DNA from: an uncultured Pelagibacteraceae bacterium | GTDB taxonomy: Bacteria > Pseudomonadota > Alphaproteobacteria > Pelagibacterales > Pelagibacteraceae | DNA: 64,000 nt | Reading direction: 5' to 3' | Assembly: GCA_905612235.1 (NCBI GenBank) | Contig: CAJQRF010000003.1 | Span: 1 to 64,000 of the forward strand | In this document: positions 1 to 64,000 of the stretch, piece after piece | Layout: each line of letters starts with the position of its first letter | Numbering within the stretch: position 1 is the stretch's first letter | Made by a program: the position numbers and the translations under genes | The notes under the pieces: generated by a model | The model's input: the letters and a program-made list of their open reading frames with translations, nothing else | Told to the model about the DNA's origin: nothing | Databases searched by the model: none

Positions 1-1131
1 AAAAAAAAAGCATTAAAGCAAATCAAAGCAGGCGATTTTTCACTTGAAGATGCTGATAAGAAATTAAAAGCCGATAAAGAAGTTGTCCTTGCGGCGGTAA
101 AACAAGATGGCCATGCTCTTGAATATGCCAGCAAGAAATTAAAAGCAGATAAAAAGTTTATTCTTGATGTGGTAAAACAAACTGGATGGGCTCTTGAATA
201 CGCAGATAACAGTTTGAAGAAAGACAAACAGATTGTCTTAGAGGCAGTAAAAAATAGTGGTCATGCTCTTGAACACTCAGCTAACAGTTTCAAGAAAGAT
301 AAACAGGTTGTCTTAGAGGCAGTAAAAAACAATGGACAAGCTCTTCAATACGCAGATGATAGTTTTAAGAAAGACAAACAGATTGTCCTAGAGGCAGTAA
401 AACAAGACGGTGGGACTCTTCAATACGCAAATGATAGTTTTAAGAAAGACAAACAGATTGTTCTAGAGGCAGTAAAAAACAATGGTCGAGCTCTTGAGCA
501 CGCAGGTAACAGTTTTAAGAAAGACAAACAGATTGTCTTAGAGGCAATCAAACAATATGGTGGTGCTCTAGAATTTGTTGATGATAGTTTTAAGAAAGAC
601 AAACAGGTTGTCTTAGAGGCAGTAAAAAATAGTGGTCATGCCCTAGATTTTGCAGATGATAGTTTCAAGGAAGATAAAGAGATTAAGTTAGAAGTAGTAA
701 AACGAAATTTGGCATTATATTATGCAGAAAAAAATTCACAAAAAAATCCAGATATTTTAGCAATTGTTAATAAAGAACAAACTTCAGACAAAGAAAGAGT
801 TAAGTTATTGGAAGCATTCAAATTTTTGGTTCAACAAATAGCAAAAGGATTGAAAAAAGATTTCGATATCGGTGAGGATGGAGCTCTAGATTACGACATA
901 CCAAGTAAAAAAAATTTTGAACTCGTAATTACAAGAGACAGCGAGGGTGAGAATGGACAGTATAATATTACATTAGACCTTCATGAGTATGATAGCGACC
1001 ATTATGAACAAATTGCGTATAGCGGAGGGGGGTCTGAACTAAGTGACTTCGAAGGTATTATACAAGATTTCATAGCAAATGGTGGACGTATTGAAAAAAT
1101 GTATCATTATTTTGTGAAAGAAAAAAAATAA
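1..1131 (+). CDS. DUF4116-repeat protein, 5' end outside the window
   Basis: The frame is open to the first base of the window, so the ATG at 169 is only an internal methionine and the protein is truncated at its N-terminus here. From about residue 25 of the visible part it consists of eight consecutive 25-residue units of the type DKQIVLEAVKNxGxALEYA plus a ninth partial one, which is the DUF4116 repeat. The tail (about 150 residues) is not repetitive; it is acidic and ends in an aromatic-rich segment (MYHYF). DUF4116 proteins are of unknown biochemical function; the repeats probably form stacked helices used for binding. A second, short DUF4116 protein lies at 3394..3660. No signal peptide can be judged because the start is missing. 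Confidence 0.85.
   Translation, partial: KKKALKQIKAGDFSLEDADKKLKADKEVVLAAVKQDGHALEYASKKLKADKKFILDVVKQTGWALEYADNSLKKDKQIVLEAVKNSGHALEHSANSFKKDKQVVLEAVKNNGQALQYADDSFKKDKQIVLEAVKQDGGTLQYANDSFKKDKQIVLEAVKNNGRALEHAGNSFKKDKQIVLEAIKQYGGALEFVDDSFKKDKQVVLEAVKNSGHALDFADDSFKEDKEIKLEVVKRNLALYYAEKNSQKNPDILAIVNKEQTSDKERVKLLEAFKFLVQQIAKGLKKDFDIGEDGALDYDIPSKKNFELVITRDSEGENGQYNITLDLHEYDSDHYEQIAYSGGGSELSDFEGIIQDFIANGGRIEKMYHYFVKEKK
73..672 (+). repeat. 75-bp tandem coding repeat (DUF4116 units)
   Basis: Eight head-to-tail 75-bp units encode the 25-residue DUF4116 repeat. The block around aaagacaaacagattgt recurs almost unchanged in several units, so the DNA itself is repetitive and not only the protein. The central units (about 220 to 640) are most alike, which suggests expansion by unequal exchange or slippage more recent than the outer units. 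Confidence 0.85.
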
Positions 1132-1138
1132 AAACACG

Positions 1139-1225
1139 GTGTATTTATTGGCGCACTCTAAAGGAGATATTTATTCGCTCTATGAATTTTTTGACTTGGA
1201 AAAAGTTTTTGAGGATTTAAAATGA
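1139..1225 (+). CDS. Possible 28-residue peptide coupled to the next micro-ORF
   Basis: A GTG-started frame of 28 codons (MYLLAHSKGDIYSLYEFFDL...) follows the DUF4116 gene by seven bases. Its TGA overlaps the ATG of the next small ORF in an ATGA arrangement, a common sign of translational coupling. There is no convincing Shine-Dalgarno in front of the GTG. It could equally be a chance open frame or the tail of a degraded gene. No family recognised. Confidence 0.3.
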   Translation: MYLLAHSKGDIYSLYEFFDLEKVFEDLK

Positions 1226-1371
1226 AGAAAAGAAAAGTTAGAAAAGGGAACAGATCAAAATTAGAAAGAAAGTTAGATGAAGTAAATCATACCATGGAAT
1301 TAATTAGAACCATAATTCCTGTTATCATTTTAATAGTTCAGATAATTATTTTAATTAAACTATTCGGTTAA
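1222..1371 (+). CDS. Small basic single-span membrane protein (49 aa)
   Basis: This ORF is too short for the supplied track. It starts with ATG seven bases after a GAGG Shine-Dalgarno (1211..1214), unusually good for this genome. The first half is strongly basic and hydrophilic (MKKRKVRKGNRSKLERK), followed by a possible short amphipathic helix; about residues 27 to 47 are an uninterrupted hydrophobic span rich in isoleucine (IIPVIILIVQIIILIKL). The positive-inside rule places the N-terminus in the cytoplasm. It lies 8 bases before the endonuclease-like gene, so the two are likely co-transcribed. No family is recognised; small membrane proteins next to nucleases sometimes act as toxins or effectors, but nothing here proves that. 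Confidence 0.5.
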   Translation: MKKRKVRKGNRSKLERKLDEVNHTMELIRTIIPVIILIVQIIILIKLFG

Positions 1372-1379
1372 TTAAATAA

Positions 1380-2336
1380 ATGGATATATTTTCAAAAAGA
1401 ACAAAAAGTGTTGATAATATTTATCATCATTATTTAGGTAATGAATTTAAGAAAGTTTTTGGAGAAAGTAAAAAAAGTAACTGTGGTTGGTTGGAACCAC
1501 CAAAAAAACAAAATGAGGATCCAATAAAAGTTGCTATTGATTGTTTTATTCCAGAAAAGGAATATGGAAGAATATTAATGGATAAAAGTTTAGGTGAACT
1601 AGGATATAAACATAAATCAAATTCAAAAAAAGTAGGAATGAAGCCAGATTATTTTATCGAAAAACTAGGTTTAATATTTGAATTCGATGGTCCCATTCAT
1701 TATCAAAGTACATTTAAAATTCTTAAAGATCAAATGAAGTACACAAATTTGAATTCAATTGAACTTAATGGCAAACCCAAAATTTTAAGAGTAATTAGAA
1801 TTCCTTATTATTGGCAATTAACTAGAGATGTAGCAAAATATATGTTTGGTGACTTGATAAAACATTTTAGTGAACGTCTCACAAACTTGCCAAAAGAAGG
1901 TTTTTATAGTGATGAAAAATATTTTAAAGCAGTGTCAAAAATATATAAAAATATGTTTACTGGAAAACGAGCAACTTCAGAACTTGAAATCCCTGCTTGT
2001 GGTATACACGAAAGTACAGAGGGGCCATCACGATTTTCTTGGCAAGGGATAGATAAATTATTAACTGATTTTGAAAGAAAAGACGATTTAATAAAACCTC
2101 CAAAAAGCATTGAACATCAGTACATGTGGTGTCTAAAATATTGGCTTAGAGACATAGAAAAAGCAGGAAATAAAGATATGGAGTGGTTAATTTTACCTTT
2201 GAAAAAAGATGGTTCACCTTGGCATGAAAGATTTATGGATAGATACAATGAAAATATAAATTATAAGAAAGATGAATATTTACAAAACGTTTTTGCTAGA
2301 GATTACCATTCTATTGAACGTACAAAAAATATCTGA
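1380..2336 (+). CDS. Putative PD-(D/E)XK-type endonuclease, accessory
   Basis: 318 aa, unassigned. The segment at residues 86-107 (GMKPDYFIEKLGLIFEFDG.IHY) has the layout seen in DUF559/Vsr-like members of the PD-(D/E)XK superfamily: Asp90 followed about ten residues later by Glu101-x-Asp103-Gly and His107 on a second beta strand. A third predicted strand, PKILRVIRIPYYWQL (133-147), fits the RIPYY-type strand that follows in such folds. The C-terminal half (150-318) is alpha-helical, aromatic-rich and unrecognised, with a conserved-looking WLRDIEKAG segment. No signal peptide or membrane span. It stands directly behind the small membrane protein and faces an HTH-like gene. Function as a nuclease is inferred from the motif only; the catalytic lysine is not obvious. 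Confidence 0.5.
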   Translation: MDIFSKRTKSVDNIYHHYLGNEFKKVFGESKKSNCGWLEPPKKQNEDPIKVAIDCFIPEKEYGRILMDKSLGELGYKHKSNSKKVGMKPDYFIEKLGLIFEFDGPIHYQSTFKILKDQMKYTNLNSIELNGKPKILRVIRIPYYWQLTRDVAKYMFGDLIKHFSERLTNLPKEGFYSDEKYFKAVSKIYKNMFTGKRATSELEIPACGIHESTEGPSRFSWQGIDKLLTDFERKDDLIKPPKSIEHQYMWCLKYWLRDIEKAGNKDMEWLILPLKKDGSPWHERFMDRYNENINYKKDEYLQNVFARDYHSIERTKNI

Positions 2337-2379
2337 ATTTAAAAAAATTATATATAATAATATAAAACTACTATATTTT

Positions 2380-2835
2380 TTATTTAACCGACATCTTTAA
2401 TTTTGCAATTTTTTCTTCAACCTCATTTACCGCTTTAAAAATTTTTTGTTTTTCTTCATTGCTGATATTACTTCCTGCTTGACCTACTGGATCAATAGCT
2501 TCCTGAGTAATGTCCATTAAATTACCTATACGACCGCCAATATTTATTAAAACACTAGATATATTTTCATACTCATTAATTTTTCTAAGTTCGTATTCGA
2601 GTATGAAATTCAAATGATTTAAAAAAGGAGTACCAAGCTTCCTTTTTTGAAGTAGAACATCTAATTTAATGGCATCAGCAAGATGAATGTTATGATCTTT
2701 ATCGTTTGCATCCCCACACTTTCTAAAATGAGATATTGATTTTCCTGTAGATTTTTTAACTTCTTCATCTTCAAGTTTTGGTATTACTTGGCTTAAAGTA
2801 AATTCAATTGATAGAGGTTTTCTAAGCTTTGTCAT
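2380..2835 (-). CDS. Phage-regulator-like (CII-type HTH) protein, putative
   Basis: 151 aa, cytoplasmic. The N-terminal 75 residues (LSQVIPKLEDEEVKKSTGKSI..., SISHFRKCGDANDKD, LADAIKLDVLLQKRK) resemble the alphaproteobacterial proteins usually annotated as phage regulatory protein or CII-like, in which a helix-turn-helix is followed by a conserved FRKC-D-D segment and an IKLD helix. The C-terminal 70 residues (about 85-151) form long charged helices likely to mediate oligomerisation. It is transcribed toward the endonuclease-like gene (convergent stops 44 bases apart) and divergently from the next gene. A regulator of the island is a reasonable guess; the DNA-binding role is inferred from resemblance. 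Confidence 0.5.
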   Translation of the reverse strand: MTKLRKPLSIEFTLSQVIPKLEDEEVKKSTGKSISHFRKCGDANDKDHNIHLADAIKLDVLLQKRKLGTPFLNHLNFILEYELRKINEYENISSVLINIGGRIGNLMDITQEAIDPVGQAGSNISNEEKQKIFKAVNEVEEKIAKLKMSVK

Positions 2836-2924
2836 TTATTGAGATAAGATATCAAATTATTTAAAATTTAGATATTAAAAGTTGTATGGAAGTTGTACCT
2901 AAAAAATGTAAAATAAATAAAATT

Positions 2925-3359
2925 ATGGCAAAAAAAATAACAGCTAAATTTAATGTTATTAGCAAGGTAGATAATAAAAGTTTACCACGCTTTGAACTTG
3001 ATCATTCACCAAAGGAACATGCTAACTTTTTAAAAAAGAACAAACCCTGTCTAGGAAATTTTGTTTGGAGTGATTTTATATCTGATGAAGATGGATACGA
3101 AGACACTGAGATGACTGTAATAAACTCAACAGCAGAGTTAAAATATATTAAAACTAAAAAAAAGATGTATGCAATCATATTGTCAGGAAAAGTAGAAATA
3201 GAGTCTGAAAATAAAGCTCAATCTGAGAGATTTTTAGATAAAGATTGGTCTCAAGAATGGATAATTCCTTCTCTTACTTTTGAACCGCTCAAACCAGGAG
3301 ATAAAACACACGCTGACATTTCTCAAGACATGGACAGAGATTTATATACATTAGAATGA
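2925..3359 (+). CDS. Hypothetical protein, accessory island
   Basis: 144 aa if started at the ATG giving MAKKITAKFNVIS; the ORF track starts 39 bases upstream (2886) with a lysine/cysteine-rich extension, and neither start has a recognisable Shine-Dalgarno, so the choice is a guess. The protein is soluble, with an acidic middle (SDEDGYEDTEMTVIN) and alternating beta-type segments (YAIILSGKVEIES, EWIIPSLTFEPLKPGD). No family recognised. It is divergent from the HTH-like gene, with a short shared upstream region that may be the control point of the island. Confidence 0.55.
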   Translation: MAKKITAKFNVISKVDNKSLPRFELDHSPKEHANFLKKNKPCLGNFVWSDFISDEDGYEDTEMTVINSTAELKYIKTKKKMYAIILSGKVEIESENKAQSERFLDKDWSQEWIIPSLTFEPLKPGDKTHADISQDMDRDLYTLE

Positions 3360-3393
3360 TAAAAAACGGTTAAAGGTTCTCTAATTTTTGTCA

Positions 3394-3660
3394 CTATGTT
3401 TTTTTTTCTACTAAGTCAATTATATCTTTATCCTCAGTAAGTCTTTTACTAAGTAAGAGTAATGTATGTTTATTATTTTTAACTGCTTCTATTGCAATTT
3501 CTTTATCATCCAAAAAATTACTGTTAGCATCAGCAATTGCAAACCCGTCATTTTTAACAGCTGCTAACACAATTTCTCTATCTTTCTTAAAATCATCTGA
3601 AAGATTTTTTAAATTTAATCCATTTTCTTTAACAAGTTTTAAAGCTTCATCTTTATTCAT
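3394..3660 (-). CDS. Short DUF4116 protein
   Basis: 88 aa with about three 25-residue DUF4116 units: LKLVKENGLNLKNLSDDFKK, DREIVLAAVKNDGFAIADA and DKEIAIEAVKNNKHTLLLL. It is the same family as the repeat protein at the left edge of the window but much shorter and more diverged, so it is not a recent copy. It lies 3 bases downstream of the RecB-like nuclease gene on the same strand, so the pair is probably one transcript. Function unknown. Confidence 0.75.
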   Translation of the reverse strand: MNKDEALKLVKENGLNLKNLSDDFKKDREIVLAAVKNDGFAIADANSNFLDDKEIAIEAVKNNKHTLLLLSKRLTEDKDIIDLVEKKT

Positions 3661-3663
3661 AAC

Positions 3664-4464
3664 TTAAATAAAATCTTTTCCTGTGTTTAAATACATACAA
3701 TTTTCACAGCTTTTATTTATTTCTGGCACGCTGTCTGAGTCTAATGTTTTTTTCATTTCTATAATTTTATCATCTATCCAAGATGTGTCTGTTTTGTATG
3801 GAACCAAGGTTGTAGTAAAATTTAACTTATCATCAAATTTGTCATAACTTTTTTCTCCATTACAAACATAAAAATAAGCTATGTCAGATACTTTAAAATC
3901 CATCTTTCTTAAAATGTAAACATAAATATCCATCTGAATTTTATACCCAAAATGATAAATGTTACTTAAGTAAGGTTCTGTTTCTACTTTCACATTACTA
4001 GATTGAGCTTTGTAATCGACGACTACTAGTTCTTTTTTATCTTCATCAAGCCAAATATCATCAACGCCACCATGTATTTCTATATTGGTATTTTTATCGA
4101 GAAAAGAAATACCTCCTGTTAAGGCATTTCTCCAATGATCCATCTTTTCATGTTCAAATGGAATAAACTTAAGGTTATTTTTAACCACATAAGGATGTGG
4201 TTTTTTTTGTTTTCTTAATTCATCAAATTCTTTTTTAAGCAATTCATCTACAGCTGAATTTAGTGACCACCCTGGCATTCCAGGGTCTTTTAAACCTTTA
4301 ACTCTTTCAAGGTAAAAGCATCTCTTGCAATCTAGAAAATTGCTAAATTTTGATCTACTTATTTTAAATTTCTCATTGGACCCTTTAGTATAAATGCTTC
4401 CTTTTCGGGTTCTTAATGGAGTAACTTCTGCTAACTCTCCTTTTGAATTTCTTTTTAGTCCCAT
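3664..4464 (-). CDS. RecB/Cas4-like PD-(D/E)XK nuclease with four cysteines
   Basis: 266 aa. SRSKFSNFLDCKRCFYLERVKGL (residues 37-58) is the N-terminal signature of the RecB-family nuclease domain (PF12705-like), GGVDDIWLD (132-140) supplies the first acidic motif and VVVDYKAQS (147-155) gives the D-x-K catalytic core with Asp150 and Lys152. Cys46 and Cys49 at the N-terminus and Cys253 and Cys256 (CENC) at the C-terminus give a four-cysteine set; Cas4 and AddB also build a 4Fe-4S cluster from one N-terminal and three C-terminal cysteines, so the 2+2 spacing here is a variant. It is a stand-alone nuclease domain with no helicase, no Cas genes and no CRISPR nearby. Related short proteins occur in mobile and viral regions. 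Cluster binding is inferred. Confidence 0.7.
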   Translation of the reverse strand: MGLKRNSKGELAEVTPLRTRKGSIYTKGSNEKFKISRSKFSNFLDCKRCFYLERVKGLKDPGMPGWSLNSAVDELLKKEFDELRKQKKPHPYVVKNNLKFIPFEHEKMDHWRNALTGGISFLDKNTNIEIHGGVDDIWLDEDKKELVVVDYKAQSSNVKVETEPYLSNIYHFGYKIQMDIYVYILRKMDFKVSDIAYFYVCNGEKSYDKFDDKLNFTTTLVPYKTDTSWIDDKIIEMKKTLDSDSVPEINKSCENCMYLNTGKDFI

Positions 4465-4506
4465 AATTAATTAAAATATATTATAATTTATAAGATTTTA
4501 TAGGAT

Positions 4507-4528
4507 AAACTCGATTTAAACTCGATTT
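4507..4528. repeat. 11-bp perfect direct repeat upstream of a small gene
   Basis: aaactcgattt occurs twice in exact tandem between the divergently arranged RecB-like nuclease (minus) and the 75-aa gene (plus). It lies about 30 bases before the latter's ATG, a position where a regulator binding site or a slippage product could sit. Confidence 0.6.
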
Positions 4529-4557
4529 AAAAGAGATAAAACAAGATTTAGACAGGC

Positions 4558-4785
4558 ATGAACAAAGAAAACGCAAGTAAACTCTGGAAAATCATACAGG
4601 AAGCTGGCGATTATTTAAAAGGACAGTTGCCTGATCACCCAAACCACCCTAAAGGTCGAAACCCATATGCTCATGTCGCGATATGCGTGAAATCAAAATT
4701 TAAAAAAAGCTATAAAGATATAGAAGATGAAAAATTTCAAGAAATTTTAGATTATATTGAAGTTTTAAAAAAAAACCCGACCTAA
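4558..4785 (+). CDS. Small conserved-looking hypothetical protein (75 aa)
   Basis: 75 aa, soluble, basic. It contains a histidine/proline cluster (LPDHPNHPKGRNPYAHVA, about residues 24-42) followed by a helical charged C-terminus (KSYKDIEDEKFQEILDYIEVL). Composition is normal for the genome and the frame is clean, so I take it as real. No recognised family. It ends 4 bases before the convergent pseudoazurin gene. Confidence 0.55.
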   Translation: MNKENASKLWKIIQEAGDYLKGQLPDHPNHPKGRNPYAHVAICVKSKFKKSYKDIEDEKFQEILDYIEVLKKNPT

Positions 4786-4789
4786 AAAT

Positions 4790-5215
4790 TTATAAAGAAC
4801 TTATTAATACTTCAGCAATTTTCTTTGCTTTGCCTTGATACTTTATTTTTTTTACATCATCTAAATTAGATGTATCATTGCCAACAACAATAAAACCAAT
4901 CATTCCCATTCCTTTGTGGGGTGTACACCAATAGGCATAAATACCCGGAACTTCAAATTTATACTCTGTGTCTTTACTTAAAGCGGATCTAAACTTTCCT
5001 ACTCCTGTTGGAACACCACCTTTAATAAACTCCACGTTATGACCGGGTTTTGTTGATTTCCAAAAAATAGTATCTCCAATATCAATTTTTACAATTTTTT
5101 TAGAAAAAACCATATTTTCTTTTGCTAATTTATTCAGCATCTCAATAGTTTGATCAGCAGCAAAAGCTGAGTGTGAAACAAACAAAATGAAAAATAGTGT
5201 AATTAGTATTTTCAT
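4790..5215 (-). CDS. Pseudoazurin-type blue copper protein
   Basis: 141 aa periplasmic electron carrier. A signal peptide with an AFA cleavage site ends near residue 19. The type 1 copper ligands are His59 (GHNVEF), Cys97, His100 (YWCTPH) and Met105 (GMGMIGF); after removing 19 residues they fall at 40, 78, 81 and 86, exactly the pseudoazurin pattern. Pseudoazurins carry electrons to nitrite/nitrous oxide reductases, cytochrome oxidases or from periplasmic dehydrogenases. No denitrification gene is in the window; the nearest redox partners are the cytochrome c and sulfite dehydrogenase at 8-9.5 kb, so an electron sink for these is possible but unproven. The last 30 residues (DTSNLDDVKKIKYQGKAKK) are the typical basic C-terminal helices. 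Confidence 0.9.
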   Translation of the reverse strand: MKILITLFFILFVSHSAFAADQTIEMLNKLAKENMVFSKKIVKIDIGDTIFWKSTKPGHNVEFIKGGVPTGVGKFRSALSKDTEYKFEVPGIYAYWCTPHKGMGMIGFIVVGNDTSNLDDVKKIKYQGKAKKIAEVLISSL

Positions 5216-5277
5216 AAATTAATTTATATTTATATTAATTGAATTAAATTATAAGCTTTAAGATTGTCACTGCGACA

Positions 5278-6180
5278 TTAATTGAGGCCAATAAAACGTC
5301 TATTTCTCTTAGTGTTCAAACTATAATACATAAGAGCTAAAGTAATAATGGTTCCACCAATTATGGTATTAGTTGTTGGAATTTCATTGATCCCCAAAAT
5401 AGGTAACCAAACCCAAAATATTCCTCCTAAAACTTCTGTTAAAGATAATAAAGTGAGGTCTGCAGCAGGTAAGTGCTTGGCTCCTATAGAGTAAAGTATC
5501 ATTCCAGAACAAACCAAGGTTCCATGTAAAGCAGACAAAGATGAATTTCTAAATGTAGTAAAAAACCCGGTATCATTAAATGCTAAAACAATTAAAGAAA
5601 TAGATGCGCAAAACAATCCAGCTACTGCTACTGTTGTAAAGGTTGGGGTGTTTTTTCTCCATCTTAAAGAAACAGAAAAAATTGAAAAACCGAATGATGA
5701 TAAAAGACCAATTGCTAAACCAAATAGAGTTCCAATTTGGCGGCTAGTAAAAGCCATAAAAATTATACCTATTGCTGCAATAATAATTGCAGTCAAAGTA
5801 GTTCTTGAAACTTTTTCTTTAAGAAAAATATAACCTAGTATAGCTGTCATAAATGGCATGGCAGCTAACATCAAAAGTGTAACAGCTGCTGTGGTGTGAG
5901 TTATAGACCATATGAAACATATCATCGCAATTCCCAAGCTTATTCCGCCAATAATTCCTGAAGCTCCAATTTTTTTATAATTTTTAGTAAATGACTTTCC
6001 TTCTTTTACAAACAAATAAATATTTATTAATATAAAAATAGTAGAGCCTCTAAAAAAAAGATATTGCCATGGAACAGAGCGTGCATCTTCAATAAAACGG
6101 ACTACTAAAGCACCAAAAGACCAAAACACTCCTGCTATTAAAACAATTAAAATTGCTGAATCAGTTTTATTTTTTTTCAC
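5278..6180 (-). CDS. DMT-superfamily (EamA) exporter
   Basis: 300 aa inner-membrane protein with ten hydrophobic segments in two EamA halves (about 10-140 and 155-290), each ending in a GxIxxGxxL-type segment. EamA proteins usually export amino acids or metabolites, and the substrate cannot be told from sequence. It follows moaE after one base on the same strand and may share its transcript, though no functional link to molybdopterin is apparent. A second, distinct EamA protein is at 30273..31154. Confidence 0.85.
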   Translation of the reverse strand: MKKNKTDSAILIVLIAGVFWSFGALVVRFIEDARSVPWQYLFFRGSTIFILINIYLFVKEGKSFTKNYKKIGASGIIGGISLGIAMICFIWSITHTTAAVTLLMLAAMPFMTAILGYIFLKEKVSRTTLTAIIIAAIGIIFMAFTSRQIGTLFGLAIGLLSSFGFSIFSVSLRWRKNTPTFTTVAVAGLFCASISLIVLAFNDTGFFTTFRNSSLSALHGTLVCSGMILYSIGAKHLPAADLTLLSLTEVLGGIFWVWLPILGINEIPTTNTIIGGTIITLALMYYSLNTKRNRRFIGLN

Positions 6181-6181
6181 A

Positions 6182-6640
6182 CTATTTAATTTCTTCTTTT
6201 GGTCTTAACGAATGACCCGGAAGCCATTCTTCATTTCCTTCGGTATAATGTTCTTTTTTCCATATAGGAGACTTATGCTTAATCTCTTCTAATATGTATC
6301 TGCAAATTTTAAATGCCTCGTCCCTATGTCCAGAACTAACTGCTATTAATATACTTATTTCACCAACGGGAACATATCCTTTTGCATGTTCTAAAAAAAT
6401 ATTGGCACTTTTGTCAAATTTATTTTTTGCATCATTGCATATTGATTGAAATGATTTTATTACAGCTTGTTCATGAATATCGTAAGTGACAGCAATAACT
6501 TTTTTTCCACTATTTTCATCTCTTACTCTTCCAACAAAAATAGATTCAGCTCCATTTTTTTGAGAAAGAATAAGCTCTTTTGCTTTTTCCAAAGATATTT
6601 TTTCTTCTTCTGCTTTTACTATTGCTGTATGTAAAATCAT
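6182..6640 (-). CDS. moaE: Molybdopterin synthase catalytic subunit MoaE
   Basis: 152 aa, normal MoaE length. MoaE, with thiocarboxylated MoaD, inserts the dithiolene sulfurs into cyclic pyranopterin monophosphate. Recognisable segments are GAESIFVGRVRDENSGKKV (residues 30-48), YVPVGEISILIAVSSGHRDEAF (110-131) and the C-terminal KSPIWKKEHY (139-148) that contains the active-site lysines. Its ATG overlaps the stop of moaD by one base, and moaD in turn abuts moaA, so E-D-A is one translationally coupled unit. Confidence 0.95.
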   Translation of the reverse strand: MILHTAIVKAEEEKISLEKAKELILSQKNGAESIFVGRVRDENSGKKVIAVTYDIHEQAVIKSFQSICNDAKNKFDKSANIFLEHAKGYVPVGEISILIAVSSGHRDEAFKICRYILEEIKHKSPIWKKEHYTEGNEEWLPGHSLRPKEEIK

Positions 6641-6906
6641 TAACCACCGCCAATTGGAGGAATCATTGAAATTAATTCTTTATTTTTTAATTTATAGTTA
6701 TCGTTAACAATCTCGTCTGCATCACTGAAAAAAGCAGCTGTTTTAGGTAAATTTTCTAAACTATTTTTTAAATGTTTTTCTGAAATTATTTTTCTTAAAG
6801 TACTTCTCAGGCTTTCTATATTTGAGTTATTTGGAAGTTCAATATTTAAAATTTCTTTATCACTTAACATTTTAGATGATCCGTAAAGTTTTAGTTTAAT
6901 TTTCAT
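6640..6906 (-). CDS. moaD: Molybdopterin synthase sulfur carrier MoaD
   Basis: 88 aa ubiquitin-like sulfur carrier ending in the required Gly-Gly (MIPPIGGG; the terminus has three glycines). The C-terminal glycine is adenylated and thiocarboxylated before donating sulfur in the MoaE complex. The beginning (MKIKLKLYGSSKMLSDKE) matches the MoaD/ThiS fold. No MoeB-like adenylating enzyme is in the window. It sits between moaA (adjacent stop/start) and moaE (one-base overlap). Confidence 0.93.
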   Translation of the reverse strand: MKIKLKLYGSSKMLSDKEILNIELPNNSNIESLRSTLRKIISEKHLKNSLENLPKTAAFFSDADEIVNDNYKLKNKELISMIPPIGGG

Positions 6907-7896
6907 TTAACCACCTGTTACGTTCATATGTCTAGGCACAAACTTTTCTTCTTTTTTTCCATCAATAATAAAATCATGACCTTTGGGTTTTCTTGCAATA
7001 GCTTCATATATAACGTCTTTTAAGGCTTGATTGTTTTCATTTTTTCTTAAAGGTTTTTTTAAATCTGCTTTGTCTTGCTGTCCTAAGCACATATACATTT
7101 CTCCAGTGCATGTGACTCTTACTCGATTACATAGTTCGCAAAAGTTATGTGTATTAGGTGTAATAAAACCAATTTTTTGATCTGTTTCGTGGCAATGCAC
7201 ATATGTTGCTGGACCTGCAGTTCTTAAAGAATCCTTTGTTATACTATATTTGGTTTGTATTAAGCTTTTAACTTCAGTTAATGGCATGTATTGGTTTACC
7301 CTTTTTTCTCCTATTTCACCCATTGGCATTACTTCAATAAAAGTTAAAGAAAATTTATTCTCACCACACCATTTAACTAAACTTAAAATTTCATCATCGT
7401 TAATTCCCTTTAAAGCTACAGTATTAATCTTAATTTTTAATCCAGCTTTTTTTGCAGCAAAAATTCCTTTAATAACTTTATTTAAATTCCCAATTCTAGT
7501 GATTTTTTTAAACTTATTTTCATTTAAGGAATCTAGCGAGATATTAATTCTTCTTACTCCACTTTTAAATAAATCTGCCGCATATCTATCTAACTGCGAG
7601 CCATTTGTGGTTAATGTTAATTCGTCTAATCCCTTACCCAATTTACTACCAAGGCTGTTAAATAATTGCATTATATTTTTTCTAACTAGAGGTTCTCCAC
7701 CTGTGATCCTCAATTTTTTTACTCCAAGATCAACAAAGGTATTACAAAGCCTATCTAATTCTTCTAAGGATAAAACATCTTTTTTAGGTAAAAATTCCAT
7801 ATCTTCAGACATACAATACGTGCATCTAAAGTCACAACGATCTGTTACTGATACTCTTACGTATGATATTTTTCTCTTAAATGGATCTATCAACAT
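6907..7896 (-). CDS. moaA: GTP 3',8-cyclase MoaA (radical SAM)
   Basis: 329 aa, full length. The first step of molybdenum cofactor synthesis: GTP is converted to 3',8-cyclo-GTP, which MoaC turns into cPMP. The radical-SAM cluster motif is CDFRCTYCM (residues 22-30), the SAM motif is ITGGEPLVR, and the second 4Fe-4S cluster cysteines are in [12 protein letters not shown] about residues 255-266. The protein ends in Gly-Gly (VTGG), as MoaA requires. It is the first gene of a moaA-moaD-moaE run, with about 77 bases separating it from the upstream cytochrome gene; a promoter could lie there. Confidence 0.96.
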
Positions 7897-7973
7897 AAAT
7901 AAATTAAATCACAAAAATTATGATTTGTTAGTTGCTTTATTATATTTAATACTTTTGCAATTATATAATTTTG

Positions 7974-8291
7974 CTATTTTTTAGAACTATTAGCAACATA
8001 ATATGATACAGCATCAATTTCTTCTGAAGTTAATAAGCCTTCCTCTCCAAATGCTGGCATTACTCCAAGCCCCTCAGTTACAACACCTTTTACTTGTTCT
8101 TCTGAAGGCTTTAAACTATCTAAATTTGGACCTATATCACCTTTTGAAGCGGCAGCCTTTAAAACATGACAAGCACCGCACATCGCTTTATTGTTATAAA
8201 CCTCCAACCCTAAAGCCATTTTTTCTGAATCTGCTTTTAGATTTATCGTTAAGGAAAACGAAAATAATAAAACAACAATAAAAATTTTCAT
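7974..8291 (-). CDS. sorB: Periplasmic c-type cytochrome, SorB-like
   Basis: 105 aa. Signal peptide of about 20 residues, then one haem attachment site CGACH (Cys38, Cys41, His42) and a likely axial methionine in GVMPAF (Met78): a class I monohaem cytochrome. It lies 34 bases downstream of the sulfite dehydrogenase on the same strand. In SorAB enzymes the molybdenum subunit passes electrons to such a cytochrome, so the pair probably forms a sulfite:cytochrome c oxidoreductase. The symbol is by context; a SoxD-like or generic electron-carrier role is the alternative. Confidence 0.8.
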   Translation of the reverse strand: MKIFIVVLLFSFSLTINLKADSEKMALGLEVYNNKAMCGACHVLKAAASKGDIGPNLDSLKPSEEQVKGVVTEGLGVMPAFGEEGLLTSEEIDAVSYYVANSSKK

Positions 8292-8325
8292 TACAGAAAT
8301 TTAATAACTCTAAATTTTAAAACCT

Positions 8326-9549
8326 TTATACTGCTTTAATATTTACGCTATGATCTTTCCAACCGTTATGAGCGTAGCCTCTTCTATTTTCGTATCTTAT
8401 CTCAGGTTGAGTCTTACCACCGCCAGAAGCCTTGCTTGCAAGATTGTAACTCCCGGGTGCTAAATTTGCTTCAAATACAAACTGTCTCCATGCGTATTTT
8501 CCAAGATCAGGGCCAACAAATTTCGCTTTCTTCCAGCTTTGCCCTCCATCAATTGAAACCTTAACACTTCTAATTTTTTTAGTTCCGCCCATAGCTACAC
8601 CAACTATTTGAACATTTCCTGCTTTTACTGTACCAGTCTCATCTGTTGGTCTAGTTATCCAAGATTTTACAGGCATTTCCCAACATGAAGGATACTGTGA
8701 ACCTTTTTTTCCAATCGGAGATATTCGATAACTTGATTTCATATATTTAACGGTTGACTCAGTTTTAGTAAAAGCAACTTGGCCAAGATGTTTAACATTG
8801 TTAATACCAAAATATCCTGGGGTAACCATTCTCAAAGGACCGCCATGTGCATTAGGCAAAGAAACTCCGTTCATTTCCCAAGCCAACATTGCGTCTTTAT
8901 AAACTTTTTTCGGAACAGATCTTTCAACTTTAGCTTTTTTTGGATCTAAACCTGTGGGCTCATGATCAACACCCGCTGATGTCATAAAAACTGCATCACT
9001 ATCAACGCCACCACATGCATCTACCACCACTTTCATAGGAACGCCTGTCCAAACAACACATGCTGCTGCTCCAGTTTTCCATTGAGATCCTCTAACTTCA
9101 TGTGCAAAAAAACCTCTGCCATTTCCTGAACATTGTAATATCGTTGCCATTGTTGTGTGGCCTAATTTTTTCAATTGTGCCAAAGAAAAAGTTTTAGGAT
9201 TCTTAACTCCTTTAATACTTACTTTCCAATTATTTCTATCTCCAATTTGTGTGTCGGACATAGTCGGCATATTATTTCTAATGTAAATATTTCTATTTGG
9301 AGTTATTAAACTTTCCCCAATTGCACTTCTATGTGTCTCAATACCTTTTTTAGAATGAACGATGAGAGCATCCCTATTTTTCCATTTAATAAAATCTGGT
9401 AAACCTTTTAAATCAGCATCTTCATGATTGGCTTTTGCAATTGATATTGGTAGTACCGATGTTGCGGCAGCTACCCCAACTAAAGTAACTGAACCTGTTA
9501 AAAAATTCCTTTTACTAGTATCAATCTTTTTTATAATTCTTTTTTTCAT
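8326..9549 (-). CDS. sorA: Sulfite dehydrogenase, SorA-like molybdoenzyme
   Basis: 407 aa of the sulfite oxidase family, oxidising sulfite to sulfate in the periplasm. I start it at the ATG at 9549, seven to ten bases behind a strong GGAGGAG; the track begins one codon earlier at TTG. The leader TSKRNFLTGSVTLVGVAA is Tat-like but has Lys-Arg instead of Arg-Arg. The molybdenum-ligating cysteine is Cys140 in ATILQCSGNGR. The molybdopterin domain covers about residues 50-290 and the Ig-like Mo-co dimerisation domain about 295-405. There is no haem or b5 domain, so electrons must leave through a separate carrier such as the cytochrome immediately downstream. SoxC is the other close family. Sulfite could come from taurine or other C2-C3 sulfonates. 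Confidence 0.88.
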   Translation of the reverse strand: MKKRIIKKIDTSKRNFLTGSVTLVGVAAATSVLPISIAKANHEDADLKGLPDFIKWKNRDALIVHSKKGIETHRSAIGESLITPNRNIYIRNNMPTMSDTQIGDRNNWKVSIKGVKNPKTFSLAQLKKLGHTTMATILQCSGNGRGFFAHEVRGSQWKTGAAACVVWTGVPMKVVVDACGGVDSDAVFMTSAGVDHEPTGLDPKKAKVERSVPKKVYKDAMLAWEMNGVSLPNAHGGPLRMVTPGYFGINNVKHLGQVAFTKTESTVKYMKSSYRISPIGKKGSQYPSCWEMPVKSWITRPTDETGTVKAGNVQIVGVAMGGTKKIRSVKVSIDGGQSWKKAKFVGPDLGKYAWRQFVFEANLAPGSYNLASKASGGGKTQPEIRYENRRGYAHNGWKDHSVNIKAV

Positions 9550-9665
9550 CAATCTCCTCCTGTTAGACCTTTAATATAAGCTTATTATAAATAATTAAGT
9601 ATTAATTTCAATACAACAAAGGCGTTATTATATATAAACTTTCACTTTCTGATTGAAAAACAAAA

Positions 9666-9691
9666 CTCTTAAACAATTCTCTTAAACAATT
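9666..9691. repeat. 13-bp perfect tandem repeat in a divergent promoter region
   Basis: ctcttaaacaatt occurs twice in exact succession, followed by an agagag stretch that could pair with the ctct starts. It lies 40 bases upstream of the DUF1289 gene and about 115 bases upstream of the sulfite dehydrogenase, in the 179-bp divergent spacer. It could be a regulator site or a replication slip. Confidence 0.65.
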
Positions 9692-9731
9692 AGAGAGAAA
9701 TAAAAAAAACAGCTATATCTATATAAATATA

Positions 9732-9953
9732 ATGGTAGAAACAACTGAAGATAAAAAGAAATACAAACTTACACACAAACAAGTAGATAAAACTGTAGAC
9801 TCTCCATGTATCCAAGTTTGCGCGTATGATGAAAAAGAAGAATTTTGTATTGGATGCTATAGAACTAAACAAGAATTACAAGATTGGTGGATTATGACTA
9901 GAGAACAAAAGCTAGAAGCATTAAAAAAACTTGAGAACGGTTATGAAGATTAA
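9732..9953 (+). CDS. DUF1289 small cysteine-rich protein
   Basis: 73 aa. The motif SPCIQVCAYDEKEEFCIGCYR (residues 23-43) holds four cysteines in the C-x3-C-x8-C-x2-C arrangement typical of DUF1289, probably binding iron-sulfur or zinc, followed by a Trp-rich helix (DWWIMTREQKLEALKKL). Function of the family is unknown. The position between two blocks of molybdenum-cofactor genes may be accidental. Confidence 0.88.
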   Translation: MVETTEDKKKYKLTHKQVDKTVDSPCIQVCAYDEKEEFCIGCYRTKQELQDWWIMTREQKLEALKKLENGYED

Positions 9954-9959
9954 AGACAA

Positions 9960-11207
9960 CTAGCTATTGGGAATTAAAGGCACCCATTCAATAATGTCAC
10001 CTTTTTTAAATTTACCTTTTCCTTCAGGAAATATTCCCCAGCAATTTGCTTTGACAAATGATTTAATTTTATTTGATTGTTGTCCCGATAAAACCTCTAA
10101 TTGCACTAACCCTTTGCTGTTAATTTTCACAAAACAACGAACAAAATGCGTAAAATTCTTTATCTTGAAATACTTATTGCTCAGTTTGGCTGTAGACTTA
10201 TTTTCTATTTCCATGCCTAGACTTTTTCGAATCAATGGATAAACAAAAAAACGAAACCCTGCCGCTGCTGAAATAGGATTGCCAGGAAGACCAAAAAATA
10301 ATTTATTATTATTTTTAAACTTTGATAACATTATGGGTCTGCCAGGTTTAATTGCTACTCCTTTAAAACATTTTTTAAAACTAAATTTATCTATGAGTGT
10401 TGAAATAAAATCAAATTTTCCAGCAGAAATAGCGCCTGAAGTTACAATTATATCTGTATCTGAATCTTTTAATTTTTTTAAAATTTTATTAAGCTTTTCT
10501 GGGTTGCTATCTTTTATAATTCCACCATCAATAATATTAAAATGTAAATTTTCTCCAAACGCTTTGAAATAATGGTTATTTGAATTACGCACTTGCCAAG
10601 GCAATATACTTTTAGATTTGAAGCTTATTATTTCGTTGCCTGTAGACAGGAAGGTTATTTTTGGTTTTTTTTTAACTTCAATATCTTTAATTCCAAGAGT
10701 TGTTAGTGCCATAATATGTTTTGGTTGAATAACCTCTCCTTTTTTAACTACCAAATCTTTTAGTTGATAATCTTCCCCAGCAAATCGTATGAATGAAAAT
10801 TTTTTTACTTCTCTGTTGATTATAATATGAGTGGGCTTTCCTTTTGTTGGAAAGTATTTGGCTTTTTCAACAGCCAAAACTGAGTCAAATGGCTTAGGAA
10901 CTAAACCGCCTGTCATAATTTCTATTACGGAATCTTTGAAATAACTTTTTATCTTAGGGTTGTCTCCTGCTGCGATAGTTTTAATAATTTTAAATTTTTT
11001 TGGTTTTTTTATTGAAGTTTTTTTTGTTTCTTTGGCTATTACAGCAAAACCATCAAATGCAGTGTTATTATGCAGAGGATTGACTGAGGGAGATCTAATA
11101 TCAGAATCACAAATTCTATTTACTGAATTTAAAATAGAAATTTTTTCACTATTTATTTTTAAAGAAATTTTTTTTATTATATTTATAGCTTCTTTATACT
11201 GAATCAT
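9960..11207 (-). CDS. moeA: Molybdopterin molybdenumtransferase MoeA
   Basis: 415 aa. MoeA ligates molybdate to adenylylated molybdopterin. Recognisable features: NPLHNNTAFDGFAV (residues 39-52; the family has the N-x-S-x-M/A-D-G-F/Y-A motif), EIMTGGLVPKPFD (94-106), the MoCF-biosynthesis domain with FLSTGNEI, VTSGAISAGKFDF and FGLPGNPISAA, and a C-terminal beta-barrel domain. The stop of moaC is one base upstream, and mobA overlaps moaC, giving a mobA-moaC-moeA operon. No mogA/moaB is in the window, so the adenylylation step must be encoded elsewhere. Confidence 0.95.
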   Translation of the reverse strand: MIQYKEAINIIKKISLKINSEKISILNSVNRICDSDIRSPSVNPLHNNTAFDGFAVIAKETKKTSIKKPKKFKIIKTIAAGDNPKIKSYFKDSVIEIMTGGLVPKPFDSVLAVEKAKYFPTKGKPTHIIINREVKKFSFIRFAGEDYQLKDLVVKKGEVIQPKHIMALTTLGIKDIEVKKKPKITFLSTGNEIISFKSKSILPWQVRNSNNHYFKAFGENLHFNIIDGGIIKDSNPEKLNKILKKLKDSDTDIIVTSGAISAGKFDFISTLIDKFSFKKCFKGVAIKPGRPIMLSKFKNNNKLFFGLPGNPISAAAGFRFFVYPLIRKSLGMEIENKSTAKLSNKYFKIKNFTHFVRCFVKINSKGLVQLEVLSGQQSNKIKSFVKANCWGIFPEGKGKFKKGDIIEWVPLIPNS

Positions 11208-11208
11208 T

Positions 11209-11745
11209 TTAAAGATTTAATGTTTTTTTTATCTTGTCTGGAATTCCGTCTGGGTTAATCCATAGACCTTTTTTACCACCAGATTTTACTAACAATTTTG
11301 TATTAGTAATTTTTAAATTTGGCTCTACAATTTTTGAAAGATCATAAATAGCTAGTAGCGCTGAACTTACTCCCGATAAAGCTTCCATTTCTACACCTGT
11401 TTTAGAATTTGCTGAAACTAAACAATAAACAATGATTGAATATTTTTTTTCATCAATTTCTGTATGTAAAGAAATATGGTCTAAGGGTAATGGATGACAA
11501 AGAGGTATTAGTTCACTTGTTTTTTTTACACCATTAATTCCTGCAACTTCAGCAATAGAAAGTGGGTCACCTTTGGGCATTTTTTTAATTTTAATAAGTT
11601 CAATTACCTGTGATCCTAAGATTATTTCACCTGTAGCTAATGCTTTACGATGAGTTGCGTCTTTGCTGCTAACATCAACCATTTTGTAGCCAGATGTTGA
11701 AAATATCTTATTTAAAGAGTCTTCTATTTTATTATTTTTATTCAT
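11209..11745 (-). CDS. moaC: Cyclic pyranopterin monophosphate synthase MoaC
   Basis: 178 aa, slightly longer than the usual 160 because of about 15 extra residues at each end. MoaC converts 3',8-cyclo-GTP into cPMP. The signature AEVAGINGVKKTSELIPLCHPLPLD (residues 64-88) is complete, as is the TGVEMEALSGVSSALLAIYDL segment (115-135) with the catalytic residues. The C-terminus KSGGKKG matches the family. Its ATG lies 8 bases inside mobA, so translation is coupled. Confidence 0.95.
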   Translation of the reverse strand: MNKNNKIEDSLNKIFSTSGYKMVDVSSKDATHRKALATGEIILGSQVIELIKIKKMPKGDPLSIAEVAGINGVKKTSELIPLCHPLPLDHISLHTEIDEKKYSIIVYCLVSANSKTGVEMEALSGVSSALLAIYDLSKIVEPNLKITNTKLLVKSGGKKGLWINPDGIPDKIKKTLNL

Positions 11746-12358
11746 TTATTTTTAAGCTTAATTTTTTTGCAAACTCCAAATCTGCATCAGTATTTATGTT
11801 AAAAAATGGATCATATTTTTTAAATTTAAATTCTAAATTTTTTATACTATTCGTTTTTGTCCAGTCCTGAACTTTTCTAACTTTATTATTAACTAGGTCA
11901 TTATGAAGTTTGTCATAAAGATCTAATGACCACAAACCAAAAATATTATGCTTACGACCGTGAGAACTTGCGCAAAGTATTAGAGATTCCTTTTTTTTTG
12001 ACTCTTCAATAAATTTTGAAATAACAGCTTCAGGGAAAAAAGGAGTGTCACAAGGAAAAGTTGCAACCCAAGAACAATTAGGAGAATTTTCTTTCGCCCA
12101 CTTCATTGCTGTAAGAATTCCTACCAAAGGTCCAAGCTGCCCATTAATGCAATCTTTTACTGTTATTAAATTATTTTTAGTAAAAAATTCATTTTCTTGA
12201 TTTGTTATTATAATTAAATCTTTTAAATATTTTTTTACTTTTTGAATTGTGTAATCAATAAGTTTCATATTATTAAGTTCAAGAAAAAGTTTATCTTTTC
12301 CCATTCTTTTTGATTTGCCGCCAGCAAGGATTGCTCCAAGTATATTGTGTTCGTTCAT
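11738..12358 (-). CDS. mobA: Molybdenum cofactor guanylyltransferase MobA
   Basis: 206 aa when started at the ATG giving MNEHNILGAILAGG. The track's start 26 codons upstream adds a hydrophobic stretch (ISLSIILFIVFSLTFIICF) that would run into the divergent IscU-like gene and does not belong to the family. AILAGGKSKRMGKDK (residues 9-23) is the nucleotidyltransferase signature with the GG and lysine that bind GTP; WVATFPCDTPFF (about 94-105) carries the metal-binding aspartate. MobA makes the bis-MGD form needed by the formate dehydrogenase, whereas SorA uses the simpler cofactor. Confidence 0.93.
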   Translation of the reverse strand: MNEHNILGAILAGGKSKRMGKDKLFLELNNMKLIDYTIQKVKKYLKDLIIITNQENEFFTKNNLITVKDCINGQLGPLVGILTAMKWAKENSPNCSWVATFPCDTPFFPEAVISKFIEESKKKESLILCASSHGRKHNIFGLWSLDLYDKLHNDLVNNKVRKVQDWTKTNSIKNLEFKFKKYDPFFNINTDADLEFAKKLSLKINE

Positions 12359-12398
12359 AAAACAAATTATAAATGTTAAAGAAAATACAATAAACAAA

Positions 12399-12797
12399 AT
12401 GATAGATAAAGAAATCATAAAAATAGCTTCCAACACAGAAAATCATGGTGTGCTTGATAATCACACTCATTTTTCAAAGCTTAAAAATGCTATCTGCGGC
12501 GATGAGATGAAAGTTTATTTATTAGTTAAAAATAATAAAATAATAAATTTTAAATACGAGTGTGAATCTTGCATTTACTGTCAAGCATCAGTGAGCCTTC
12601 TCTCAAAAAATGCAAAAAACAAATCCATTGAAAATATTAAAAATTTTGCTTTAACTGCAAAAAATTCTTTTAGTGTAAATTCTACATTTAATAATGATTG
12701 GAAAGATTTTAATAAAATAATAACCATTAATAATATTGCTAGAAAAGAATGTTTATTACTACCTATTAATGCTGCTGTAGATGCATTAAGTAACTAA
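12399..12797 (+). CDS. IscU/NifU-N-like Fe-S scaffold
   Basis: 132 aa from the ATG giving MIDKEIIKIAS; the track's start at 12315 lies inside mobA. The IscU pattern is retained: CGDE (Cys33), a second cysteine region CESCIYCQASVSLL (Cys55, Cys58, Cys61) and a third cysteine in ARKECLLLP (Cys118). The middle region replaces the usual GxGC with a denser cluster of three cysteines, so it is a divergent member. The gene is divergent from mobA with a 40-base gap and 6 bases ahead of the HPP gene. Position beside fdhD and formate dehydrogenase suggests supply of clusters for this enzyme; a generic scaffold role is equally possible. Confidence 0.75.
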   Translation: MIDKEIIKIASNTENHGVLDNHTHFSKLKNAICGDEMKVYLLVKNNKIINFKYECESCIYCQASVSLLSKNAKNKSIENIKNFALTAKNSFSVNSTFNNDWKDFNKIITINNIARKECLLLPINAAVDALSN

Positions 12798-12803
12798 ATA
12801 ATT

Positions 12804-13295
12804 ATGAATTTAAGAAAAATAATTTGTTGGCCACCCTTATTAGCCGGTATAGGAGCTGGAGTAACTATAGTAATACTTGGATTCATTACTTACGAGTCTA
12901 TTCTATCTGACACCAATTATGGTCTTTGGCTTTTTGCGTCTTTTGGATCTTCGGTAGTAATAGTTTTTGGTTATCCTGATAATGTTTTTGCGCAGCCTAA
13001 AAATTTATTTTTTGGCCATTTACTAACATCATTTATAGGTATTTTTTTTCTAACATTTTTTGAAGTAAATTTTATTACAATAGGTATAGCTGTTGGAATT
13101 GCAGTTATGCTTATGATTGCTTTAAAAATTACACACCCGCCTGCGGGAGGAAATCCTATAGCTGTTATGCTTGGTGGTGTTTCTTTTCAGTTTTTAATAT
13201 TCCCTGTTATGGTGGGAGCAATAACAATTATTATTGGCGGCATAATCTACAATAGTTTAATTTTAAAAAGAAAATATCCAATTTCTTGGAAATAG
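12804..13295 (+). CDS. HPP-family integral membrane protein
   Basis: 163 aa with four to five transmembrane helices. It contains the diagnostic HPPAGGNP (about residues 111-118) and the FGSSVVIVFGYPDNVFAQPKN region (46-66) of the HPP family. Some HPP proteins in plants and cyanobacteria transport nitrite across chloroplast or cell membranes, and others are fused to CBS domains. No CBS domain here. It sits between the IscU-like gene and fdhD on the same strand; transport of a small anion such as formate or nitrite is a guess from context. Confidence 0.85.
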   Translation: MNLRKIICWPPLLAGIGAGVTIVILGFITYESILSDTNYGLWLFASFGSSVVIVFGYPDNVFAQPKNLFFGHLLTSFIGIFFLTFFEVNFITIGIAVGIAVMLMIALKITHPPAGGNPIAVMLGGVSFQFLIFPVMVGAITIIIGGIIYNSLILKRKYPISWK

Positions 13296-13351
13296 TTATC
13301 TTATTTTTTTAAAAGATTGCTCAAATCTATCTCCTCTAATACTATTAAAAT

Positions 13352-14194
13352 ATGAATTCAAAATATCAAACTATAAAGTATAAAGGAAATAAACCATCGA
13401 CTGTAAATGATTTGGTTTCTATTGAAGAACCTCTAGAAATGTCAGTGCGTTACAAAAAAAATAAAAAGTGGATAAATGATTCAATTTCAATAACGATGCG
13501 AACACCTAAATATGATGAAGATTTAATTGTAGGTTTGTTATTTTGTGAAGGAATTGTTAGTAAAATATCTGAAGTAGAACAAATAGAATTTTTGGGTGAT
13601 GAGGTTGGTAAATTTAAAATTCAAAATAAAATTCAAATAACTTTAAATAATGGCGAAAACCTTGATATTAAACATCTTAGAAGAAATTTTTTAACAAATT
13701 CGAGTTGTGGCGTTTGTGGAAAAACGTCAATGGATTCATTAGAAATAATTTGTAAAACTAAAATAAACAAAGATAGTCCTAAAATTAAAAGTTCTCTAAT
13801 AACTGAGGTTCCTAATATTTTAAGACAAAACCAGTCAGAATTTTCAAAAACAGGAGGAATACATGCAAGCGCACTTTTTAATACCGATGGAAAGCCTTTG
13901 GTAATTAGAGAGGATGTTGGTAGACATAACGCTTTGGACAAAGTAATTGGTCACAGTTTTAAAAATTCTATTTTTGATACAAGGAATCAATTTATAGCTT
14001 GTTCAGGTAGGTTAAGTTTTGAATTAGTCCAAAAAAGCCTAATGGCAAATATTGGCTTGTTAATGGGCGTGGGTGCGCCAACAAGTCTTGCTATAGACTT
14101 GGCAAAACGGTCTGATATGACATTAATTGGTTTTGTTAAATCAGATAGTTTTAATATATATTGTGGTGAAAATAGAATTTTAAAAATAAATTAA
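13352..14194 (+). CDS. fdhD: Formate dehydrogenase accessory sulfurtransferase FdhD
   Basis: 280 aa. FdhD passes sulfur from a cysteine desulfurase to the bis-MGD cofactor of formate dehydrogenase, making the essential sulfido ligand. The sulfur-relay cysteines are in SSCGVCGKTS (about residues 117-126), and the C-terminal half has the family's KTGGIHASALF, REDVGRHNALDKVIG and CSGRLSFELVQK segments. One base separates its stop from the next gene's start, which ties it to the formate dehydrogenase operon. Confidence 0.95.
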   Translation: MNSKYQTIKYKGNKPSTVNDLVSIEEPLEMSVRYKKNKKWINDSISITMRTPKYDEDLIVGLLFCEGIVSKISEVEQIEFLGDEVGKFKIQNKIQITLNNGENLDIKHLRRNFLTNSSCGVCGKTSMDSLEIICKTKINKDSPKIKSSLITEVPNILRQNQSEFSKTGGIHASALFNTDGKPLVIREDVGRHNALDKVIGHSFKNSIFDTRNQFIACSGRLSFELVQKSLMANIGLLMGVGAPTSLAIDLAKRSDMTLIGFVKSDSFNIYCGENRILKIN

Positions 14195-14195
14195 T

Positions 14196-15854
14196 ATGTC
14201 AAAAAATATAAGCAAACTCTCTGGAAGAAAAGGCCTTAAAAATAATCTCTTTCAACGAATGATTGATATAACGAGCAAATCTAAAAACGGTAAAGATATT
14301 AAACAACTAGCTGATGAATATAATGTTGGAATGTCAACTATACACGGTGCGGAAAGTTTTTATGAATTTTTAAGACCTGAGCATAAAGAAAAAAAAGCCT
14401 GGGTATGCAATGGCAGTGCATGTATGTGTGCTGGAAATCAAGATGCACTTAAAGAAAAGTTAGTTGATAAATTAGGTAAAGATAAAGTTGGAGAAATGTT
14501 TTGTTTAGGTCATTGTTACGAAAATACAGCTTTTCATTACAATGGTTACAATTACTCAGGAAAAGACATTGATCAAATTGATGAAATTATAAAAGGGAAA
14601 AAGATAAATGAAAAAAATATTAATTCAGTAAGTCATGCAACAACAAGCATATTGATGGGTGAGGACTTGTCTTCTATTGAAAAATTTAAAGATTTGCTAT
14701 TACAAACTTTAAAAAAAGATAAACAAGATACTCTTAAAACTATAACTGAATCAAACCTTTGTGGTAGAGGTGGAGCAGGTTTTCCAACTGGAATGAAATG
14801 GAATTTTTGTAGCAAAGAAAAAGAGAAAAAAAAATATGTGATATGTAATGCAGACGAAGGAGACTCGGGCGCTTTTTCTGATAGATATCTCTTGGAAGAC
14901 CAACCTCTTAAAGTTCTATTTGGAATGATTGCTTGTGCTTATATTATAGGAAGCGACGAAGGTGTCCTTTATATTAGAGGCGAATATCCAAAATCAATCG
15001 AGATCATTAATGGCACAATCAACGAATTAAAAAAATTAAATCTTCTAGGTAAAAATATTTTAGGTACTGATTTTTCTTGTGATTTATATATTTGTATTGG
15101 TCAAGGCGCCTACATATGTGGAGAAGAAACTGCTTTGATAGCATCTATTGAAGGAAGAAGAGCTGAAGTTGATGTTCGTCCACCTTTTCCAACAGTTGAA
15201 GGATTATATAAAAAACCAACTGTAGTTAACAACGTGGAAACTTTGGCGGCAATAGCTTCTATACTAAAACATGGAGCTAAGTCTTTTTCATCTATAGGCA
15301 ATATCAAATCCGCAGGAACTAAACTTGTGTGTTTAGATAGTTTATTTAAAAATCCTGGTGTTTATGAAATGGATATGGGAACTCCTATGAAAAAAATAAT
15401 TTACGATATTGGTGGTGGGTTTATTGAACCTGTAAAAGCTTTGCAAGTTGGAGGGCCATTAGGTGGTGTAATTCCAATCGAAGAAGTTGAAAAACTAAAT
15501 TTAGATTTTCAAGAATTTACTAAAGCTGGTTTTATGCTGGGGCATGGCAGTATTGTGAGTATTCCAAAAAGTTTTAATATGATCGAGTACATACATCATT
15601 TATTTAAATTTACTGCAGAGGAATCTTGTGGAAAATGCTTTCCTGGAAGGCTTGGCTCTTATCGAGGTAAAGAAATGTTTGATCAAGCTGTTAATAAAAC
15701 GAATAAAATTCCAATGAAGCTTTTAAATGAACTTCTTGTTACTATGCAAAAAGGTAGTTTATGTGCTCTTTGTGGAGCTATTCCGGTGCCTATTCAAAAC
15801 ATATTAAAATATTTTACCCATGAATTTAAAACTGATATAAACCAGGAAGCTTAG
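14196..15854 (+). CDS. fdsB: NAD-dependent formate dehydrogenase beta subunit (NuoE-NuoF fusion)
   Basis: 552 aa. Residues 1-145 form a NuoE-like part: a helical segment (LADEYNVGMSTIHGAESFYEFL) and a thioredoxin-like 2Fe-2S domain with cysteines in CNGSACMCAG and MFCLGHCYE. Residues about 160-550 are NuoF-like: GRGGAGFPTGMKW binds NAD/FMN, CNADEGDSGAFSDR and GAYICGEETALI are FMN motifs, and ESCGKCFPGRLG plus CALCG provide the 4Fe-4S cysteines. The subunit takes electrons from the alpha subunit and reduces NAD. Because the NuoE part includes the helical bundle, it may replace a separate gamma subunit; no fdsG or fdsD gene is nearby. Confidence 0.92.
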   Translation: MSKNISKLSGRKGLKNNLFQRMIDITSKSKNGKDIKQLADEYNVGMSTIHGAESFYEFLRPEHKEKKAWVCNGSACMCAGNQDALKEKLVDKLGKDKVGEMFCLGHCYENTAFHYNGYNYSGKDIDQIDEIIKGKKINEKNINSVSHATTSILMGEDLSSIEKFKDLLLQTLKKDKQDTLKTITESNLCGRGGAGFPTGMKWNFCSKEKEKKKYVICNADEGDSGAFSDRYLLEDQPLKVLFGMIACAYIIGSDEGVLYIRGEYPKSIEIINGTINELKKLNLLGKNILGTDFSCDLYICIGQGAYICGEETALIASIEGRRAEVDVRPPFPTVEGLYKKPTVVNNVETLAAIASILKHGAKSFSSIGNIKSAGTKLVCLDSLFKNPGVYEMDMGTPMKKIIYDIGGGFIEPVKALQVGGPLGGVIPIEEVEKLNLDFQEFTKAGFMLGHGSIVSIPKSFNMIEYIHHLFKFTAEESCGKCFPGRLGSYRGKEMFDQAVNKTNKIPMKLLNELLVTMQKGSLCALCGAIPVPIQNILKYFTHEFKTDINQEA

Positions 15855-15861
15855 AGGAATA

Positions 15862-18663
15862 ATGAAAAACGGAAAAAACGGATCAAATGGAAGAGGCCAT
15901 AAATTTGCATATATTAATGGTGTGGCGCACGAAATTAAATCAGATCATACTTCTGTTTTAAAGTTTGTTAAGGAGCATATTAGTGAAAAAGAAATTCCTA
16001 GCTTGTGTGATGACCCAAATTTAGCTCCTTATGGTGCATGCAGAGTTTGTTCAGTTGATGTTGCTCTTAAAAAAGATGGACCAACAAGAACGGTGGCTTC
16101 GTGCCATACGCCGGTAACTGAAGGGTCTTATATAATTACTCAAAATGAAGATTTAACAAAGCTTAGAAAAAATATTGTAGAACTTGTTCTTACTGATCAT
16201 CCAATGACATGTTCGACATGTGAAGTAAATAATAACTGTGAATTGCAAACAGTTGCTAATGATTTAAATATTAATAACCACAGATATAACAAACCTAAAC
16301 AAAATAAAGGAACCCCTAAAGATACTTCTCACGCATATATGAGAATGAATTTAGATAACTGTATTAATTGTGGTCGTTGCGTGAGAGCATGTGACGAAAT
16401 TCAAGGTTCATTTGTTTTAACAATGAGTGGAAGAGGCTTTGATTCCAAAATTACAACGGATAATGATTTAATGTTTGGTGACTCTTCTTGTGTTTCTTGT
16501 GGAGCTTGCGCACATACTTGTCCAACTGACGCTATATCAGATGTTTTTGCATCTAAATCAGCTGACTATGATGAAAAAGTTAGAACAACTTGTTCTTATT
16601 GCGGAGTGGGATGTAATTTAGAAGCATCAATAAAAAATGGTAAGGTTATTTCAATAGATACTCCCAAACAAACTGAAGTGAATGCAGGTCATACCTGTTT
16701 AAAAGGTAGATATGCGTTTGGGTTTTATGATCATGCAGACAGATTAAGAAATCCTTTAATAAAAAGAAACGGAAAGTTTGAAAAAGCATCGTGGGATGAA
16801 GCTTATGATTTCATTAAAAATAAACTAGAAAAAATAATAAAAGAAAACGGACCTGATGCTATTGCGGGCATTTCATCAGCAAGATGTACTAATGAAGAAA
16901 ATTATGTTTTTCAAAAAATGATTAGAGCTGCAATAGGAACAAATAATATCGATTGTTGTGCTAGAATTTGTCATTCACCAACGGCTTGGGGTATGCAACA
17001 AACGTTTGGAACAGGCGCCGCAACAAACTCGACGGAAGACATTTATCATGCAGATCTATTTTTGATAATTGGTGCAAATCCAACAAATGCACACCCTGTG
17101 ACTGGATCAAAGATTAAACAACAAGTAATGAAAGGTAAAAAACTTATAGTTTTAGACCCTGTAACAACTGATGTTGCTAAATTAGCAGATTATCATATTA
17201 AGCTAAGACCTGGAACAAATGTGGCGGTTTTAAATATGATGTTATATTTCATCATAGAATCCAAATTACATAAAGAAGATTTTATTTTAAGTAGAACAGA
17301 AGGTTTTGAAAAATTTGTTAAAGAAATTAAAAAATTAGATATTGATCACTTAGCTAAAGTAGCTGGAGTTGATAAACAACAAGTAAAAGACGCTGCAATA
17401 GCTTATGCAACTGCGAAAAACTCAATGGAATTTCATGGTTTAGGAGTCACTGAGCAACAGCAAGGATCAAAAACTGTAATGTTAATTGCAGATCTTGCTA
17501 TGATAACTGGAAATATTGGAAGACCAGGCGTTGGTGTAAATCCGTTAAGAGGTCAAAATAATGTTCAAGGGGCAGCTGATATGGGTTGCCAACCACATCA
17601 AGGAGCTGGGTATTTTCCTGTCGCAGATGAAAAGATTCAAAATTTTTATACTGAAAAATATGGTGTTGTTCACCCAACAAAAGCTGGATTAAAAATTCCA
17701 GAAATTTTTGATGCAGCAATTAGCAAAGAAGTAAAAGCTGTATGGATTATTGGTGAGGACGTAGTACAAACAGATCCCAATAGCGCCCACGTTGCTAAAG
17801 CTATGAATTCATTAGACTTACTAGTTGTTCAAGAAATATTTATGAGCGAAACTGCAAAACATGCAGATGTGGTTTTGCCTGGAACAACTTTCTTAGAAAA
17901 AGATGGCACCTTCACGAATACTGAAAGAAGAGTTCAAAGAGTTAATAGAGCAGTAGAACCTCTTCCAGGAACAAAACCAGATGGAGTTATTGTAACAGAA
18001 ATGATGCAGAAACTTGGCTACAATCAACCAATATATGATGCTGATCAAGTCTTAGCTGAAATTGCAGATGTAGTTCCTTTCTTTAAAGGGATTACACGAG
18101 AAAGACTTGGAAAATTAGGATTACAATGGCCGGTAAAAGAAGATGGCACAGATACAAAAATTTTACACCAAAAAGAATTTAAAATAGGAAAAGGTAGACT
18201 TAAGTATTTTGACTGGAAAGAGAGTGCAGAGATAGAAGAAAATAAAAAAGACTATCCGTTAATACTAACTACAAGTCGAGTGTTGGCACACTACAATGCG
18301 TCCACCATGACGAAAAGAACCAAAAATATTAAAATTGTAGATGAAGACATTTTATTACTTCATCCAAAAGATGCAGAAAGTAGAGAATTAAATACTGGTG
18401 ATATAGCAAGGCTTTACTCAGGAAGAGGCGAAGTATCTTTGAAAGTTGAAGTTACTGATAGAGTTAAAGAAGGCGTGGTATTTACCACTTTCCATTTCCC
18501 AGAACATATGGTCAATATGGTGACAGGTCATGGAAAAGATGAAGAAACAATGTGTGCAGAATATAAGGTTTCTTCAGTAGAAGTACAAAAAATATCAAAT
18601 CAATTTAAAACAGAAGTTTCAACCGAAAAAGAAGTTGAAATAATAAAAGAAGCTTCAATTTAG
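15862..18663 (+). CDS. fdsA: Formate dehydrogenase alpha subunit (Mo-bisPGD)
   Basis: 933 aa, the catalytic subunit oxidising formate to CO2. Domains in order: a 2Fe-2S ferredoxin-like domain (CDDPNLAPYGACRVCSVDV), a NuoG-like His/Cys cluster domain (DHPMTCSTCEVNNNC), two 4Fe-4S motifs (CINCGRCVRAC and CVSCGACAHTCP), the Mo domain's own 4Fe-4S motif (CSYCGVGCNLE), then the bis-MGD core. The molybdenum ligand is the cysteine of ARICHSPT near residue 370, so this is a cysteine and not a selenocysteine enzyme. The molybdopterin dinucleotide-binding domain lies at about 800-900. Seven bases behind the beta subunit. It gives the cell NADH from formate made in C1 and DMSP-type metabolism. Confidence 0.95.
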   Translation: MKNGKNGSNGRGHKFAYINGVAHEIKSDHTSVLKFVKEHISEKEIPSLCDDPNLAPYGACRVCSVDVALKKDGPTRTVASCHTPVTEGSYIITQNEDLTKLRKNIVELVLTDHPMTCSTCEVNNNCELQTVANDLNINNHRYNKPKQNKGTPKDTSHAYMRMNLDNCINCGRCVRACDEIQGSFVLTMSGRGFDSKITTDNDLMFGDSSCVSCGACAHTCPTDAISDVFASKSADYDEKVRTTCSYCGVGCNLEASIKNGKVISIDTPKQTEVNAGHTCLKGRYAFGFYDHADRLRNPLIKRNGKFEKASWDEAYDFIKNKLEKIIKENGPDAIAGISSARCTNEENYVFQKMIRAAIGTNNIDCCARICHSPTAWGMQQTFGTGAATNSTEDIYHADLFLIIGANPTNAHPVTGSKIKQQVMKGKKLIVLDPVTTDVAKLADYHIKLRPGTNVAVLNMMLYFIIESKLHKEDFILSRTEGFEKFVKEIKKLDIDHLAKVAGVDKQQVKDAAIAYATAKNSMEFHGLGVTEQQQGSKTVMLIADLAMITGNIGRPGVGVNPLRGQNNVQGAADMGCQPHQGAGYFPVADEKIQNFYTEKYGVVHPTKAGLKIPEIFDAAISKEVKAVWIIGEDVVQTDPNSAHVAKAMNSLDLLVVQEIFMSETAKHADVVLPGTTFLEKDGTFTNTERRVQRVNRAVEPLPGTKPDGVIVTEMMQKLGYNQPIYDADQVLAEIADVVPFFKGITRERLGKLGLQWPVKEDGTDTKILHQKEFKIGKGRLKYFDWKESAEIEENKKDYPLILTTSRVLAHYNASTMTKRTKNIKIVDEDILLLHPKDAESRELNTGDIARLYSGRGEVSLKVEVTDRVKEGVVFTTFHFPEHMVNMVTGHGKDEETMCAEYKVSSVEVQKISNQFKTEVSTEKEVEIIKEASI

Positions 18664-18668
18664 ATTTT

Positions 18669-19682
18669 TTATTTCTCTAACAGTTCATTAATATTTTTAT
18701 CTAACTGTAATTCAAAATTTTTATCATTTCCTGGATTTGCAGAGCAATGCCCAAAATGAGAATCTATGGGTTTTAAAACAGAATTTGCAATATATTTAGC
18801 TTCGATTTCATTATCTTTAGTTCTAAAGTATAAATCTTGATTACAAGGCATCAAAATTGTTCGAGCTTTAATTGATTTTAATGCTTTTTTAAAATCATTA
18901 TTATAAATTGGTCCATCACTAATATCTGTAGCTTGCCAGGTTTTAATTTTAGCTAATAAGTTATTTGCATCCCAGTTTTTAACATGGTCATCTTCCCAAT
19001 CTTTAAGTAGTTCTTCTGCTGTTTCAAATCCTAGTTTTTTAAAAAGCTTTTCTCTAAAAAAATCCTGTGAAAATGCCCAACCAGCGTATACTCTACCAAA
19101 AGCTTTTAGCCCTACAATTGGAGGTGACTTGTAGTTCCCATTATTCCAATTTTTATCTGCAATAAGCGCGGCTTTAACACCTTCTAAAAAAACATGATTA
19201 TGTATAGACGTCTTTGCTGCGGCACAAAATGGTAGAATGGATTTAACCATATCAGGAAATTGAGCTGCCCATTGATAGGCTTGGCAGCCAGCCATTGACC
19301 AGCCAGTTACTAAAGCAATTTTGTTTATTTTTAACTTTTGAGTGATTAGTTTTTGTTGACAGCTAATATTATCCCACAGTGTTATGTCAGGAAAACGTGG
19401 TCCGTCTTGAAGATTTTTACTATTGTTGGGTGATGACGAAAAACCATTTCCAAACATATCTATTGAAATAATAAAATATTTATTTGGATCAATAGCTCTA
19501 TCTGGTCCAAAAAACCCTTCGTTTCTCTTATGCGTACCAGTATAGAAAGTAGGGAGAACTATAACATTATCTGAAGTTTTATTTAAAGTTCCGTATGTTT
19601 TATAAGTTAACTTTGCAGATTTTAAAATTTTTCCCGAAAGAAGCTTTACATCTCCTAAATCAAAAGTCTCATAATCTTTCAT
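18669..19682 (-). CDS. MetX-like alpha/beta hydrolase
   Basis: 337 aa of the homoserine O-acetyltransferase superfamily. The nucleophile elbow is TGWSMAG (Ser129), the distal DSHFGHCS near the C-terminus carries the catalytic histidine, and LPTFYTGTHKRN (43-54) is the oxyanion region. True MetX proteins have GGSLGGMQ at the elbow and a conserved acyl-CoA site; the variant here suggests hydrolysis or acyl transfer on another substrate. Its ATG overlaps the stop of the glutamine synthetase-like gene by one base, so it is the last gene of the 19-23 kb catabolic operon. Confidence 0.8.
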   Translation of the reverse strand: MKDYETFDLGDVKLLSGKILKSAKLTYKTYGTLNKTSDNVIVLPTFYTGTHKRNEGFFGPDRAIDPNKYFIISIDMFGNGFSSSPNNSKNLQDGPRFPDITLWDNISCQQKLITQKLKINKIALVTGWSMAGCQAYQWAAQFPDMVKSILPFCAAAKTSIHNHVFLEGVKAALIADKNWNNGNYKSPPIVGLKAFGRVYAGWAFSQDFFREKLFKKLGFETAEELLKDWEDDHVKNWDANNLLAKIKTWQATDISDGPIYNNDFKKALKSIKARTILMPCNQDLYFRTKDNEIEAKYIANSVLKPIDSHFGHCSANPGNDKNFELQLDKNINELLEK

Positions 19683-21103
19683 TAATACAATCTAAGATAT
19701 TCTTTTACTTCCCAGTCAGTGACTGCCTGATGATAACGTTCCCATTCATCATTTTTATAAGCAAGTAAAGATTTTTTCATAACGGGTCCTAAAACCTCAT
19801 CAGATAGTTTGTCATTTTTTAAAGCTTCAATAGCTATTAGTAAATTTCTTGGTAGTTTTTTAATTCCAAGTTTTTTAAATTCACTTTCAGTCATGTTGTA
19901 TAAGTCCTGATCAGTTGCTTCTCCTGGATGAATTTTTTTTTCTATTCCTTCAACTGCTGCAAAAATTGTCATAGAAAGCGCTAAATAAACATTCATAGTC
20001 ATATCTGCAGCTCTATTTTCAATACAATATCTGTTTTGCGGTAAACGAAATTGCGCTGATCTGTTGTTGTGACCATAAGTAATGTTGGTTGGTGCCCAAG
20101 TAACAGTGCCGCCCTCAAACCCTCCAACTCGTGGAACTAATCCGTTGTAAGAGTTAACCGTAGAACATGTAATAGAAGTTAGAGCTTCTGAATGCTTCAT
20201 TAATCCACCAACTGCAAATAAAGATTCTTTAGACCACTTATTCCCTTCATTAAAAATATTTTTTCCATTTTTATCATGCATTGAAAAATTAATATGAGCT
20301 CCAGATCTCCAGTCGCCTATTGTTGGTTTTGGCATAAAGGTAATGAACATATTATTTTTTTTAGCTATTTCTTTTAAAAGAATTCTAAGAAAAACTAATC
20401 TATCTGCCATCTCCAAGAGGTTAGTGTAGTGAAAATCAAGTTCAAATTGAGAGTAAGCGCCTTCTGCAACGACATCATGTACCATCCAACCTAGGTCATT
20501 TAAAATGTCTATCAGCTCTTTTAAAAAATGCATTGAATCTAATGTATGCTCCACATCGTAACCAAAAGCTTGTCGTCTAGGTCTAATTCCTTTAGCTGGA
20601 TCATTGTCAATAGCTTTGACAGGGTTTCCATTTTCATCATATTTCATGGCAATAAATTCTGGTTCTATACCAGCCATTCCTATGTAACCCGAATCTTGGG
20701 CTTTTTGCATAGCTCTCTTTAATGCTTGTCGAGGACAAACGTTATAAGGTTTGTCTTCCCAAAAAAGATCAGCAAATATTATTGCGGTAGTTTTATCCCA
20801 AGGGCAGATATAAACTGAATCTAAGTCAGGCAACATTACCTGATCAGAATCTGCAGGCGTAAGTTCAGGCACAAAAGAAATAGAGTGCACTGCAAACTGT
20901 GGTCCTTTTCCCAAACATAAGGGTTCAAAATCACTCATTGGAACAGGTTTTGATTTTGGAATACCATGTAGATCAATCCAGCTTGATAAAATATATTTTA
21001 CACCTGCACTTTTTAATTTTTTGTGTACTTCAGGTATTTTTTTTCTGTTGCGTTCAACCGCTTCTTCAAAAGATTCATAATAAATTTTATTATTTTTAGA
21101 CAT
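19682..21103 (-). CDS. Glutamine synthetase family ligase (GlnT-like)
   Basis: 473 aa. A glutamine-synthetase catalytic fold: the N-terminal beta-grasp (YILSSWIDLHGIPKSKPVP, 36-54) and catalytic domain with AGIEPEFIAMKY, AEGAYSQFELDF, FMPKPTIGDWRSGAHINFS and the C-terminal RLPQNRYCIENRAADMTMN carrying ATP and metal ligands. It is not GlnA: the classical adenylylation loop is absent, and the gene sits with oxygenase genes. GlnT, gamma-glutamylmethylamide synthetase and gamma-glutamylanilide synthase belong to the same broad group and ligate glutamate to an amine. In this operon it could activate or protect an amine substrate; the amine is unknown. Confidence 0.85.
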   Translation of the reverse strand: MSKNNKIYYESFEEAVERNRKKIPEVHKKLKSAGVKYILSSWIDLHGIPKSKPVPMSDFEPLCLGKGPQFAVHSISFVPELTPADSDQVMLPDLDSVYICPWDKTTAIIFADLFWEDKPYNVCPRQALKRAMQKAQDSGYIGMAGIEPEFIAMKYDENGNPVKAIDNDPAKGIRPRRQAFGYDVEHTLDSMHFLKELIDILNDLGWMVHDVVAEGAYSQFELDFHYTNLLEMADRLVFLRILLKEIAKKNNMFITFMPKPTIGDWRSGAHINFSMHDKNGKNIFNEGNKWSKESLFAVGGLMKHSEALTSITCSTVNSYNGLVPRVGGFEGGTVTWAPTNITYGHNNRSAQFRLPQNRYCIENRAADMTMNVYLALSMTIFAAVEGIEKKIHPGEATDQDLYNMTESEFKKLGIKKLPRNLLIAIEALKNDKLSDEVLGPVMKKSLLAYKNDEWERYHQAVTDWEVKEYLRLY

Positions 21104-21105
21104 AA

Positions 21106-21510
21106 TTATTTATCTACTGGCGACATATCCTCAGGATCAATCCCAGGAACAAAAGTTATACCTGCTTTTTGTTTCCAATCATGTGGGTAAGCTGCATAAA
21201 ATATTACACATTTTTCGTCACATTCGTAGGCAATGTGATTATCTTTTGGAATATAAAGAACATCTCCTGGGTTGCAAATATAGGACTGTCCATCACAAGT
21301 CAGACGAAAAGTTCCTTCCATACAATAAATAATTTCATCGCAAGTCAAATCCCATGGTACAGAAACTTTATTTAAAAAATTTAAACCTCCACACATGGTA
21401 TTGCTAACTTTGCTAGTTACAAATGGTTTAATATAACTTTTTCCTGGTTCTAATGTATGTAGTCTATTTTCAATATCTTTAAATTTATATAATTGTGGTT
21501 TTTTTGACAT
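21106..21510 (-). CDS. Cupin-domain protein (ethanolamine-utilisation EutQ/AraC-type cupin)
   Basis: 134 aa, a single beta-barrel cupin. The two motifs are recognisable: CDEIIYCMEGTFRLTCDGQSYICNPGDVLYIP (about 58-90) and HIAYECDEKCVIFYAAYP (93-110). The first motif lacks the usual His-x-His metal pair, so catalytic metal binding is doubtful and it may bind substrate or modulate the ligase two bases downstream. Placement between VOC and GS-like genes repeats a layout often found in amine-degradation operons, but I cannot name the substrate. Confidence 0.8.
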   Translation of the reverse strand: MSKKPQLYKFKDIENRLHTLEPGKSYIKPFVTSKVSNTMCGGLNFLNKVSVPWDLTCDEIIYCMEGTFRLTCDGQSYICNPGDVLYIPKDNHIAYECDEKCVIFYAAYPHDWKQKAGITFVPGIDPEDMSPVDK

Positions 21511-21527
21511 TATTATTTCCTTTCTAT

Positions 21528-21947
21528 TTATAGTTTTAATGGTGCATTTAATTCTACTTTATATCCATCTGGATCTTCACAAAAAGCAATAACTCTAGTT
21601 CCATGTTTCATTGGTCCAGGTGCTCGAGTTATTTTTACACCTAACTTAGATAGATCATCACAGGCTTTATATACATCTCTTGTTTCTATACATATATGCC
21701 CCCAACCATTACCTTTGTCATAATTTTCTTTTTGTTCCCAATTATGGGTAAGTTCTAAACAAGGAGATTCTGTTTCAAGACCATAACCTATAAATACATT
21801 GGTAAATTTACCATCTGGATAATCTGTCTTTCTTAAAATTTTCATTCCTAAAGTTTTACAATAAAAGTTAAAGGAGGCTTCTAAATCCCTAACTCTAATC
21901 ATTGTGTGTGCTATTCTATAGCCATCATCATTTTCCTCTTTGGACAT
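21528..21947 (-). CDS. VOC-superfamily (glyoxalase I-like) protein
   Basis: 139 aa, two beta-alpha-beta3 modules. HTMIRVRDLEASFNFYCKTLGMKILRK (14-40) is nearly identical in pattern to lactoylglutathione lyase, with CLELTHNW (~63-70), GWGHICIETRDVYKACDDL and DPDGYKVELNAP completing the fold and giving the His/Glu metal ligands. It could be GloA itself, which detoxifies methylglyoxal, or a ring-cleavage or isomerase partner of the Rieske oxygenase. Its first 20 bases overlap the end of the Rieske gene. Confidence 0.85.
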   Translation of the reverse strand: MSKEENDDGYRIAHTMIRVRDLEASFNFYCKTLGMKILRKTDYPDGKFTNVFIGYGLETESPCLELTHNWEQKENYDKGNGWGHICIETRDVYKACDDLSKLGVKITRAPGPMKHGTRVIAFCEDPDGYKVELNAPLKL

Positions 21948-23022
21948 TTTTTTTTCCTTTCATAGTTGAACTTATTATAAGTTTTTGAAATGCCCTAACA
22001 CTTGTTTCCCAGTGTGGGGACAGAAGTCCACCTTGCTCAGAGGCGGGGGACGAACGACCTTCTTGCAATCTCTCACATATTTCATGATCTTCTTTGTGAA
22101 CACTCCACCAAATTTTTTTTTGTAAATCAATTTCTTTTTTTGTCATGTCTTTACCTTCGGTAGTATAAATTATTCTTTTTTGAGTAGTCAATCCTGGACT
22201 TATAGGCACATTTAAATAAACGCCAATTTGATTAGGAACATAGGTTCCAATAATAAAATTAGGAAATAAAGATAAATACCTAGAACTTACAGACAAAGTA
22301 TTACTATCTTTATTTTCTTCTTTTACGTCCACGCCACTACCTAAACATAATCCATCTACAATTGTGTAATGATCTTTTAATGGTTGTTTAGTTGTTGTCT
22401 TGTGTACAAACTGAACATGATATGGTTCAATAAAATTTTCAATAAGAAATTTCCAATTTGAATTAATTTTACCAAAATCTAATGTAGCAACTTTTTTTAT
22501 TTTTTTAAGATTAATATCTTTAAATTTATTTATAAGTGGTTTTGCATATTCTTCAAATTTTTTTGCTTTTCCATTCAAATTAATAAAAATCCAATCGTGC
22601 CAAATATGAATACGAATTGGTTTAAGTCCATGTTCTGAGCTGTTAAATCCCTTTGGTTTATGATTGTTTGTTCCACCAAAGTGCGGGGAAGCCTTTAAAT
22701 TTCCATCTAGATCATACGACCAAGAATGGTAAGGGCATTGAATAATTTTTCCCACATTTTTTTTTTCATCTACTAACTTAAGACATCGATGACTACAAAC
22801 ATTATGGAATGCATTAATTTTATTTTTATTATTTTTTGTAAGCAGTATAGGTTTGCTGGCAATTAAAATTGGGCAAACGTCTCCTGATTTTAATAATTCA
22901 TGGACAAATCCAACAAATAACCATCCATTAGATAAAACTGTATTGCATTCATTTTCCCAAAATTGCTGATCTGTGTAAGATCTTGCAGTTAGACCATGTA
23001 TTGACTTGCCATTTTTAGCCAT
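21928..23022 (-). CDS. Rieske non-haem iron oxygenase alpha subunit
   Basis: 364 aa. The Rieske 2Fe-2S motif is C-x-H (Cys76, His78 in NVCSHRC) and C-x2-H (Cys96, His99 in QCPYHSW). The mononuclear iron site follows in ENFIEPYHVQFVH (His202, His207), with the acidic third ligand expected in the EDHEICERLQEG region. This layout is that of the ring-hydroxylating/choline monooxygenase-glycine betaine demethylase group, which also demethylates quaternary amines. No dedicated ferredoxin reductase gene is adjacent. Two starts are possible; MAKNGKSIHG is used. The operon partners suggest an amine substrate. Confidence 0.9.
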   Translation of the reverse strand: MAKNGKSIHGLTARSYTDQQFWENECNTVLSNGWLFVGFVHELLKSGDVCPILIASKPILLTKNNKNKINAFHNVCSHRCLKLVDEKKNVGKIIQCPYHSWSYDLDGNLKASPHFGGTNNHKPKGFNSSEHGLKPIRIHIWHDWIFINLNGKAKKFEEYAKPLINKFKDINLKKIKKVATLDFGKINSNWKFLIENFIEPYHVQFVHKTTTKQPLKDHYTIVDGLCLGSGVDVKEENKDSNTLSVSSRYLSLFPNFIIGTYVPNQIGVYLNVPISPGLTTQKRIIYTTEGKDMTKKEIDLQKKIWWSVHKEDHEICERLQEGRSSPASEQGGLLSPHWETSVRAFQKLIISSTMKGKKNVQRGK

Positions 23023-23088
23023 TTTAAATCCTCTAAATTTTATTCAAATCTAATTGCGATTTTTGAATTAATCAATAATAATAAAATA

Positions 23089-23258
23089 ATGAAAACTTTG
23101 GGGGATATAAACAATCAAAACTGTGGAAAAGAGATGAAATAATATCACAAACTGACCCTAATACCCCGGGAGGAGAATGCTTAAGGCAATACTGGCATCC
23201 TGTTGTTCTAACTTCAGGAGTAAACACTAATCCATTGCAAATACGTATTCTTGGTTAA
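23089..23258 (+). pseudogene. Decayed Rieske oxygenase N-terminus (phthalate dioxygenase type)
   Basis: The 316-base spacer between the Rieske and FAD-oxidase genes holds no intact gene. In frame 3 it reads YKQSKLWKRDEIISQTDPNT and then GGECLRQYWHPVVLTSGV, ending at TAA (23256..23258). The pattern (TxPxTPxGExxRxYWxPV) is the conserved N-terminus of phthalate dioxygenase-type Rieske proteins, just ahead of the Rieske domain. The likely ATG (23089) is in another frame, separated by the gggg run at 23100..23104, so a frameshift and a truncation have killed the gene. It is on the opposite strand to its neighbours and is not a copy of the intact Rieske gene. After 23258 only a short open stretch in another frame follows. 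Confidence 0.7.
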
Positions 23259-23338
23259 AATTATTCATTGAAAACAAACCACTAGTAAATCAAATTGATA
23301 AAAAATTAGGTTATTAATCATCCTAAAATTCTATTTAA

Positions 23339-24442
23339 TTATAAAACATATGGTTCTGGTCGTTTATTATTTTCTAAAACTCTTTCAATAGCAAAACATG
23401 ATAAATCGATAGATTGATATGAGCCTGTTGTAATTAATTCTGTTAAAGCCCTTCCAATGCCGGGAGCCTGCATTAACCCTCTTCCTGTAAATCCTGTGGC
23501 CATAAAAAGATTTTCATACTTGGGGTGTTTTCCTACTACTGCATTATTATCAAGTTTGTTGCAATCATAATACCCAGCCCATCCGCCTGTTAGTTTAAGT
23601 TCTTCAAAGGCTGGTATTCTTTTTGCTAAGGCAGGCCAAACTAATTCTTCAAAATCATTCCATTCAGGTTCTAAATCTTCCGCATCAAATTTTGAAATTG
23701 GTGATCCTGCCAGATATTCATTGCCTTCTGGTCTCCAATATACTCCAGTTGTTAAATCTCCAGTTAATGGCATTTTAGGAATATGTTTAGGACATTTTAT
23801 TCTAAACACTGTATGTTTTTGTGGGACCACAGGGATATCAGATAACAGCTCATTGGTCCAACATCCTGCTGCGGATATGATTGTTTTTGCATTTATTTCT
23901 TTTATAGATTTTACTTCACCTTTAACAAATTCAGCGCCCAACTCAATTGCTTTACTTTTTAAAGCGTTGTGAAATAAATAAGGATCAATCCAACCTTCAA
24001 TTTTACTATCTGTATAGGTGGCTGTTTCTATTCCTTCGCTACTTACATAAGGAAATATTTTGGATAATTCTTCACCTTTAATATTTTTGGTGCCAGCCTC
24101 GCACTCTTTATGGTTTTTTAATGCCTCATACTGTTCTTTAGCGTGCTCAGGACCAAATAATAAAAGATATCCATTAGGAACCACACTTGCTGTTGGGTTT
24201 GGATTTTTTTCTGTCTTAAGCAAATTAGGTATTTGAAAAATAAAATCCTTTGCAAATTTACCAAGTAAAATATTTTCTTTTTGGAAAAATTGTCTTCTAA
24301 AGCCTCCCAGTGATAATGGGAAAGATGCTTTTTTGTAAGTTGGATCGCGTTCAATTACTTTTACTTTTCTGCCAGCCTTAGATAAAAAGTATGCGGAGGA
24401 AACTCCTATTATTCCTCCTCCGATAATCACAACATCATCCAT
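23339..24442 (-). CDS. FAD-dependent oxidoreductase (DAO/FOXRED1-like)
   Basis: 367 aa. The dinucleotide-binding motif VVIIGGGIIGVSSAYFLSKAG (4-24) opens the protein; LGGFRRQFF (47-55) and GGWAGYYDCNKLDNNAVVG (about 288-306), FMATGFTGRGLMQAPGIGRA near the end are the DAO-family FAD contacts. It is close to sarcosine-oxidase/dimethylglycine-dehydrogenase-like single-subunit enzymes and to FOXRED1. Oxidation of a secondary amine or N-methyl amino acid is likely. It precedes the Rieske operon on the same strand but is separated by the 316-base pseudogene spacer, so it may have its own promoter. Confidence 0.85.
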   Translation of the reverse strand: MDDVVIIGGGIIGVSSAYFLSKAGRKVKVIERDPTYKKASFPLSLGGFRRQFFQKENILLGKFAKDFIFQIPNLLKTEKNPNPTASVVPNGYLLLFGPEHAKEQYEALKNHKECEAGTKNIKGEELSKIFPYVSSEGIETATYTDSKIEGWIDPYLFHNALKSKAIELGAEFVKGEVKSIKEINAKTIISAAGCWTNELLSDIPVVPQKHTVFRIKCPKHIPKMPLTGDLTTGVYWRPEGNEYLAGSPISKFDAEDLEPEWNDFEELVWPALAKRIPAFEELKLTGGWAGYYDCNKLDNNAVVGKHPKYENLFMATGFTGRGLMQAPGIGRALTELITTGSYQSIDLSCFAIERVLENNKRPEPYVL

Positions 24443-24468
24443 ATAGCTCTATTATAAAATATTGGTAG

Positions 24469-24939
24469 CTAATTAAGAAGAAGAATATTCAAATTCAAAA
24501 CGAAAGCGAAAACTAGCCAAGCAAGATACGGAACCATTAAGAAAGAACTTAACTTATTAATAGGATAATATAATTTCATTAACCACAAAACTAGAAGCAA
24601 AATTGCAACTACTACTAGCAATGCTAGAAAAATTTGATGTAAGGCAAAAAAGACTACACTCCAACTCGCGTTAACTAATAGATGAACAAAATAAATATAT
24701 ATTATTTTTTCACTTTTTTTTGGATTTATCCAAATTAGCCAAACTGCAAAAGCCATAGACACGTAAAGAATTAGCCAAATTGAAGGAAAAATATAATCTG
24801 GTGGATTAAATCCTGGTTTAATTAAAGTCGAATACCAAGGCTCTTTATATATGCTAGTAACAAAACCGCCCCAAGCTGAAGCCCCAAAAGAAAAAGCTAA
24901 AAAAAATAACAACGAAAAATATTTTTGAAAACGATACAT
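24469..24939 (-). CDS. tspO: TspO/MBR family membrane protein
   Basis: 156 aa, five transmembrane helices. Family features are WYSTLIKPGFNPPDYIFPSIW (35-55), the LYVSMAFAVWLIW helix, the NASWSVVFFALHQ segment (89-101) and the YLAWLVFAFVLN ending. TspO binds and breaks down porphyrins or acts in oxidative and light stress; in purple alphaproteobacteria it is a negative regulator of photosynthesis genes. It is followed upstream by an SDR gene and stands near the lipid-modification cluster, which fits a stress-linked group but this is only context. Confidence 0.93.
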   Translation of the reverse strand: MYRFQKYFSLLFFLAFSFGASAWGGFVTSIYKEPWYSTLIKPGFNPPDYIFPSIWLILYVSMAFAVWLIWINPKKSEKIIYIYFVHLLVNASWSVVFFALHQIFLALLVVVAILLLVLWLMKLYYPINKLSSFLMVPYLAWLVFAFVLNLNILLLN

Positions 24940-24956
24940 GGTTACATGACTAGCAT

Positions 24957-25673
24957 TTAAGCTATATTTGATCTACCCCCATCAACAGCAATTATTTGCC
25001 CTGTAATCCATGAACTTTTTGAAGTTAATAAAAAATTGGCCAAATTAGCCGAATCAGCACCTTCACCTAGTCTTTTTAATGGATGCATTTTTGCAATAGA
25101 TTGTTCTATTGAAGTGTTTTTAATAATTGAACTAGCTATTTTAGATTTGGTTAAACTTGGAGCGATGCAATTTATTCTAATATCTGGTGCAAGCTCGGCT
25201 GCTAAAGCGACAGTCAAACCCTCTACCGCTGCCTTGGCTGAGGAAATAATACTATGATTAACAAAACCTTTTTTAGCAGCTACTGTTGAAAATAAAACAA
25301 CAGAACCTTTATTATTTTTTAAATTATCCTGAAAAGATCTTATCACATCTGTAACTGCTACAAGATTAAGAACATAGCTTGAAACAAAATCGCTAGCCTT
25401 AGTAAGTTTAAGGGGCTTAATATTAATTGATCCTACACAATAAGCTATTCCTAAAATTTCGGTTTCAGTTAAATCTTTTTTTAAATCACTTACAAAATTA
25501 AGCTTTAATACATCGCATATAGAATATGTGTAACTTAATTTATCAGATATTTTTTTTAATTCATCTTCATTTCTTGCTACCAAATGACAATCTATTTTCT
25601 CATCATAAAGCTGCTTGGCTAAAGCAGAGCCTACTGAACCTGTGGCCCCAAATATTACATATTTTTTTTTCAT
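24957..25673 (-). CDS. Short-chain dehydrogenase/reductase
   Basis: 238 aa. KKKYVIFGATGSVGSALAKQL is a variant of the NAD(P)-binding TGxxxGxG motif, and the catalytic residues appear as Ser in VVLFSTVAAKKGF with the partner sequence NHSIISSAKAAVEGL: the usual YxxxK tyrosine is replaced, as the family motif reads S-x-I-I-S-S-x-K. Lysine is kept but tyrosine is not. The C-terminus WITGQIIAVDGGRS is typical. The replaced tyrosine makes its activity uncertain. Near TspO and divergent from another SDR. Confidence 0.85.
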   Translation of the reverse strand: MKKKYVIFGATGSVGSALAKQLYDEKIDCHLVARNEDELKKISDKLSYTYSICDVLKLNFVSDLKKDLTETEILGIAYCVGSINIKPLKLTKASDFVSSYVLNLVAVTDVIRSFQDNLKNNKGSVVLFSTVAAKKGFVNHSIISSAKAAVEGLTVALAAELAPDIRINCIAPSLTKSKIASSIIKNTSIEQSIAKMHPLKRLGEGADSANLANFLLTSKSSWITGQIIAVDGGRSNIA

Positions 25674-25785
25674 AAATTAGATCTTTAGTTTTAATGTAAT
25701 ATTCATTAATTTTTAGCAGGTCTATTACAATCTTGACGCATATTTCGCTATTACAATGCAGTTAAAAAAAGGTTAAATTTATTTA

Positions 25786-26532
25786 ATGAGTAAAAATATA
25801 TGGATAACAGGAGCAAGTAGTGGAATAGGAAGAGCCTTGGCGATAAAGTTTGCTGCTGAAGGTTGGAGGGTTGCGGCGTCAGCTAGACGTGAAAATTTAC
25901 TAAAAGAACTACACCAAGAAAATGAAAATATTCATCCCTTTCCTTTAGATGTTACTAATATTGACCAATGTAAAACTGTTTTTGAAAATATTGTTGAAAA
26001 ATTTAAGGATATTGAAATTTCTATATTTGGTACTGGAATACACGATCCTAAATCTGAAAAAAAATTTAATTTAGATAAAATAAGAAAAATTATGGAAGTT
26101 AATTATTTTGGAACCATGAACTCCATTAACGCTGTTTATGATTATTATAACAATAAAAAAGGTGGTCAAATATCAATTGTTTCTTCTGTTGCTGGATATA
26201 GAGGCTTGCCTGCAGCAGGAGCTTATTGTGCATCCAAATCTGCTTTAACAAGTTTTGCAGAAACTTTTCAATTTGAAATGAAAAGAAAAAATGTTAGAGT
26301 TTCTTTAGTAAGTCCAGGTTTTATTAAAACACCAATGACCGACCAAAATGATTTTCCAATGCCAATGATAAAATCTCCGGAATTTGCAGCTGAACAAATC
26401 TATATAGGCTTAATCAAGAAAAAAGGATTCGAGATTCATTTTCCCAAAGCTTTCACATATTTTTTGAAATTTCTAAGAATACTACCTAATAGTATTTATT
26501 TTAAACTTGTTGAAATGGGATACAAAAAATAA
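25786..26532 (+). CDS. Short-chain dehydrogenase (SDR)
   Basis: 248 aa. NIWITGASSGIGRALAIKFAAEG (4-26) gives the TGxxxGIG cofactor motif, VSSVAGYRGLPAAGAYCASKSAL contains the active-site serine and the complete YCASK tyrosine/lysine pair. The C-terminal tail (FTYFLKFLRILPNSIYFKLVEMGYKK) is hydrophobic and suggests membrane association. SDRs like this commonly stand beside the Cfa-DUF1365-FAD oxidase-DUF3833 set that follows on the other strand, with the stop codons only four bases apart. Confidence 0.9.
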   Translation: MSKNIWITGASSGIGRALAIKFAAEGWRVAASARRENLLKELHQENENIHPFPLDVTNIDQCKTVFENIVEKFKDIEISIFGTGIHDPKSEKKFNLDKIRKIMEVNYFGTMNSINAVYDYYNNKKGGQISIVSSVAGYRGLPAAGAYCASKSALTSFAETFQFEMKRKNVRVSLVSPGFIKTPMTDQNDFPMPMIKSPEFAAEQIYIGLIKKKGFEIHFPKAFTYFLKFLRILPNSIYFKLVEMGYKK

Positions 26533-26536
26533 GCTA

Positions 26537-27064
26537 TTAATCCTTAACAAACATAACTGTAAGTTCAGCAACTTTTATACCAAACTTTGTCATTGTAGCT
26601 CTATTGATAGCAACTTTATCATCTTGTTTAAATATCCAATCATCAAAAGTAATTTTTACCTCTTTGCCTTTAACCGGCACTAGCAAAACATATTCAAACT
26701 TAAATGCTGGTCCATAGGAATAACCTTTAGCATTACCCACCACGTCTCCAGCTGTTCCTTCGTAATTATGCGCGTCTATTTTATTTATTTTCCATTGTCT
26801 TTTTTGGATTTCACCATCAGACCAATTGAATTTTTCATCTAAAATTAGTTGTTTGCCATCCCATTTTCCATTTAATTCAGCTGAAAATTGTCTAGTTACC
26901 TTACCAGATCTGTTTTGCAAAATTCCCCAAGCCTTAACGTTACCTGATAAATAATCTTCTATAATTAATCGTGGTTCTTGGTCCTTGAAGTCTAATGGTT
27001 TCATATTGTTACCTGAGCAGTTGGTTAATAAAATTGAAATTAGTAAAAAAAATATAGTTTTCAT
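26537..27064 (-). CDS. DUF3833 lipoprotein
   Basis: 175 aa. The N-terminus MKTIFFLLISILLTNCSGN has a lipobox (LTNC), so it is a probable outer-membrane or periplasmic lipoprotein. The rest is a beta-rich DUF3833 domain (AWGILQNRSGKVTRQFSAELNGKWDG, WKINKIDAHNYEGTAGDVVGNAKG, DDWIFKQDDKVAINRATMTKFG). DUF3833 proteins travel with cyclopropane-fatty-acid-synthase-like genes in many proteobacteria, as here; the molecular role is unknown. Confidence 0.9.
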   Translation of the reverse strand: MKTIFFLLISILLTNCSGNNMKPLDFKDQEPRLIIEDYLSGNVKAWGILQNRSGKVTRQFSAELNGKWDGKQLILDEKFNWSDGEIQKRQWKINKIDAHNYEGTAGDVVGNAKGYSYGPAFKFEYVLLVPVKGKEVKITFDDWIFKQDDKVAINRATMTKFGIKVAELTVMFVKD

Positions 27065-27070
27065 ATGTAA

Positions 27071-28258
27071 TTATTTATTGCATAAAGATAATTGAATCAA
27101 ATCAATATTTTTAGACTTAAAGCCTGCTTCACAATAAGACAAGTAAAAATCCCACATATTTTTAAAACTTATATTAAATCCTTGTCTTGATATTTGATCC
27201 CAAGAATTCAAAAAGCTTTTTCTCCATTTTTGCAAAGTATTAGAATAATGTTCACCGTATAACTTGTGACTATCCATCACCAATCCCGATTTAGAGGATA
27301 TTTTTTTTAAAGAAGCTAAAGAAGGCAAAAAACCACCTGGAAAAATAAACTTTTGGATAAAATCTTCTTTACTTCTGTATCTGTCGTATAAATTGTCATT
27401 TATCACAATTGATTGTATGGCGACACGACCTCCTGTGATTAAATTTTCTTTTATAGATTGAAAATAATTACTTAGATATTTTTCACCTACCGCCTCTATC
27501 ATTTCTATTGAAACGATATTGTCATATTTTTTTTTGACTTCTCTATAATCTAAATATTTAATATTAACCTTGTGATTCAATCCCAGCCGGTTAATTTTAG
27601 CCTTAGTAAACTCAAATTGTCTTTTTGAAATCGTAATGCAATCTAATTTTATATCATAATTTTTTGCAACTTGTTCTGCAAAACCACCCCAACCACATCC
27701 TATTTCTAATAAATTACTTCCTGGTTTGGGCTTAATTAAATCTATTAATTTATTGTATTTATTAATTTGAGCTTTTTCTAAAGTTTCGTCTTTAGAATTA
27801 AAAATACCACAAGAATAGGTCAAACTTTTATCTAACCATGCAGAAAAAAATTCATTGCCCAAGTCATAATGTGCAGATATATATTTTTTACTTCTATCTT
27901 TGGTATTAGTGTTAGTTAACTTGTTTAAAACTCTTTGTATAAAAGGTAATTTAAGCAATCCAGAAAATTGATATGTTACATTAATATTTCTAGCACTTAA
28001 TTCTATCAATGAAGTTAGATCATTGGTTTCGAATTCACTATTAATATAACTTTCCCCTAAACTACTACTTCCTCCTCTTAGTATTTTTAAAGAGAAGCTC
28101 GGATCGTTAATTTTTATTTGTGCATTAAGTGAACTATTTTTGTTGCCAAAAAAAAATTTCTTACCTTTGTAATCTGTTAATTCTAAGTAGCCATATGAAA
28201 TTTTATTCAAATTCCAAAAAACGAATTGGTCAGCAAATTGATCTAGATTTAAATTCAT
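27071..28258 (-). CDS. cfa: Cyclopropane-fatty-acyl-phospholipid synthase-like methyltransferase
   Basis: 395 aa. SAM-dependent modification of unsaturated acyl chains in phospholipids. The CFA signature is complete: ISAHYDLGNEFFSAWLD (131-147), SYSCGIF-type segment LTYSCGIFNSKDETLEKAQ, LLEIGCGWGGFAEQ (SAM binding), TISKRQFEF, VSIEMIEAVG and FIFPGGFLPS. The C-terminal KSWDFYLSYCEAGF-type sequence is present as MWDFYLSYCEAGFKSK. Its ATG overlaps the DUF1365 stop by one base. Members in such operons may make cyclopropane, methylated or furan fatty acids, so the product cannot be fixed from sequence. Confidence 0.92.
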   Translation of the reverse strand: MNLNLDQFADQFVFWNLNKISYGYLELTDYKGKKFFFGNKNSSLNAQIKINDPSFSLKILRGGSSSLGESYINSEFETNDLTSLIELSARNINVTYQFSGLLKLPFIQRVLNKLTNTNTKDRSKKYISAHYDLGNEFFSAWLDKSLTYSCGIFNSKDETLEKAQINKYNKLIDLIKPKPGSNLLEIGCGWGGFAEQVAKNYDIKLDCITISKRQFEFTKAKINRLGLNHKVNIKYLDYREVKKKYDNIVSIEMIEAVGEKYLSNYFQSIKENLITGGRVAIQSIVINDNLYDRYRSKEDFIQKFIFPGGFLPSLASLKKISSKSGLVMDSHKLYGEHYSNTLQKWRKSFLNSWDQISRQGFNISFKNMWDFYLSYCEAGFKSKNIDLIQLSLCNK

Positions 28259-29028
28259 TATTTCTCTATAGATAAGTTATTTTTTATATTAATTTTTTTT
28301 TTTACTAATTTAACTCCTTTTATCCACAATCGAAATGCTTCAAAATGTATCGCCGCTATAACTTTAAATGACATAAGTGGGTGTTTTAAAAATTGGTAAA
28401 GCAAATTATTACTATTTAAGCTGATTCTTTTTCCTGTTTGGTGGGCAATAAGTAAGGTTCCATAGGCATCTGTTTGTTTTATTAAAACATTTATATTACT
28501 GCCAGGTTTAGATAATCTAAAGTTGTAAAATGTTTTCATTTCAATAAATGGGGAAACATATAATTTTTTGCTGCATTTATGTAATATAACTTTAGACGAT
28601 GATAGGCTCCGAAACACATAGGTGTGTTGCTCGTTAAAAGTATTTTTTACTTCATAAAGAATTGCCTTAAGTTTTAGATTTTTATCATAACAGTAAAATA
28701 TACTTAAAGGATTAAAAACATAACCAAAAAATCTCGGAAAACAAAGCAGCTTGATTGTACCGTTACCAATATTTATTTTTGACTTTGATAACGTTTTTTT
28801 TACCCATTCAGTCAAAGAGCTTCCATTGCGAGGACCATGATCTACATTATAAAAACTTAAAATATTAAATCTATTATAAGAAAAAAAACTTATTTTTTTT
28901 GAAATGCTATCAATTTCCTTTAAATTAATTAATAAAGAAAAGGTTTTATAAGAAAAAAAATGTTTTTTTGGTTTAAATCTTTTATGAGTAATAATGCCTG
29001 AATATATTGATGAAGAGATGTTTTTCAT
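28258..29028 (-). CDS. DUF1365 protein
   Basis: 256 aa. Family features include YSGIITHKRFKPKKHFFSYKTF near the start, FPRFFGYVFNPLSIFYCYD (~102-120), VKNTFNEQHTYVF and KTFYNFRLSKPG. The domain of unknown function is found almost only between a FAD amine-oxidase-like gene and a Cfa-like gene, exactly the situation here, with a one-base overlap on one side and a four-base overlap on the other. A role in modification of membrane fatty acids is inferred from that conservation. Confidence 0.93.
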   Translation of the reverse strand: MKNISSSIYSGIITHKRFKPKKHFFSYKTFSLLINLKEIDSISKKISFFSYNRFNILSFYNVDHGPRNGSSLTEWVKKTLSKSKINIGNGTIKLLCFPRFFGYVFNPLSIFYCYDKNLKLKAILYEVKNTFNEQHTYVFRSLSSSKVILHKCSKKLYVSPFIEMKTFYNFRLSKPGSNINVLIKQTDAYGTLLIAHQTGKRISLNSNNLLYQFLKHPLMSFKVIAAIHFEAFRLWIKGVKLVKKKINIKNNLSIEK

Positions 29029-30266
29029 ATCTTGTTTGCAATATTTATTCCAGATTTTAAACCATCTTCATGAAAGCCATAGCCAAAATAGCTACCACAG
29101 AACCAACTATTATTTACACCCTGCAGCTCTTCTAAATATTTTTGGGCATTCATGGTTTCTTTATTATAAATAGGATGAGTAAATTCAACTTTTTTAATAA
29201 TTTTATTTTTATTAATTGGGATAAAAGGATTCAGAGTAAGAAAATAATTATTTACAGTATTTAAATTTTGTAAATTATTCAACCAATATGTAAGACAGTT
29301 ATTGCTTAAATCATTTTTATCTAAAATTGAGTTCCAGCTAGACCAAGCATTTTTTTTTTCTGGCATGAAATGATGGTCAGTGTGTAGATAAGCTATATTA
29401 TTTTTATATCTAAAGTTACTTAAAATTTTCTTTTCATTTTCTGTAGGATTTTGGATTAAATTTAATGTCTGGTCAGCATGTGAGGCAAAAACAACATGAT
29501 CGTAATCAAAATATTTGTTATCATCACCATAATATAATCTTACATTCTTCTTATTTCTTAATACTTTTTTAATTGCATGATTTTTAAAATATTTTCCATT
29601 AATTGATTGTAAAACTTTATTAACATAAGCCTTACTTCTCCCCGAAACTGTATACCATTGAGGTCTATTTTTTATTTTAAAAAGCCCATGATTTCTAAAA
29701 AAATTTAAAAATAATTTCATTGGCATTTTTTTTGCTAATTCAGTCGGGGACGACCAAATAGCAGCAACCATTGGAATAATATGAAAATTTATAAAATAAT
29801 CAGACATTTTTTTAGATCTTAAAAAATCTTCTAATGATTGATTTTCATAACTATTTATATCTATTTTTGAGGCTATTTTATAAAAATAAATTATATCTTT
29901 TATCATTCTTAAAAAATTTAAGTTGAATACGTTATACTTATTTGAAAATAAACCTTTTAGTCCATTGCCTGAGTATTCAATATTTGAATTCTTTACTGAT
30001 ACTGAAAAAGACATGTTGCTTTTTTTATAAGAAATATTTAGATCCCTAAAAAAGCTTACTAAGTTTGGGTAAGTTTCTTTATTAAATACAATAAACCCCA
30101 AGTCTAATGAAATTATTTCATTTTTTGCTTTAGCGTTAATATCAAAGGTATACGAATGTCCACCAAAACTGTCTTCTTTTTCGAACAAATCTACTCTGTG
30201 TTTTTTTGATAAAAAGTAAGCTGCACTCAAACCAGAAATTCCTGAGCCAATAACAGCAATTTTCAT
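29025..30266 (-). CDS. FAD/NAD(P)-binding amine oxidase-like protein of the Cfa operon
   Basis: 413 aa. KIAVIGSGISGLSAAYFLSKKHRVDLFEKEDSFGGHSYTF binds FAD; the segment ISLDLGFIVFNKETYPNL and YWLNNLQNL are typical of this branch, and the C-terminus WFCGSYFGYGFHEDGLKSG completes the FAD site. These proteins are distinct from monoamine oxidases and accompany DUF1365 and Cfa-like genes. In Rhodobacter a comparable gene set is under singlet-oxygen control and linked to unusual fatty acids; applying that here is inference. It is the first gene of the four-gene unit. Confidence 0.9.
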   Translation of the reverse strand: MKIAVIGSGISGLSAAYFLSKKHRVDLFEKEDSFGGHSYTFDINAKAKNEIISLDLGFIVFNKETYPNLVSFFRDLNISYKKSNMSFSVSVKNSNIEYSGNGLKGLFSNKYNVFNLNFLRMIKDIIYFYKIASKIDINSYENQSLEDFLRSKKMSDYFINFHIIPMVAAIWSSPTELAKKMPMKLFLNFFRNHGLFKIKNRPQWYTVSGRSKAYVNKVLQSINGKYFKNHAIKKVLRNKKNVRLYYGDDNKYFDYDHVVFASHADQTLNLIQNPTENEKKILSNFRYKNNIAYLHTDHHFMPEKKNAWSSWNSILDKNDLSNNCLTYWLNNLQNLNTVNNYFLTLNPFIPINKNKIIKKVEFTHPIYNKETMNAQKYLEELQGVNNSWFCGSYFGYGFHEDGLKSGINIANKI

Positions 30267-30272
30267 ATATTA

Positions 30273-31154
30273 TTATTTTTTATATTTTTTAAATTTAGTG
30301 TTAACACTGAATTCAAATATAATAGCAAAAACAATAATTCCACCACCAATAATGACGCTCATTGGTGGGACCTCATTTATAAAAATCCACGCCCAAATAG
30401 GTCCAAGAACCGCCTCTGTTAACATTAAAACTCCAACGACGGCTGCTGGGGTTGTTTGGGAGCCAACAGTAATTAAAATAAATCCAAATCCAATTTGAAA
30501 AACACCTGCTAAAAAACCAAGAAAAAGATCATGTGGTGAAATTGATAACTTGCCTGCCACTAAGTAACCAATAAATGCGGCCATAATACCTGCTACGAAT
30601 TGAGCCGGAACCATGTCAACGTTGGGATATTTTCTTACAATTATTATTAATACCGCGAAGGAAATGGGCATTACGAATGCCACGATGTTTCCAAAAAATT
30701 GTACGTTAGTTTGTACAGATAGAGAGCTGCCAACAATCAACAAGACGCCACACATTCCCACTAGAATTGAGATAAAAGTTATTAAATTTATTTTTTCTTT
30801 TAAAAAAACATAACCAAAAAATGCTAAAAAAATTGTCTCTGTTGTAATTATAAAAAGAGTATTTGCAACTGTCGTGTAATACATTGCAAACACATAAGAT
30901 GCAAAACCAAACCCTAAAAATATCCCTGCGACTAAACCTGGGACTCCAAATCTATAAAAAACAGTAAAAAAATTTTTTTTATATTTAACGAGTAAATACA
31001 ATGCTACAATTATTGTAAAAAAAAATTGTCTCCAAAAAAGAATTTGCCACAAATTTGCACCTTCAAAAGATTTTACAATTATTCCTCCAAAGCTTAGGAA
31101 TGTTGCACCTAAGAGGACTAAAATTGAACCTGGAATTTTATTTAAAAATGTCAA
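30273..31154 (-). CDS. DMT-superfamily (EamA) exporter
   Basis: 293 aa, ten transmembrane segments in two EamA halves (5-135, 150-285). The start MTFLNKIPGSILVLLGATFLSFGG and the ELTEAVLGPIWAWIFINEVPP-type loop (LTEAVLGPIWAWIFINEVPP) in the second half are characteristic. Substrate unknown. It is about 35% like the EamA gene at 5.3 kb judged by eye in the motif regions (both have WQ-LF-R-F near helix 2 and FLGFAS/MICF in helix 3), so the two are paralogues rather than recent copies. Confidence 0.87.
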   Translation of the reverse strand: MTFLNKIPGSILVLLGATFLSFGGIIVKSFEGANLWQILFWRQFFFTIIVALYLLVKYKKNFFTVFYRFGVPGLVAGIFLGFGFASYVFAMYYTTVANTLFIITTETIFLAFFGYVFLKEKINLITFISILVGMCGVLLIVGSSLSVQTNVQFFGNIVAFVMPISFAVLIIIVRKYPNVDMVPAQFVAGIMAAFIGYLVAGKLSISPHDLFLGFLAGVFQIGFGFILITVGSQTTPAAVVGVLMLTEAVLGPIWAWIFINEVPPMSVIIGGGIIVFAIIFEFSVNTKFKKYKK

Positions 31155-31163
31155 ATTGTTTAC

Positions 31164-32165
31164 TTAATTTTTTTTTATAATTTTTGTTTTATTAATATAA
31201 TTAACAAGACATTCATTGTAGTATGAATGTGCTTTACCACTTGGGTGGTAGTCACCAGGTAAAATCATTTCTCCTACTAAAGAAACAGAACAATCTACAT
31301 AATTAATTTTATTATTTTTAAAATAATTTATATAATTATTTTTTTTGTTAGGATTATCAAGATCTAGAATTAACAATATAAAATCAGCACTATAATTAGA
31401 TGAAATATTTTTCATTTCTAAAATTATTTTTTTAGTAACAAGAAGTTGCTGTTTTTTTCTGTGTTTAGTTTTTAATTTCATATAAGTTTTTTCAAAAAGC
31501 GCTATTAATGAGGATTTCTCTCTTAAAGGTAAATTTATATAGCTTGTCGGTGGTCGCATTAATAATTTATTATCTTTTCCAAGAATTGCGTATGGAGTAC
31601 TTACATGACCACGCCTTGAATACTTGGCCAAAGTATGTAGCCACCTGGCTCTTGCAACATTTCGATATTCATGGTGAGCAATTAATCCATATACAACTAG
31701 TCTTGGTGATTGCATTTTTGTTATTTGCTTTTCTAGCATTAAAAGTGATTGAACACTTCCATATCCCCCTTGTGCAAAATTATATACTTTAAAATTTTCA
31801 AATTCTTTCTGAAATTTATGAGAAAATGTTTCATAGTCATTTACTCCCCAACCTTGAGTAAATGAACCTCCAATCATTAATATTTCCTTTTCAGATTGAT
31901 TTTTGCTGTTGATTATTCTTTCGCTATTTTTTCCAAAATTCATTTGAAACTTTTTAATTGATTCATTTCGTGTTTTAATTTCATAAGTGCCTTTTTTGGC
32001 CTTCCATCCCAAAACAGCATCAGGTTTAAAAATTGGTTTTTCATTTACAATAATATTTTCCCATGGCTTGTAACCTAATGCTTTTAATAAAATTTCCAAA
32101 ACTACAAGTGATACAAGTGTAGAGACAAAAACTAAAATTATTTTTTTAAATGAAATTATTTTCAT
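31164..32165 (-). CDS. SGNH/GDSL-hydrolase-like membrane-anchored protein
   Basis: 333 aa. One N-terminal transmembrane anchor (IILVFVSTLVSLVVLEILLKAL, 9-30) places the rest in the periplasm. Block I of the SGNH fold is MIGGSFTQGWGV (about 96-107) with the serine in GGSFTQG; FAQGGYGSVQSL provides the glycine/Asn-type block and LPGDYHPSGKAHSYYNECL near residue 312 holds the Asp-x-x-His pair. Such proteins act as acyl hydrolases or O-acetyl transferases/esterases on cell-surface glycans. It overlaps the pxpC end by 20 bases. Confidence 0.75.
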   Translation of the reverse strand: MKIISFKKIILVFVSTLVSLVVLEILLKALGYKPWENIIVNEKPIFKPDAVLGWKAKKGTYEIKTRNESIKKFQMNFGKNSERIINSKNQSEKEILMIGGSFTQGWGVNDYETFSHKFQKEFENFKVYNFAQGGYGSVQSLLMLEKQITKMQSPRLVVYGLIAHHEYRNVARARWLHTLAKYSRRGHVSTPYAILGKDNKLLMRPPTSYINLPLREKSSLIALFEKTYMKLKTKHRKKQQLLVTKKIILEMKNISSNYSADFILLILDLDNPNKKNNYINYFKNNKINYVDCSVSLVGEMILPGDYHPSGKAHSYYNECLVNYINKTKIIKKN

Positions 32166-33117
32166 TAATATTTTTTATAATTTTTGAAATATTGTTATAC
32201 CTTTCAGAATACAATTGTTCTGCTTCTTTAAGACCTATACACTTAAACGTGATATTTGTCCCTGGTATTTTTTGAACTAACAAATCATAATCAGCAGATA
32301 TTATGTTAGCTATTTTGGGGTACCCACCAATTGTTGGATGGTCTGTTAAAAGTATTATTGGTTGACCATCTGCAGGCACTTGCACTGATCCTTTTGTGAT
32401 GCCCTCTGATCTTATGTTTGTGTTAATAATATTTTCTAAGGCTTTGCCCTTTAATCTCATTCCCATACGATCAGTTAAATTTGTAATTTTATAATTCTGG
32501 GAAAAAAATTTTTTTTTACTTTCTTCTGAGAAGTAATCATGCTGAGGTCCTTTTAGAACCCTAATTGTATTAACATCTTCTGTGGAAATAATAGCTTTGA
32601 AATTTTCTTTATTATCGTTTGCTTTATTAATTACAATCTTATCCTCTTCTTTAATTTTATTTCCATTGTTGGGTCCTATTCTTGCTCTAACTAAAGTGGA
32701 TACACTGCTGAAAAAAGACTGTATTTTGAAACCTCCAGCTACAGATAAATAACCATATGCAGATTTTTTTGTTGCTATAACATCTATTACATCTCCCTCA
32801 TTTAAATTATAACTTCTATTACACTGTCCTTTGATCGTATCATTGTTTGAATAAACAATTTGAAAGTGCGTGTTACCTGTTACTGCAATCTTAGTTTTAC
32901 CTTTCGTTAACTTTAACATGGGGCCTTGATAAGCAAACTCTAAGGCTCCATAATTTTTTTTATTTCCAACTAATGCATTGGCAATTAAAAAAGACTTATG
33001 GTCCATACATCCTCCTGGGGGAAGTCCAAAGTGTTGCAATCCAAAGCGTCCTTCGTCTTGGTATGTGGTGTTGATTCCAGGTCTTAAAACTTTAAAAAAA
33101 TTATTATCCATGATCAT
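32146..33117 (-). CDS. pxpC: 5-oxoprolinase subunit PxpC
   Basis: 323 aa. PxpC is the biotin-dependent-carboxyltransferase-like (AHS2, KipA-type) subunit of the three-component ATP-dependent 5-oxoprolinase that opens pyroglutamate to glutamate. Characteristic parts are GINTTYQDEGRFGLQHFGLPPGGCMD (13-38), ALVGNKKNYGALEF, GYLSVAGGF and DHPTIGGYPKIA. The ATG lies 14 bases inside pxpB. A start two codons downstream (MDNNF) is possible. Confidence 0.93.
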   Translation of the reverse strand: MIMDNNFFKVLRPGINTTYQDEGRFGLQHFGLPPGGCMDHKSFLIANALVGNKKNYGALEFAYQGPMLKLTKGKTKIAVTGNTHFQIVYSNNDTIKGQCNRSYNLNEGDVIDVIATKKSAYGYLSVAGGFKIQSFFSSVSTLVRARIGPNNGNKIKEEDKIVINKANDNKENFKAIISTEDVNTIRVLKGPQHDYFSEESKKKFFSQNYKITNLTDRMGMRLKGKALENIINTNIRSEGITKGSVQVPADGQPIILLTDHPTIGGYPKIANIISADYDLLVQKIPGTNITFKCIGLKEAEQLYSERYNNISKIIKNINENNFI

Positions 33118-33790
33118 GACTGTGGAACTCCTCTTTAGATATTGATTTAAATTTTATAGTATCTCCGGGAGATAGGAGACATGGGTTTAAATTATTTTTG
33201 CTATTAAAAAGTATTGTTGGGGTTCTTCCTATAATATTCCATCCACCAGGACTTTCATAAGGATATATGTTACAAAACTTTTCAACAATTCCAATTGAGC
33301 CTGCTGGAACCTTAACTCTTGGAGTTTTTAAGCGATTTAAAAAAAGTTTTTTGCTAACATCTCCCATAAATGGATGCCCAGGCACAAAACCAATCATATA
33401 GACGAAGTAGGTAGATTTTAAATGAATACTAATTATCTCTTCTTTATCCAATTTTAATTCTCTACTCATCTTTGTTAAATCCATTTCAAAATCATAACAA
33501 ATAGGAATATTCCATTCTTTTTTTTCTTGTTTAAAACTAAAATTATAAAAATTTGAAGAATTTATAAAATCAGAAACTATTTTTGAGTTAGTTTTTTTTA
33601 AATCAAAACTAATTATTAATTTATTATAAGAGGGGGCACAATTTAATATCCCTTTTATTTTTTCTAGTTTTGATTGTTTTTTTATAAAGTAAAATAATTT
33701 CAATACCTCATTATTAATGTCTTGATTTACTTCGTCACCAAAATCACAAATAATCGCAGAATCGCCAATATTATTTAGTTTATTTAACAT
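33104..33790 (-). CDS. pxpB: 5-oxoprolinase subunit PxpB
   Basis: 228 aa. AHS1/KipI-type subunit. The signature FVYMIGFVPGHPFMGDV (129-145) with the following RLKTPRVKVPAGSIGIVEKFCNIYPYESPGGWNIIGRTP is diagnostic. It works with PxpA and PxpC on 5-oxoproline, which arises spontaneously from glutamine or from gamma-glutamyl metabolism. It faces the pxpA gene with a 52-base divergent spacer that presumably carries promoters for both. Confidence 0.93.
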   Translation of the reverse strand: MLNKLNNIGDSAIICDFGDEVNQDINNEVLKLFYFIKKQSKLEKIKGILNCAPSYNKLIISFDLKKTNSKIVSDFINSSNFYNFSFKQEKKEWNIPICYDFEMDLTKMSRELKLDKEEIISIHLKSTYFVYMIGFVPGHPFMGDVSKKLFLNRLKTPRVKVPAGSIGIVEKFCNIYPYESPGGWNIIGRTPTILFNSKNNLNPCLLSPGDTIKFKSISKEEFHSHDHG

Positions 33791-33842
33791 AAGCTGATAT
33801 AATAATTATTATTCCTTATTAAATAAACTAAGGATTTGAAAT

Positions 33843-34616
33843 ATGGAAATTAACATTAACTGTGATCTAGGGGAAAGCTCAAAGTTTCACTCAACAGAAA
33901 ATGACCCTCTTTTATTAAATATTGTTAACTCTGCAAATATAGCTTGTGGATATCATGCTGGAGATAAAATTACTATGGAAAAAACTATAGAAATTTCAAA
34001 AAAAAATAAAGTTAGTATAGGTGCTCACCCATCTTTTAAAGATAGAGAAAATTTTGGAAGAAAAAGGCTAAATTTATCAAATTGGGAAATAACTAAATTA
34101 ATAACTGAACAAATAAAATTACTTTCAGACATTGCTGCCAGTAAAGAAATGAAAATAACTCACGTCAAACCGCATGGCGCTTTAAATAATATGGCTTGTG
34201 AAGATTATGATCTAGCAAAAACTATTTCTGAATCCATAATAAAAATTAATAAAGATTTGATATTTTTAGTACCTACTGGATCTAAAATGGAGAAAGTAGG
34301 AAAAAATCTCGGAATGAAAATTGCTACAGAAATATTTGCTGATAGAAACTATGAAGATGATGGAAATTTAGTATTAAGATCAAAGAAAAATGCAATGATA
34401 ACTGACCCAAATATTGCCGCACAACACATTGTTAAAATGGTAAAAAATAAAGCATTAAATTGTTATTCAGGAAAACAAATTCCTTGTCAGATTGACTCAG
34501 TTTGCGTTCATGGTGATGGTCAAAATGCAGTAAAAACTGCTAAAAAAATAAAGGAAGGTCTTATAAGATCTGGTGTGACTTTAAAGACATTAGATAAAAT
34601 GAAAAAATTCATTTAA
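33843..34616 (+). CDS. pxpA: 5-oxoprolinase subunit PxpA (LamB/YcsF)
   Basis: 257 aa. NINCDLGESS (4-13), NIACGYHAGD (32-41), GAHPSFKDRENFGRKRL (60-76), THVKPHGALNNMAC and FADRNYEDDG are the family motifs, including the likely metal/substrate histidines and aspartates. It supplies the hydrolysing subunit of 5-oxoprolinase. In most genomes pxpA lies in the same direction as pxpBC; here it is divergent. Confidence 0.94.
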   Translation: MEININCDLGESSKFHSTENDPLLLNIVNSANIACGYHAGDKITMEKTIEISKKNKVSIGAHPSFKDRENFGRKRLNLSNWEITKLITEQIKLLSDIAASKEMKITHVKPHGALNNMACEDYDLAKTISESIIKINKDLIFLVPTGSKMEKVGKNLGMKIATEIFADRNYEDDGNLVLRSKKNAMITDPNIAAQHIVKMVKNKALNCYSGKQIPCQIDSVCVHGDGQNAVKTAKKIKEGLIRSGVTLKTLDKMKKFI

Positions 34617-34633
34617 GTAAGTTTTTAAATAAA

Positions 34634-35116
34634 ATGAAAAAAATTGCTAAATCTTTAATTATAATTTTTGCCATGTCTCTTTTTAATTGTAATTCAATTT
34701 TTGCTGCAGGAACTACCAGTAGTGGAAATGATGATGCTGATTTATATAAAAAAGGAAAAAATTTAGTGTATAGAGCTAAAAAACTTGAAAAAAAAAATAA
34801 AAACATGAAGGCAGAAAAATTATATTTAAAAGCCCTTGTTAATTTTGAGAAAGCTTATACTAAAGATAAAAAAAATCCGGATATATTAAACTATTTGGGT
34901 TATGCATTAAGAAAGACTGGTCAACTTGAAAAAGCAGAAATTTTTTATCTTAAAGGATTAGATCTTGACGCAGGACATTTGGGTATCAATGAATATCTAG
35001 GTGAACTTTATGTTCAAACTAATAGAATTGAACTTGCTGAAAAAAGACTTGAAGTTCTTGCTGGCTGCAAATGTGAAGAATATAAAGAACTAAAAGAATT
35101 AATAGATAATAATTAA
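34634..35116 (+). CDS. TPR-repeat protein, secreted
   Basis: 160 aa with an N-terminal signal sequence (IIIFAMSLFNCNSIFAAG, cut near residue 25). Residues 36-150 contain about three tetratricopeptide units (LYLKALVNFEKAYTKDKKNP, ILNYLGYALRKTGQLEKAEIFYLKGLDLDAGHLG, INEYLGELYVQTNRIELAEKRLEVL). The CKCEEYKEL C-terminus is conserved in alphaproteobacterial homologues. Periplasmic scaffold; no specific partner can be named. It follows pxpA by 17 bases, so it may be its distal gene. Confidence 0.8.
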   Translation: MKKIAKSLIIIFAMSLFNCNSIFAAGTTSSGNDDADLYKKGKNLVYRAKKLEKKNKNMKAEKLYLKALVNFEKAYTKDKKNPDILNYLGYALRKTGQLEKAEIFYLKGLDLDAGHLGINEYLGELYVQTNRIELAEKRLEVLAGCKCEEYKELKELIDNN

Positions 35117-35117
35117 A

Positions 35118-35573
35118 ATGAGATCCATTAAATCCACAGAAATAGATCATCTATACAAAATATTTAAACCTCAATTAAGTCCAAAAAAAATGTTAAAATT
35201 TGGTGTTTTTGGTGGCTCATATTTCGAAGGAAAAATAAAAGAATATCCTAAAGTGTGGTTTACAAAAGCAAAACTTAGTAAAACTTTTGATATAAAACAA
35301 AATTATTTTAAAGTTAAAGCGGGCCTATCAAGAGAGCACTGGATAGAAAAAGGTTGGATTTTTAAAGAAGACCCTTTGGGTTGGTTCCAGTGGTATTGTA
35401 GATTTACAAAAGGAAGACGTATTCCCCATATCGATGGTGTACAAATAAAAAGGTGGAAAAATTTTACTAGGCATGTAACTGCTATAAAAAATAACTGTGA
35501 GTCTGGTGATATATACTGCAGAAGAAGACAGAGACAAGCAATTTTGCAATGGGCTTATAATCCTTTTATTTAA
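35118..35573 (+). CDS. Conserved hypothetical protein
   Basis: 151 aa, basic, soluble, aromatic-rich. The MLKFGVFGGSYFEGKIKEYPKVWFTKAKLS (30-59) segment and the WIFKEDPLGWFQWYCRFTKGRRIP (75-98) region, with RQAILQWAYNP at the end, resemble a widespread uncharacterised family found also in eukaryotic microbes. No catalytic motif is apparent. It starts one base after the TPR gene's stop. Confidence 0.75.
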   Translation: MRSIKSTEIDHLYKIFKPQLSPKKMLKFGVFGGSYFEGKIKEYPKVWFTKAKLSKTFDIKQNYFKVKAGLSREHWIEKGWIFKEDPLGWFQWYCRFTKGRRIPHIDGVQIKRWKNFTRHVTAIKNNCESGDIYCRRRQRQAILQWAYNPFI

Positions 35574-35607
35574 CACAATTTAGCATTAGAATTATAAAAT
35601 ATATAAA

Positions 35608-36219
35608 GTGATAGAAGAGACCTTAATATTTTTTCAAATAATATTTATAGACATCGTGATGGCTGCAGATAATGCCATAATCATAGGCATGGTAGCAGCA
35701 AATTTTGCTCCAAAAAACAGAAAACAAATCATAATGTGGGGTGTTTTTGCAGCCTTTATTTTCAGAATTATATTCGCCTTTTCTGCAACTTTTTTATTTC
35801 AATTTGCATTCATTAAACTAATTGGTGGAGCACTACTTTTATGGATTGTTAACGAACTTAGACAAGATTTATTTAATATTAAAAAAATAAAATCTCCCAC
35901 AAAAAAATCAAAGGAACCATCTTTTATGAGTGGAGTTTATAAAGTCTTGGTAGCTGATATTACGCTAAGTTTTGACAACGTTTTAGGAGTAGCTGGCGCA
36001 GCTAAAGATCATTACTTTTTATTATTCTTTGGTTTATTTTTATCTGTAGTTTTAATAGGAGCAGCCGCATCTTATTTTGCAAAATATATTCAAGATCATA
36101 AATGGGTGGGTTATATCGGTTTAGTTGTAATTCTACTAGTAGCAATTCAATTAATTATTGGCGGTTTAATAGACTACAATGTTCTTGTAATCAATAAACC
36201 TTTTGCTTCCTGGTTTTAA
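35608..36219 (+). CDS. TerC/YjbE-family membrane protein
   Basis: 203 aa, six to seven transmembrane helices; starts at [24 protein letters not shown] (14-34) and [18 protein letters not shown] (105-122) are the paired acidic signatures (D-N in a membrane helix) of the YjbE/TerC family. Members export manganese or other divalent metals, including across membranes of newly made exoenzymes. No yybP-type manganese riboswitch is visible upstream. The stop overlaps the convergent prpD-like gene by four bases. Confidence 0.88.
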
Positions 36220-37721
36220 AATATAGTTTTTTTAGAAGAAGATAAATTTTTAAGATCAGATTTAACTTCAATATTAAGTTTATGTAAGTCTGATTTACCT
36301 AACTCTCTTAAACTTTGAACACTATTTAAAAATCCCTCAGATTCTTTTTGGTCGATAATGCTAGAGGTCAAAGTTTTAAATTTATTAATATAATCTTCTC
36401 TTTTAAAAGGTCTATTACCACTAGGATGAGCATCCGCAACACCTAGCTTAGATTTAATTTTAGACCCATTTTTCATTTGAATCACAACTTCTCCACCAAA
36501 GCATTTTTTTTTAGGGTTTGGTTCATGGTATTTTTTTGTCCATTTCTTATCTTCGTAAGTCACTATTTTTTGCCACAAATCAATTGTACTTTTTTTATTT
36601 GCTCTTTCATGAGTATAAGAGTCAATATGGTGCCAAACACCATCTTCTAAGGCAACGGCAAAAATATACATAATTGAATGGTCTAAAGTTTCTCTAGAAG
36701 CATTTGGATCCACTTTTTGAGGATCATTTGCTCCTGTACCAATTACATAATGTGTATGATGACTTGTGAAAATTTTAATTTTTTTAATATCCGAAATATC
36801 TTTAATTTTTTTATTTAAACTTATAGCAAGATCTATTAAAGCTTGCGACTGGTACTCCGCCGAATATTCTTTTGTATAAGTTTCTAATATAGATTTTTTT
36901 TCCTCTTTTATATTTGGTAATGGAACAGTATATTTTGCTTTCTTCCCAGATAACACATGAGCTATTACGCTATCTTCACCTTCGTATATTGGGCTTGGTG
37001 AACCCTCTCCTCTCATTGCTCTATCTACTGCTTCAATAGATAATTTACCTGCATGCGCAGGAGCAAATGCTTTCCAACTTGATATTTCTCCTTTTCTAGA
37101 TTGTCTCGTAGAAATAGTTGTGTGCAAAGCTTGTTGAATTGATTGATAAATTATTTCTGTATCCAAATTTAATAAAGATCCGAGACCAGCTGCAACACTA
37201 GGTCCTAAATGGGCAATATGATCAATCTTATGTTCATGAAGACAAATTCCTTTAACTAAATTTACTTGGACTTCATAAGCTGTAATAATGCCTCTTATTA
37301 AGTCTACTCCTGATAAATTTTTTTGTTGAGCTACTGCTAATATGGGTGGAATATTGTCACCTGGGTGACTGTAATCAGCAGCTAAAAACGTATCATGATA
37401 ATCTAATTCTCTAACGGCTGTTCCATTGGCCCATGCAGCCCATTCACAATGAAATCTTTGATTTGAATTTACACCAAATATAGTTGCTCCATTATTTCTG
37501 GGATGAGTTAAAGCCATATCTCTCGCAGAAATCACTGGTTGTCTTTCTAATGATGCTACAGCAACAGCGGCATTATCAATTATTCTATTTATGACCATAT
37601 CAATTGATTTTTCATTTAAAGGTGAATTATCAGAAGCAATTTCAGCAATTTTCCATGCCAGTTGGTCTTCTTTTTTTAACTTTGATTTAGATGAATGAAC
37701 TTTAACTTTAATATTTTTCAA
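36216..37721 (-). CDS. prpD: MmgE/PrpD family dehydratase
   Basis: 501 aa. 2-Methylcitrate dehydratase-type enzyme. [73 protein letters not shown] (about 80-130) and [29 protein letters not shown] are diagnostic. The gene lies directly behind aconitase, a known pairing, since 2-methylcitrate isomerisation uses an aconitase. No prpB or prpC is in the window, so propionate metabolism by the full methylcitrate cycle cannot be shown; some PrpD-family proteins hydrate other substrates. Confidence 0.88.
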
Positions 37722-37732
37722 TTTTTTAACCT

Positions 37733-40402
37733 TTATAACATATTTCTCAAAACATACTGAAGAATGCCACCATTTTTATAATACTCAACTTCATTTGTGG
37801 TATCAATTCTGCATAATAATTTAATTTTTTTAATTGTTGTATCTACATATTTAATTTCACAATCAATATCTTCCCTAGGACCTATTCCTTTTTCAATATC
37901 TATAATTGTAAATAATTCTGAACCTATAATATTTAGGTTTTTTCTATTAAATCCTTTTTTAAATTGCAAAGGAAGTATCCCCATACCAATCAAGTTTGAG
38001 CGATGTATTCTTTCAAAACTCTCAGCTATAACTGCTTTAATACCTAATAATTTTGTTCCTTTTGCTGCCCAATCTCTAGATGATCCGGTTCCATATTCTT
38101 TGCCAGCAACAACTATCAGGTCATTTCCCCTTTTTTTATATTCAGTAGCTGCATCATATACACTAACAACTTTTCCTTCTGGATATATTTTGGTAAATCC
38201 GCCTTCAGTTTTTGAAGCTATTTCATTTCTTATTCTAATATTTCCAAATGTTCCTCTCATCATTACTTCGTGATTACCTCTTCTAGATCCATAAGAATTA
38301 AAATCTTTCTCTTGCACTTGATGTTTCATAAAATAGTCACCTGTTGGACTATCTTTTGTAATTGTGCCTGCAGGTGAAATATGATCAGTAGTAACTGTAT
38401 CTCCCAAAATTAATAAAGGTCTAGCATTTGAAATTTTTTTAAATCCCTCAGGTTGTTCTGACATGTTTTCAAAAAATGGGGGTTTTTTCACATATGTAGA
38501 TGTTTCATCCCAATTATAAATGCTACCCTCAGAAGTCTTAATGTCTTTCCAGGGCGCGGGTCCTTCAGATATGTTTGAATATCGTTTATTAAACATATCT
38601 GCATTTATTGAGGTTAAAATTAAATCCTGGATTTCTTTATTGCTAGGCCAAATATCTTTTAAAAAAACTGACTTTCCATTTTTATCTTTTCCTAAAGGTT
38701 CTTTATATAAATCAAATTTCATTGATCCAGCTAAAGCATAAGCGACTACTAGAGGTGGGGACGCTAAGTAATTTGCTTTTACATCAGGATTTATTCTCCC
38801 TTCGAAATTTCTATTGCCTGACAAAACTGAAACTGCATACAAGTTACCTTTTTTTATGGCTTCAGATATATTTTGATCAAGAGGACCTGAATTTCCAATA
38901 CAAGTTGTGCAACCGTACCCAACAAGATTAAAACCTAGCTCATCTAAATATTTATTTAAACCTGCTTTCTTTAAATAGTCTGTCACAACTTGAGATCCAG
39001 GTGCTAGTGAAGTTTTTACCCAAGGTTTAACTGTTAAACCTTTTTCTATTGCTTTTTTAGCAAGTAACCCTGCTCCAATTAAAACACTTGGATTTGATGT
39101 ATTGGTGCATGATGTAATAGCGGCAATCACAACATCTCCATCTTGCAATTCAAATTTTTTTCCTGAAACTGACTCTTTTTTGAAAGACTCTCTTTTAGTA
39201 TTTTCTTTAAAGCTTTGTAAAAACAGTTTAGCTGATTCTGTTAACAAAACTTTATCCTGAGGTCGTTTTGGTCCAGCAATACTTGGCACTACATTTGACA
39301 TATCTAGCTCTAATGTGTCTGAAAAAATAATATCATTATCAGCCCACAAACCTTGCTCTTTTGAGTAATTTTCTACAAGAGAAATAGTTTTTTTATCCCT
39401 TCCTGAAAACTTTAAATATTTTAATGTTTCCTGATCTACTGGAAAAAAACCACAAGTAGCACCATACTCTGGTGCCATATTTGCGATAGTTGCTCGATCA
39501 GCTAATGAAAGATTTTTTAGTCCATCACCATAAAACTCTACAAACTTTCCTACTACACCTTTCGTTCTTAATAATTGAACAATTGTGAGAACCAAATCAG
39601 TTGCTGTTGTACCTTCAGAAAGTTTATTGCTAAGTTTGAATCCAATTACTTCGGGTATTAACATTGATATTGGCTGTCCTAACATTGCTGCTTCAGCTTC
39701 AATTCCGCCAACTCCCCAACCAAGTACTGAGAGGCCATTCACCATTGTAGTATGACTATCTGTTCCAACGAGTGTATCCGGGTATGCATACACATCACCA
39801 TCACTATTGGATGACCAAACAACCTTTGATAAATATTCAAGATTAACTTGGTGACATATGCCAGTTCCAGGTGGAACCACTCTAAAATTATCAAATGCTT
39901 TCTGTCCCCATTTTAAAAAAGAATATCTCTCTCCATTTCTTGAAAATTCTTTTTCTACATTTTTTTTAAAAGAATCATTTGAGGCGTAATTATCTACCAT
40001 TACTGAGTGATCAATAACTAAATCTACACTAGATATTGGATTGATTTTGTTTGGGTCTTTATTTTTAGACTTTACTGCGTCCCGCATGGCCGCAAGATCA
40101 GCAACTGCTGGTATTCCTGTATAATCTTGCATCAATACTCTGGTCGGTCTATATGCAATTTCTGTATTAGATTTTTTATTTTTAAGCCAATTTTTTATAG
40201 CTAATATCTGTTCTTTTTTAACTATTTTGTTATCTTCAAATCTTAACAGATTTTCTAATAGTACTTTTAGTGACTTAGGTAATTTTGAAATTCCAGTTAA
40301 ACCAGATTTCTCAGCTTCTTTAAGACTAAATATATTGTAAATACTATTATCTACTTTTAATTTTTTAAGAGTTTTAAAAGAATCTTTGCTATTTATTTTC
40401 AT
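37733..40402 (-). CDS. acnA: Aconitate hydratase AcnA
   Basis: 889 aa starting at the ATG giving [15 protein letters not shown]; the track adds nine codons that overlap the next gene. The TCA-cycle enzyme interconverting citrate and isocitrate. Cluster ligands are in [17 protein letters not shown] and [12 protein letters not shown]; other motifs include [31 protein letters not shown] and [13 protein letters not shown] (the swivel domain). It is of the AcnA/IRP type. Followed 11 bases later by the PrpD-like gene on the same strand. Confidence 0.97.
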
Positions 40403-40995
40403 ATTTTTAAATAAATAAGTATAACACAAACAATTAACGAAAGGGACATTGTGTAATTAAATATTTGAATAAATTTTTTATTTTCAGCAAATCGTCTAAG
40501 AAATTTTCCTAATAAGCACCAACTTGTTATACTTGTTACTGCACAAAAAAAAGAAACTATTATAACCACCAATGAATGAAAAATATAATTTTCTCCTAGT
40601 TCGACAAAAAGCGATATACTTGTAATTGCCGCAAATACACCTTTTGGATTTATAAATTGAAAAATAAATGTGTCAAAAAACTTAACGGGGTTTTTTATAC
40701 TTTTTTTTTTAATTTGGTTTTGAAAAGAAATTTTATAAGCTAAATAAATTAAAAAGATTGATCCAATAACTTTTATAATAGTTTTTAGTATAGGGTAAGC
40801 ATTAAATACTATATTTAATCCTCCAGCTGCTAAACTTATAAGAATAGTATAACCAAAAGTTACACCTAAAATTAAAGGTACAGATTTTTTTATACCAAAA
40901 TTGAATCCTGAATAAGACCCTATTATATTATTAGGTCCAGGAGTGAATGCGGCAGCAATACTAAAAAAAATTAATGGAACCAGTTGTGGATACAT
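40399..40995 (-). CDS. LysE/RhtB-family exporter
   Basis: 198 aa, five to six transmembrane helices. AAAFTPGPNNIIGSYSGFNFGIKKSVPLILGVTFGY (14-49) carries the conserved PGPNN motif of LysE/RhtB exporters and IYLAYKISFQ the second. Amino acid efflux is the usual function. Its last 4 bases overlap the start of aconitase. Confidence 0.9.
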   Translation of the reverse strand: MYPQLVPLIFFSIAAAFTPGPNNIIGSYSGFNFGIKKSVPLILGVTFGYTILISLAAGGLNIVFNAYPILKTIIKVIGSIFLIYLAYKISFQNQIKKKSIKNPVKFFDTFIFQFINPKGVFAAITSISLFVELGENYIFHSLVVIIVSFFCAVTSITSWCLLGKFLRRFAENKKFIQIFNYTMSLSLIVCVILIYLKI

Positions 40996-41004
40996 TTCGA
41001 TGGT

Positions 41005-41346
41005 TTAAGCTATTTCTAAACCATTTTCAACTTTTTGTGATGGTTGCACCAATGCAACTTTTCCGTCCTTTTCTATTGCTCCTAAAATAAGAACTTCAGA
41101 AACTATTCCAGCAATATTTTTTTTTGGAAAATTACAAACTCCTATTACTTGCTTGCCTACTAAATTTTGTTCATTGTAATAATGGGTAATTTGTGCAGAA
41201 GATTTTTTAACACCTGTAGATTCTCCAAAATCAACCTCGACAACTAGCGAAGGTTTTCTTGCCTTTTCATTTTTTTTAACACTTAGCACTGTTCCAACTT
41301 TAATCTCTACTTTAGCATAATCCTCAAATGTTATTTCTTGTTTCAT
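41005..41346 (-). CDS. csaA: tRNA-binding OB-fold protein, CsaA-like
   Basis: 113 aa from the ATG giving MKQEITFEDYAKVEIKVGT; the track's earlier start would overlap the divergent argE. The tRNA-binding domain (PF01588) is complete: EIKVGTVLSVKKNEKARKPSLVVEVDFGESTGVKKSSAQIT, LVGKQVIGVCNFPKKNIAGIVSEVLILG. CsaA is a chaperone-like export factor and binds tRNA. Small family proteins of this length lack methionyl-tRNA synthetase. Confidence 0.88.
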   Translation of the reverse strand: MKQEITFEDYAKVEIKVGTVLSVKKNEKARKPSLVVEVDFGESTGVKKSSAQITHYYNEQNLVGKQVIGVCNFPKKNIAGIVSEVLILGAIEKDGKVALVQPSQKVENGLEIA

Positions 41347-41376
41347 AGGAATAATGTATAATATCTTTTTATTTGA

Positions 41377-42570
41377 ATGACCATGCAAAAAAATATTATT
41401 AATGAAGTGTTTCCTGAAACTTTAAAGATTTTAGCTGAATTAATAAAATTCCAAACAGTTTCTGGAACTTCTAATATTGCATTGATAGAATATTGTGAAA
41501 AAAAACTAGAAGCGTTGGGCGCTGAATCATTTAAAACTTTTGATGATAAAAAATTAAGAGTAAATCTATTTTCAACAATAAGTGGTAAGCGAAAATTAAA
41601 TGGAGGTGGAATAATTTTGTCTGGTCACACAGATGTAGTTCCAGCCTCGGTGAAAGAGTGGTCTTCCGATCCTTTTGTTGCGAATGAAAGAGATAATAAA
41701 GTGTTTGGCCGAGGCTCTTGTGATATGAAAGGATTTATTGCTTGCACTCTAGCTTTAGCTCCTTATTTCGCTTCAGAAAATTTAAAAAAACCAATTCATT
41801 TATCATATACTTATGATGAAGAAACTGCATGTCAGGGTGCTCCTGTAATGTTAAAAGAACTAAAAAAGAGAAAAATTAATTGCTCAATATGTATTGTTGG
41901 AGAACCAACTAACATGAAAGCGATACACGCGCATAAAGGATGCTATGAATATTCTACTCATTTTTTTGGTTTAGCTGGACACGGTTCTGCTCCTGATAAA
42001 GGTGTTAACGCTGTTGAATATGCGACTAGATTTATAAATAAACTTATGGAACTTAGAAACGAGCTCAAGAAAAGAAAACCAAAAAATTCTGTTTTTACGC
42101 CACCTTACACAACATTACAAATTGGAAGAATAAAGGGTGGAGTTGCAAGAAATGTAATTGCAGATCAGTGTACTGTTGATTGGGAATTAAGACCAGTAGT
42201 CTATGAAGATGGTGTGTTTGTTAACCGAACTATGGACAAATATGTTAAAGATATTTTGTTACCTGACATGAGAAAAATTTTTCCTCAATCTAATATTAGA
42301 AAAGAAATTATCGGTGAAATCGTTGGATTTGATAAAGAAGAAAAATCTGAAGCTGTTAATTTAATTTGTAATTTAACTGGAGATAATTCGAGAGATGTCG
42401 TTTCATTCGGTACGGAGGCTGGTTTGTTTCAAGAACTAGGTATTAGCACTGTAGTATGTGGTCCAGGCTCAATTGAGCAAGCCCACAAAATAGACGAGTA
42501 TGTAAGTTTTGATGAGTTAAAATTATGTTTAAAAATGTTAATTGATCTTAGAGAGCAAATAAAAAATTAA
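41377..42570 (+). CDS. argE: Acetylornithine deacetylase ArgE
   Basis: 397 aa M20 metallopeptidase. LSGHTDVVPAS (80-90) has the first zinc ligand, FGRGSCDMKGFIAC (108-121) the second, TYDEETACQGA the catalytic glutamate and GEPTNMKAIHAHKGC; SFGTEAGLFQELGISTVVCGPGSIEQAHKIDEYV contains the last ligand. ArgE releases acetate from N-acetylornithine in arginine synthesis. Start 41383 (MQKNI) is equally possible; neither has a Shine-Dalgarno. DapE or related deacetylases are alternatives, but the GSIEQAHKIDEYV sequence favours ArgE. Confidence 0.88.
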   Translation: MTMQKNIINEVFPETLKILAELIKFQTVSGTSNIALIEYCEKKLEALGAESFKTFDDKKLRVNLFSTISGKRKLNGGGIILSGHTDVVPASVKEWSSDPFVANERDNKVFGRGSCDMKGFIACTLALAPYFASENLKKPIHLSYTYDEETACQGAPVMLKELKKRKINCSICIVGEPTNMKAIHAHKGCYEYSTHFFGLAGHGSAPDKGVNAVEYATRFINKLMELRNELKKRKPKNSVFTPPYTTLQIGRIKGGVARNVIADQCTVDWELRPVVYEDGVFVNRTMDKYVKDILLPDMRKIFPQSNIRKEIIGEIVGFDKEEKSEAVNLICNLTGDNSRDVVSFGTEAGLFQELGISTVVCGPGSIEQAHKIDEYVSFDELKLCLKMLIDLREQIKN

Positions 42571-42664
42571 ATTTTACATTTACCAAATAATTATTATAAT
42601 AGCTTTATGGTAGTTATATATATTGTTGTGGCCTTATGGGCCGTTGGCTTAATTGCAGAATAAT

Positions 42665-42788
42665 TTAATTTTGTAATTTAATTCCTCTTAATTCTGGCAA
42701 TCTTACAAAAGTAGATGTGCCTGCAAATTTAGGATCTTTAGTTCCACTCGCTGGTTGAATAAGATTTTTTGTTTTTTTCTTTTTTCAT
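42665..42788 (-). pseudogene. Remnant of an agmatinase-family ureohydrolase N-terminus
   Basis: The 275-base spacer between argE and the gluzincin gene holds no intact gene. On the minus strand it reads NLIQPASGTKDPKFAGTST then FVRLPELRGIKLQN and a stop. The pattern QPxxGxxxPxFAGxxTxxRLP matches the N-terminus of agmatinase/guanidinobutyrase enzymes. The likely ATG (42788) is out of frame, separated by a run of As at 42758..42787, so a homopolymer frameshift precedes it. The rest of the enzyme is missing. An 18-codon plus-strand frame (42607..42663, MVVIYIVVALWAVGLIAE) in the same spacer is hydrophobic and may or may not be expressed. Confidence 0.4.
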
Positions 42789-42845
42789 TTATAAATAAAA
42801 CTTATCACATTCTAACAATTTCGAATATCTTGTATATTAATATTT

Positions 42846-43568
42846 ATGAACTTATTTAGACTTATTTTCCTTTTTTTTATTTTCATCTCTCCATTAAAAG
42901 CTGATGCAATTTATGATTTAATTAGAATTCCTAATCTGGAAATTTATGAAATAAATACTGAAAACAAACTTAAATATTTTTATGCATTAAGTTCTTTTCG
43001 ATTAAGTGTTCAAAAGAATATAGTATGTTTAAAATCAGATAAGAAAATATTAGATGAAAAATATAAATTAATTTATAAAAATCTTAATAAATACTCTTAT
43101 AATTTTTTAAAAAAAATTAACCTTAAATACATAGTAATGTGTGAAAATTTATCTATTTCAGAAATTAATACCGCAGGTATTCCTGATCATATTATGAAAA
43201 CTTTAATATTAGATATTAAATTTGATAAAAAATATTTTGAAAGAGTGATACATCATGAGGTGTTTCATATTATAAATGACAGTCATAAAGAAATTTTTAA
43301 TCATAATGAGTGGATAAAACTAAACAACAAAAACTTTAAATACGCTGAATGCTCTACTTGTGCTGAAAAATTGGGATTAGATACATATAAAAAAACAAAT
43401 GGTTTTTTTACAGAATATTCTCAATCGACAGCTTCAGAAGATATGGCAGAAGTGTTTTCTCACTTGATGATCAAAGGAATTAAAGCAACCAATGACCCTG
43501 TTCTTAAAAAAAAAGAAGATTTTATAAAAACAAATTTATTAAAAATAGATAATTCTTTTAAATTTTGA
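42846..43568 (+). CDS. Putative secreted zinc metallopeptidase (gluzincin-like)
   Basis: 240 aa. Signal peptide about 1-19 (LIFLFFIFISPLKADA). The zinc site is VIHHEVFHIIND, with His137-Glu138-x-x-His141, and STASEDMAEVFSHLM (194-208) carries the acidic third ligand (Glu198 or Glu202). Aromatic FFTEYSQSTASEDMAEVF matches the putative zinc-binding metallopeptidase family seen in several bacterial lineages. A periplasmic or secreted protease of unknown target. The stop is 3 bases from the periplasmic cyclophilin, so the two are likely co-expressed. Confidence 0.75.
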   Translation: MNLFRLIFLFFIFISPLKADAIYDLIRIPNLEIYEINTENKLKYFYALSSFRLSVQKNIVCLKSDKKILDEKYKLIYKNLNKYSYNFLKKINLKYIVMCENLSISEINTAGIPDHIMKTLILDIKFDKKYFERVIHHEVFHIINDSHKEIFNHNEWIKLNNKNFKYAECSTCAEKLGLDTYKKTNGFFTEYSQSTASEDMAEVFSHLMIKGIKATNDPVLKKKEDFIKTNLLKIDNSFKF

Positions 43569-43571
43569 TTT

Positions 43572-44216
43572 ATGATAAAAAAAATAAAAGCATCAAAATC
43601 AGAAAAAATTATATTTGTTTTTTTGATTATTTTAACAACATTTACTTTAATTTTTTTTGTCACTATTAAGAATAAGTGTTTATTTGTTAAAAATTATAAT
43701 CCGGAAAATATACAATTTGAAAAACCTCGAAATATTGCAATTCTTAATGCAACATGTGGAAATATAATTATAGAACTTTATCCAAATATTTCTCCTAATG
43801 CAGTAAAGAGATTTAAAACTTTAATAAAATCTGGTGCATATAATAATATTGCTTTTCATAGAGTTATTGAAAATAGATTAATTCAAGCTGGAGATCTAGA
43901 GTTTGGAAAAAAAAATAGTTTAGACTATGGAAAAATAGGAACGGGAAATTCAGGATTGGGAACTATTAAATCTGAACTGAATGGAGATTTTAAGTATACA
44001 AAAGGAAGTGTTGGTTTGGCTAAAACATTTAAAAACGATACAGAAGATAGTCAATTTTTTATTATATTAAATGATGAGCCTTTGTATGAAGGTGAATATA
44101 CTCCAGTTGGAAAAGTAATATATGGTTTAAATGTATTAAAGAAAATAAAGTTTTTAAAAAATTCAGAATACGTATTAAGACCTGATTTTATTAATTCTCT
44201 TTCAATGTACAAATAA
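43572..44216 (+). CDS. ppi: Peptidyl-prolyl isomerase, cyclophilin type, membrane-anchored
   Basis: 214 aa. An uncleaved transmembrane anchor (IIFVFLIILTTFTLIFFVTI, 14-33) followed by a cyclophilin domain from about residue 56: AILNATCGNIIIELYPNISPNAVKRFKTLI, IAFHRVIENRLIQAGDLEFGKKN, ELNGDFKYTKGSVGLAKTFKNDTEDSQFFIILND. The catalytic FHRVI and QxGD pair are kept, although the tryptophan of cyclosporin binding is not seen. It assists periplasmic protein folding. Confidence 0.9.
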   Translation: MIKKIKASKSEKIIFVFLIILTTFTLIFFVTIKNKCLFVKNYNPENIQFEKPRNIAILNATCGNIIIELYPNISPNAVKRFKTLIKSGAYNNIAFHRVIENRLIQAGDLEFGKKNSLDYGKIGTGNSGLGTIKSELNGDFKYTKGSVGLAKTFKNDTEDSQFFIILNDEPLYEGEYTPVGKVIYGLNVLKKIKFLKNSEYVLRPDFINSLSMYK

Positions 44217-45071
44217 TTATCTATTTATTCCTCTTAATCTTTCGGATCTTCTTCTTAACAATTCTGCAGTTAATAGGATTAAAGTTGACATTATTATTAA
44301 ACATGTTGCTACAGCCATTATTGTTGGGCTTAACTGCTCTCTTAATCCAACCCACATCTGAATAGGTATGGTTGTGTTGTCAAGTCCTGCTAAAAATAAC
44401 ACAACTACAACTTCATCAAATGAAGTTACGAAAGCAAATAGCGCACCCGAAATAACACCTGGTAAAATTAATGGTAATGTTATTTTCATAAAAGTATTCA
44501 CTGGATTACTTCCTAAACTTGCGGCTGCTCTAGTAACACTGTGATCAAATCCAGATAATGTTGCTGTGACTGTAATTACAACAAAAGGTGTTCCTAAAAT
44601 AATGTGTGCTAAAATAATACCTGTATGTGTTGCTGATAATCCTACTTTTGCCATGAAAAAAAATATTGCTGTTCCTGAAATAATTAACGGAACAATCATT
44701 GGCGATATCAGTAAAGCCATGACTGCAGCTTTATATGGCATATGTCTGCTACTTAAACCTAATGCAGCAACTGTTCCAAGTATAGTTGACCCAATTGTTG
44801 CAAAGAATGCAATAATGATACTATTTTTAGCTGCTAGTCCCCAGGGGTTTTTAGTTCCCCAAATCATATCCTGATACCATCTTAATGAAAAGGCTTCTGG
44901 ATCTAATGCTATCATTTTTGCTGAAAAGTGAATGTATTGTTCAGCATTAAAAGAAAGTGGTAAAATTACAAACAATGGTGCTATTAAAAAGAAAAACACC
45001 AAACCACAAATAGTTAAATAAGTGTAATGCCATATTTTATAATGTAAAGGTGTATAGTTTGGTAATGACAT
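44217..45071 (-). CDS. potC: ABC importer permease, PotC type
   Basis: 284 aa, six transmembrane helices. The EAA-loop (TRAAASLGSNPVNTFMKITLPLILPGVISGALFAF, ~170-205) that contacts the ATPase is complete. It is the last gene of a leftward operon potA-potD-potB-potC. PotC-type permeases serve spermidine/putrescine and related cationic or opine substrates; given the adjacent creatinase, a guanidino compound such as creatine is possible. Symbol denotes family, not proven substrate. Confidence 0.9.
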   Translation of the reverse strand: MSLPNYTPLHYKIWHYTYLTICGLVFFFLIAPLFVILPLSFNAEQYIHFSAKMIALDPEAFSLRWYQDMIWGTKNPWGLAAKNSIIIAFFATIGSTILGTVAALGLSSRHMPYKAAVMALLISPMIVPLIISGTAIFFFMAKVGLSATHTGIILAHIILGTPFVVITVTATLSGFDHSVTRAAASLGSNPVNTFMKITLPLILPGVISGALFAFVTSFDEVVVVLFLAGLDNTTIPIQMWVGLREQLSPTIMAVATCLIIMSTLILLTAELLRRRSERLRGINR

Positions 45072-45074
45072 AAT

Positions 45075-46322
45075 TTATCCTAATTTAATATTATCTATTC
45101 CTACTAGTTTATTATAAATCCAGTAAACAGTTAAAACACCGATTAACAACATCGCACCAAGTGCTGATGCAAAAGCCCAATCTAAAGAGCTCTTCATATG
45201 ATAAGCAATTGTATTACTTATTAAGGTACCGCTAGCGCCTCCTACTAAAGCTGGTGTAATGTAATAACCAATCGATAGAATAAAAACCAACAAACATCCA
45301 GCACCAATACCTGGTACAGTTAGTGGGAAGTAAACTTTGTAAAATGCTACTAGAGGTGTGCCTCCCAATGATTTTCCTGCTCTCATTAAACTTGGCGATA
45401 TAGTTTTCATCACACTATAAATTGGTAACACCATAAAAGGTAATAAGATTTGTGTCATTGCAACAAAAGTTCCAATAACATTATACATTAACTCTGGCCT
45501 GTTATCATCAGATGCAATTCCAAGCATCACAATTAAATCATTAATTGGTCCTTGTTGTTGAAGCAAAACCATCCAACTTGAAGTTCTTACAAGTAATGAA
45601 GTCCAGAAAGGTAACAGCACACAAATCATTAATAAATTACTGTACTTCATGGGTAAAGTGGCTAATAAATGTGCAATTGGATAAGCAAGTACAAAACAAA
45701 ATATAGTCACCCACAAAGCTACATTGAGCGTCCTCATCCATAAAATTTTATGAATTCTCCTATCTTCTGGGACTTGAACTATTTCTCCCTCTGGATCATA
45801 TTTTAGATCAACTCCTTTTAAATATTTTGCAAAAGTCCATTTTGGGGCTGCTCTTTTTAGAGCACCCATATACGCCATTTGTCCCCATTTTTTATGAACT
45901 TCAATAAATTGTTCTTTATAATTTCCTTCTTCAAACTTATTAATTTTTCTAACTGTTTTTTTAATTAAGCTACTAAAACCAGATTTCTCATAATTTAATC
46001 TTGCTATAATTTTTCCATAAGTTTTAGTCTCTTTTAAATATGATAAATCTTCATATAGCGCTGCATAGACTGGCTCTCCAGGTAATTCCTTAGCATCCCA
46101 ATTTTCCATTGTTTTAAAAGTTTTTGGAAGCATTCCTGTAATCTTTCGATCATCAATGCTTCTAAATAACATTTCACCAATTGGAAAAACATAAATGATT
46201 AAAATAAAGAAAAATAATGGAGCAACAAGAAGTAGTGCTTTTATCTTATTTCTTCTTTCAGCTTTTCTTAAGCTGACCTCTAGAGGTAATCCGTCTGAAG
46301 ATAATATTTTTTCTGTACTCAT
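45075..46322 (-). CDS. potB: ABC importer permease, PotB type with a large loop insert
   Basis: 415 aa, much longer than the usual 270-300. The first transmembrane helix (IKALLLVAPLFFFILIIYVFPIGE, 28-51) is followed by about 150 residues of charged, soluble sequence (residues 55-195, e.g. NYKEQFIEVHKKWGQMAYMGALKRAAPKW) before helix 2, which must lie in the periplasm. The remainder has the normal PotB fold with the EAA-loop (MRAGKSLGGTPLVAFYKVYFPLTVPG). The long loop is known in alphaproteobacterial polyamine/opine-type permeases; it may dock the binding protein. Its ATG lies a few bases after the intergenic terminator-like hairpin. Confidence 0.88.
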   Translation of the reverse strand: MSTEKILSSDGLPLEVSLRKAERRNKIKALLLVAPLFFFILIIYVFPIGEMLFRSIDDRKITGMLPKTFKTMENWDAKELPGEPVYAALYEDLSYLKETKTYGKIIARLNYEKSGFSSLIKKTVRKINKFEEGNYKEQFIEVHKKWGQMAYMGALKRAAPKWTFAKYLKGVDLKYDPEGEIVQVPEDRRIHKILWMRTLNVALWVTIFCFVLAYPIAHLLATLPMKYSNLLMICVLLPFWTSLLVRTSSWMVLLQQQGPINDLIVMLGIASDDNRPELMYNVIGTFVAMTQILLPFMVLPIYSVMKTISPSLMRAGKSLGGTPLVAFYKVYFPLTVPGIGAGCLLVFILSIGYYITPALVGGASGTLISNTIAYHMKSSLDWAFASALGAMLLIGVLTVYWIYNKLVGIDNIKLG

Positions 46323-46323
46323 A

Positions 46324-46356
46324 ATAAAAAAGGGCGGTTATAAAATAACCGCCCTT
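46324..46356 (-). terminator. Intra-operon terminator/attenuator between potD and potB
   Basis: A perfect 12-bp inverted repeat (aagggcggttat / ataaccgccctt) with a 3-base loop, at 46330..46356. On the minus strand it is followed by a run of Ts and ends two bases before the potB start. It is a textbook rho-independent terminator or RNA-stabilising hairpin lying between binding-protein and permease genes, which would let potD be more abundant than potB and potC. Confidence 0.85.
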
Positions 46357-46390
46357 ATAATATAATAAAAACTTGTTCTATAAAACTAAA

Positions 46391-47515
46391 TTATAAACCA
46401 GCTTTCATAGCTTCCCATTTTTCTTTGATTTCATCTTGGTTATCAGCCCAGAAATTAGGGTTCATAAGCATATATTTTTTAGTGTTAGCGGGTGCTGTTG
46501 GCATATGTGGTACCATGTTAGTTTTACCGTCTTTAAACCAAGGTTCTCCAGCTAGCATAACAGCGATTGAAGATTTTCTCCAAGGAGCGTAAGCAATATA
46601 CTTAGCGCTTCCTGCTAGACCTTCAGTACTTGTCATTTCTCTAAGAACTTTCATAGTACTACCGTCAGCATCTCCTGGCCCACCTTTAACCATAGCGAAA
46701 TACTCATAGTCAAGAATTTGTCCATCCCATACTTGTACAATTGGAGTTCCTTCCATTTGCGCATTAAAGAATCTTCCATTCCAACCAGTAGCCATTACAA
46801 CTTCACCATTAGCTAATAGTTCTGGTGGCTGAGCTCCAGCATTCCAGAATACACATCCGCCATTTGGATCAGTACAAAGTTTTTTAATAGCAGCAATAGC
46901 TTTGTCTACTCCACCTTCTTTTTCAAGAGCAGCCCAAACTTTACCATTACCTTTACCTGGATTAACTTTTAATGCACCAACTGTAGCAAGTTCTATACTA
47001 GACATTGCGCCTTTATAGATTGCTCTTTTACCAGGAAACTTTTTAGTATTAAAAAAGTCTTTGGCAGTTTTAGGTTTTTTCTTCCCTATAGTTTCATTGT
47101 TGTAAGCATAGTTCCAAGCGTAAAGAATGTTTCCTACAGCACATTTGCTTGGCATGCTAGTAAAGAAGTCTTCACTTGCTGGTGTACCATCTGGTGCAGG
47201 TGCGAAGTCTTTGTCAAAATCAAATTCAACAAATATACCTTCATCACATCCAATGATAGTATCTTTCGCATATACGTCAATAATATCCCACGTAATTGCG
47301 CCAGCTTCTACTTGAGCTTTAATTTCAGATAATCCACCTGTGTAGTCTACCCAATTAACAGGTATACCTAATTTTTTAGCAGTAGGATCACCATAACCTA
47401 ATTTTTGACTTTCAGTGTAAGCTCCACCCCAAGACGCAACAGTAACTGCGAATGCTGAAGTAGTTATAGAAAGTGCAAAAGATAGGACAAGTAATATTTT
47501 ACTTATTTTTTTCAT
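46391..47515 (-). CDS. potD: ABC importer substrate-binding protein, PotD type
   Basis: 374 aa. Signal peptide about 1-23 (LLVLSFALSITTSAFAV). The mature protein is a type II periplasmic binding protein of the spermidine/putrescine-opine group, recognisable by VASWGGAYTESQKLGYGDPTAKKLGIPVNWVDYTGG near the start and VVMATGWNGRFFNAQMEG. A strong Shine-Dalgarno (GGAGGG, 47519..47524) precedes the ATG, consistent with high expression. Substrate unknown; the neighbouring creatinase makes a creatine-like ligand a testable guess. Confidence 0.9.
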   Translation of the reverse strand: MKKISKILLVLSFALSITTSAFAVTVASWGGAYTESQKLGYGDPTAKKLGIPVNWVDYTGGLSEIKAQVEAGAITWDIIDVYAKDTIIGCDEGIFVEFDFDKDFAPAPDGTPASEDFFTSMPSKCAVGNILYAWNYAYNNETIGKKKPKTAKDFFNTKKFPGKRAIYKGAMSSIELATVGALKVNPGKGNGKVWAALEKEGGVDKAIAAIKKLCTDPNGGCVFWNAGAQPPELLANGEVVMATGWNGRFFNAQMEGTPIVQVWDGQILDYEYFAMVKGGPGDADGSTMKVLREMTSTEGLAGSAKYIAYAPWRKSSIAVMLAGEPWFKDGKTNMVPHMPTAPANTKKYMLMNPNFWADNQDEIKEKWEAMKAGL

Positions 47516-47613
47516 GTTCCCTCCGTTTAAACGTTTTTAAAAAAGCAATTACAACAATATAGCCGAAAAGAGTCAATCGCTTTAAAAGCTTGATATTGTT
47601 AATTTTAATGGGA

Positions 47614-48702
47614 TTATTTTGAGTCTAATGCTCTACTATCTTTGCTGTTCCAACCAACATTAATTGTGTTTCCTAATTTTATATCCATATTAGAAGAGCT
47701 GTTTGGAATTTTTAATATAAATTGTTTGTTACCTAATAAATCTAATCTAATCCTAGTATGATCTCCATGGTAAATAACTTCCTCTATTTTACCTTTATGA
47801 TTATTTTCCATTTTTGAAGATGGATTAATTAATGCTCTTTCTGGTCTAAGAGATACTGTTGTTTTTTCTCCTTTTGATTTAACTGTAATTGGATTTGCAA
47901 ATATTTCTGCACCTGTGTTTAATTTCACTTTACATTTATCTTTTGTTATTTCAATAACTTCTCCAACAAAAGTATTACTCTCCCCAATAAATTCTGCAAC
48001 AAATGAATTTACCGGTTCTTCATATAATTGATCTGGTCTTGATAGCTGTTGAACTTTACCATCATTAAATACTGCAATACGATTTGACATTGTTAATGCT
48101 TCACTTTGATCATGAGTTACATAAACAACTGTTACTCCAATACTTTCATGAATATGTTTAATTTCATATTGCATTTGTTCTCTTAAATTTTTATCTAACG
48201 CTCCTAAAGGCTCATCCATAAGAACCACTTGAGGATCAAATACTAATGCTCTAGCTACTGCTACTCTTTGTTGTTGACCGCCTGATAATTGCATCGGCAT
48301 TCTACTTTCGAATCCTTGCAATGAAACCATTGATAAAGCTTTATCAATTTTTTTATTAGCTTCATCTTTTGGAATCTTTCTAACTCTAAGTGGAAAAGCT
48401 AAATTTTCGTATACCGTCATGTGAGGAAATAGTGCATAGTTTTGAAATACCATTCCAATTCCTCTTTTGTGAGGAGGAATATTAGAAATAGGATTTGAGT
48501 CTAAATAAATTTCACCATTAGTTGGTGTTTCAAAACCAGCTAACATCATCAAGCAAGTTGTTTTTCCTGAACCAGATGGTCCAAGCATTGTGACAAACTC
48601 TCCTTCGGCAATATCTAAGTTTAAGCCTTTGACTACTAAAACTTTGCCATCGTAGCTTTTATCAATGTTATCAAATTTTACAAAACTGTCTGAATTACCC
48701 AT
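47614..48702 (-). CDS. potA: ABC importer ATPase, PotA type
   Basis: 362 aa. Walker A GPSGSGKTT (~40-48), signature LSGGQQQRVAVARAL (~138-152), Walker B VVLMDEPLGALD (~160-171) and the H-loop VTHDQSEA. The C-terminal third is a TOBE/MOP domain (residues ~240-355), as in PotA-type ATPases. It energises the PotBC permeases. It is the first ABC gene of the operon, 44 bases after the DoeA-like hydrolase, and lies about 98 bases ahead of potD. Confidence 0.95.
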   Translation of the reverse strand: MGNSDSFVKFDNIDKSYDGKVLVVKGLNLDIAEGEFVTMLGPSGSGKTTCLMMLAGFETPTNGEIYLDSNPISNIPPHKRGIGMVFQNYALFPHMTVYENLAFPLRVRKIPKDEANKKIDKALSMVSLQGFESRMPMQLSGGQQQRVAVARALVFDPQVVLMDEPLGALDKNLREQMQYEIKHIHESIGVTVVYVTHDQSEALTMSNRIAVFNDGKVQQLSRPDQLYEEPVNSFVAEFIGESNTFVGEVIEITKDKCKVKLNTGAEIFANPITVKSKGEKTTVSLRPERALINPSSKMENNHKGKIEEVIYHGDHTRIRLDLLGNKQFILKIPNSSSNMDIKLGNTINVGWNSKDSRALDSK

Positions 48703-48746
48703 AACTTCTAAATATTAAGCATTTGTTAAAAATTATTTCAAGATAT

Positions 48747-49916
48747 TTATCCTTTAATGTGCAAATCTCTAGATAAATTGCAGAATAATTCTGAACCTTT
48801 TTCAGTAACTCTCACTGCTTCACTGGCTTCTACGCCCCATTCTCCAAATTGCATAACAGCAATCATATGAAAGGTTACATTTGGTTTTAGAATGGTTTTA
48901 TCACCTTTTGATATATTTAAAGTTTGTTCTCCCCAATCAGGAGGATAACCAATACCTATAGAGTAACCCGTTCTAGATTCCTTTTTAATTCCATACTTAT
49001 CTAGCACGCCCCAAAACTTTTGAGCTACATCATCAGCTGTATTTCCGGGTTTTGTAACTGAAATTCCTGCATCTAATGCTTCATTAGTAGCTTTCATCGT
49101 ATCTATTTTTTTTTGATTTTTTTCTCCTAAAAGGACTGTTCTAGCCATAGGACAATGATATCTTTTATGAACACCAGATATTTCAATAATAGTAGCTTCT
49201 CCTTTAACAAATTCATCTTCAGTGGCTGTCAAATGTGAAGCTGATGTTCCCTTCCCTGTTGGCAGTAAAGTTGCGATACTAGAATAATCTCCGCCAAACT
49301 CAGGTGTACCATTAAACAAAGATTTTTGAATATCTGCTACAGCATCACACTGTCTAACCCCAGGGTTAATAATATCAAAAGCTGTTTTCATTGTTTTTTC
49401 ACTTATTTGAGCTGCTGCTTGCATTAATTTAATTTCTGCATCTGATTTGACAACTCTTACCCAATTTACTAAACGTTCCGCGTCTTTAAATTTTGCATTC
49501 GATAAACCCTTTTTTATTGTTTCATAACAAAATGCAGTAAAATAATGACTATCCATTTCTAGACCAATACTAGACTTGTCCCACTTTCTATCTTTTATTA
49601 TTTCTACTAAATATTGGTAAGGATGAAGCGGCCATGTGTGAATATACTTTTCGCCATATGCTATAATGTTTTTATGCTGCACATAAGTTTTGATATATCC
49701 ACCACCAGCATCTTGCGCTCTAAGGAAGCAAATTGGCTCATCTTCATTAATGTGAACTAAAACACATTGGGCATAATAAAAAGACCATGCGTCATACCCC
49801 GTAAGATAATTCATATTAGCGGGATCATGAGAAATTAATAAATCAATACCTTGTTTTTGCATTGATTCTTTTATTTTTTTTAATCGTTCTTTATATTCTT
49901 TTTTTTCAAAGAGCAT
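48747..49916 (-). CDS. M24 metallopeptidase-fold hydrolase, DoeA/EutD-like
   Basis: 389 aa starting at the ATG giving MLFEKKEYKERLKK; the track start lies inside the upstream gene and adds 24 unrelated residues. N-terminal creatinase domain (DPANMNYLTGYDAWSFYYAQCVLV, 31-54) and C-terminal pita-bread domain (EISGVHKRYHCPMART, 245-260; RTGYSIGIGYPPDWGEQTL, ~312-330). Both segments closely recall ectoine hydrolase DoeA/EutD, which opens the tetrahydropyrimidine ring of ectoine. DoeB, EutB and EutC are not nearby, so ectoine use is unproven; another cyclic amidine or a peptide is possible. Confidence 0.8.
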   Translation of the reverse strand: MLFEKKEYKERLKKIKESMQKQGIDLLISHDPANMNYLTGYDAWSFYYAQCVLVHINEDEPICFLRAQDAGGGYIKTYVQHKNIIAYGEKYIHTWPLHPYQYLVEIIKDRKWDKSSIGLEMDSHYFTAFCYETIKKGLSNAKFKDAERLVNWVRVVKSDAEIKLMQAAAQISEKTMKTAFDIINPGVRQCDAVADIQKSLFNGTPEFGGDYSSIATLLPTGKGTSASHLTATEDEFVKGEATIIEISGVHKRYHCPMARTVLLGEKNQKKIDTMKATNEALDAGISVTKPGNTADDVAQKFWGVLDKYGIKKESRTGYSIGIGYPPDWGEQTLNISKGDKTILKPNVTFHMIAVMQFGEWGVEASEAVRVTEKGSELFCNLSRDLHIKG

Positions 49917-49918
49917 TT

Positions 49919-50668
49919 TTAATTCCTTAAAAGTTTTCCATATCCATCTATTGGAGATTTGTATCCGACAGATCTGATAGTGTCCCAAATTAGAGTTTGA
50001 TTACTAGAAAAAACTGGTTTACTTATTTTTTTTTCAACTTCATCAAGAATTTCTAAAGCAGGTAACGCTGTGCACGATATAAAAAGTGCATCGGCTCCAC
50101 TTGTGTCTAACTTGATTAATGTTTCAGATAAATACTTCGGGTCAATATTTGCAAAATCTGAATCTAAATCTAAATTGAAAGTACCAAATGAAAGTACGCC
50201 AATATTTTTTTTAGAAAAATATTCATAAATAGTTTTATTTACAGACTCTGGGTAAGGTGTAAAAACTGCAATTTTTTTTATATTCATTAATTTAAATGCT
50301 TTAATGGCTGATGTAATTGGTGTTGTTACATAGCAATCTGGTTTAGCTAGTTGAACTTTTTCTTTAACTTTATCCTCTCCAATAGCTATCGTTCCTGATG
50401 TACATCCATAAGCTACTGTATTAATTTTTTCACCTGGTAAAATTTTTTCAGTAATTCCCTCTATTTGATCATACATTTTTAAAAGATTTTCTTTAGTCAA
50501 AGGGTTTTCGTTATGAATCCGGTTTACAAATACATCTATCGGTAATTGATTGCATATAGAATTAAAATCTTTTTCTATAGTGAGGTCAGTAGTCAGAGCG
50601 AGCAAACCAACTTTAGGGTTATATTCTTCTTTAAACTTTGGTTTTATATATTTTGATTTTATTGCCAT
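49919..50668 (-). CDS. Asp/Glu racemase-superfamily protein, EutA/maleate isomerase-like
   Basis: 249 aa. The two catalytic cysteines of the family are in AYGCTSGT (Cys89) and FISCTALPAL (Cys199). KIAVFTPYPESVNKTIYEYFSKKNIGVLSF is typical of the maleate isomerase/arylmalonate decarboxylase/EutA branch. EutA accompanies DoeA/EutD in ectoine operons, and the same pair stands here with two bases between their coding ends. Alternatives are hydantoin racemase or maleate isomerase. Confidence 0.8.
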   Translation of the reverse strand: MAIKSKYIKPKFKEEYNPKVGLLALTTDLTIEKDFNSICNQLPIDVFVNRIHNENPLTKENLLKMYDQIEGITEKILPGEKINTVAYGCTSGTIAIGEDKVKEKVQLAKPDCYVTTPITSAIKAFKLMNIKKIAVFTPYPESVNKTIYEYFSKKNIGVLSFGTFNLDLDSDFANIDPKYLSETLIKLDTSGADALFISCTALPALEILDEVEKKISKPVFSSNQTLIWDTIRSVGYKSPIDGYGKLLRN

Positions 50669-50672
50669 CAGA

Positions 50673-51878
50673 TTATTTTATTATGTTGTGTTCTGGTCCA
50701 AAAGGAAATTTTGTAATATCTTCAGTGCTATTTTCTTTAACTACAAGAATATCGTGCTCTCGATAACCACCAGCCCCCGGTTTTCCTTCAGGAATTAAAA
50801 TCATAGGCTCCATAGAAACAACCATGTTCTTTTCCAAAATTGTTTCTACATCTTCTCTAAGTTCAAGCTTACCTTCCCGTCCATAGTAATGACTTAATAC
50901 TCCGAATGAATGTCCGTAACCAAAAGTACGGTATTGAAGATATCCAAGTTCAGCAAATAATTCATTTAACTCTGCAGTAATTTCTGAACATTTTGCTCCT
51001 GGTTTAATAAGTTCTATTCCTCTTTTATGAACTTTTACATTTGCTTCCCAAGCTTTTAAAGAAGCATCATTAGCTTCTCCAACAAAAAGTGTTCTTTCTA
51101 AAGCAGTATAATATCCAGAAATCATAGGAAAGGTATTAAGAGAAAGTATGTCTCCATAACCAAGTTTTCTAGTAGTTGCTGGATTATGAGCTCCATCTGT
51201 ATTAATTCCAGATTGAAACCAAACCCATGTATCTCTTAATTCAGAATGAGGATGAAACTTAACTATAGCTTTTTCCATAGCATCGCGTCCGGCCATAGCA
51301 ATATCTATTTCGGACACACCAACCTTAATTTCTTTTACTAAAGCCTCCCCACCAATATCAGCAATTTTCGCACCACTGGTTATTAAAGCAATCTCTTCTT
51401 CAGATTTAATCATTCTTTTCATCATCACCATGGGAGCAATGTCAATTAATTCAGTATCACCCAGAACATCTTTTAAATTTTTGTATCGTTCTAAAGTTAA
51501 ATGGTCATTTTCAACACCTACTCTTTTTACATTTTTTAAAAGATAAATAATTGCTTTTAAATAATTATCTCTTTGCCAGTCTGTATAAATCAAATTTTCT
51601 CCATAACATCTTCTCCATGGTTGACCCGCATCAATGTTTGCTGAAATAACTATATTACTTTTAGAAGTGACTATGCATGCATAAGGTCTACCAAAAGAAC
51701 AATATAAAAATCCAGAGTAGTAAGCTATATTGTGCATAGAAGTTAAAATAACAGCATCAAGATTTTTTTTAGAAATTATATCCCGCAGGCTCTTTAGTCG
51801 ATTTTCGTATTCATTGTCTGTAAAAGGAAGTTGAGCTTTAGATCCATTTTTAAGTTGAAAAAAATTTGGTCTCTCCAT
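50673..51878 (-). CDS. Creatinase (creatine amidinohydrolase)
   Basis: 401 aa, the length of characterised creatinases. Creatine + water gives sarcosine + urea. The sequence is recognisable along its length: HNIAYYSGFLYCSFGRPYA, SANIDAGQPWRR, YTDWQRDNY, WFQSGINTDGAHNP, GYYTALERTLF, YRTFGYGHSFG, GAGGYREHDILVV. Catalytic His231 (GAHNP), Glu261 (ALERT), Glu357 (SMEPM) and His375 (REHDI) align with His232, Glu262, Glu358 and His376 of Pseudomonas putida creatinase with a constant offset of one. First gene of the leftward operon. Sarcosine oxidase and urease are not in the window. Confidence 0.93.
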   Translation of the reverse strand: MERPNFFQLKNGSKAQLPFTDNEYENRLKSLRDIISKKNLDAVILTSMHNIAYYSGFLYCSFGRPYACIVTSKSNIVISANIDAGQPWRRCYGENLIYTDWQRDNYLKAIIYLLKNVKRVGVENDHLTLERYKNLKDVLGDTELIDIAPMVMMKRMIKSEEEIALITSGAKIADIGGEALVKEIKVGVSEIDIAMAGRDAMEKAIVKFHPHSELRDTWVWFQSGINTDGAHNPATTRKLGYGDILSLNTFPMISGYYTALERTLFVGEANDASLKAWEANVKVHKRGIELIKPGAKCSEITAELNELFAELGYLQYRTFGYGHSFGVLSHYYGREGKLELREDVETILEKNMVVSMEPMILIPEGKPGAGGYREHDILVVKENSTEDITKFPFGPEHNIIK

Positions 51879-52007
51879 TGAAATTCCTTAAATAATTGAG
51901 TTAATGCTTGAAAAACTAGCATAAAAATTTTGCTAACTCTATTTTAAAATTATTGCATTATATCTCTACCTTATTTAAGATAAACATATCAAGCGATACA
52001 TAACTCG

Positions 52008-52020
52008 TCGTAAATTACGA
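52008..52020. promoter_or_regulatory. Candidate operator palindrome in the divergent control region
   Basis: tcgtaaattacga is a perfect palindrome of two 6-bp arms around a central A. It lies in the 186-base spacer between the creatinase (minus) and the luciferase-like monooxygenase (plus). A dimeric repressor or activator controlling both operons could bind there; the inference rests on position and symmetry alone. Confidence 0.4.
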
Positions 52021-52036
52021 AAGTGGGATCGGTCGA

Positions 52037-52058
52037 CTTTAAAATTACTTTAAAGGAG
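52037..52058 (+). promoter_or_regulatory. Hairpin overlapping a strong ribosome binding site
   Basis: ctttaaaattactttaaag (52037..52055) can fold into a 7-bp stem with a 5-base loop. Its right arm covers the first four bases of the Shine-Dalgarno AAAGGAG (52052..52058), which is six bases from the monooxygenase ATG at 52065. It decides that start against the track's 52023 and may temper translation. The stem is AU-rich and weak, so regulation is uncertain. Confidence 0.45.
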
Positions 52059-52064
52059 CTGATA

Positions 52065-53231
52065 ATGAAATTTGGATATTTTTGTAACACTACTAATTGG
52101 ACAAACAAACCTCATACTGAAATTTTGGACGAAGCTAGAGATATTGCTAAATACTGCGATGCAAATAACTGGAATTCTATATGGTTTACTGAACATCATT
52201 TTAATCATGAAGGCATGGAAGCATGTCCAAACCCACTAATGATGTGCACAGATATTGCTGCAAGAACAAAACAAATAAGATTAGGGCAAGCTTGCAATAC
52301 TATAACTTTTTGGAACCCAATTAGATTAGCAGAAGATATAGCGACTCTGGATCATCTTTCTAATGGAAGAGTTGAAGTTGGAATTGGCAGAGGTGTTTAT
52401 GGAAGAGAGGCTGTGCATTTAAATGTAGAAGCAGATTTAAAAGACCAAGCAAAAAACAAAAGGCTGTTCCAAGAAACTTTGTTAATAATGAAAAAAGCTT
52501 GGACAGAAAAATTTTTTAATCATAAAGGGGAATTTTATGTTTACCCTTCTCCAAATTACGTTTGGCAGCATGACATGAGTCCACCTAATAAAGAAACTGT
52601 GGATCTAAAAACTAATGAAATAAAAAAAATCAGCGTTATCCCGCAGCCTTATCAAAAACCTCATCCTCCTATAACGCAAGTTGTTGATTCGGTTAGTTCA
52701 ATTGAATGGGCGGCAAAAAATGGAATTAATTGTATTATGTGGATACCAACTGTAAAAACTTTAAAGAAACGATTTGAAGTTTACAAGAATGCAAAATCTG
52801 AGACAGAAAAAAGAGATGTGCCTATGGGGGAAGGAATTACTTTAGTTAGAGATATGTTTGTTGCTGAAACAATGGAGGATGCAAAAAAATTAGCAGGGGA
52901 ACACATGGTCAATTATATGAAATGGGTTTGCCATTGGAGAGGGTTGGGAAATCATATGGATCCTAACGAAGATCTGCCTGTGACTAAAGGTAAAACAGAT
53001 TTATTAAATTATGAATTTTTACATAAAAGAAATATGCTATTTGGAACTCCTGAGTATGTAGTAGAAAAAATAAAAGAATTACAATCAGAGTTAAATCTTA
53101 AAGATCTACTTGTTTGGTCTAATTTTCCAGGAGTTAAGCATGAGGATGCACTAAGAAGTATAAAACTTTTTAATGAAGAGGTAATGCCAAAAATTAGCGT
53201 GGATAAACAAAATATTAAACGTGCAAGCTAA
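52065..53231 (+). CDS. Luciferase-like flavin-dependent monooxygenase
   Basis: 388 aa. The start MKFGYFCNTTNWT is set by the AAAGGAG site. The bacterial-luciferase TIM barrel is recognisable: NWNSIWFTEHHFNHEGMEACPNPLMMCTDIAARTKQIRLGQACNTI (35-80), LAEDIATLDHLSNGRVEVGIGRGV (85-108) and the C-terminal EKIKELQSELNLKDLLVWSNFPG. These enzymes oxygenate small heterocycles or sulfonates with reduced FMN; RutA uses uracil. No flavin reductase gene is adjacent. First gene of the rightward operon, with the AA_synth, alpha/beta hydrolase and aldehyde dehydrogenase genes behind it. Confidence 0.88.
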   Translation: MKFGYFCNTTNWTNKPHTEILDEARDIAKYCDANNWNSIWFTEHHFNHEGMEACPNPLMMCTDIAARTKQIRLGQACNTITFWNPIRLAEDIATLDHLSNGRVEVGIGRGVYGREAVHLNVEADLKDQAKNKRLFQETLLIMKKAWTEKFFNHKGEFYVYPSPNYVWQHDMSPPNKETVDLKTNEIKKISVIPQPYQKPHPPITQVVDSVSSIEWAAKNGINCIMWIPTVKTLKKRFEVYKNAKSETEKRDVPMGEGITLVRDMFVAETMEDAKKLAGEHMVNYMKWVCHWRGLGNHMDPNEDLPVTKGKTDLLNYEFLHKRNMLFGTPEYVVEKIKELQSELNLKDLLVWSNFPGVKHEDALRSIKLFNEEVMPKISVDKQNIKRAS

Positions 53232-53232
53232 T

Positions 53233-53823
53233 ATGGATTTAAAACTTAGAAAATTTTCAAAATTTGTAGATAAGACTTTCATCGAAGGTGGTAAAGTAGC
53301 TAAAGAACCTGTTTTGCTTGTTTCTGTTGCTGCAGTCATTAAAAATCCTTGGTCTGAAGAAGATTTTGTTGAAGATTTAAAACCAACAATATTAGATTTA
53401 GCTCCAAAACTTGGTGATATTCTGGTTCCAGAATTAATAAAAGAAATAGGTTCGCCTGAAAAAATTTTAGCTTATGGAAAAGCTGGAGTTGTAGGACTGT
53501 CTGGTGAAATTGAACATGCGTCTGCTTTTATTCACACTCTAAGATTTGGAAATAAATTTAGAGATGCAGTTGGTGGAACTTCTTATTTAAGTTTTACAAA
53601 CATACGAGGACCTGCTGGTTGCAAAATATCTATCCCAATGATGCATAAAACAGATTCAGGTTTAAGACCTTATTATTTAACACATGAATTTACTATTCAT
53701 GATGCTCCTTGTAATGATGAAATTGTAATAGCTATTGGTGGATCCTCTAGTGGAAGAGCGCACGCTAGAACTGGTGACCGCTATCAAGATATGAAAGAAA
53801 TGGGAATAAAAAATACTAAATAA
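53233..53823 (+). CDS. Amino acid synthesis family protein (AA_synth, DUF1185)
   Basis: 196 aa from the ATG one base after the monooxygenase stop; the track's GTG is four codons upstream inside that gene. Family features: GKAGVVGLSGEIEHASAFIHTLRFGNKFRDAVGGTSYL (~79-116), RGPAGCKISIPMMHKTDSGLRPYYLTHEFTIHDAPCNDEIVIAIGGSSSGRAHAR. Proteins with this fold often stand beside luciferase-like monooxygenases and hydrolases; the biochemical activity is not known. The many conserved polar residues suggest an enzyme, perhaps a ring-opening or amide hydrolase step. Confidence 0.85.
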   Translation: MDLKLRKFSKFVDKTFIEGGKVAKEPVLLVSVAAVIKNPWSEEDFVEDLKPTILDLAPKLGDILVPELIKEIGSPEKILAYGKAGVVGLSGEIEHASAFIHTLRFGNKFRDAVGGTSYLSFTNIRGPAGCKISIPMMHKTDSGLRPYYLTHEFTIHDAPCNDEIVIAIGGSSSGRAHARTGDRYQDMKEMGIKNTK

Positions 53824-53849
53824 TTTTAATTTTTAATAGAGATTCACTT

Positions 53850-54638
53850 ATGTCAAATACTTCAGATTCATTTGAAACATACTATAAATATAATAAAGTC
53901 AATAAGAAAGACCCCATAATATTTATACATGGCATTGGTCTAAATCATGAAATTTGGGAAGATCAAATCAATTATTTTAAAAAATATAACACAATTGTTT
54001 ATGATTTAATTGGTCATGGAAAAACACCTTTTAATAAAAAAACATTAAGTATGAATGATTTTACCAAACAATTACTGAGGTTAGCTGATGGTTTAAATAT
54101 AAATAAATTTCATTTAATTGGTTTTTCATTAGGATCACTTATTGCTAGAGACTTTGCGTCCTTATATAGCGATAGATTAAGCACACTAACAATTTTTGGT
54201 ACCGTATATAAAAGATCAGAAGATGAAAAAAGACAGATACTTAATAGGTATGCACTGATGAAACTTAAAAAAGATGTTACTAAAAAAAGAGCTGTATATA
54301 GATGGTTTACAGAAAAATTTATTAGTAAAAATCCTCTAATCTATAAAAAAATATACTCAATGTTAATAAATACCAATCACGAAACATGGTTAAAAATATA
54401 TAAACTATTTGTTCATCATGAGGATGATGATGATAAAATAAAAAAAATTACAGCCAATACTCTTGTGGTGACTGGAAGAGATGACATAGGATCAAAACCT
54501 AAAATGAGTGAGGAAATAAGCAAATTAATTCCGGTAAGCCTTTGTAAAATAATAGAAAAAGGTAAACATCTTTGTAATATAGAGTGTTCAGAAAATTTTA
54601 ATATAACAATCAAAGAATTTATTGACGATAATGACTAA
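53850..54638 (+). CDS. Alpha/beta hydrolase (RutD-like)
   Basis: 262 aa. FIHGIGLNHEIWEDQ (24-38) is the oxyanion-hole segment, IGFSLGSLIARDFASLY contains the nucleophile (GFSLG, ~ residue 93) and VVTGRDDIGSKP and GKHLCNIECSENF carry the acid and histidine. RutD, a hydrolase of the Rut pyrimidine pathway, and 3-oxoadipate enol-lactonase have the same arrangement. Substrate inferred as an amide or carbamate intermediate. The aldehyde dehydrogenase start overlaps its last eight bases. Confidence 0.85.
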   Translation: MSNTSDSFETYYKYNKVNKKDPIIFIHGIGLNHEIWEDQINYFKKYNTIVYDLIGHGKTPFNKKTLSMNDFTKQLLRLADGLNINKFHLIGFSLGSLIARDFASLYSDRLSTLTIFGTVYKRSEDEKRQILNRYALMKLKKDVTKKRAVYRWFTEKFISKNPLIYKKIYSMLINTNHETWLKIYKLFVHHEDDDDKIKKITANTLVVTGRDDIGSKPKMSEEISKLIPVSLCKIIEKGKHLCNIECSENFNITIKEFIDDND

Positions 54639-56112
54639 GCTTAAAGAATATAAAATGTTTATTGATGGAGAGTGGATAGACTCTGAGAGTAAAAAAACAT
54701 TTGAAACTTTAAATCCTGAAAATAATGAACCTTGGGCAAAAGTGCCTGAAGCAAGTGCTAAAGATGTCAATAAAGCTGTCAAAGCTGCACAAAAAGCTTT
54801 TGAAGGTGAGTGGCCTAAACTATTACCAAGAGAGCGAGGCAAGTTCCTAAGAGCAATAGGAAATCAGTTACGAGAAAATGCTGAACTATTAGGAAAAATT
54901 GAAACCATAGATACTGGAAAATTATTTAGGGAAACGAAAAAACAAGCAAACTATATTGCGGAGTATTATGATTACTATGCTGGAATGGCAGATAAAGTTG
55001 AAGGCGCTGTTCTACCAATTGATAAACCAAATACTCAAGTAATAACAACTAGAATACCCATTGGAGTGATTGCTGCAATTATTCCTTGGAATTCCCAAAT
55101 GCTTTTAACCGCAACAAAATTAGCGCCAGCATTAGCAATGGGCAATACTGTCGTAATTAAATCTTCAGAGTTAGCTCCTGCCGTAATGTTTGAATTTGCA
55201 AAATTGATAGAAAAAACCGGTATCCCAAAAGGAGTTGTAAATGTTATTTCAGGTTTTGGTGACCCATGTGGAAAAGCTTTAACCACACATAATCTAGTTG
55301 AAAAAATTGCCTTTACAGGAGGACCGGATGCCGCAAGAAATATAATTAGAAATTCTGCAGAAAATTTATCTGAAGTTAGCTTAGAACTTGGAGGCAAAAG
55401 TCCAGTTGCTGTTTTTGAAGACGCAGATCAAGAAAATGCAATTAATGGGATAACTGCTGGAATATTTGGCGCTAGTGGTCAAAGTTGTATTGCTGGTTCA
55501 AGATTATATATACAAAATAGTATTTATGATGAATTTTTAGATAAGTTGTCAATTCGTGCTGAAAAAATTAAGATTGGTGCGCCCATGAATGCTGATACAG
55601 AAATGGGGCCACTCAGTAATTTTAAGCAATTAGAAATAATAGAGAAAAATATCAAGCTTACTGTTGATCAAGGAGGAAAAATAAAATGTGGAGGTAAAAG
55701 GCATTCTTTTTCAAATAAAGGCTATTATTTTCCACCTACAATTATTGAATGTGAAAACCATAATCTTCCTGCTGCCGAAAATGAACTTTTTGGTCCAGTT
55801 CTTTCAGTAATGAAATTCAATGACGAAGCCGAAGTTGTGAATAAAATGAATGATAACCAGTATGGCTTATCTTCGGGTATTTACACAAAAGATCTTGGTA
55901 GAGGCCTTAGAGTTTCAAAAGCAATTCGAGCAGGAATTACTTTTGTTAATACTTACAGATTAATTTCACCATCCGCACCTTTTGGTGGAATAAAAGATAG
56001 TGGTTACGGTAAAGAAGCTGGGGTTGAATCTATTAAGGATTATACAAGAGTAAAAACAGTTTGGTTCCATACTTCTGATAAACCAACCCAAGATCCATTT
56101 TCAATGCGATAA
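54631..56112 (+). CDS. Aldehyde dehydrogenase
   Basis: 493 aa from the ATG giving MTKLKEYKMFIDGEW. NAD-dependent oxidation of an aldehyde to an acid. Catalytic Cys286 (GASGQSCIAGSR) and Glu252 (SLELGGKSP) are present, with NAD-binding IPWNSQMLLTATKLAPALAMGNTVVIKSSELAP and FTGGPDAARN. Close to betaine/gamma-aminobutyraldehyde and other omega-amino aldehyde dehydrogenases in general length. It would complete a pathway in which the monooxygenase and hydrolase leave an aldehyde, for example malonic semialdehyde in the Rut scheme. Confidence 0.92.
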   Translation: MTKLKEYKMFIDGEWIDSESKKTFETLNPENNEPWAKVPEASAKDVNKAVKAAQKAFEGEWPKLLPRERGKFLRAIGNQLRENAELLGKIETIDTGKLFRETKKQANYIAEYYDYYAGMADKVEGAVLPIDKPNTQVITTRIPIGVIAAIIPWNSQMLLTATKLAPALAMGNTVVIKSSELAPAVMFEFAKLIEKTGIPKGVVNVISGFGDPCGKALTTHNLVEKIAFTGGPDAARNIIRNSAENLSEVSLELGGKSPVAVFEDADQENAINGITAGIFGASGQSCIAGSRLYIQNSIYDEFLDKLSIRAEKIKIGAPMNADTEMGPLSNFKQLEIIEKNIKLTVDQGGKIKCGGKRHSFSNKGYYFPPTIIECENHNLPAAENELFGPVLSVMKFNDEAEVVNKMNDNQYGLSSGIYTKDLGRGLRVSKAIRAGITFVNTYRLISPSAPFGGIKDSGYGKEAGVESIKDYTRVKTVWFHTSDKPTQDPFSMR

Positions 56113-56212
56113 AGGCAAATCAACCTTATAAATAAAAGAAATTTTCCCATTGAAAAATAAAGTCTAACAGTAAATACTCTATATATTAATAATATTATTA
56201 AAGAGGGGAAAT

Positions 56213-57394
56213 ATGAAAAAACTATTTATAGCTGCAATTATGTCTTTGTCATTATTATCGACAAGCACATTTGCAGAAATCAAAATGGGAATTATTTTAG
56301 GATTTACTGGTCCTATTGAATCTCTAACTCCAGCAATGGCAGCCTCAGCAGAATTAGCTTTTAAAGAAGCTTCTGATTCAGGTTCTTTGCTAGGCGGAGA
56401 AACGATTAAACCTTTAAGAGCAGATTCAACTTGTGTTGATTCAGCTGCCGCAACTACTGCTGCAGAGGGATTAATTTCACAAGGAGTTGCTGCAATTATG
56501 GGAGCAGATTGTTCTGGTGTTACTGGAGCGATTGCAAGTAATGTTGCGGTACCAAAAGGTGTAGTTATGATTTCACCTTCAGCAACGTCACCTGGTTTAA
56601 CTACATTAGATGATAAAGGTTTCTTTTTTAGAACAGCTCCATCTGATGCACGTGGTGGCCAAATTCTTGCTGACATTACTAAAGACAGAGGAATTACAAG
56701 TGTTGCAATCACGTACACGAATAATGACTATGGCAAAGGTTTAGCTGATGTTTACACAGCAGCAGTAAAAGCTCATGGTATTAAAGTTACAACAGTAGCG
56801 GCTCACGAAGATGGTAAAGCTGACTATAGCTCAGAAGTTGGAGTATTAGCTTCTGCAGGTGGAGATGCTGTTGCAGTGATTGGATATCTTGACCAAGGTG
56901 GTAAAGGAATTATTCAAGGATCTTTAGATTCTGGTGCCTTTGATAAATTTATATTATCAGATGGTATGATTGGAGATGCTCTTACAGACACTTTTGGAAA
57001 AAGCTTAAACAAATCATTTGGTTCTTTACCAGGTTCGACAGGTAAAGGCGCTGGAGTGTTTAAAAAAGTTGGTAAAGCAGCTGGAATTGACTCTTCTGGT
57101 CCATACACTGGAGAATCATATGACGCAGCAGCTTTAATCGTACTTGCGATGCAAGCTGGTAATTCTGCTGACCGTGGTTCGATTGCTAAGAATGTAATGG
57201 CTGTAGCTAATGGTCCGGGAACAAAAATCTATCCTGGTCAATTAAAAAAAGCTCTAGACCTTTTAGCTAAAGGAAAAGCAGTTGATTACGAAGGAGCAAC
57301 TGGTGTTACCTTTACAGATGTTGGAGAAGCTGTTGGTTCTTTTTTAGAAAAAGAAGTTAAAGGCGGCAAGTTTAAAACTAAAACACAAAGATAA
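56213..57394 (+). CDS. Branched-chain amino acid-type substrate-binding protein
   Basis: 393 aa. Signal peptide about 1-21 (LFIAAIMSLSLLSTSTFAEI). A type I periplasmic binding protein of the Leu/Ile/Val (LivK) family: GIILGFTGPIESLTPAMAAS (26-45), FLLDAD-like ADSTCVDSAAATTAAEGLISQGVAAIMGADCSG, PSATSPGLTT and YTNNDYGKG. A GAGGGG Shine-Dalgarno 6 bases before the ATG supports strong expression. No liv permease or ATPase gene follows; a LivM-like permease end is at the right edge of the window on the other strand. Its ligand may be an amide or aromatic amino acid. Confidence 0.88.
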   Translation: MKKLFIAAIMSLSLLSTSTFAEIKMGIILGFTGPIESLTPAMAASAELAFKEASDSGSLLGGETIKPLRADSTCVDSAAATTAAEGLISQGVAAIMGADCSGVTGAIASNVAVPKGVVMISPSATSPGLTTLDDKGFFFRTAPSDARGGQILADITKDRGITSVAITYTNNDYGKGLADVYTAAVKAHGIKVTTVAAHEDGKADYSSEVGVLASAGGDAVAVIGYLDQGGKGIIQGSLDSGAFDKFILSDGMIGDALTDTFGKSLNKSFGSLPGSTGKGAGVFKKVGKAAGIDSSGPYTGESYDAAALIVLAMQAGNSADRGSIAKNVMAVANGPGTKIYPGQLKKALDLLAKGKAVDYEGATGVTFTDVGEAVGSFLEKEVKGGKFKTKTQR

Positions 57395-57407
57395 TAATAA
57401 ATTTATA

Positions 57408-57440
57408 AACCTCAGCGGTGAAAACTGCTGAGGTTTTTTT
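57408..57440 (+). terminator. Rho-independent terminator behind the binding-protein gene
   Basis: aacctcagcggtgaaaactgctgaggtt forms a 12-bp stem with one G-U pair and a 4-base loop, followed by seven Ts. It ends the transcript of the binding protein. It is nearly identical to the terminator at 59044..59076. Confidence 0.9.
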
Positions 57441-57599
57441 ATTTCATAAGTTTAATAAACTTAAATTTTTCTTACTTTTCTGGTCGATTTAATTGAATTA
57501 ATAAGATTATAATCTAAAATAGTGCTAATTTAACTTTCATCATAATTAAAAAATGAGTACAATTTCATTACTTGAAACTAATAATTAAAGAGGGAGATT

Positions 57600-59030
57600 A
57601 TGAATAAAATTAAAAGTAGAGATAGACGTCTTTATAACAAAGACCTAGCTCCTACTGACCCAAAAGACAAAACTTGGGGTTGGTTTGAAATCTTTAATGT
57701 TTGGGCAAACGATGTACAAAGTTTATTTGGTTATACTTTGGCTGCATCTTTGTTCTTAACATATGGATTAAACGGCTGGGCAGTGTTCTTAGCAATAATT
57801 CTTGCTGGGTTTTTTATAATGTGGTTAGTAAACCTTTCAGGAAAACCAAGTGTCAAACTTGGAATTCCTTACCCAGTATTTGCACGCGCAAGTATGGGGG
57901 TTATTGGTGCAAACTTTCCGGCAATGGTAAGAGGTATTGTTGCAATGTTCTGGTATGGTGCTCAAACATATTTTGCATCTACAGCTGTTGCGCTTTTACT
58001 CACAAGTCTATCTGGATCAGATGGTGGAAGTGATGTCTTCTTAGGAATGAATGGCATCGACTGGATATCATTTATATTTGTTGCAGGTTTTCAAGTTTAT
58101 TTATTCTGGCAAGGTATTGATCTTATCAGAAAATTTTTAAACTTTGCGGGTCCTGCAGTTTATGCTGTTATGATTGTTTTAATGTTAGTAATCTGGGCGA
58201 AAGCTGGCGGAAGCCTTCTTTCAGAGGTTGGTAATATTTTCTCTGGGGTTGGTAGTTACAGCGGTGGATCATTTGCTGCTTTCCTAGCAATTTTTGGAAC
58301 TATGGTTGCATATTTTGCTGCTGTAGTAATTAATTTTGGTGACTTTTCAAGATTTGTAAAAAATGAAAAAGAAATGAGAAAAGGAAACCTTTGGGGTTTG
58401 CCTGGAAACATTTTCTTATTCTCTTTTATAGCTTTGATGGTTACTGCTGGAACAGTTTCAGTATTTGGAGAGGCTATAACTAGTCCTACAGATATGGTTG
58501 CCCGTGTTGGTAATCTAGGACTTACAGTTATTGCTGCTTTCGCATTCTTTGCGGCTACAATTGGAATCAATATGGTGGCAAACTTTATCCCACCAGCTTA
58601 TGACCTAGCAAATCTTATGCCAAGCAAGATCAACTTTAAAATGGGTGGTTTAATTACAGCCATAGTAGGTTTTGTTATTGGTGCATTATGGGTTTCATTT
58701 ATAAGTAAAGTTGGAATGTTTCCTTTTGTAAATACACTAGGAGCTATTCTTGCGCCAGTTTATGGAATAATGATTGTTGATTATTACGTAATTAAAAAAC
58801 AAAGAATTGACATTAATCAATTATTTTCTTCTAAAAAAGGCGGCAAGTATTACTACAATGACGGCTGGAACCAAAAAGCTTTCGTTGCTTGGGGTATAGC
58901 AGGTGTATTCTCAGTTCTTACTGTTTGGCATCCTTCACTATCAGGCTTAGGTGGTTATGCTTGGATAATTGGTGCAGCTCTTGGAACAGCTCTACATCTT
59001 ATACTTTCAGGGAAAAAAAGTAGAAGATAA
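57600..59030 (+). CDS. NCS1-family nucleobase permease
   Basis: 476 aa, twelve transmembrane helices. Cytosine/purine/uracil/allantoin family transporter. Diagnostic segments are WGWFEIFNVWANDVQSLFGYTLAASLF (24-50), GIPYPVFARASMGVIGANFPAMVRGIVAMFWYGAQTYFAS (88-127), and MVANFIPPAYDLANLMPSKINFKMGG. The gene has its own promoter region and Shine-Dalgarno (gaggga) after the first terminator. Substrate could be a nucleobase, hydantoin, allantoin or creatinine-like ring compound, which would feed the rightward operon. Confidence 0.92.
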   Translation: MNKIKSRDRRLYNKDLAPTDPKDKTWGWFEIFNVWANDVQSLFGYTLAASLFLTYGLNGWAVFLAIILAGFFIMWLVNLSGKPSVKLGIPYPVFARASMGVIGANFPAMVRGIVAMFWYGAQTYFASTAVALLLTSLSGSDGGSDVFLGMNGIDWISFIFVAGFQVYLFWQGIDLIRKFLNFAGPAVYAVMIVLMLVIWAKAGGSLLSEVGNIFSGVGSYSGGSFAAFLAIFGTMVAYFAAVVINFGDFSRFVKNEKEMRKGNLWGLPGNIFLFSFIALMVTAGTVSVFGEAITSPTDMVARVGNLGLTVIAAFAFFAATIGINMVANFIPPAYDLANLMPSKINFKMGGLITAIVGFVIGALWVSFISKVGMFPFVNTLGAILAPVYGIMIVDYYVIKKQRIDINQLFSSKKGGKYYYNDGWNQKAFVAWGIAGVFSVLTVWHPSLSGLGGYAWIIGAALGTALHLILSGKKSRR

Positions 59031-59043
59031 TATTAAATTTATA

Positions 59044-59076
59044 AACCTCAGCGGTGCAAACTGCTGAGGTTTTTTT
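59044..59076. terminator. Bidirectional terminator behind the NCS1 gene, duplicate of 57408
   Basis: aacctcagcggtgcaaactgctgaggtt with a 7-T tail on the plus strand. Only the loop base differs from the first terminator, and about 20 bases upstream (aaatttataaacctcagcg) are also the same. The NCS1 and TauE-like genes converge here, and on the minus strand the stem is followed by an A/T-rich tract, so it may serve both. Confidence 0.88.
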
Positions 59077-59080
59077 ATAT

Positions 59081-59842
59081 CTAAAAATTACTAATTACTT
59101 TAATAATTCCAAATATTGAGATAATAATAAGAAAATAAAAAACAAATTTTCTATAAGTTTCTTTCCTACTTTTAATAAATAACTTATTACCAATGGCAAT
59201 GCCTAATGGTAAAACGATAACTAACGGTATAGTTCTATAGATAGTTGTTAAATCTACAATTCCTCCAAAAAAACTTAAAATAAAAGCATAGATGTCTGTT
59301 AAGAAAAACAAGGCAGCTAAAGAACCTCTTATAATGATCGGCTGAATATTAATGACAAGCAGAAAAACAGCTACTGGCATACCTCCTAACGTTGTGAGAC
59401 TATTAATTGTTCCTGAGACCATCCCAGTAAAAATTCTAACTGGATTTATATTAAGTTTTTGATTTGAATATCCTTTCATTAAAATCATAGAAAAGAAAAT
59501 AATGATTAAACAAATTGATAGATGAGTGACGTCAGGTGATAAAAATTTTAATAAATAAAGACCAATAGGAGAACCAATTATAATTCCAATCTGCATCTGA
59601 AAAACGAATTTCCAATCAATCTTATTCCAAATGTAAGGAATCATAAAAATACTTACTAAAACCTCTAAAATTAAAATTATAGGAACAATTTCTATGGCTG
59701 GAAGTATGAATGAAAAGCCCGAAATACATACCGCAGAAAAACCAAAGCCATTAAACCCTCTGATTATTGAAGCGATAAATACTGTAAAAATAATTATGGA
59801 TACTTCAGTTATGCTTAACTGAAAATAAGATAAAAAATCCAT
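59081..59842 (-). CDS. TauE/SafE family sulfite exporter-like protein
   Basis: 253 aa, eight hydrophobic segments. The family pattern is NGFGFSAVCISGFSFILPAIEIVPIILILEVL in the first half and MVSGTINSLTTLGGMPVAVFLLVINIQPIIIRGSLAALFFLTDI in the second. TauE/SafE proteins export sulfite or organosulfur anions, which would fit the sulfite dehydrogenase in the window, but the family also moves other organic acids. It follows the MFS gene by one base. Confidence 0.85.
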   Translation of the reverse strand: MDFLSYFQLSITEVSIIIFTVFIASIIRGFNGFGFSAVCISGFSFILPAIEIVPIILILEVLVSIFMIPYIWNKIDWKFVFQMQIGIIIGSPIGLYLLKFLSPDVTHLSICLIIIFFSMILMKGYSNQKLNINPVRIFTGMVSGTINSLTTLGGMPVAVFLLVINIQPIIIRGSLAALFFLTDIYAFILSFFGGIVDLTTIYRTIPLVIVLPLGIAIGNKLFIKSRKETYRKFVFYFLIIISIFGIIKVISNF

Positions 59843-59843
59843 T

Positions 59844-61013
59844 CTATTTTTTGCTTAATACGTCTGCTCTAAACGTTATGTAAACAGTAAGAATTAAAAG
59901 AGGCAAACAAAACAAGTTCATCATTTTCCAACCTGTAAAACTTAACAATATTCCTGCTGATAAACTTGCTAATGCCATTGTAGAATATACAATCAAATCA
60001 TTCATTCCCTGTGCTCTAAATTTCTCTTCTTCATTATATGTTAAAACAACTAAACTAGTTCCTGAAATAAATAAGAAATTCCAACCTAATCCTAAAAACA
60101 CCAACGAAACAAAATAATTTGCAAACGTTTGTTCAAGTAAACTTAAGATTATTGTCACTAAATAAAATATAACTCCTATGTACATTATATTACTATGTCC
60201 AAACTTTTTAATTAAATGCCCTGTAATTAAAGAGGGTAGAAACATGGCTACTAGATGGAATTGAAGAACTATACCTGTTTTTTCTAAACTTATTTTTTCC
60301 ATCACGTGCATACTTAAAGGTGTAGCTGTCATTAAGCATGACATTACAGCATACGCAACCGCTGCTGCAGTTGCTGCTTGTAAAAATCTTGGCTGAAAAA
60401 GTATTTCAGAAAATTTTCGTCCACTATATTTATTATTAAAATCTACTTTTGCTTTTTCATTATCTTTATAAAAAAATAAAAGCATTGCTGGAATAAAAGT
60501 AAAAACAGTGAGTAAAAGATAAGAACCAGCATATAAATGCTCAGGAATAAGATTTTTCGTATAATTTGCTAAAGTTAAAGCCATAAAGCCAGAAACGATT
60601 CCAGCTAACATTAAAATAGAAATAGCTTTTGTCGCTTGTTCTTTCTCTACACTTTCTGCTGCTGCAAAACGATATTGATGAGTAAATGCCATCCCCATAC
60701 CAAGAACTAGACATGCAATACAAAATAAAATAAAGTTTTGTTGAGTGATAGCGAAAGCAGCTAGCAAAGTAGTCCCTGAACTTCCTAAAGCCGCAAAAAT
60801 AAAACCTAATCTTCTACCTATTTTACTCATTATTTTTGAAGCAAAAATAGTAAAAATTGCAGTGCCAACAACTGATAAAGCTACGGGTAATGTGGATAAA
60901 GATTTTATAGAAGTAATTTGTGACCCAATAATTCCACCTAAAAAAACTGTAATAGCTGCATTTGTAAATCCAAAAATTTGACTAAGAACTAACAAAGAAA
61001 GGTTTTTATTCAT
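59844..61013 (-). CDS. Major facilitator superfamily transporter
   Basis: 389 aa when started at the ATG giving MNKNLSLLVLSQIFG; the track adds seven codons. Twelve transmembrane helices with the MFS pattern of loop 2-3 (ASKIMSKIGRRLGFIFAALG, 59-78) and FTHQYRFAAAESVEKEQATKAISILMLAGIVSG at helix 4/5, a YbfB/quinate-like layout. Substrate unknown. Together with tauE it forms a two-gene leftward unit. Confidence 0.88.
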   Translation of the reverse strand: MNKNLSLLVLSQIFGFTNAAITVFLGGIIGSQITSIKSLSTLPVALSVVGTAIFTIFASKIMSKIGRRLGFIFAALGSSGTTLLAAFAITQQNFILFCIACLVLGMGMAFTHQYRFAAAESVEKEQATKAISILMLAGIVSGFMALTLANYTKNLIPEHLYAGSYLLLTVFTFIPAMLLFFYKDNEKAKVDFNNKYSGRKFSEILFQPRFLQAATAAAVAYAVMSCLMTATPLSMHVMEKISLEKTGIVLQFHLVAMFLPSLITGHLIKKFGHSNIMYIGVIFYLVTIILSLLEQTFANYFVSLVFLGLGWNFLFISGTSLVVLTYNEEEKFRAQGMNDLIVYSTMALASLSAGILLSFTGWKMMNLFCLPLLILTVYITFRADVLSKK

Positions 61014-61023
61014 TAATAAAACG

Positions 61024-61167
61024 ATAAGTATCAAATTTTCTCTATTACCTCAAGTTGTGGCACATATACCTATCTTTGGTATTAAGTTTAAGTTATTACT
61101 AACAACTGGATTAATTCCAGCTGGTTTTTTAGCATTTATTTTAAACGCTACACTTCCAAAAAAATAA
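61024..61167 (+). pseudogene. C-terminal remnant of a nucleobase permease (NCS2-like)
   Basis: Between the MFS gene and guaB the plus strand reads IKFSLLPQVVAHIPIFGIKFK and then LLTTGLIPAGFLAFILNATLPKK to a stop at 61165..61167. Membrane-helix composition and the TTGLIPAGFLAFILNATLP ending strongly recall the last helix of uracil/xanthine permeases (NCS2). The upstream part of such a gene is absent because the MFS gene occupies that DNA, and there is no start. A hairpin follows (61184..61210). I read it as the decayed 3' end of a lost permease. Confidence 0.5.
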
Positions 61168-61183
61168 TATTTTAAATTATAAA

Positions 61184-61210
61184 AACCTTGGCGATTGAAT
61201 CACCAAGGTT
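61184..61210 (-). terminator. Hairpin that reads best on the minus strand, upstream of guaB
   Basis: aaccttggcgattgaatcaccaaggtt is a 13-bp inverted repeat with one imperfect pair: C-A on the plus strand but G-U on the minus strand. On the minus strand it is followed by TTTTTATAATTT, on the plus strand only by a weak gagtttt. It therefore terminates leftward transcription better, although it also lies just behind the NCS2 remnant. No gene sits directly upstream on the minus strand, so its function is open. Confidence 0.7.
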
Positions 61211-61269
61211 GAGTTTTAATAATAAAAATAATTTACTTTTCTTTCATAAAAAAATGCTTATAGTTAAAT

Positions 61270-62331
61270 ATGGGCACTATTAAAGAAGCACTAACATTCG
61301 ATGACGTAACACTTGTCCCTCAATATTCTTCTGTACTTCCTTACGAAACAGTTACAAAAACTCAATTAAATAAAAATCTTAAGTTAAATATACCTTTAAT
61401 ATCTTCAGCTATGGATACAGTAACTGAGTCTATAATGGCTTTAGCAATAGCAAAATTAGGGGGTTTAGGAATTATTCATAAAAATTTAACTCCTACAAAA
61501 CAAGCCGAAGAAGTTAAAAAAGTCAAAAAAAATAATATGATTGTGGGTGCTGCTATTGGAACCAGTGACAAAGATATAGATAGAATTTATAAATTATTAG
61601 AAACTAAAGTAGATTTAATTGTAGTAGATACGGCCCATGGTCACACTAAAAAAGTATTAAATACAATAAATACAATAAAAAAAATTTCAAATAATTGCGT
61701 TATTTGCGCTGGAAATATAGCTACAGGTAAAGCTGCAAAATTCTTAGCGGACGCAGGAGCGGACATAGTTAAGGTGGGAATAGGACCTGGGTCAATTTGC
61801 ACAACACGACTTGTTACAGGTATAGGGGTTCCTCAACTGAGTGCTGTTTTAGACGTTAAAAAGGCACTTGAGAATTATAAAACTAAGATTATTTCTGATG
61901 GAGGTATAAAATTTTCTGGAGATATTTCTAAAGCATTAGCGGCTGGAGCAGATGCAGTCATGATAGGTTCACTATTCTCAGGCACGACAGAAAGCCCAGG
62001 TAAAGTATTTAAACACAAAGGTATATTATATAAAAATTTTAGAGGAATGGGTTCTATAGGAGCTATGTCAGTAGGTTCAGCTGATAGATACTTTCAAAAA
62101 AAAACTAAAAATATTTCTAAATATGTTGCCGAAGGTGTTGAGGGAATTGTGAAATTCAAAGGTCCAGTAGGTAAAGTTATTTATCAGTTAGTTGGTGGGT
62201 TAAAATCTTCTATGGGATATATGGGTTCAAAAACAATTAAAGAATTACAAAAGAAGTGTGAGTTCGTAAAAATTACTAAAGCTGGTTTTTACGAAAGTAT
62301 GGTTCACAATATTGATAAAATTAAAAAATAA
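61270..62331 (+). CDS. guaB: IMP dehydrogenase GuaB without CBS domains
   Basis: 353 aa rather than about 490. Catalyses IMP to [22 protein letters not shown] (6-24) and the active-site loop [21 protein letters not shown] (169-189, Cys177) are IMP dehydrogenase-type rather than GMP reductase-type. The flap [20 protein letters not shown] (~256-275) and VAEGVEGIV are complete. The sequence passes directly from [14 protein letters not shown] to [10 protein letters not shown] near residue 88, where most enzymes hold the two CBS domains (the Bateman module); the barrel is uninterrupted. The stop overlaps the guaA start. Confidence 0.93.
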
Positions 62332-63878
62332 TGGGTAGAGAAAAAATAATAATTATTGACTATGGTTCACAGTTTACACAGCTGATAGCAAGAAAAGTTA
62401 GAGAGCTAGGTGTGTATTCTGAAATAATTAATTTTTCAAAAACTCAAAAGTTAAGAAAAGATAAATTATTAAAAGGTATAATACTGTCAGGAGGACCTTT
62501 AACAGCCACAAATAAAAAAACACCCAAGTTAAATTCTGAAATTTTAAACTTAAAAATACCAATATTAGGTATTTGCTATGGTCATCAAATTTTGTCTAAA
62601 AAACTCGGTGGAAAAATTAAAACTTCAAAAAAAAGAGAGTTTGGAAGAGCTTACATAAAAAGTTTTACCAAAAGTCCTATTACTAAAAAATTCTTTGGAA
62701 CAAAAAAAAATTCAGTTTGGATGAGTCATCAAGATGTTGTGAGCGTTATACCAAAAGGGTTTAAAAAAATAGCTTCTAGTCCAAACTCAAAATTTGCAAT
62801 TATTGCTAATGAAAATAAAAAATATTACGGAATACAGTTTCATCCTGAGGTGACCCATACAACAAACGGTAAAATTTTAATAAAAAATTTTTTGTTTGAT
62901 ATCTGTAAAATGAGAAAATCTTGGAATCCAAAAAATCAAGCTAAATTGCTAATTACAAAGATGAAAAAAGAAATAAAAAATGAGAAAGTTATATGTGCTT
63001 TATCAGGAGGTGTAGATAGTAGCGTAGTAGCTTTATTATTAAAAAAAGCTATTAACAAAAATCTTGTCTGTGTTTTTGTTAATACTGGTTTACTTAGGAA
63101 AAATGAAGCTAATGAAATTATAAGAACATTTAAAAAAAAATTTAGAATTAAGTTTATTTATATAAATGCTTCAAAATTATTTTTAAAAAAATTAAGAGGC
63201 GTTACTAATCCTGAAAACAAAAGAAAAGTTATTGGTAAGCTATTTATTCAATTATTTGAAAAATATTCTAAAAAAATTAAGAAAGTTAAATTTTTAGCTC
63301 AAGGAACTCTTTACCCTGATATAATTGAAAGCAAAACAGTTACAGGAAGTCCTTCTTCCAAAATAAAGTCGCATCATAATGTTGGGGGTCTACCGAAAAA
63401 AATGAAATTTAAATTAATTGAACCTTTAAAAGAATTATTCAAAGACGAAGTTAGAAAACTTGGTTTAGAATTATCTTTATCAAAAAAAATTCTTTATAGA
63501 CACCCTTTTCCAGGTCCTGGTTTGGCAATAAGAATTCCTGGAGAGGTAACAAAACAAAAAGTAGAAATTCTTCAAGAGGCTGATTTTATATTCATGAATG
63601 AATTAAAAGAATCAAATTACTATAATAAAATTTGGCAAGCGTACGCTGCTTTACTTCCTATGAAAACAGTTGGTGTTATGGGTGATAGTAGAACGTATGA
63701 ATACACTTGTCTTTTGAGAGCAGTAACATCTGTGGATGGCATGACGGCAGATTTTTTTAATTTTGATAAGACTTTTTTACAAAAAATATCAAATAAAATT
63801 GTAAATTCGGTTAAAGGTGTTAATAGGGTCGTTTATGATATTACGTCAAAACCTCCAAGCACAATTGAACTAGAATAA
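62331..63878 (+). CDS. guaA: GMP synthase GuaA
   Basis: 515 aa. Glutamine amidotransferase domain: ILSGGPLTA (51-59), GICYGHQ (catalytic cysteine ~ residue 83) and QFHPEVTHT. Synthetase domain: [10 protein letters not shown] (~222-231) PP-loop, and [16 protein letters not shown] in the C-terminal dimer/XMP domain. Makes GMP from XMP, glutamine and ATP. Its ATG begins on the last base of guaB (taATG), so expression is tightly coupled. Confidence 0.97.
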
Positions 63879-63888
63879 TTTTTTTATA

Positions 63889-64000
63889 CTAGATATGCTT
63901 AATTTTCTCCGGCAAAATACCTTTGGGTCTATATCTCATAACTAATAATAGAGCTATTCCCATTACTAGCAACCTGAAATAAGGAATGGTATTTATCAAA
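63889..64000 (-). CDS. C-terminus of a LivM-like ABC permease (partial)
   Basis: The window's last 112 bases on the minus strand read INTIPYFRLLVMGIALLLV MRYRPKGILPEKIKHI and a stop. The MRYRPKGILPEK ending after a hydrophobic helix is the usual end of the branched-chain amino acid permease LivM. The gene continues past the right edge. It converges with guaA with a 10-base gap. Confidence 0.75.
   Translation of the reverse strand, partial: LINTIPYFRLLVMGIALLLVMRYRPKGILPEKIKHI

What the first reader, a model, noticed from the sequence alone, without database searches (positions are those of the whole stretch)
1..4464. Accessory island of two DUF4116 genes bracketing two nuclease candidates
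DUF4116-repeat proteins, a PD-(D/E)XK-like enzyme with a small membrane protein in front, a phage-regulator-like gene and a RecB/Cas4-like nuclease with four cysteines are clustered without housekeeping genes. The set could be a defence or mobile-element system not described so far; a single nuclease-membrane protein pair under a CII-like regulator is an unusual layout.
Basis: inference. Interest (0 to 1): 0.6.

Follow-up and report, generated by a model that had tools for sequence, protein, structure and literature searches.

The report
Mobile nuclease defence island in SAR11
A small cluster of genes in an ocean bacterium of the SAR11 group, including two different DNA-cutting enzymes, turns out to be a recurring set that is inserted at a site where relatives carry other restriction- or nuclease-type genes, so it is probably an undescribed anti-virus defence cassette.

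Summary
The window is the start of a contig of a Pelagibacteraceae (SAR11) genome. Four families recur together: a Cas4/AddB-like nuclease with four invariant cysteines (3664-4464), a CII/CP76-like regulator (2380-2835), a divergent Vsr-like PD-(D/E)XK protein (1380-2336) and DUF4116 repeat proteins. Two other SAR11 genomes have nuclease, regulator and Vsr-like gene as three consecutive genes. Regulator and nuclease lie within 6 kb in 13 of 18 genomes holding both (about 0.2 expected). The Vsr-like family reaches Gammaproteobacteria, Polynucleobacter and Verrucomicrobia, often beside the nuclease or DUF4116.

The island ends at the start of a conserved 75-aa gene (4558-4785). In relatives that gene's first ~20 codons are duplicated (53-64 nt, 96-97%) around short integrase-less inserts carrying a NucS-like protein, or the same nuclease plus a GmrSD-Schlafen restriction protein. 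Others carry a C5 methyltransferase with putative endonucleases, or a helicase, at one visible end. The window has the matching right end.

Most likely this is a mobile defence cassette. Defence is inferred from gene company, not tested. The claim that CII controls a nuclease-membrane pair is not supported.

The parts
1..1131 (+). DUF4116 repeat protein, 5' end cut by the contig start
   Evidence: Pfam PF13475 E=1.9e-110; 75-nt DNA repeats; family present in 6 of 80 relative genomes, including all 3 that have the CII+RecB pair
1222..1371 (+). 49-aa single-pass membrane protein
   Evidence: homologs in L026, L109, L110, L113 at 82-92% identity, mostly synonymous changes; found only in RecB/CII islands among the fetched loci
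1380..2336 (+). Vsr-like PD-(D/E)XK nuclease with a helical C-terminal part
   Evidence: 20-sequence family, invariant D90/E101/H107/D117; model pLDDT 89, pTM 0.88; weak Vsr and DUF559 similarity
2380..2835 (-). CII/CP76-like regulator
   Evidence: 5 of 11 family members hit PF06892, best 4.3e-5; family in 44 of 397 genomes
2886..3359 (+). 157-aa protein of unknown function, island-specific
   Evidence: no family hit; 35% homolog directly after the CII-like gene in AG-447-M05 (L086/L136)
3394..3660 (-). short DUF4116 protein (88 aa)
   Evidence: Pfam PF13475 E=2.4e-21; short DUF4116 genes also follow CII in L086
3664..4464 (-). RecB/Cas4-like PD-(D/E)XK nuclease with four invariant cysteines
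   Evidence: PDDEXK_1 E=2.8e-12; alignment A4; Foldseek best hit Cas4 8d3l_J, E=1e-5; family in 85 of 397 genomes
4501..4557 (+). right end of the inserted element: taGGATAA, an 11-bp tandem repeat pair (4507-4528), AGAGATAAAACAAG
   Evidence: same layout with a different repeat unit at the right ends in L069, L072, L123
4558..4617 (+). att-like site: first ~20 codons of the 75-aa gene, duplicated at the left end in relatives
   Evidence: 64-nt (97%) direct repeat in L069, 53-nt (96%) in L123, single left-end copy in L093
4558..4785 (+). conserved 75-aa chromosomal gene used as the insertion site
   Evidence: 72-95% identical in the genomes of the genus where this region was recovered

Best explanation
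The island is a non-autonomous mobile defence cassette of SAR11 bacteria. Its right end joins the 5' end of a conserved 75-aa gene by an att-like exchange, and the recombinase is presumably supplied in trans. Its core is a Cas4/AddB-like nuclease plus a Vsr-like nuclease, a CII/CP76-like DNA-binding regulator and DUF4116 solenoid proteins. Proposed working: the regulator keeps the set low, DUF4116 proteins act as sensor or adaptor, and on infection the Vsr-like enzyme cuts or nicks foreign (perhaps modified) DNA, which the Cas4-like enzyme then resects. Shown: gene identities, catalytic residues, co-occurrence, insertion-site anatomy, hotspot cargo. Inferred: defence function, trigger, order of action, recombinase in trans.
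For: Three consecutive genes RecB-CII-Vsr in G358 and in MAG BS30m-G16 (L145); the same order, interrupted, in G176. CII and RecB within 6 kb in 13 of 18 genomes having both, about 8 distinct arrangements. RecB within 5 kb of 7 of 18 Vsr-like loci found by Vsr alone, background 0.002 per locus. DUF4116 in all 3 of 80 genomes with the pair, Fisher p=2e-4. Other cargo at the same insertion site: NucS-like; RecB + GmrSD-Schlafen; C5 methyltransferase with putative endonucleases; helicase. Restriction-type neighbours elsewhere: MmeI-type IIG R-M, KAP/PifA-like NTPase, HEC-05-like, C5 methyltransferase. Catalytic residues invariant.
Against: No activity data of any kind. Many relatives of the RecB-like gene sit alone among housekeeping genes, e.g. 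the lpxL-purD slot in G004/G005/G031, so it can act without partners. The set is never identical twice, and about 5 of 20 Vsr-like loci have none of the partners within 5 kb. Ligase, WGR, BRCT and HAD genes in the same islands also fit DNA repair. The left end of the window's own element is not seen, and the same end motif was not found at islands elsewhere.
Confidence: 0.5

Rival explanations
1. A DNA-repair or recombination accessory set: the two nucleases, with the ligase/WGR/BRCT genes of sister islands, process DNA ends for repair or for the element's own movement rather than fighting phages.
For: ATP-dependent ligase with two partner genes, WGR and BRCT proteins recur in the same islands; RecB/AddB/Cas4 folds are repair nucleases too; many RecB copies sit alone among housekeeping genes.
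Against: The ligase set is not seen in the window, nor near the G358, G176 and L145 versions. Complete elements at the same site carry RecB + GmrSD-Schlafen or a lone NucS-like gene, and neighbours are largely restriction-type. Patchy presence (Vsr-like in 5-6 of 397 genomes) fits an arms race better than repair.
Confidence: 0.25
2. Ordinary flexible-genome turnover: the genes are independent passengers of SAR11 variable regions that meet because hotspots are few.
For: Gene order and content vary widely; RecB, CII and DUF4116 also occur apart; the membrane gene changes partners.
Against: Gene rows with 3-15 nt gaps in L087/L144 and L145; co-location far above the genome background, also across phyla; adjacency at several unrelated sites (purL locus in G072/G082, G053, G131, the 75-aa gene).
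Confidence: 0.17
3. Phage- or satellite-derived genes: remnants of a prophage or phage satellite.
For: CII/CP76-like regulator; one IMG/VR contig (L080) carries the set with MoxR and vWA-metallopeptidase genes of phage-type families.
Against: No capsid, tail, terminase or integrase recognised in the island or in the 21 kb of L080 read; only that one contig among 2.9 million viral contigs; one weak hit and no hit in 50,697 phage records.
Confidence: 0.08

Closest known systems
Cas4 / solo-Cas4 and AddB-type PD-(D/E)XK nucleases (Pfam PDDEXK_1)
   Same: Fold, catalytic motifs, four invariant cysteines; Hudaiberdiev et al. 2017 (PMC5704561) suggested that solo-Cas4 serves unknown defence or repair in small-genome microbes and noted R-M neighbours.
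   Different: Matches PF12705, not Cas_Cas4 (E=0.58); below the TIGR00372 cut-off (27.5 vs 65 bits); cysteines spaced 2+2; sits with CII-, Vsr- and DUF4116-type partners.
Vsr very-short-patch-repair endonuclease / DUF559 / DUF2726 / PvuRts1I N-terminal domain
   Same: D...E-x-x-G-x-x-H-Y...D residue pattern and PD-(D/E)XK-type core; Vsr is the second PDB hit, phage VSR/DUF559 proteins crowd the viral hits.
   Different: No fold hit at E<=0.001 in PDB or BFVD; extra PYYxQLT motif and helical C-terminal part; no DNA methyltransferase partner in the window.
Phage_CP76 (phage regulatory protein CII)
   Same: Family-level similarity (5 of 11 members, best 4e-5), similar size.
   Different: The window protein has no hit itself; it lives in chromosomal islands, not recognised prophages.
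Tycheposons, PICMIs and other helper-dependent islands of marine bacteria
   Same: Small cargo elements at fixed chromosomal sites in ocean bacteria, moving with outside help (general description from own knowledge; PMC10803314 and PMC11389934 seen as abstracts only).
   Different: No recombinase, replication or packaging gene in the two complete elements seen; the target is the 5' end of a protein gene, not a tRNA.
GmrSD-type restriction proteins and HEC-05 candidate defence proteins
   Same: The same RecB family is carried with a GmrSD_N-Schlafen protein in L123 and L140.
   Different: That partner is absent from the window island.

Membership tests
Cas4 (CRISPR-associated or solo) | PD-(D/E)XK catalytic motifs | tested here: met
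   D135, D150-x-K152, Q177xxxY181 invariant; Foldseek Cas4 E=1e-5
Cas4 (CRISPR-associated or solo) | four conserved cysteines for an Fe-S cluster | tested here: met
   C46, C49, C253, C256 invariant in 14 sequences; criterion from PMC5704561; cluster binding itself not testable here
Cas4 (CRISPR-associated or solo) | match to the Cas4 models above cut-off (PF01930, TIGR00372) | tested here: not met
   PF01930 E=0.58; TIGR00372 27.5 bits vs cut-off 65; it belongs to the wider PF12705 group
Vsr endonuclease | significant sequence or fold match | tested here: not met
   no PDB match at E<=0.001; 1vsr second at E=1.2; DUF559 in 3 of 20 relatives, best 7.6e-6
Vsr endonuclease | works with a dcm-type C5 methyltransferase | tested here: not met
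   no methyltransferase among the island's genes
Phage_CP76 / CII | PF06892 match above its cut-off | tested here: inconclusive
   5 of 11 members below E=0.1, best 4.3e-5; window member none
Known defence system | set of genes matching a PADLOC system | tested here: not met
   only generic Cas4 models match 3664-4464 (E=1.9e-9) and weak matches exist for the DUF4116 protein; no system
Anti-phage defence (function) | protects a host against phage | not testable with these tools
   needs a phage challenge
Site-specific integrative element | att-like direct repeats at a fixed site plus an empty site in relatives | tested here: met
   L069 and L123 repeats; empty site in L067, L070; for the window only the right end is visible
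Site-specific integrative element | own integrase | tested here: not met
   complete elements L069 (1 gene) and L123 (3 genes) have none
Tycheposon | tRNA target and tyrosine recombinase (own knowledge) | tested here: not met
   no tRNA in the window; target is a protein gene

The most novel reading that the evidence does not exclude
SAR11 genomes carry an undescribed family of tiny integrase-less mobile elements that enter the 5' end of one 75-aa gene, each with its own end-repeat code and each delivering a different nuclease-based defence cassette; the window's cassette is a new multi-gene defence system (Cas4-like + Vsr-like nuclease + CII-like regulator + DUF4116 sensor).
Probability: 0.35. 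Interest if true: 0.8.

Novelty: new variant of a known kind. Interest (0 to 1): 0.6.

Why it matters
SAR11 are among the most numerous bacteria on Earth and live under heavy phage pressure, yet their streamlined genomes are generally thought to hold few recognised defence systems (own knowledge). A recurring nuclease set that matches no PADLOC system, plus a precise insertion site whose cargo looks like defence in five genomes, gives a concrete handle: the 75-aa gene's 5' end can be used as bait to harvest further cassettes from ocean genomes, and the compact three-gene version (L145, L144) is small enough to test in a laboratory host.

Tried and rejected
Phage origin: protein and profile scans of viral contigs and phage records gave one IMG/VR contig, one weak Vibrio-phage hit and nothing else; rejected as the main reading. 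The att region has no informative match in phage records. A profile of all 14 RecB sequences was too diverse for a viral scan. The first genome-collection scan with two Vsr-like sequences found nothing; the six-sequence profile found 18 loci. Sequence search of PDB with either nuclease gave nothing useful. The missing left half was sought through the neighbouring transporter gene in the own genome: not found, so the left boundary stays open. Considered that the 49-aa ORF was a chance ORF or a DNA repeat: rejected, changes are mostly synonymous. Considered that the RecB-like gene is tied only to this island: rejected, its tree mixes island and lpx-locus copies. Literature searches for DUF4116 and SAR11 defence gave little.
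Full report
WHAT IS THERE. The window is the first 64 kb of contig C3 of a 62%-complete genome. The first DUF4116 ORF is cut by the contig start. After 4785 come a cupredoxin, a transporter and a moa cluster that are conserved in the genus.

THE RECB/CAS4-LIKE NUCLEASE (3664-4464). It is PDDEXK_1 (E=2.8e-12). Across 14 divergent sequences the invariant positions are C46, C49, D135, D150, K152, Q177, Y181, C253 and C256, plus a few structural ones. The AlphaFold model matches type I-C Cas4, AdnA, RecE, MGME1, lambda exonuclease and AddB. The family is found in 85 of 397 genomes of the order. Many copies sit alone between core genes, above all at an lpxL-purD slot where different genomes hold different alleles. 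The window's own genome has a divergent PDDEXK_1 in that slot (L065:9143-9949). The tree mixes island and non-island copies, so the gene moves between contexts.

THE VSR-LIKE PROTEIN (1380-2336). It has no database family. Relatives: 4 clear and 1 weak among 396 other genomes of the order, 18 loci in the GTDB contigs including Gammaproteobacteria, Polynucleobacter rarus, a Desulfobacteraceae MAG and a Verrucomicrobia single cell, and one IMG/VR contig. Twenty sequences keep D90, E101, G104, H107, Y108, D117 and PYYxQ.T. The model is confident (pLDDT 89, pTM 0.88). No fold hit is significant, but Vsr, RecE, PvuRts1I, cap-snatching endonucleases and phage VSR/DUF559 proteins crowd the lists, and 3 of 20 members hit DUF559 (best 7.6e-6). 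I read it as a divergent Vsr-like PD-(D/E)XK nuclease; that is inference from several weak but concordant signals.

CO-OCCURRENCE. G358 (L087/L144) and MAG BS30m-G16 (L145) carry RecB, CII and Vsr genes in one row on one strand with gaps of 3-15 nt; G176 has the same order with small genes between RecB and CII. G141 has CII, a homolog of the 157-aa protein, two DUF4116 genes, then Vsr and another DUF4116. The IMG/VR contig has DUF4116, WGR, Vsr, RecB', the membrane protein and CII. G082, G072, G053, G131, G182 and G233 have CII next to RecB, five of these six with DUF4116 in the locus. In the same 397 genomes CII is in 44 and RecB in 85; 18 have both and in 13 they lie within 6 kb. Counting only distinct arrangements, 8 of 13 (p about 4e-13). 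Some members of the profiles came from such loci; the unbiased single-sequence searches give 2 of 3 genomes with both, excluding the window's own (p=4e-4). For Vsr-like loci, found without regard to neighbours, RecB lies within 5 kb in 7 of 18 and CII in 6 of 18, against backgrounds of 0.002 and 0.001. DUF4116 is rare (6 of 80 genomes) but present in all three of those genomes with the CII-RecB pair. Related genomes are not independent, so the p-values are indicative.

THE MEMBRANE PROTEIN. The 49-aa ORF recurs at 82-92% identity beside RecB' in L026 and after the channel gene in L109, L110 and L113, with 12-17 synonymous versus 3-5 replacement codon changes. It is a real small protein of these islands, not a fixed partner of the Vsr-like gene. 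In L073, L109, L110 and L113 the RecB' gene is followed by a 98-aa protein and an 850-aa CASTOR/POLLUX-like channel, a combination that also suggests a conflict system.

THE INSERTION SITE. The 75-aa gene at 4558-4785 is 72-95% identical in the genomes of the genus where the region was recovered, and is usually next to a transporter gene. In G001 (L069) the first ~60 nt of this gene are duplicated as a 64-nt direct repeat (97%) around a 1.6-kb insert with a single NucS-like gene; the sequence before the outer copy equals that of the empty site in L067 and L070. In G260 (L123) a 53-nt repeat (96%) flanks 3.7 kb with a window-type RecB, a 127-aa protein and a GmrSD_N-Schlafen protein. In G154 (L093) the left copy is followed by a C5 methyltransferase (Pfam 6e-72) and two ORFs that I read as restriction endonucleases from sequence alone (no informative Pfam hit); in G004 (L072) the right end follows a helicase fragment. 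All visible right ends, including the window's (4501-4557), read GGATAA, then a tandem repeat pair whose unit differs from element to element, then AGAGATAAAACAAG or a close form, then the start codon. L069 has the same repeat pair near its left end too. Among 153 loci scanned this layout appears only at these places. The two complete elements contain no integrase. So the window island carries the right end of a family of small, probably helper-dependent elements, and the cargo at this site in five genomes is nuclease- or restriction-related. The window's left end is off the contig and was not found.

MECHANISM. Shown: gene content, catalytic residues, co-occurrence, site anatomy. Inferred: defence. 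The simplest working model is a restriction-like cassette in which the Vsr-like enzyme nicks or cuts foreign DNA (perhaps modified DNA, given the faint PvuRts1I similarity and the GmrSD partner in sister elements) and the Cas4-like enzyme resects it. The CII-like protein would set expression and DUF4116 solenoids would sense a phage product. The CII-like gene cannot simply head the nuclease-membrane unit, since it converges on it. Repair or recombination is the main rival.

NOVELTY. PADLOC has no system for this set. Hudaiberdiev et al. (PMC5704561) already suspected unknown defence roles for solo-Cas4 in small genomes. The new points here are the partner set, the reach of the Vsr-like family and the 75-aa-gene insertion site. 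I file it as a new variant of a known kind (nuclease-based defence cassettes on small mobile elements), with the function still to be tested.

Noticed in passing
L065:9143-9949 (G000:C19) and L027-L029, L036, L037, L040, L044: One slot between lpxL and the purD neighbourhood holds different RecB/Cas4-like alleles in different SAR11 genomes (266-aa type, 238-aa type, or a highly divergent one in the window's own genome), which looks like in-place swapping.
   Followed up: partly
L073:9942-13536, L109:4735-8255, L110, L113: RecB-like nuclease, 98-aa protein and 850-aa CASTOR/POLLUX-like ion channel in one operon beside the CII-like gene; a possible separate conflict system.
   Followed up: partly
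L078:10525-13173, L132, L136, L138, L142, L147: ATP-dependent DNA ligase with two uncharacterised partner genes recurs in the same islands, sometimes directly before DUF4116 and Vsr-like genes.
   Followed up: no
L140:7800-10736 and L123:789-4120: Vsr-like and RecB-like genes overlap in L140; the window-type RecB sits with a GmrSD_N-Schlafen (HEC-05-like) protein in two unrelated genomes.
   Followed up: partly
L080 (IMGVR_UViG_3300035206_000817): Contig called viral carries MoxR ATPase, vWA-metallopeptidase, LRR-BRCT, WGR and many lipoprotein genes but no recognised virion gene in 21 kb; possibly a bacterial island.
   Followed up: partly
L075:9481-11072, L077:2383-4172, L098:3970-7916: CII-like genes without RecB often sit beside trypsin-like protease and membrane protein genes; CII may be a general island regulator in SAR11.
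   Followed up: no
window 43-717: DUF4116 DNA repeats have a strict 75-nt period (68-74% identity), a likely reason for the contig break at position 1.
   Followed up: no
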